Source of the DNA: an uncultured Caryophanales bacterium
GTDB lineage: Bacteria > Bacillota_I > Bacilli_A > RF39 > UBA660
Direction of reading: 5' to 3'
DNA: 12,772 nt
Assembly: GCA_946535455.1 (NCBI GenBank)
Contig: CAMNDO010000004.1
Span: 1-12,772 of the forward strand
Shown here: one piece after another, positions 1 through 12,772 of the stretch
Layout of the letters: each line of letters starts with the position of its first letter
Position numbering within the stretch: the first letter of the stretch is position 1
Notes under the pieces: model-generated
What the model saw: the letters and a program-made list of their open reading frames with translations, nothing else
The model's database searches: none
What the model was told of the DNA's origin: nothing
Position numbers and translations under genes: made by a program

Positions 1-1127
1 GTGAAGACATTCCCCCATCCTCCTGCAGCATCAAAGGCTTTTTGATAATTTTGAAAAAGTGTTTTTCCACCATAATCTTTATAAATCATAGATAGTGCTG
101 GCTGTGCTATTCCCTCTAATCCACCAGTTAGTGCATCTAATCCAACTCGAACTCCTACGCCATGATTTGCTCCCTTAAATATTCCACTAGCAATCTTATC
201 TCCAAGACCACCAATTTGATTGATTTTAGCTCCTACATAGAATTGTGTTCCTTCCCAAACTCCTGTTGCTACTCCATATTTTAATCCTTTTGCTATATTG
301 GCTCCATCTGCCCATGCATCTTCTGTTCCACGAGAAAATCCCATCACTCCTGCAGTGGTAGCTAAATTGGATGCTCCCATTGCCATCCCACCTGCACCAC
401 AGGTCAGTGCCGTTAATCCTACAATTCCTGCAGTATATCCAAGTCCAGATCCAATTCCACGACAGGCATCAAAAGCATAGGCGTTCTTTTTAATGCTTCT
501 TCCAATATCTGTTTGCTCATAAAAAGAATTAAACGCATTTTCCACATGTTTTTCAGAAACAAACGCTTTCGTTTCATTCCACATTCTTTCTGTGACATTA
601 TCCCCTGTGAACAAATCCCAAAGTCCTGTAAAAATAGTAGCTACTCCTGCTCCTCCTAGAACAATCAAATCCGCTCCTGTTTCTACGACTTCTAATCCAC
701 CTTCTAATAATCCTAATCCAAAGGCAGCTGCAGAAGCTCCTGCTCCTTTAAAAACGTTCCCCACTTCACGATCTGCCGAAATATAAGAAGCAATCGGTGT
801 TAAATCTAACGAATTATAGTCACTTCTTGTTAATGTATTTAAGAAAGCATCTATTTCTTTTTGATCTGCACTATATTCTAAAATGGCAATTTGTTTTTGA
901 CGAATAAATTGTATTAAAACTCCTACTGCATCTTCACATTGATTCACATAATTAGAAAAAGTATCACTCTGAAGATTTCCGATATATTCTGAAAAACCTT
1001 TTGCTGAAACAATCTGATTGGTCGCAGATTTTATACTAGACGCCAAAGAAGGAAATTGATCTTTAATACGATCAATTTCCATTACTGTTTGATTGACAAT
1101 GTCCCCGTTATAGCGGACCGTTGCCAT
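1..1127 (-). CDS. LXG-type T7SS effector, N-terminal part (runs off the window)
   Basis: This is the first 375 codons of a large protein; the C-terminus lies beyond the left edge. Residues 1-120 are predominantly helical with no signal peptide, as expected of the WXG100-like head of LXG substrates of type VIIb secretion. Residues about 122-172 and 222-262 are rich in Gly and Ala and hydrophobic, as in the middle region of many polymorphic toxins. The rest of the visible part stays Gly-rich. The ATG overlaps the stop of the DUF4176 gene by one base (TAATG), and the nearest purine-rich stretch (GGAG) is about 11 nt away, so translation is probably coupled. The family call rests mainly on context: a small helical protein, then DUF4176, then a long effector is the order of known LXG export modules. 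The toxic activity cannot be stated because the C-terminal domain is not visible. A non-toxic surface protein exported by the same route is the alternative. Confidence 0.65.
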   Translation of the reverse strand, partial: MATVRYNGDIVNQTVMEIDRIKDQFPSLASSIKSATNQIVSAKGFSEYIGNLQSDTFSNYVNQCEDAVGVLIQFIRQKQIAILEYSADQKEIDAFLNTLTRSDYNSLDLTPIASYISADREVGNVFKGAGASAAAFGLGLLEGGLEVVETGADLIVLGGAGVATIFTGLWDLFTGDNVTERMWNETKAFVSEKHVENAFNSFYEQTDIGRSIKKNAYAFDACRGIGSGLGYTAGIVGLTALTCGAGGMAMGASNLATTAGVMGFSRGTEDAWADGANIAKGLKYGVATGVWEGTQFYVGAKINQIGGLGDKIASGIFKGANHGVGVRVGLDALTGGLEGIAQPALSMIYKDYGGKTLFQNYQKAFDAAGGWGNVF

Positions 1128-1396
1128 TATTTTATTTTCTCCATTTCTTTTTCTAACGTAGAAAGAAATTTAGTTCCCTCTTCATCGCTAAATCCTGTAT
1201 ATATAATTTTCTCTATTTTATCTCGATTAAATAATAGATTTTTATCAGCACCAATGACACCTATTGGATAGGCACATCCTAAGTAATCCCATACTTTATC
1301 GCTACCTTCTTCCACAGGGGCATAACCAATAATGACAACATATCGCTCTGCTTCTTCTAATAAAACAACACTTCCAATGGGTAATAGATGTCTCAT
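1127..1396 (-). CDS. DUF4176 protein, Lap2-like LXG targeting factor
   Basis: An 89-residue cytoplasmic protein with no signal peptide or membrane segment. It has the DUF4176 pattern: LPIGSVV near the N-terminus (residues 5-11), a VVIIGY strand, a DYLGCAYPIG block around residues 37-46, a FNRDKIEKI block, and a Glu/Lys-rich C-terminal helix. DUF4176 proteins are encoded beside LXG toxins in Firmicutes. For several toxins they have been shown to act as a targeting factor (Lap2) that binds the LXG effector and is needed for its export by T7SSb. The start ATG follows AGGAGTG at good distance, and the stop overlaps the next ATG. That this protein serves the downstream effector is inferred from position. 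Confidence 0.82.
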   Translation of the reverse strand: MRHLLPIGSVVLLEEAERYVVIIGYAPVEEGSDKVWDYLGCAYPIGVIGADKNLLFNRDKIEKIIYTGFSDEEGTKFLSTLEKEMEKIK

Positions 1397-1410
1397 AATT
1401 TCACTCCTAT

Positions 1411-1785
1411 TTATCTTCTTCTGCTATTTTGGATTGCTATTTGATCTTGTGTTTGTGCATCATAATTCATTTGATTTTGAATGTCATTATAAGCATTAAT
1501 AGCTGCTTCTCGAATCTGTGAAGTCATACTCATAATTCCTTCTTGTACACTGACAATATCCGTACAATACTCTTCTACACTCCCTACTATAGTTGCATCA
1601 TCAACTGACAAAGTATTCACATCTAACCGTGTAGAAGTTTCTAATATATTATTCGAAAGTTTTGATATCTGACTTGCTTCCTGATCTACCGCATCACATC
1701 CATTTAAAATGGAATTTAAATCAATTAGACTACTGGCAGACTGAGCAGATATGAAAACCCCTTGATATGGATTTAGTATTTGCAT
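1411..1785 (-). CDS. WXG100/Lap1-like small helical T7SS partner
   Basis: A 124-residue, almost entirely alpha-helical protein without Trp, Cys or signal peptide, ending in a basic triplet (RRR). Size, helical character and position as first gene of the module match the WXG100-like Lap1 (DUF3130/TIGR04197-type) partners that pair with LXG toxins for export. No classical WXG turn and no clear FxxxD tail are visible, so the family call is by context and fold type. I chose ATG at 1785 because the purine-rich GAGAG lies 8 nt upstream. An in-frame GTG three codons earlier (1794) is too close to it. It lies 14 nt upstream of the DUF4176 gene and is transcribed from the extended -10 promoter at 1809-1817. 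Confidence 0.6.
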   Translation of the reverse strand: MQILNPYQGVFISAQSASSLIDLNSILNGCDAVDQEASQISKLSNNILETSTRLDVNTLSVDDATIVGSVEEYCTDIVSVQEGIMSMTSQIREAAINAYNDIQNQMNYDAQTQDQIAIQNSRRR

Positions 1786-1808
1786 AGGCACCACTCTCTA
1801 TTATCTTT

Positions 1809-1817
1809 ATTATATCA
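1809..1817 (-). promoter_or_regulatory. Extended -10 promoter of the LXG module
   Basis: On the minus strand the sequence reads TGATATAAT, a perfect -10 (TATAAT, 1809-1814) with an upstream TG. No good -35 hexamer is present at 16-18 nt, as is usual for extended -10 promoters. It lies about 24 nt upstream of the first ATG. A 5-5-5 inverted repeat at 1836-1850 covers the -35 region. Confidence 0.65.
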
Positions 1818-1882
1818 TAGAACGAAAAAAATAAAATGAGAAATACTCATCTTTTACACATACTTTTTTCTTTTTTGCATCC

Positions 1883-1911
1883 TTGTATTCAAACTAGGAA
1901 TTTGTTATAAT
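1883..1911 (+). promoter_or_regulatory. Promoter of lemA-like gene and pta
   Basis: The -35 is TTGTAT (1883-1888), followed by a 17-nt spacer and a perfect TATAAT (1906-1911). A TG one base before the -10 adds an extended -10. The expected transcription start is near 1918, giving a leader of about 17 nt with GGAGGG at 1923-1928. Confidence 0.8.
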
Positions 1912-1934
1912 TTAAATTGTATGGAGGGATGATT

Positions 1935-2465
1935 ATGGTAGAAATAATTTTAACCATTATCGTGATAGTAGCGTTTATTCTATTTATTTTTGTAATTTTT
2001 GATCATAAATTCCAATTAGATATGATTAAAATTGATAAAGCTGAAGAAGATATTTCTATGTATTTACAAAGAAAAATGGGATTATTAGATCGTACAAGAC
2101 CCATTGTAAAAAAAGAATTAAAAAAAGAGGATTTCCTTCACCAATTAGATGAAAATTTTGAAGAAAAAAGTAATTTTGAAATACATGATGATTTAAAAAA
2201 GTACTATAATGAATTATTTAAACTAGTAGATGAAAATGAAAAGTTATTAAAAAGTGAAGCTTTTGTATCTATCTTAGATGATTTAAATAATAATGAAGAA
2301 GACATTGTAGGAACGATTAAGTTTTATAACGATACAGTTGTAGAATTCAATCACTTATTAGTATCTTTTCCTTCTAGAGTAGTAGCTTGGGTAAAAAGAT
2401 ATCGTAAAAAAGCATTTTATAATAATGAAAAAAGAGAAATTTTTGAAATTTTAAATCAGAAATAA
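1935..2465 (+). CDS. LemA family membrane protein
   Basis: A 176-residue protein with one N-terminal membrane segment (about residues 2-22, Ile/Val/Phe-rich) and then a long helical domain, which in LemA proteins is a four-helix bundle. The LemA signature is visible near the C-terminus: YNDTVVEFNHLLVSFPSRVV (YN..V..FN.....FPS). The middle (residues 45-130) is highly charged and less LemA-like, so this is a divergent member. LemA function is poorly known. I start at ATG 1935, 6 nt after GGAGGG; an in-frame TTG at 1917 would fall at the transcription start, and ATG 1929 is too close to the ribosome site. The gene is co-transcribed with pta 12 nt downstream; no functional link between them is evident. 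Confidence 0.75.
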   Translation: MVEIILTIIVIVAFILFIFVIFDHKFQLDMIKIDKAEEDISMYLQRKMGLLDRTRPIVKKELKKEDFLHQLDENFEEKSNFEIHDDLKKYYNELFKLVDENEKLLKSEAFVSILDDLNNNEEDIVGTIKFYNDTVVEFNHLLVSFPSRVVAWVKRYRKKAFYNNEKREIFEILNQK

Positions 2466-2477
2466 AGGGTGATCTTT

Positions 2478-3467
2478 ATGAATTTTATGGATCAAATTGA
2501 AGCAAGAGCAAAATCAAATCGAAAAAGAATTGTATTACCAGAGACTATGGATTCTAGGGTATTAGAAGCTGCGGAAATTCTTTCTCAGGAAGAAATTTGT
2601 GATGTTATTTTAATTGGAAAAAAAGAAGAAATGGAACAAGATTATGATCTTTCAAAAGTAACAATCATTAATCCAATGACTTCTTCCATTACCGATACAT
2701 TAACTCAAGGATTATATGATCTTCGTAAATCGAAAGGACTTTCGTTAGAAGAATCAAAAGACTTATTATTAACCAATTACATGTATTATGCTTGTATGCT
2801 TGTGAAAGTAGGATTAGCAGATGGTGTAGTATCAGGGGCATGTCACTCTACTTCTGAAACATTAAGACCTGCTTTACAAATTATTAAAACTAAGGAAACG
2901 GTTCCTTTTGTATCCGCTTTCTTTTGTATGGATGTTCCAAACTGTTCTTATGGATTAAATGGATTATTTCTTTTCTCAGATAGTGGATTAATTCAAAATC
3001 CTACGAGTGAAGAACTTTCTATTATAGCAGAGTGCAGTGCAAGTAGTTTTCAACAATTAACAAGAGAAAAACCAGTAGTTGCTTTCTTATCTCATTCTAC
3101 GTTAGGAAGTGCTAGTCACACGGATGTAGACAAGGTAAAGAATGCAGTTTCCATCATAAAATCAAAAAATCCTCCTTATCTTGTCGATGGAGAATTTCAA
3201 TTAGATGCTGCGATTGTACCAGAAGTAGCCGTATCAAAAGCACCAAACAATCCTGTTGCAGGAAAAGCGAATGTCTTGATTTTCCCAGATTTAGATGCAG
3301 GAAACATTGGATATAAGTTAGTGGAACGCCTTGCAAAAGCAAAAGCATATGGACCCATTACACAAGGAATGGCTGCTCCTATTAATGATTTATCAAGAGG
3401 ATGTAGTGTTTCGGATATTGTCGGTGTTGCGGCAATTACTTGTGTACAAGCACAAAACAATCAATAA
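2478..3467 (+). CDS. pta: Phosphate acetyltransferase
   Basis: A 329-residue soluble enzyme that interconverts acetyl-CoA plus phosphate with acetyl phosphate plus CoA. Together with acetate kinase (not in this window) it yields ATP during fermentation. The length is that of the short, single-domain Pta of Firmicutes. Family blocks are plain: IVLPETMDSRVLEAA at the N-terminus, GLADGVVSGACHSTSETLRP, FLSHSTLGSASH, DGEFQLDAAIVPEVA, and the C-terminal VLIFPDLDAGNIGYKL plus YGPITQGMAAPINDLSRG. The start ATG 2478 follows AAAGGGTG at about 6 nt; an upstream in-frame GTG at 2469 lies inside that site. It sits 12 nt after the LemA-like gene, and its stop is within the terminator stem flank. Confidence 0.95.
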   Translation: MNFMDQIEARAKSNRKRIVLPETMDSRVLEAAEILSQEEICDVILIGKKEEMEQDYDLSKVTIINPMTSSITDTLTQGLYDLRKSKGLSLEESKDLLLTNYMYYACMLVKVGLADGVVSGACHSTSETLRPALQIIKTKETVPFVSAFFCMDVPNCSYGLNGLFLFSDSGLIQNPTSEELSIIAECSASSFQQLTREKPVVAFLSHSTLGSASHTDVDKVKNAVSIIKSKNPPYLVDGEFQLDAAIVPEVAVSKAPNNPVAGKANVLIFPDLDAGNIGYKLVERLAKAKAYGPITQGMAAPINDLSRGCSVSDIVGVAAITCVQAQNNQ

Positions 3468-3490
3468 AAAACCACATATGTGGTTTTTTT
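3466..3490. terminator. Bidirectional terminator between pta and ung
   Basis: A perfect palindrome CCACATATGTGG (3472-3483) is flanked by an A-run on the left and a T-run on the right. It can therefore end the pta transcript on the plus strand and the long ung operon on the minus strand. Both stop codons lie in or beside its flanks. Confidence 0.88.
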
Positions 3491-4151
3491 ATTCAATACT
3501 CCAATCTATTTCATGCATACCATTTTTCTTTAAAAAATTATTGGTTTTTGAAAATGGTTTACTTCCAAAGAAACCATTTCTTGCAGAAAATGGTGAGGGA
3601 TGAGCCGATTCAATCACAAGGTGTTTTGGATTCGTAATCAAATCTTTCTTTGCTCTTGCATAACTTCCCCATAAGATAAATACCATTGGAGTTTCTTTTT
3701 GATTTAATTTTTCAATGACATGGTTGGTAAAAGTTTCCCAACCTTTTTCTTTGTGAGAAGTTGGTTTATGTTCCTCTACTGTTAATACAGCATTTAATAA
3801 TAATACCCCTTGTTTTGCCCATTTTTTTAATGAGTTATGTTCGGGAAAAGGGATTTTTAAATCACTTTCCAACTCTTTAAAGATATTTTTTAAAGAAGGA
3901 GGTTTTAATACTTCATCTTTCACGGAAAAAGACAATCCTTCTGCTTGATTCGGACCATGATAGGGATCTTGTCCTAATATTAATACTTTTACATTCGAAT
4001 AATCCGTATAACGAAATGCATTGAATACTTCATTTTGTTTTGGATATATGGTTTTTGTTTGATACTCTTTTTTAATAAAGTTTAAAAGTTCTTGAAAATA
4101 CTCTTTCTGAAACTCTTCATTTAAGATAGAATCCCATTCATTTCCAATCAT
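3489..4151 (-). CDS. ung: Uracil-DNA glycosylase, family 1
   Basis: A 220-residue enzyme that removes uracil from DNA, the first step of base-excision repair. The length is normal for family 1. The water-activating motif GQDPYH is present with catalytic Asp62. LLLNAVLTVEEHKPTSHKEK matches the family middle block, and the DNA-intercalating loop HPSPFSARNGFFGSKPF carries His184. The initiator ATG follows AGGTG, which overlaps the TAG stop of rlmH; the gap is 8 nt. It is the last gene of the minus-strand operon and ends at the shared terminator with pta. Confidence 0.96.
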   Translation of the reverse strand: MIGNEWDSILNEEFQKEYFQELLNFIKKEYQTKTIYPKQNEVFNAFRYTDYSNVKVLILGQDPYHGPNQAEGLSFSVKDEVLKPPSLKNIFKELESDLKIPFPEHNSLKKWAKQGVLLLNAVLTVEEHKPTSHKEKGWETFTNHVIEKLNQKETPMVFILWGSYARAKKDLITNPKHLVIESAHPSPFSARNGFFGSKPFSKTNNFLKKNGMHEIDWSIE

Positions 4152-4159
4152 AAAATCAC

Positions 4160-4615
4160 CTACTTATGATAACTTTCATTATGATTTATTTTAAATGTTC
4201 TATAAATTTGTTCTAATAAAAGAACTCTAAATAATTGATGAGGAAATGTCATGTTCGAAAAAGATAGATGGAAATTCGATCTTTCTTTGATAGAATCCTC
4301 TAATCCATAACTTCCTCCAATTACAAAAGTAATATTACTATTTTCTATCATTATATCATTCATCTTAGAAGCAAATTCTAAAGAAGATAGCATTTTTCCT
4401 TCTATTGCTAGAGTTATAACATACTCTTTTTCTTTGATTTGTTTTAAAATTTTATCTGCTTCTAGTTTCTTTGCTTTCTCTTCTTCTACAATACCCTCTT
4501 CTTTTACTTCTATGATTTCTATATTGCTATACTTTTGAATTCTTTTTTGATACTCTTCTATAGCATCTTTTAAATATTGTTCTTTGATACTTCCTACTGT
4601 AATAATTTTAATCAT
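4160..4615 (-). CDS. rlmH: 23S rRNA (pseudouridine1915-N3)-methyltransferase RlmH
   Basis: A 151-residue SPOUT-class methyltransferase (usual length about 156-159) that uses S-adenosylmethionine to methylate pseudouridine 1915 in helix 69 of 23S rRNA. The knotted SAM site is visible as FVIGGSYGLEDSIKER, followed by LSFSNMTFPHQLFRVLLLEQ. The C-terminus keeps the conserved YHK ending. It follows walJ with a 1-nt gap, and its ribosome site (GAGGT) lies inside the last codons of walJ. This walJ-rlmH proximity is typical of Firmicutes. The stop is TAG, one of two in the window. Confidence 0.95.
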   Translation of the reverse strand: MIKIITVGSIKEQYLKDAIEEYQKRIQKYSNIEIIEVKEEGIVEEEKAKKLEADKILKQIKEKEYVITLAIEGKMLSSLEFASKMNDIMIENSNITFVIGGSYGLEDSIKERSNFHLSFSNMTFPHQLFRVLLLEQIYRTFKINHNESYHK

Positions 4616-4616
4616 T

Positions 4617-5372
4617 TTATACCTCTATCATAGGACTTTCTTCATATTGTTTTGCGATGAATACTTCTCTTCCTATATTTAGTCCTTGTTCTTCTATCGC
4701 TTCTAGTACTTTTTCTTCTGTATTATTTTTTTCACTTAGATGAGCTAATACAATGTATTTTGTATTATCTCTTACTAGATTTTTTAAATATTTCGCAGTG
4801 GTTTTATTCGATAAATGTCCAGTATCACTAATGACTCTTTCCTTTAAGAATCTTGGATAAGGACCATCCATTAACATTACTTCATCATGATTGCTTTCTA
4901 TGATATATGCGTCTTTTCCAATCATTTTTTCTAAGTATTTACGATTAATATAACCGGTATCTGTAACATATACTAAACTCTTACTCTCATGTTCTATAAT
5001 GAATCCTACAGAATAAGGAGCATCATGAGAAGTATGAATCAGTTCGATATTTACATCGTTGATTGTGAAAGAATCCTCTACAAATTCGCATCTTGGGTAT
5101 GGGATATATTCCTTTAATCCATCATACATAGCTTCTGGAATATATACTTTTAAATGGGTATATTTTAGTAATGATGCGACTCCTTTTATGTGATCATTGT
5201 GATTATGGGTAATTAGAATTCCATCAAATTGATCAAAAGAAAGGGAATTTTCCTCTAAACTTCTTTTTAAAGTTAAGTAGGAAATTCCCATATCAATGAT
5301 TAAGTTTGTATTCCCACATAATACAATGGCACAATTTCCTTTTGAGCCGCTCGCAATGGTTTTTACTTTCAT
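4617..5372 (-). CDS. walJ: WalJ/YycJ-type metallo-beta-lactamase-fold hydrolase
   Basis: A 251-residue soluble MBL-fold protein. The metal-binding motif THNHNDHIKG is present (HxHxDH), with the later ASGSKGN N-terminal strand, DTGY and ESNHD blocks, and a final AHLSEKNN His. This is the WalJ/YycJ group, recalled as a DNA-exonuclease-like enzyme linked to cell wall and DNA metabolism through the wal operon. The usual neighbours walR, walK, yycH and yycI are not upstream here; a M23 hydrolase gene is, with a 1-nt gap. No recognisable Shine-Dalgarno sequence precedes the ATG, so it is probably translated by coupling with the upstream gene. Confidence 0.92.
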   Translation of the reverse strand: MKVKTIASGSKGNCAIVLCGNTNLIIDMGISYLTLKRSLEENSLSFDQFDGILITHNHNDHIKGVASLLKYTHLKVYIPEAMYDGLKEYIPYPRCEFVEDSFTINDVNIELIHTSHDAPYSVGFIIEHESKSLVYVTDTGYINRKYLEKMIGKDAYIIESNHDEVMLMDGPYPRFLKERVISDTGHLSNKTTAKYLKNLVRDNTKYIVLAHLSEKNNTEEKVLEAIEEQGLNIGREVFIAKQYEESPMIEV

Positions 5373-5373
5373 T

Positions 5374-6861
5374 TTAGTAGAAGCTCATAGCGTTTAGAGC
5401 TCTTCCTCCTCGATAAGGGAATCCTTGCCACATTGCGAAGTGTAAGTGCACTCCTGTAGCTGCTCCTGTTCTACCCATTCCACCGATGACTTGTCCTTTT
5501 TCTACATAGTCTCCTACGCTAACATATCGACATCCTACACAAAGATGCGCATACATTGTGTAGTACCCATTATGATGATCGATAGTAATATATTGACCAT
5601 TATCATACTTAGATCCAGATTCTACTACAGTTCCTGATTGTGCTGCGAAAATATTTGATCCATATCCACATCCTGCAATATCGGTTCCATCGTGTAAAAC
5701 TCCCCAACGCCATCCAAATGGTGATGAGACAGTGGAACAAGATGCTGGCCATCCCCATTGTCCTCTAGTTGCGACAACACTTCCATAACCTCCACCATAA
5801 TAGCTGGATTGTTTTCCACCTTTTACAATAATTTCTGTCACAGGTTCTTTTAAAATTTCTGTATTCATTCCAACGGTGTTGATTGTTTCTCCATTCACTT
5901 TTTGCACTTTTTGTGTTACGCGGTTTTCTCCTTTAATTCCTGCTTGAACGACTTCTTGGTATCCTACCAATTGATTATTGTCATATCTTGTTTCAGTTGT
6001 ATAATTTTTTTCTTCACGAAGAACCACGTAATCTTCCTCTACTACATTAAACTGTGGTTTTAAAATTCCTAATGTTACGACTTGTCCTGGTGATAACAAA
6101 CTATTTTCATCATGTAAATCTGGATTGGCAATTAAGAATTCTTCGATTGAGATTCGGTTATTAAACGCTACATCCGCAATCGTATCTCCATCTTTGATTA
6201 CATAAGTGGCTTGTGCTTCTGTTGTCCCAAACAAAAGATATTTGCTTAATTCTTCTTCTGTTTGATAGATCTTTTTATTCACAGGTATTTTGGTTTTCTT
6301 AATGGTTATTTTATTTTGAATATAAATATCTTCAATAATTTTACCAGTATCCACAATTTCTTTTTGTGTATCGTTGGCATAATTTTCATAATCTTCTTCT
6401 TTAATAAAGGATTTTACTGTCTTTTCCACAGAATGCTCAAAAACAGTTCGGTCTAACACATAGACAGTTTGAACTTTTCCTTTTATCACTTTATCATTAC
6501 TATCTTTTGTGTCTAATCCTCTAATTTTAATAATATATCCATCAATTGTAAAAGGAGATTTATCTTTCACTTGATCATAAATTTCTTTATTGGTTTTTAA
6601 ATCTGCTTCATAAGTGATTTCTTTTTCAATGTCTAAGTCTGTTGGTACATAGACTTTATCAACATTATACTTTTTCTTAATTTCTTCTTGTTTTTTATCA
6701 ATATAATTTTCAAAAGATTCTTTATCCTCAATTAATCCTAATGATTTTCCTTGTAAATATACACGATAAACTTCTTCTGGTGTTGCAGAAAAATTCTTGT
6801 ATCCTGTTGTTAGAAAAAGAATACCTATGAAGAGAAAAAGACTAAAAATTCTCTTTTTCAT
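5374..6861 (-). CDS. Secreted LysM-G5-M23 peptidoglycan endopeptidase
   Basis: A 495-residue exported protein. Residues 1-20 form a signal peptide or anchor (KKR, then a Leu/Phe-rich core; no lipobox Cys). Residues about 25-215 form a Lys/Glu-rich extracytoplasmic region I cannot assign. LysM is at about 219-265 (TYVIKDGDTIADVA to SPGQVVTL), G5 at about 272-347, and a Gly/Tyr linker precedes the M23 domain from about 375. The zinc and catalytic residues are in place: His390 and Asp394 (HDGTD), His439 (YAHL), and His472/His474 (HLHF). It should cleave peptide crosslinks in the wall. Four Cys in the M23 domain (375, 398, 441, 444) are unusual for a secreted low-GC protein. It follows dnaB with a 2-nt gap; its AGGAGG site lies in the dnaB tail codons. 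It occupies the place of walRK. Confidence 0.92.
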   Translation of the reverse strand: MKKRIFSLFLFIGILFLTTGYKNFSATPEEVYRVYLQGKSLGLIEDKESFENYIDKKQEEIKKKYNVDKVYVPTDLDIEKEITYEADLKTNKEIYDQVKDKSPFTIDGYIIKIRGLDTKDSNDKVIKGKVQTVYVLDRTVFEHSVEKTVKSFIKEEDYENYANDTQKEIVDTGKIIEDIYIQNKITIKKTKIPVNKKIYQTEEELSKYLLFGTTEAQATYVIKDGDTIADVAFNNRISIEEFLIANPDLHDENSLLSPGQVVTLGILKPQFNVVEEDYVVLREEKNYTTETRYDNNQLVGYQEVVQAGIKGENRVTQKVQKVNGETINTVGMNTEILKEPVTEIIVKGGKQSSYYGGGYGSVVATRGQWGWPASCSTVSSPFGWRWGVLHDGTDIAGCGYGSNIFAAQSGTVVESGSKYDNGQYITIDHHNGYYTMYAHLCVGCRYVSVGDYVEKGQVIGGMGRTGAATGVHLHFAMWQGFPYRGGRALNAMSFY

Positions 6862-6863
6862 GA

Positions 6864-8210
6864 TTATTCCTCCTCTTTATTCTTTCGTAAATTCAAGAAC
6901 GTAGAAGTGTTTTTCTTAAATAATAACTCAATGGTTGCGGTTGGTCCATTACGATGTTTTCCTATAATTAATTCACTGACACTATTATTATCTTCTGTTC
7001 TTGCTTCTTTATTGTAATAATCATCTCGGTATAAGAATGCGACAATATCAGCATCTTGCTCAATAGAACCAGACTCTCTCAAATCACTCATGAGTGGTCT
7101 TTTATCTTCTCTCGATTCTACTCCACGAGAAAGTTGAGATAATGCAATGACTGGTACTCCAAGTTCCATCGCTAATGTTTTTAAACTTCTAGAAATATCC
7201 GAAACTTCTTGTTGTCGATTGGCACCATAATTCTTTCCACCAGATACTAATTGTAAGTAGTCGATAACAACTAATGCCAATCCTTTTTCACTGCTGGCTA
7301 GTCGTCTACATTTTGCACGAATTTCTCCAATGGTAATTCCTGGTGTATCATCCATGACTAGATTGGTAGTCGCCAAACGAGAAACAGCTTCATTAATTCT
7401 TTTCCAATCTTGATTCATCAAATTTCCTGTTCTTAATTTGTATCCTTCTAATTGTCCTAATGAAGATAAAATACGCATAGCTAGTTGTTCTGCACTCATT
7501 TCTAAGTTAAATAGTGCTACTGATTTTTCTTGTTCCATCGCAACATGTGTTGCTAGATTTAAGGCAAATGCTGTTTTTCCCATAGCAGGTCTTGCTGCAA
7601 TAATAATTAATTCATTTGGATGAAGACCTGTCGTAATACGATCAAAATCATACCATCCTGTCGCAAGTCCTGTAATTTCTCCTTTATGCTCTGATAATCT
7701 TTCTAAGTCTGATTGTGTTTTTGTCAAAATATCTTTGATGGTTCTAAATTCACTAGACTTTCTATTTTTAACAATACTTAATATTTTCTTTTCCGAATTA
7801 TCTAAAATTTCATTTACCGTTTCATCTGTACGATATCCTTCTTGTGCAATTTCAGAAGCGGTTTCTATTAAGTTTCTCAAAATAGCAGATTCTTCTACAT
7901 TTTGAATATAATAATCAATATTGGTTGCTGTAGGAACAAAGTTTAATACTTCGGTTAAATACTCTACTCCTCCTACTTCATTTAGTTGTTTTTTCTTTTT
8001 TAAATGCCCAGTAACGGTTGTAATATCAATTGGAGTTTTCTCATCTTGTAATTCCAACATAGAAGCAAAAATCTTACTATTTTTGTCATTATAAAAAGAC
8101 TCAGGGGTTAGACTCTCAGCTGCTTTTTGTAGAGCATATTTGGATAAAAAACATGCTCCTAATACAGATTCCTCTGCTTCTATATTATTTGGTAATGATC
8201 TGTTTGGCAT
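6864..8210 (-). CDS. dnaB: Replicative DNA helicase
   Basis: A 448-residue hexameric 5'-3' helicase of the replication fork (DnaC in B. subtilis naming). The N-terminal domain is at about 1-105, a linker helix lies at about 106-175, and the RecA-like ATPase domain follows. Walker A is ARPAMGKT (Lys212), Walker B is ALVVIDYLQL (Asp317), and the LSQLSRGVESR and QDADIVAFLYRDDYY blocks are present. The length is normal and no intein interrupts the motifs. It is preceded by rplI with a 10-nt gap (RBS AGGTGATTTT before the ATG) and followed 2 nt later by the M23 gene. rplI-dnaB adjacency is conserved in Firmicutes. Confidence 0.97.
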   Translation of the reverse strand: MPNRSLPNNIEAEESVLGACFLSKYALQKAAESLTPESFYNDKNSKIFASMLELQDEKTPIDITTVTGHLKKKKQLNEVGGVEYLTEVLNFVPTATNIDYYIQNVEESAILRNLIETASEIAQEGYRTDETVNEILDNSEKKILSIVKNRKSSEFRTIKDILTKTQSDLERLSEHKGEITGLATGWYDFDRITTGLHPNELIIIAARPAMGKTAFALNLATHVAMEQEKSVALFNLEMSAEQLAMRILSSLGQLEGYKLRTGNLMNQDWKRINEAVSRLATTNLVMDDTPGITIGEIRAKCRRLASSEKGLALVVIDYLQLVSGGKNYGANRQQEVSDISRSLKTLAMELGVPVIALSQLSRGVESREDKRPLMSDLRESGSIEQDADIVAFLYRDDYYNKEARTEDNNSVSELIIGKHRNGPTATIELLFKKNTSTFLNLRKNKEEE

Positions 8211-8220
8211 AAAATCACCT

Positions 8221-8658
8221 CTACTTTATTACATGCACTTTTATGGTAGCTACTACCTCTGGATGAAGACGAATATTCACATTATGAAATCCTAAGGAAG
8301 AAATATTATTCATTTCAACCATATTTTTCTCAATCGAATATCCTTTTTTTCCTAATCCTTCTTTGATTTGTTTGATACTAATACTACCAAACACTTTATC
8401 TCCTGCTCCTGTTTTTACTTGAAATTCTAATGTTTCTTTGTCTAATTTTTGTTTCATTTCCATAGCTTGTTTTTTATTTTCTTCTTTTGTTTTTTCTAAC
8501 TTTGCAAGCTCATGGTTTAATTTTGTTACATTTTCTTTTGTCTTTTTTATGGCATACCCATTTTTAATTAAGAAGTTTTCGGCATATCCATCTTTTACTT
8601 TCTTGATTTCACCCTTTTTACCTTGATTTTTTAAATCTTTGATAAAAATAACTTCCAT
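8221..8658 (-). CDS. rplI: 50S ribosomal protein L9
   Basis: A 145-residue protein with normal L9 architecture. The N-terminal rRNA-binding domain begins [18 protein letters not shown] and contains [14 protein letters not shown] long charged connecting helix follows (about 40-75), then the C-terminal domain with VFGSIS and [13 protein letters not shown]. It binds 23S rRNA near the L1 stalk. The start is 1 nt after the stop of the DHH gene (TAATATG), and the end is TAG, 10 nt before dnaB. Confidence 0.97.
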
Positions 8659-8659
8659 A

Positions 8660-9646
8660 TTATTCGCCTTCTTCTTTGATTACTTTTTTTAACTCTTGTT
8701 CTACTTTACTAATCGTTGTATTTTCAAATCTAGCTGCCCCATTGAAAGAGTCTCCTCCTCCACCTAGTTTTACTAAAATCTCACTAATATCATAGTTTCC
8801 TAAACTTCTAGCACTTAATCCTACTGTGTCTTTTCCTATCTTTCCAATGACAAAAGATGCTTCTATGTTATTAAAGAAAAGAAGAGTGTCTGCTACTTTC
8901 GCTAAATCCTCTCTACGGTATTCCGTATAAGGACTTCCCTTAGTAAAAGCTACATTTTTATGAATGGTCTCAATATCAGACATCATTTTTTGTCTTTCTA
9001 CATAGGACTCAATATCTTGTTTTAATAAGTACTGTACTTTTTTTGCACTTGCTCCTAACGAAGTTAAATAATAAGATGTATAAAATGTTTCTGCATTGGT
9101 ATTTAAAGTAAAGTTATTGGTATCTAATACAATTCCTGATAATAGAATCGTTGCATAATAAGAATCAATTTCTACATCATAATATTCAATTAAATTCGCA
9201 ATCATTTCACAAGTACTAGATACTTTATCATCCATAATCATGAGAGCATCTTTGATTGATGTTTTTCCTAAATCATGATGATCAATCACTATTTTTTTCT
9301 CAATACTTTGTAGTGCTTCTTTACTTTGTACAAGATCCTTCTTATTCGTATCTAATATGATTAATAAGTTTTTCTTTTCGTTTTTATGTTTATATTCTTC
9401 TAATCTTTCACTACGAATAATATCCACACAGCCCTCTAGTTCTCTTAAAACTTTTTCTACCCCTAGTTCATGTTCTTTATCATCGATAATTAAATATACA
9501 TTCTTCTTTTTTCTTTTTAGAATCATGTACATTCCAATAGAACTTCCTAGAGCATCTAAATCCAAATCTTTATGAGCCATTAAAAATATATTTTTGGCTT
9601 TTCGAATCGTGCAATTTAATTTTTTTCGTTCCCTAATGATACTCAT
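8660..9646 (-). CDS. Stand-alone DHH/DHHA1 phosphodiesterase in the gdpP position
   Basis: A 328-residue soluble protein with a DHH domain (about 1-185) and a DHHA1 domain (about 200-325). The likely metal ligands are visible: His25, Asp29 and Asp31 ([11 protein letters not shown]), Asp99 (LDTN), DHH at 122-124, and Asp175 (VLDTNN). Position before rplI-dnaB identifies it as the counterpart of GdpP (YybT), which degrades c-di-AMP. GdpP is about 650 residues and has two membrane segments, PAS and a degenerate GGDEF before the DHH part; all of that is absent, and a ncRNA and promoter lie directly upstream. The GGGGH motif normally seen in DHHA1 of GdpP reads GGGGD here (Asp299). It may cleave c-di-AMP or pApA, or be an altered oligonucleotide phosphodiesterase. 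It is the first gene of the operon, with AGGAGG 4 nt before the ATG. Confidence 0.85.
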
Positions 9647-9672
9647 AACTCCTCCTATAAAGTTCCATTTTT

Positions 9673-9701
9673 ATTATATAATAGATTCCCTCATTTGTCT
9701 A
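9673..9701 (-). promoter_or_regulatory. Promoter of the DHH-rplI-dnaB-M23-walJ-rlmH-ung operon
   Basis: On the minus strand, -35 is TAGACA (9696-9701), the spacer is 17 nt, and -10 is TATAAT (9673-9678). The predicted start is near 9666, about 20 nt before the ATG. It is the only strong promoter I see for the seven-gene operon. Confidence 0.82.
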
Positions 9702-9714
9702 ATCGAAATAAAGC

Positions 9715-9739
9715 AAAAAAATGTAGTTTCCTACATTTA
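9715..9739 (-). terminator. Terminator of the ncRNA gene
   Basis: On the minus strand ATGTAG-GAAA-CTACAT (9736-9721) forms a 6-bp stem with a GNRA tetraloop. Flanking A/T pairs extend it, and a run of T follows (9720-9715). It separates the 6S-like RNA from the downstream DHH operon promoter. Confidence 0.85.
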
Positions 9740-9752
9740 TTTTTGAAATATA

Positions 9753-9910
9753 TTGTCTAAAAAACGAGGGGATAAAACCCGCTTCTTCCAGGTGGGTATC
9801 TATACTCAACTTTTAGGATTCCTATTCTAGATAGGCTTTCAACACCGGTTGACTTGTTCCAGATTCCCTTATTTTAACTTGGTCGGTTTCATAACTCAAT
9901 CTCTAGACAA
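9753..9910 (-). ncRNA. ssrS: Probable 6S RNA
   Basis: A non-coding transcript of about 158 nt (about 195 nt to the terminator). The predicted fold is a rod. A closing stem pairs 9911-9900 with 9764-9752 (UUGUCUA with UAGACAA, then A/G-U pairs). GAG 9897-9895 pairs with CUC 9768-9766, and AUGAAACC 9892-9885 pairs with GGUUUUAU 9779-9772. A large open bubble follows (16 nt at 9884-9869 opposite 14 nt at 9793-9780). A further stem GGG-A-AUCU / AGAU-A-CCC (9868-9861 with 9801-9794) leads to an apical hairpin, CCUAU-CUAGA-AUAGG (9835-9821). Closing stem, central bubble and terminal stem is the architecture of 6S RNA, which binds the RNA polymerase housekeeping holoenzyme by imitating an open promoter. 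Fold, length and own promoter and terminator support it; I could not run a covariance search. A novel structured RNA is the alternative. T-box, tmRNA and SRP RNA motifs are absent. Confidence 0.6.
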
Positions 9911-9914
9911 TTCT

Positions 9915-9923
9915 ATTGTATCA
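9915..9923 (-). promoter_or_regulatory. Extended -10 promoter of the ncRNA
   Basis: The minus strand reads TGATACAAT, an extended -10 with TACAAT at 9915-9920. No strong -35 is present at 16-18 nt. The predicted start is at about 9908-9910, exactly where the 5' arm of the closing stem begins, which supports the start of the RNA. Confidence 0.7.
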
Positions 9924-9986
9924 TCCTTTTTTCATTATGAACTTTTTTGAATGAGTTTTTTTCTATCTCACTGTCAAATTGTGTTC

Positions 9987-10012
9987 AAAAAAAAGAATGA
10001 TTTCTCATTCTT
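9987..10012 (-). terminator. Terminator of the rpsF-ssb-rpsR operon
   Basis: Immediately after the rpsR stop the minus strand has GAATGA-GAAA-TCATTC (10010-9995) followed by eight T (9994-9987). The stem-loop begins at the stop codon itself. Confidence 0.88.
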
Positions 10013-10226
10013 ATCTTGAATAAGGCATCAATGCAATAGCACGAGCTCTTTTAATTTGTTTGGCAATGAATCTTTGATGTAAAGCACAGTTTCCTGTTAC
10101 ACGTCTTGGAACAATTTTTCCTTTTTCATTTGTATATCTTTTTAATGTTTCTACATCTTTATAATCAACGGTTTTTCCCGTACACATTGCACATACTTTT
10201 TTCTTTCTACGACTAAATTCTGCCAT
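10011..10226 (-). CDS. rpsR: 30S ribosomal protein S18, zinc-binding form
   Basis: A 71-residue protein of the 30S platform that pairs with S6. Family blocks are clear: [21 protein letters not shown], and a basic C-terminal helix with [11 protein letters not shown]. It carries CAMC at residues 12-15 and CALH at 47-50, the set of zinc ligands of C+ S18 proteins; B. subtilis S18 lacks them. It is the last gene of the operon, 20 nt after ssb, with an AGGAGG ribosome site. No Zur-like operator is apparent in the operon promoter. Confidence 0.97.
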
Positions 10227-10246
10227 GATCTTTCCTCCTTTTTCTT

Positions 10247-10720
10247 TTAAAATGGTAATTCATCATCGCTAATTTCAATACTATCTCCAAAATCTGCAAA
10301 TGGATTACTATCTACATCTGTTCCTTTTGGTTCACTATCTCCAAAGTCATATGGAGTAGGTTCAGAGTCTGATGAAGTATTGCTATTAGAATTGTTTGAG
10401 GAATTTTTAGATCCTAAGAATTCAACATTATCTGCAACAACTTCTGTCACATATCTCTTTTGTCCATCTTTATCATCATAGCTTCTTGTTTGGATTCTTC
10501 CATCAATGGCTACTTGACTTCCTTGACTTAAATAATTTTTTACATTTTCTGCTTGTTTTCTCCAAACAACGATATTAATAAAATCTGCTTCTCTTTCTCC
10601 TTGTTGATTGGAAAAATTTCGATTCACTGCGATAGAAAATGTCGCAACTGGAATATTACTTCCTGTATATCTCAATTCTGGATCTCTTGTTAATCTTCCT
10701 ACTAATACTACTCTATTCAT
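10247..10720 (-). CDS. ssb: Single-stranded DNA-binding protein
   Basis: A 157-residue protein. The OB-fold is at about residues 1-105 ([19 protein letters not shown] to [10 protein letters not shown]), with conserved DFINIVVW. A low-complexity Ser/Asn/Asp linker (about 106-145) leads to the acidic tip DDELPF, the docking peptide for partner repair and replication proteins. It coats single-stranded DNA at the fork. The place between rpsF and rpsR is the conserved Firmicutes position of the essential ssbA type. RBS GAGGT precedes the ATG by 6 nt; the gap from rpsF is 19 nt. Confidence 0.97.
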
Positions 10721-10739
10721 AATATTACCTCTTTTTTTC

Positions 10740-11030
10740 TTAGTTTTCTTCTTTTCTTACGATTAAATGACGAAGCAAGTTTTCATTAATTCTAGCAACA
10801 CGATTGAATTCTGCTTCTGCTTCTTTAGAAGCTTCTACAACAAATAAATAATAATAACCTGTTGCGAACTTTCTAATTTCATAAGCTAATTCTTTTTGTC
10901 CCATTGCTTGTTCTTCTATGATTTTTGCTTTTGCATCTGTTAGAACCTTTTTCATGCTTTCTGCTGTCTTTTTAATTTCAGCTTCCTCCATATCTGGTCT
11001 AACAATGAACATAATTTCATATTGATTCAT
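10740..11030 (-). CDS. rpsF: 30S ribosomal protein S6
   Basis: A 96-residue protein with normal S6 length and fold blocks: [11 protein letters not shown] at the start, [16 protein letters not shown] in the middle, and [15 protein letters not shown] at the end. It binds S18 and 16S rRNA in the platform. It is the first gene of rpsF-ssb-rpsR, has a strong AGGAGGTGG ribosome site, and is transcribed from the promoter at 11099-11127 through a hairpin leader. Confidence 0.97.
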
Positions 11031-11059
11031 TATTTTTCCACCTCCTTTTGGACTTATAG

Positions 11060-11092
11060 GCTATCTCTGATAGCAAGGAGTATCAAATACTC
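11060..11092 (-). promoter_or_regulatory. Double-hairpin leader of rpsF mRNA
   Basis: The predicted mRNA starts at about 11092 with two consecutive perfect 6-bp stem-loops: GAGTAT-TTG-ATACTC (11092-11078) and GCTATC-AGA-GATAGC (11074-11060). The rpsF ribosome site follows about 13 nt later. Many bacteria regulate this operon by S6:S18 binding to a leader hairpin with an unpaired CCG; I do not see that motif here. The hairpins could stabilise the 5' end or form a different regulatory element. Confidence 0.5.
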
Positions 11093-11098
11093 GAAGGT

Positions 11099-11127
11099 AT
11101 TATAACAAAGATAAATAAAAATGTCTA
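11099..11127 (-). promoter_or_regulatory. Promoter of rpsF-ssb-rpsR
   Basis: The minus strand has TAGACA (11122-11127), a 17-nt spacer and TATAAT (11099-11104). The -35 and spacing are the same as those of the DHH operon promoter. Confidence 0.85.
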
Positions 11128-11144
11128 GTTTATTTCCAAATTTA

Positions 11145-11153
11145 TGTTACAAT
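11145..11153 (+). promoter_or_regulatory. Extended -10 promoter of the zinc-ribbon gene
   Basis: TGTTACAAT gives an extended -10 (TACAAT, 11148-11153) without a clear -35. It lies about 17 nt upstream of the ATG, so the leader is about 10 nt and the ribosome site AGGTGA (11160-11165) is at its very start. It fires divergently from the rpsF promoter, about 20 nt from that promoter's -35. Confidence 0.55.
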
Positions 11154-11169
11154 CTTTATAGGTGATTTT

Positions 11170-11892
11170 ATGAAGTTGATCGAGAAAAAATGTCCAAATT
11201 GTGGAGCTAGCTTAGAATTCGATGATCAAGCAAAGTCTTGTAAATGTAGTTATTGTCATCGTTCTTTTGAAATTGAACGAAATCAAGATAATTTAGAAGA
11301 GATAGAATTGATTTTTTCCAAAACGCCTAAGTTCTTTCTCATTCCTTTTATTTTGATATTTGTTTCAGTTATTACGATTTTTGTTTTTGTTTTTATTGGG
11401 ATTTCTTCTTATGATACTTTTCAAGATGAAGAAATATTAGACATTTTTGATATGGAAGATGTCTTATTATCGGATCTTTCTTCCATTCAAAATAGTGATT
11501 TTCGTTTTATTGATTCACAAGGAACGTCTATCATCACCAATTTGACCTTTGGATACCATGAATATCAAAGAGAAGGAAGAATAGAAAGAGTGAAGACTTT
11601 TCTTGCTTATCAAGAAGATGAAAATATATTAATTCCTGTTTATCAAGTAAATTATGCCAGTTGGCCAGAAAAAACAGAAAAGTATACAGTCTATATTCCC
11701 ATATTATTTGAAGATGTTATGATTTCTGATAAAAATATCAACATTCATGAATTAAGTTCTGGGAAAACAACTACAAATCAGTATTATTTGGGAAATAGCG
11801 GGTTTTCCATACCGGCTTATGATTCTTTAGAAAGTCTAGAACAAGATTTCATTCTACCTTTAGAAGAAGAATATATTGTCACACAAAAATAA
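11170..11892 (+). CDS. Zinc-ribbon membrane protein of unknown function
   Basis: A 240-residue protein I cannot assign to a named family. The N-terminus is a zinc ribbon (CPNCG at residues 8-12; CKCSYC at 24-29). One strongly hydrophobic membrane segment follows at about 54-78 (FFLIPFILIF to VFIGIS). The remaining 160 residues have no Cys and should lie outside the cell if the ribbon is inside. That part is acidic at first, then beta-rich (YHEYQREGRIERV, YTVYIPILFEDV). This ribbon-TM-extracytoplasmic layout resembles small envelope sensors or scaffold proteins, but no function follows from it. It is a single-gene plus-strand unit inserted between ychF and rpsF, which are direct neighbours in B. 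subtilis, and it ends at a bidirectional terminator. Confidence 0.8.
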   Translation: MKLIEKKCPNCGASLEFDDQAKSCKCSYCHRSFEIERNQDNLEEIELIFSKTPKFFLIPFILIFVSVITIFVFVFIGISSYDTFQDEEILDIFDMEDVLLSDLSSIQNSDFRFIDSQGTSIITNLTFGYHEYQREGRIERVKTFLAYQEDENILIPVYQVNYASWPEKTEKYTVYIPILFEDVMISDKNINIHELSSGKTTTNQYYLGNSGFSIPAYDSLESLEQDFILPLEEEYIVTQK

Positions 11893-11917
11893 AAGAAGAG
11901 AATCTCTTCTTTTTTTT
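11891..11917. terminator. Bidirectional terminator between zinc-ribbon gene and ychF
   Basis: GAAGAG-AAT-CTCTTC (11895-11909) has A residues on the left and a T-run (11910-11917) on the right. It serves the plus-strand gene and, in the other direction, ychF, whose stop codon lies in its flank. Confidence 0.85.
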
Positions 11918-12772
11918 ATACATTAAATCTAAAATGACAGATATCTCCATCTTGCATTAGATAATCTTTTCCTTCTAAACGAGCTTTTCCTGCTTCTTTT
12001 ACTTTTAATTCACTACCATATTCTATTAGATCTTCATATGAAATAACTTCTGCTCGGATGAATCCTTTTTCAAAGTCTGTATGAATAATTCCTGCACATT
12101 GTTTAGCATTCATTCCTTTTCGAAACGTCCATGCTCTTACTTCATCTTTTCCTACTGTGAAATAAGTAGCTAATCCTAAAATATCATATGTTGCGGTAAT
12201 CAGTTTATCTAATCCACTACCATCTAGTCCTAATCCTTCTAGCATTTCTTTTTTATCTTCCGCATCTAATTCACTTAATTCTTCTTCTACTTTTGCACAA
12301 AGACTAACCACTCTAGCATTTTCTTTGGATGCGTATTCTTTTACTTTTTGTACATATTCATTATCGGGATTTCCTAGTTCACTTTCTTTGATATTGGCAA
12401 GATAAATGATTGGTTTTTGCGTTAAGAAACTATAAGATTTAATAACTTTTTTCTCATCTTCCGTGAAATCTAGTTGACGTAGTGGTATATTTTCTAATAA
12501 TGCATTTTTACATTTTTCTAAAACTTCTACTTCTAATACATCATTTTTATCTTTTGTAGTTCTTGCTTTTTTACTAACACGTTCCAAACGATTATTGACG
12601 ATATCTAAATCGGCAATTGCCAACTCTAAGTTAATCGTTTCAATATCTCGTATAGGATCAATTTCTCCTTCGACATGAATAATTTTTCCATCATCAAAGC
12701 ATCTCACTACTTCTACAATCGCATCCGTTTCACGAATATGAGATAAGAATTTATTTCCTAATCCTTCTCCTT
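11916..12772 (-). CDS. ychF: YchF/EngD ribosome-binding ATPase (5' end outside window)
   Basis: The C-terminal 285 or so residues of an OBG-family P-loop protein of about 365. The reading frame is open to the right edge, where GEGLGNKFLSHIRETDAIVE matches the YchF switch region just after the missing G1 to G3 motifs. The GTG at 12707 is an internal Val codon in EVVRCFDD and not a start. A coiled-coil insert is at the left of IIYLANIKESE, and the TGS domain forms the last 65 residues (IIHTDFEKGFIRAEVI to DGDICHFRFNV). YchF binds ATP and the ribosome. In B. subtilis this gene precedes rpsF directly; here an opposite-strand gene separates them. Confidence 0.96.
   Translation of the reverse strand, partial: GEGLGNKFLSHIRETDAIVEVVRCFDDGKIIHVEGEIDPIRDIETINLELAIADLDIVNNRLERVSKKARTTKDKNDVLEVEVLEKCKNALLENIPLRQLDFTEDEKKVIKSYSFLTQKPIIYLANIKESELGNPDNEYVQKVKEYASKENARVVSLCAKVEEELSELDAEDKKEMLEGLGLDGSGLDKLITATYDILGLATYFTVGKDEVRAWTFRKGMNAKQCAGIIHTDFEKGFIRAEVISYEDLIEYGSELKVKEAGKARLEGKDYLMQDGDICHFRFNV

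Follow-up and report, generated by a model that had tools for sequence, protein, structure and literature searches.

The rpsR–DHH gap and its RNA

On the minus strand of the window (the whole stretch of DNA analysed, 12,772 nt), 364 nt separate the stop of rpsR (10011) from the start of a DHH gene (9646), and this gap holds no ORF of 60 aa or more. The names rpsR, ssb, rplI, dnaB, aspS, hisS, tcdA and lexA were assigned by eye from translations (the hisS probe being a short C-terminal piece only), with DHH/DHHA1 and abhydrolase as the only neighbours checked against Pfam. The DHH/DHHA1 protein (8660–9646, minus strand) has only 328 aa; GdpP of Bacillus subtilis additionally carries membrane, PAS and GGDEF parts. 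Another DHH protein, with 28–37% identity (E < 1e-26), is present in 32 of the 39 genomes of the genus. At the other end of the window (3–1794, minus strand), the encoded proteins resemble type VII secretion (LXG/WXG-like) substrates by eye, and the two that were scanned gave no Pfam match.

6S RNA is common and widespread in bacteria and is thought to imitate an open promoter, thereby keeping RNA polymerase idle. A sequence-only reading of the window had proposed a probable 6S RNA in the gap, either a diverged one or a new RNA class, to be checked against Rfam RF00013, by covariation in relatives and by looking for another 6S gene in the genome. One of the outcomes that it named as refuting was a convincing 6S RNA at another place combined with no transcript from the gap. 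Rfam cmscan matched 9750–9912 (minus strand) to RF00013 over the full length of the model (1–187), with 57.7 bits against a gathering score of 46.4 and an E-value of 1.5e-9. None of the other Rfam families (4227 in all) reached its own gathering score in the window. The RNA thus belongs to the 6S family, and the new class falls away. Our model R1, which was used only to find copies because its consensus structure was poor (27 pairs), gave the window copy 130.3 bits, the window having been in its training set.

The features of the gene are collected in Table 1. The extended -10, the transcript start at the base of the closing stem, the bubble of 16 opposite 14 nt and the GNRA-loop terminator of the sequence-only reading were all recovered, the predicted +1 being a G at ~9908. 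The bubble was read from the minimum-energy fold, ignoring five weak pairs drawn inside it; so read, it is flanked by the closing and apical stems, as in 6S RNAs. The fold of 9714–9914 (-47.8 kcal/mol, z -2.71, equalled by 2 of 200 shuffles) is only moderately unusual. Since some copies prefer other shapes when folded singly (e.g. B_G005 and A_G000), we base the bubble shape on the family model and the alignment.

The gene has its own promoter and terminator sequences. An automated scan of the window reported no terminator, as its rule demands at least 3 G-C pairs and the 9737–9720 stem has 2; the promoter at 9923–9915, which is without a -35 box, was also missing from its list. Second hairpins past the closing stem were seen by eye in most other gaps with this RNA, and the T run directly after the closing stem is lost in the window copy.

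Table 1. Positions of the 6S RNA gene and its associated elements in the window
Feature	Position	Strand	Basis
Degenerate site TTGACAGTGA, half of TTNACGTNAA	9968..9977	minus	Position of the palindrome in 11 of 12 B copies
Extended -10 TGATACAAT	9915..9923	minus	TGN-TA(C/T)AAT with unchanged spacing in all 12 B copies
6S RNA gene, copy B	9750..9912	minus	RF00013, 57.7 bits; R1, 130.3 bits
Closing stem, 5' strand (pairs with 9755-9763)	9900..9908	minus	Fold, pair counts
P2 helix, 5' strand, with pRNA template (pairs with 9772-9779)	9885..9892	minus	Fold; template conservation
5' strand of the central bubble, 16 nt, with the pRNA start predicted opposite C9881	9869..9884	minus	Fold
Apical arm	9794..9868	minus	Stems 9868-9860/9794-9802, 9852-9848/9806-9810, 9835-9831/9821-9825 (fold)
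Central bubble, 3' strand, 14 nt; can form a small hairpin with GGGU	9780..9793	minus	Fold
Closing stem, 3' strand	9755..9763	minus	Fold, pair counts
Intrinsic terminator	9715..9737	minus	Hairpin 9737-9720, GAAA loop 9730-9727, T's to 9715

Covariation of the stems

We aligned the 12 copies found at this locus in the genus (copy B), three of them with trimmed ends, and counted changes on the window's own fold, a template that favours the window structure over slid controls. Both-side changes occurred in 12 of 40 pairs (shuffle mean 6.0; slid versions 1–5), 86.0% of cells were paired (shuffle mean 82.5) and the covariation score was 0.158 (shuffle mean 0.100); for each of these three measures none of 500 shuffles reached the observed value, and the slid versions were lower. 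When copy A, the other 6S RNA of the genus, was added (46 distinct rows, truncated A_G022 excluded), 21 of 40 pairs showed both-side changes (shuffle mean 16.9) in 162 cells (shuffle mean 60.7), neither count being reached by any of 500 shuffles, and the score was 0.242 versus 0.131 in shuffles. One of the five measures, further standard pair types, was not above the shuffles (reached by 459/500 for B and 150/500 for A+B), and the covariation term in RNAalifold's own B consensus was small (-0.96 kcal/mol).

All three stems of the apical arm (helices 4, 5 and 6) contain both-side changes. The window copy has C-G at 9862-9800 and U-A at 9861-9801; in most B copies these pairs are U-A and C-G, respectively. 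The template stem P2 is nearly invariant and, as it hardly varies, is uninformative on covariation. The 6S stems are supported by covariation among relatives, one of the checks named in the sequence-only reading. It is the RF00013 match together with this covariation that decisively confirms the observation; fold statistics alone would be modest.

Copy A, the other 6S gene of the genome

The genome of the window (G000) is a draft with 60% completeness in 110 contigs. A second 6S gene was detected in it on contig C7 (G000:C7:5088-5269) with 53.1 bits, above the RF00013 gathering score, so that a convincing 6S RNA does exist elsewhere. This leaves the finding in the window intact, since the copies are distinct, each of them keeping to one location in the genus genomes that carry it, and since Bacillus genomes with two 6S genes are known (PMC7726162 and PMC8414754).

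The C7 copy adjoins aspS-like and tcdA-like genes, the usual location in the family. At least one of these C7 neighbour genes lies within 1.5 kb of 29 of 29 aligned A-type copies of the genus, the tcdA-like gene in 26 of the 29. Copy A was seen in 36 of 39 genus genomes, including one truncated at a contig end (G022); those of G015, G022, G013 and G026 were missed by RF00013 and later found near tcdA-like genes, and that of G059 was assigned by its tree position, not its flanks. No copy A was seen in the assemblies of G021, G009 and G034, which also gave no tcdA match.

Copy B, seen here only within the genus

Copy B occupies the rpsR–DHH gap in 12 of the 39 genus genomes (G000, G005, G015, G016, G020, G021, G022, G025, G029, G032, G035 and G061), and the locus is thus conserved in 12 species. 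An R1 search of the same gap gave no match in 26 other genus genomes, nor in the 702 nt before DHH in G059, where the rpsR side is off the contig. Four related species (L107, L114, L119 and L137) carry an apparently protein-coding insert (by eye) in a gap of ~1.2 kb where others have 6S-B, and a different insert (0.7 kb) is present in the gap of G002 (L132).

Among 43 named DHH loci, 21 matched genus genomes, 3 of them with B, and the gaps of the other 22, two of which (L067 and L084) cluster with G015, a member of the genus, in the tree, contained no 6S match. R1 otherwise returned three weak matches (E 0.1 to 0.75), all outside any rpsR–DHH gap. In a family survey with strict filters, by which weak matches are lost, 136 6S matches were obtained in 133 of 145 genomes (132 of 144 genera). 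We examined the flanks of 109 of these loci, a set to which the known B loci of G000 and G016 do not belong, and none lay beside rpsR or DHH. At least one of the C7 neighbour genes named above was present at 76 of the 109; the remaining 33 matched no A or B probe, bar one lexA-like match. The rpsR–DHH location for 6S RNA is found here only in the window's own genus.

Two matches per genome were obtained in the survey only for G000, G016 and G085. The other copy of G085 (L192, ~1500–1680, minus strand) is near an exonuclease-like gene (by eye) and not between rpsR and DHH, so this duplication, in another genus of the family, is apparently independent. Among the matches listed for titles on 6S RNA with rpsR, Mollicutes or Tenericutes/Erysipelotrich, none dealt with the rpsR–DHH locus or the genus.

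Origin of the two copies

A 6S tree built from 57 sequences (12 B, 36 A and 9 outgroup) placed the genus's A and B copies in two sister groups; local support was 0.96 for the A group, 0.80 for the B group and 0.97 for the two combined. B clustered with the genus's own A, apart from the copy pairs of G042, G045 and G056. Mean identity in the trimmed alignment was 0.78 among B copies, 0.80 among A copies and 0.66 for A against B, the window copy (B_G000) being 63% identical to A. The window copy forms a long branch and is among the more divergent B copies.

On a species tree of four proteins (39 genus genomes and 7 outgroup records, with G059 counted as without B), the presence of B requires at least 6 changes compared with a shuffled mean of 10.7, and 1 of 1000 shuffles was as low. 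The best-fitting history is a single early origin of B within the genus and several later losses; alternatively, recombination at the B locus may have contributed to this pattern.

Copy A of G032 resembles copy B of the same genome in the apical arm (L035, 1501–1687, against L019, 1501–1685), with identities of 0.75–0.80 in two windows of the alignment compared with 0.60 between B and other A copies. This likeness would fit a gene conversion in which part of one copy was replaced by the other. A weaker hint of A–B likeness was noted in G016.

Promoters and the upstream palindrome

All 12 B copies share the extended -10, and no clear -35 was visible by eye. The A promoters inspected in the same way show TATAAT-like boxes, usually together with a CTTG-type -35. 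The palindrome TTNACGTNAA is present in 11 of 12 B copies and begins 68–69 nt ahead of the T that precedes +1; in shuffled upstream sequences it is expected with a probability of ~0.003 per sequence. It was found in none of 32 A upstreams (of 36; G010, G059, G002 and G022 left out). In the window only one half of it is left (Table 1).

As the looser 10-mer would match by chance too often, the genome-wide search was limited to the strict form CTTWACGTYAAS, which matched in 15 of 39 genus genomes. Seven of these (G005, G021, G022, G025, G029, G032 and G035) have it once per genome, at the B locus, and the other 8 are without B; the remaining 5 B genomes, including G000, gave no match to it. The pattern read backwards, used as a control, had more matches than the pattern itself. 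With the matches in genomes lacking B and this higher control, no regulon emerged for CTTWACGTYAAS, and the search allows no factor to be named. Nor does the palindrome agree with the cre or AdcR consensus site.

Template, collapse helix and possible mechanism

The pRNA template AAACC(G/A)(A/C)C was detected in 35 of 35 A copies (truncated A_G022 left out) and 12 of 12 B copies. According to PMC8414754, pRNAs carry GG at position 4/5 or 5/6, and an adenine precedes their start. The window template AAACCGACC would give the pRNA GGUCGGUUUCAUAA, which has GG at 5/6 and the upstream A, and on this basis its start is predicted opposite C9881. AA at pRNA positions 9/10, as in lactic acid bacteria, is absent from it.

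PMC8876501, together with what is known of the family, describes 6S RNA as an open-promoter mimic that binds sigma-A RNA polymerase and is freed on pRNA copying. By analogy, the window RNA would bind the housekeeping sigma-A polymerase in the same manner, would hold it idle when nutrients run low and would itself be released once the polymerase transcribes a short product RNA from the template, beginning near C9881. For B. subtilis 6S-1, the same source describes a collapse helix, formed by the distal 5' bubble with the 3' strand of P2, that supports release. All 35 A copies tested have the equivalent helix (CBCH, ACGAU/AUCGU), against only 2 of 12 B copies (G005 and G022); it is absent from the window copy, in which other pairs can form a weaker alternative duplex (-6.0 kcal/mol). 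The best duplex averaged -7.5 kcal/mol in A and -4.2 kcal/mol in B (Mann-Whitney p 2e-5, the sequences not being independent), and no significant A–B difference was found for the 3'-bubble hairpin (p 0.28).

Judged from the sequences, the differences in collapse helix and promoter suggest that A and B have diverged. Given the different promoter and the lack of the collapse helix in 10 of 12 copies, B may release polymerase differently and may respond to another signal. A more elaborate scenario, which we consider rather unlikely, is that the genus split the 6S function: copy A would keep a -35/-10 promoter and a built-in release switch, while a dedicated activator would bind the palindrome ~64 nt upstream of the B start, at an extended -10 promoter, and B, mostly without the collapse helix, would trap polymerase more lastingly under a particular signal, a control that the window species would be losing.

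Alternative explanations

The window copy may have reduced function, in view of its divergent sequence, the loss of half of the palindrome and the loss of the T run after the closing stem. That it is a former 6S gene decaying in the window species alone, with copy A doing the work, seems improbable to us. The long branch, the broken palindrome and the at least 6 changes on the species tree, by which losses likely happened, would fit such decay; however, the extended -10, closing stem, pRNA template and terminator are all retained, and the copy has compensatory changes of its own. More improbable still is a structured, riboswitch-like leader of the DHH-rplI-dnaB operon. Although the RNA directly precedes the DHH gene in the same orientation, it stops at its terminator (9715), and beyond this comes a separate promoter (TAGACA-17-TATAAT, 9701–9673), a similar one being seen by eye in the longer gaps without 6S that were inspected; no other Rfam family scored at or above gathering here. 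A new RNA class that is 6S-like in outline only, for which the divergent sequence and the lack of the collapse helix that copy A has might speak, is hardly credible next to the full-length RF00013 match, a mean B–A identity of 66% and the 63% of the window copy.

We therefore regard the region from 9908 to ~9715 (minus strand) as very probably a free-standing 6S RNA gene, the second paralogue (B) of the genus. It accounts for an unannotated stretch in small-genome Bacilli, a group represented mainly by drafts from gut and rumen. To our knowledge, why many Bacilli keep two 6S copies is unsettled, and a genus with B in 12 of 39 species, differing clearly from A in its promoter and in the predicted release switch, offers a natural comparison on this question.

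Comparison with known 6S RNAs

The window copy shares with 6S RNA (SsrS, RF00013) the full-length covariance match, the rod with a central bubble, a CCGA-type pRNA template and the conserved GGG...CCC adjoining the bubble. It differs in being shorter (~154 nt, counted from +1 through the closing stem) and in sitting between rpsR and DHH.

A 2014 study by Burenina reportedly compared 6S-1 and 6S-2 of B. subtilis, and one by Wehner from the same year is said to survey 6S dissemination. The aspS ... tcdA neighbourhood, that of B. subtilis bsrA (6S-1), is the location of the C7 copy and not of the window copy; sister copy A hence resembles 6S-1 in place, whereas the window copy is elsewhere and is without the collapse helix of the A copies tested. 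Its arrangement of bubble, P2 template and 3'-bubble hairpin is like that of 6S-1 in PMC8876501. The 6S-2 RNA (bsrB) of B. subtilis and the tandem ssrSA/ssrSB of the B. cereus group, as given in PMC7726162, are likewise second 6S RNAs beside a main one, but copy B differs from them in being of separate origin by its location and by a 6S tree made without named Bacillus sequences.
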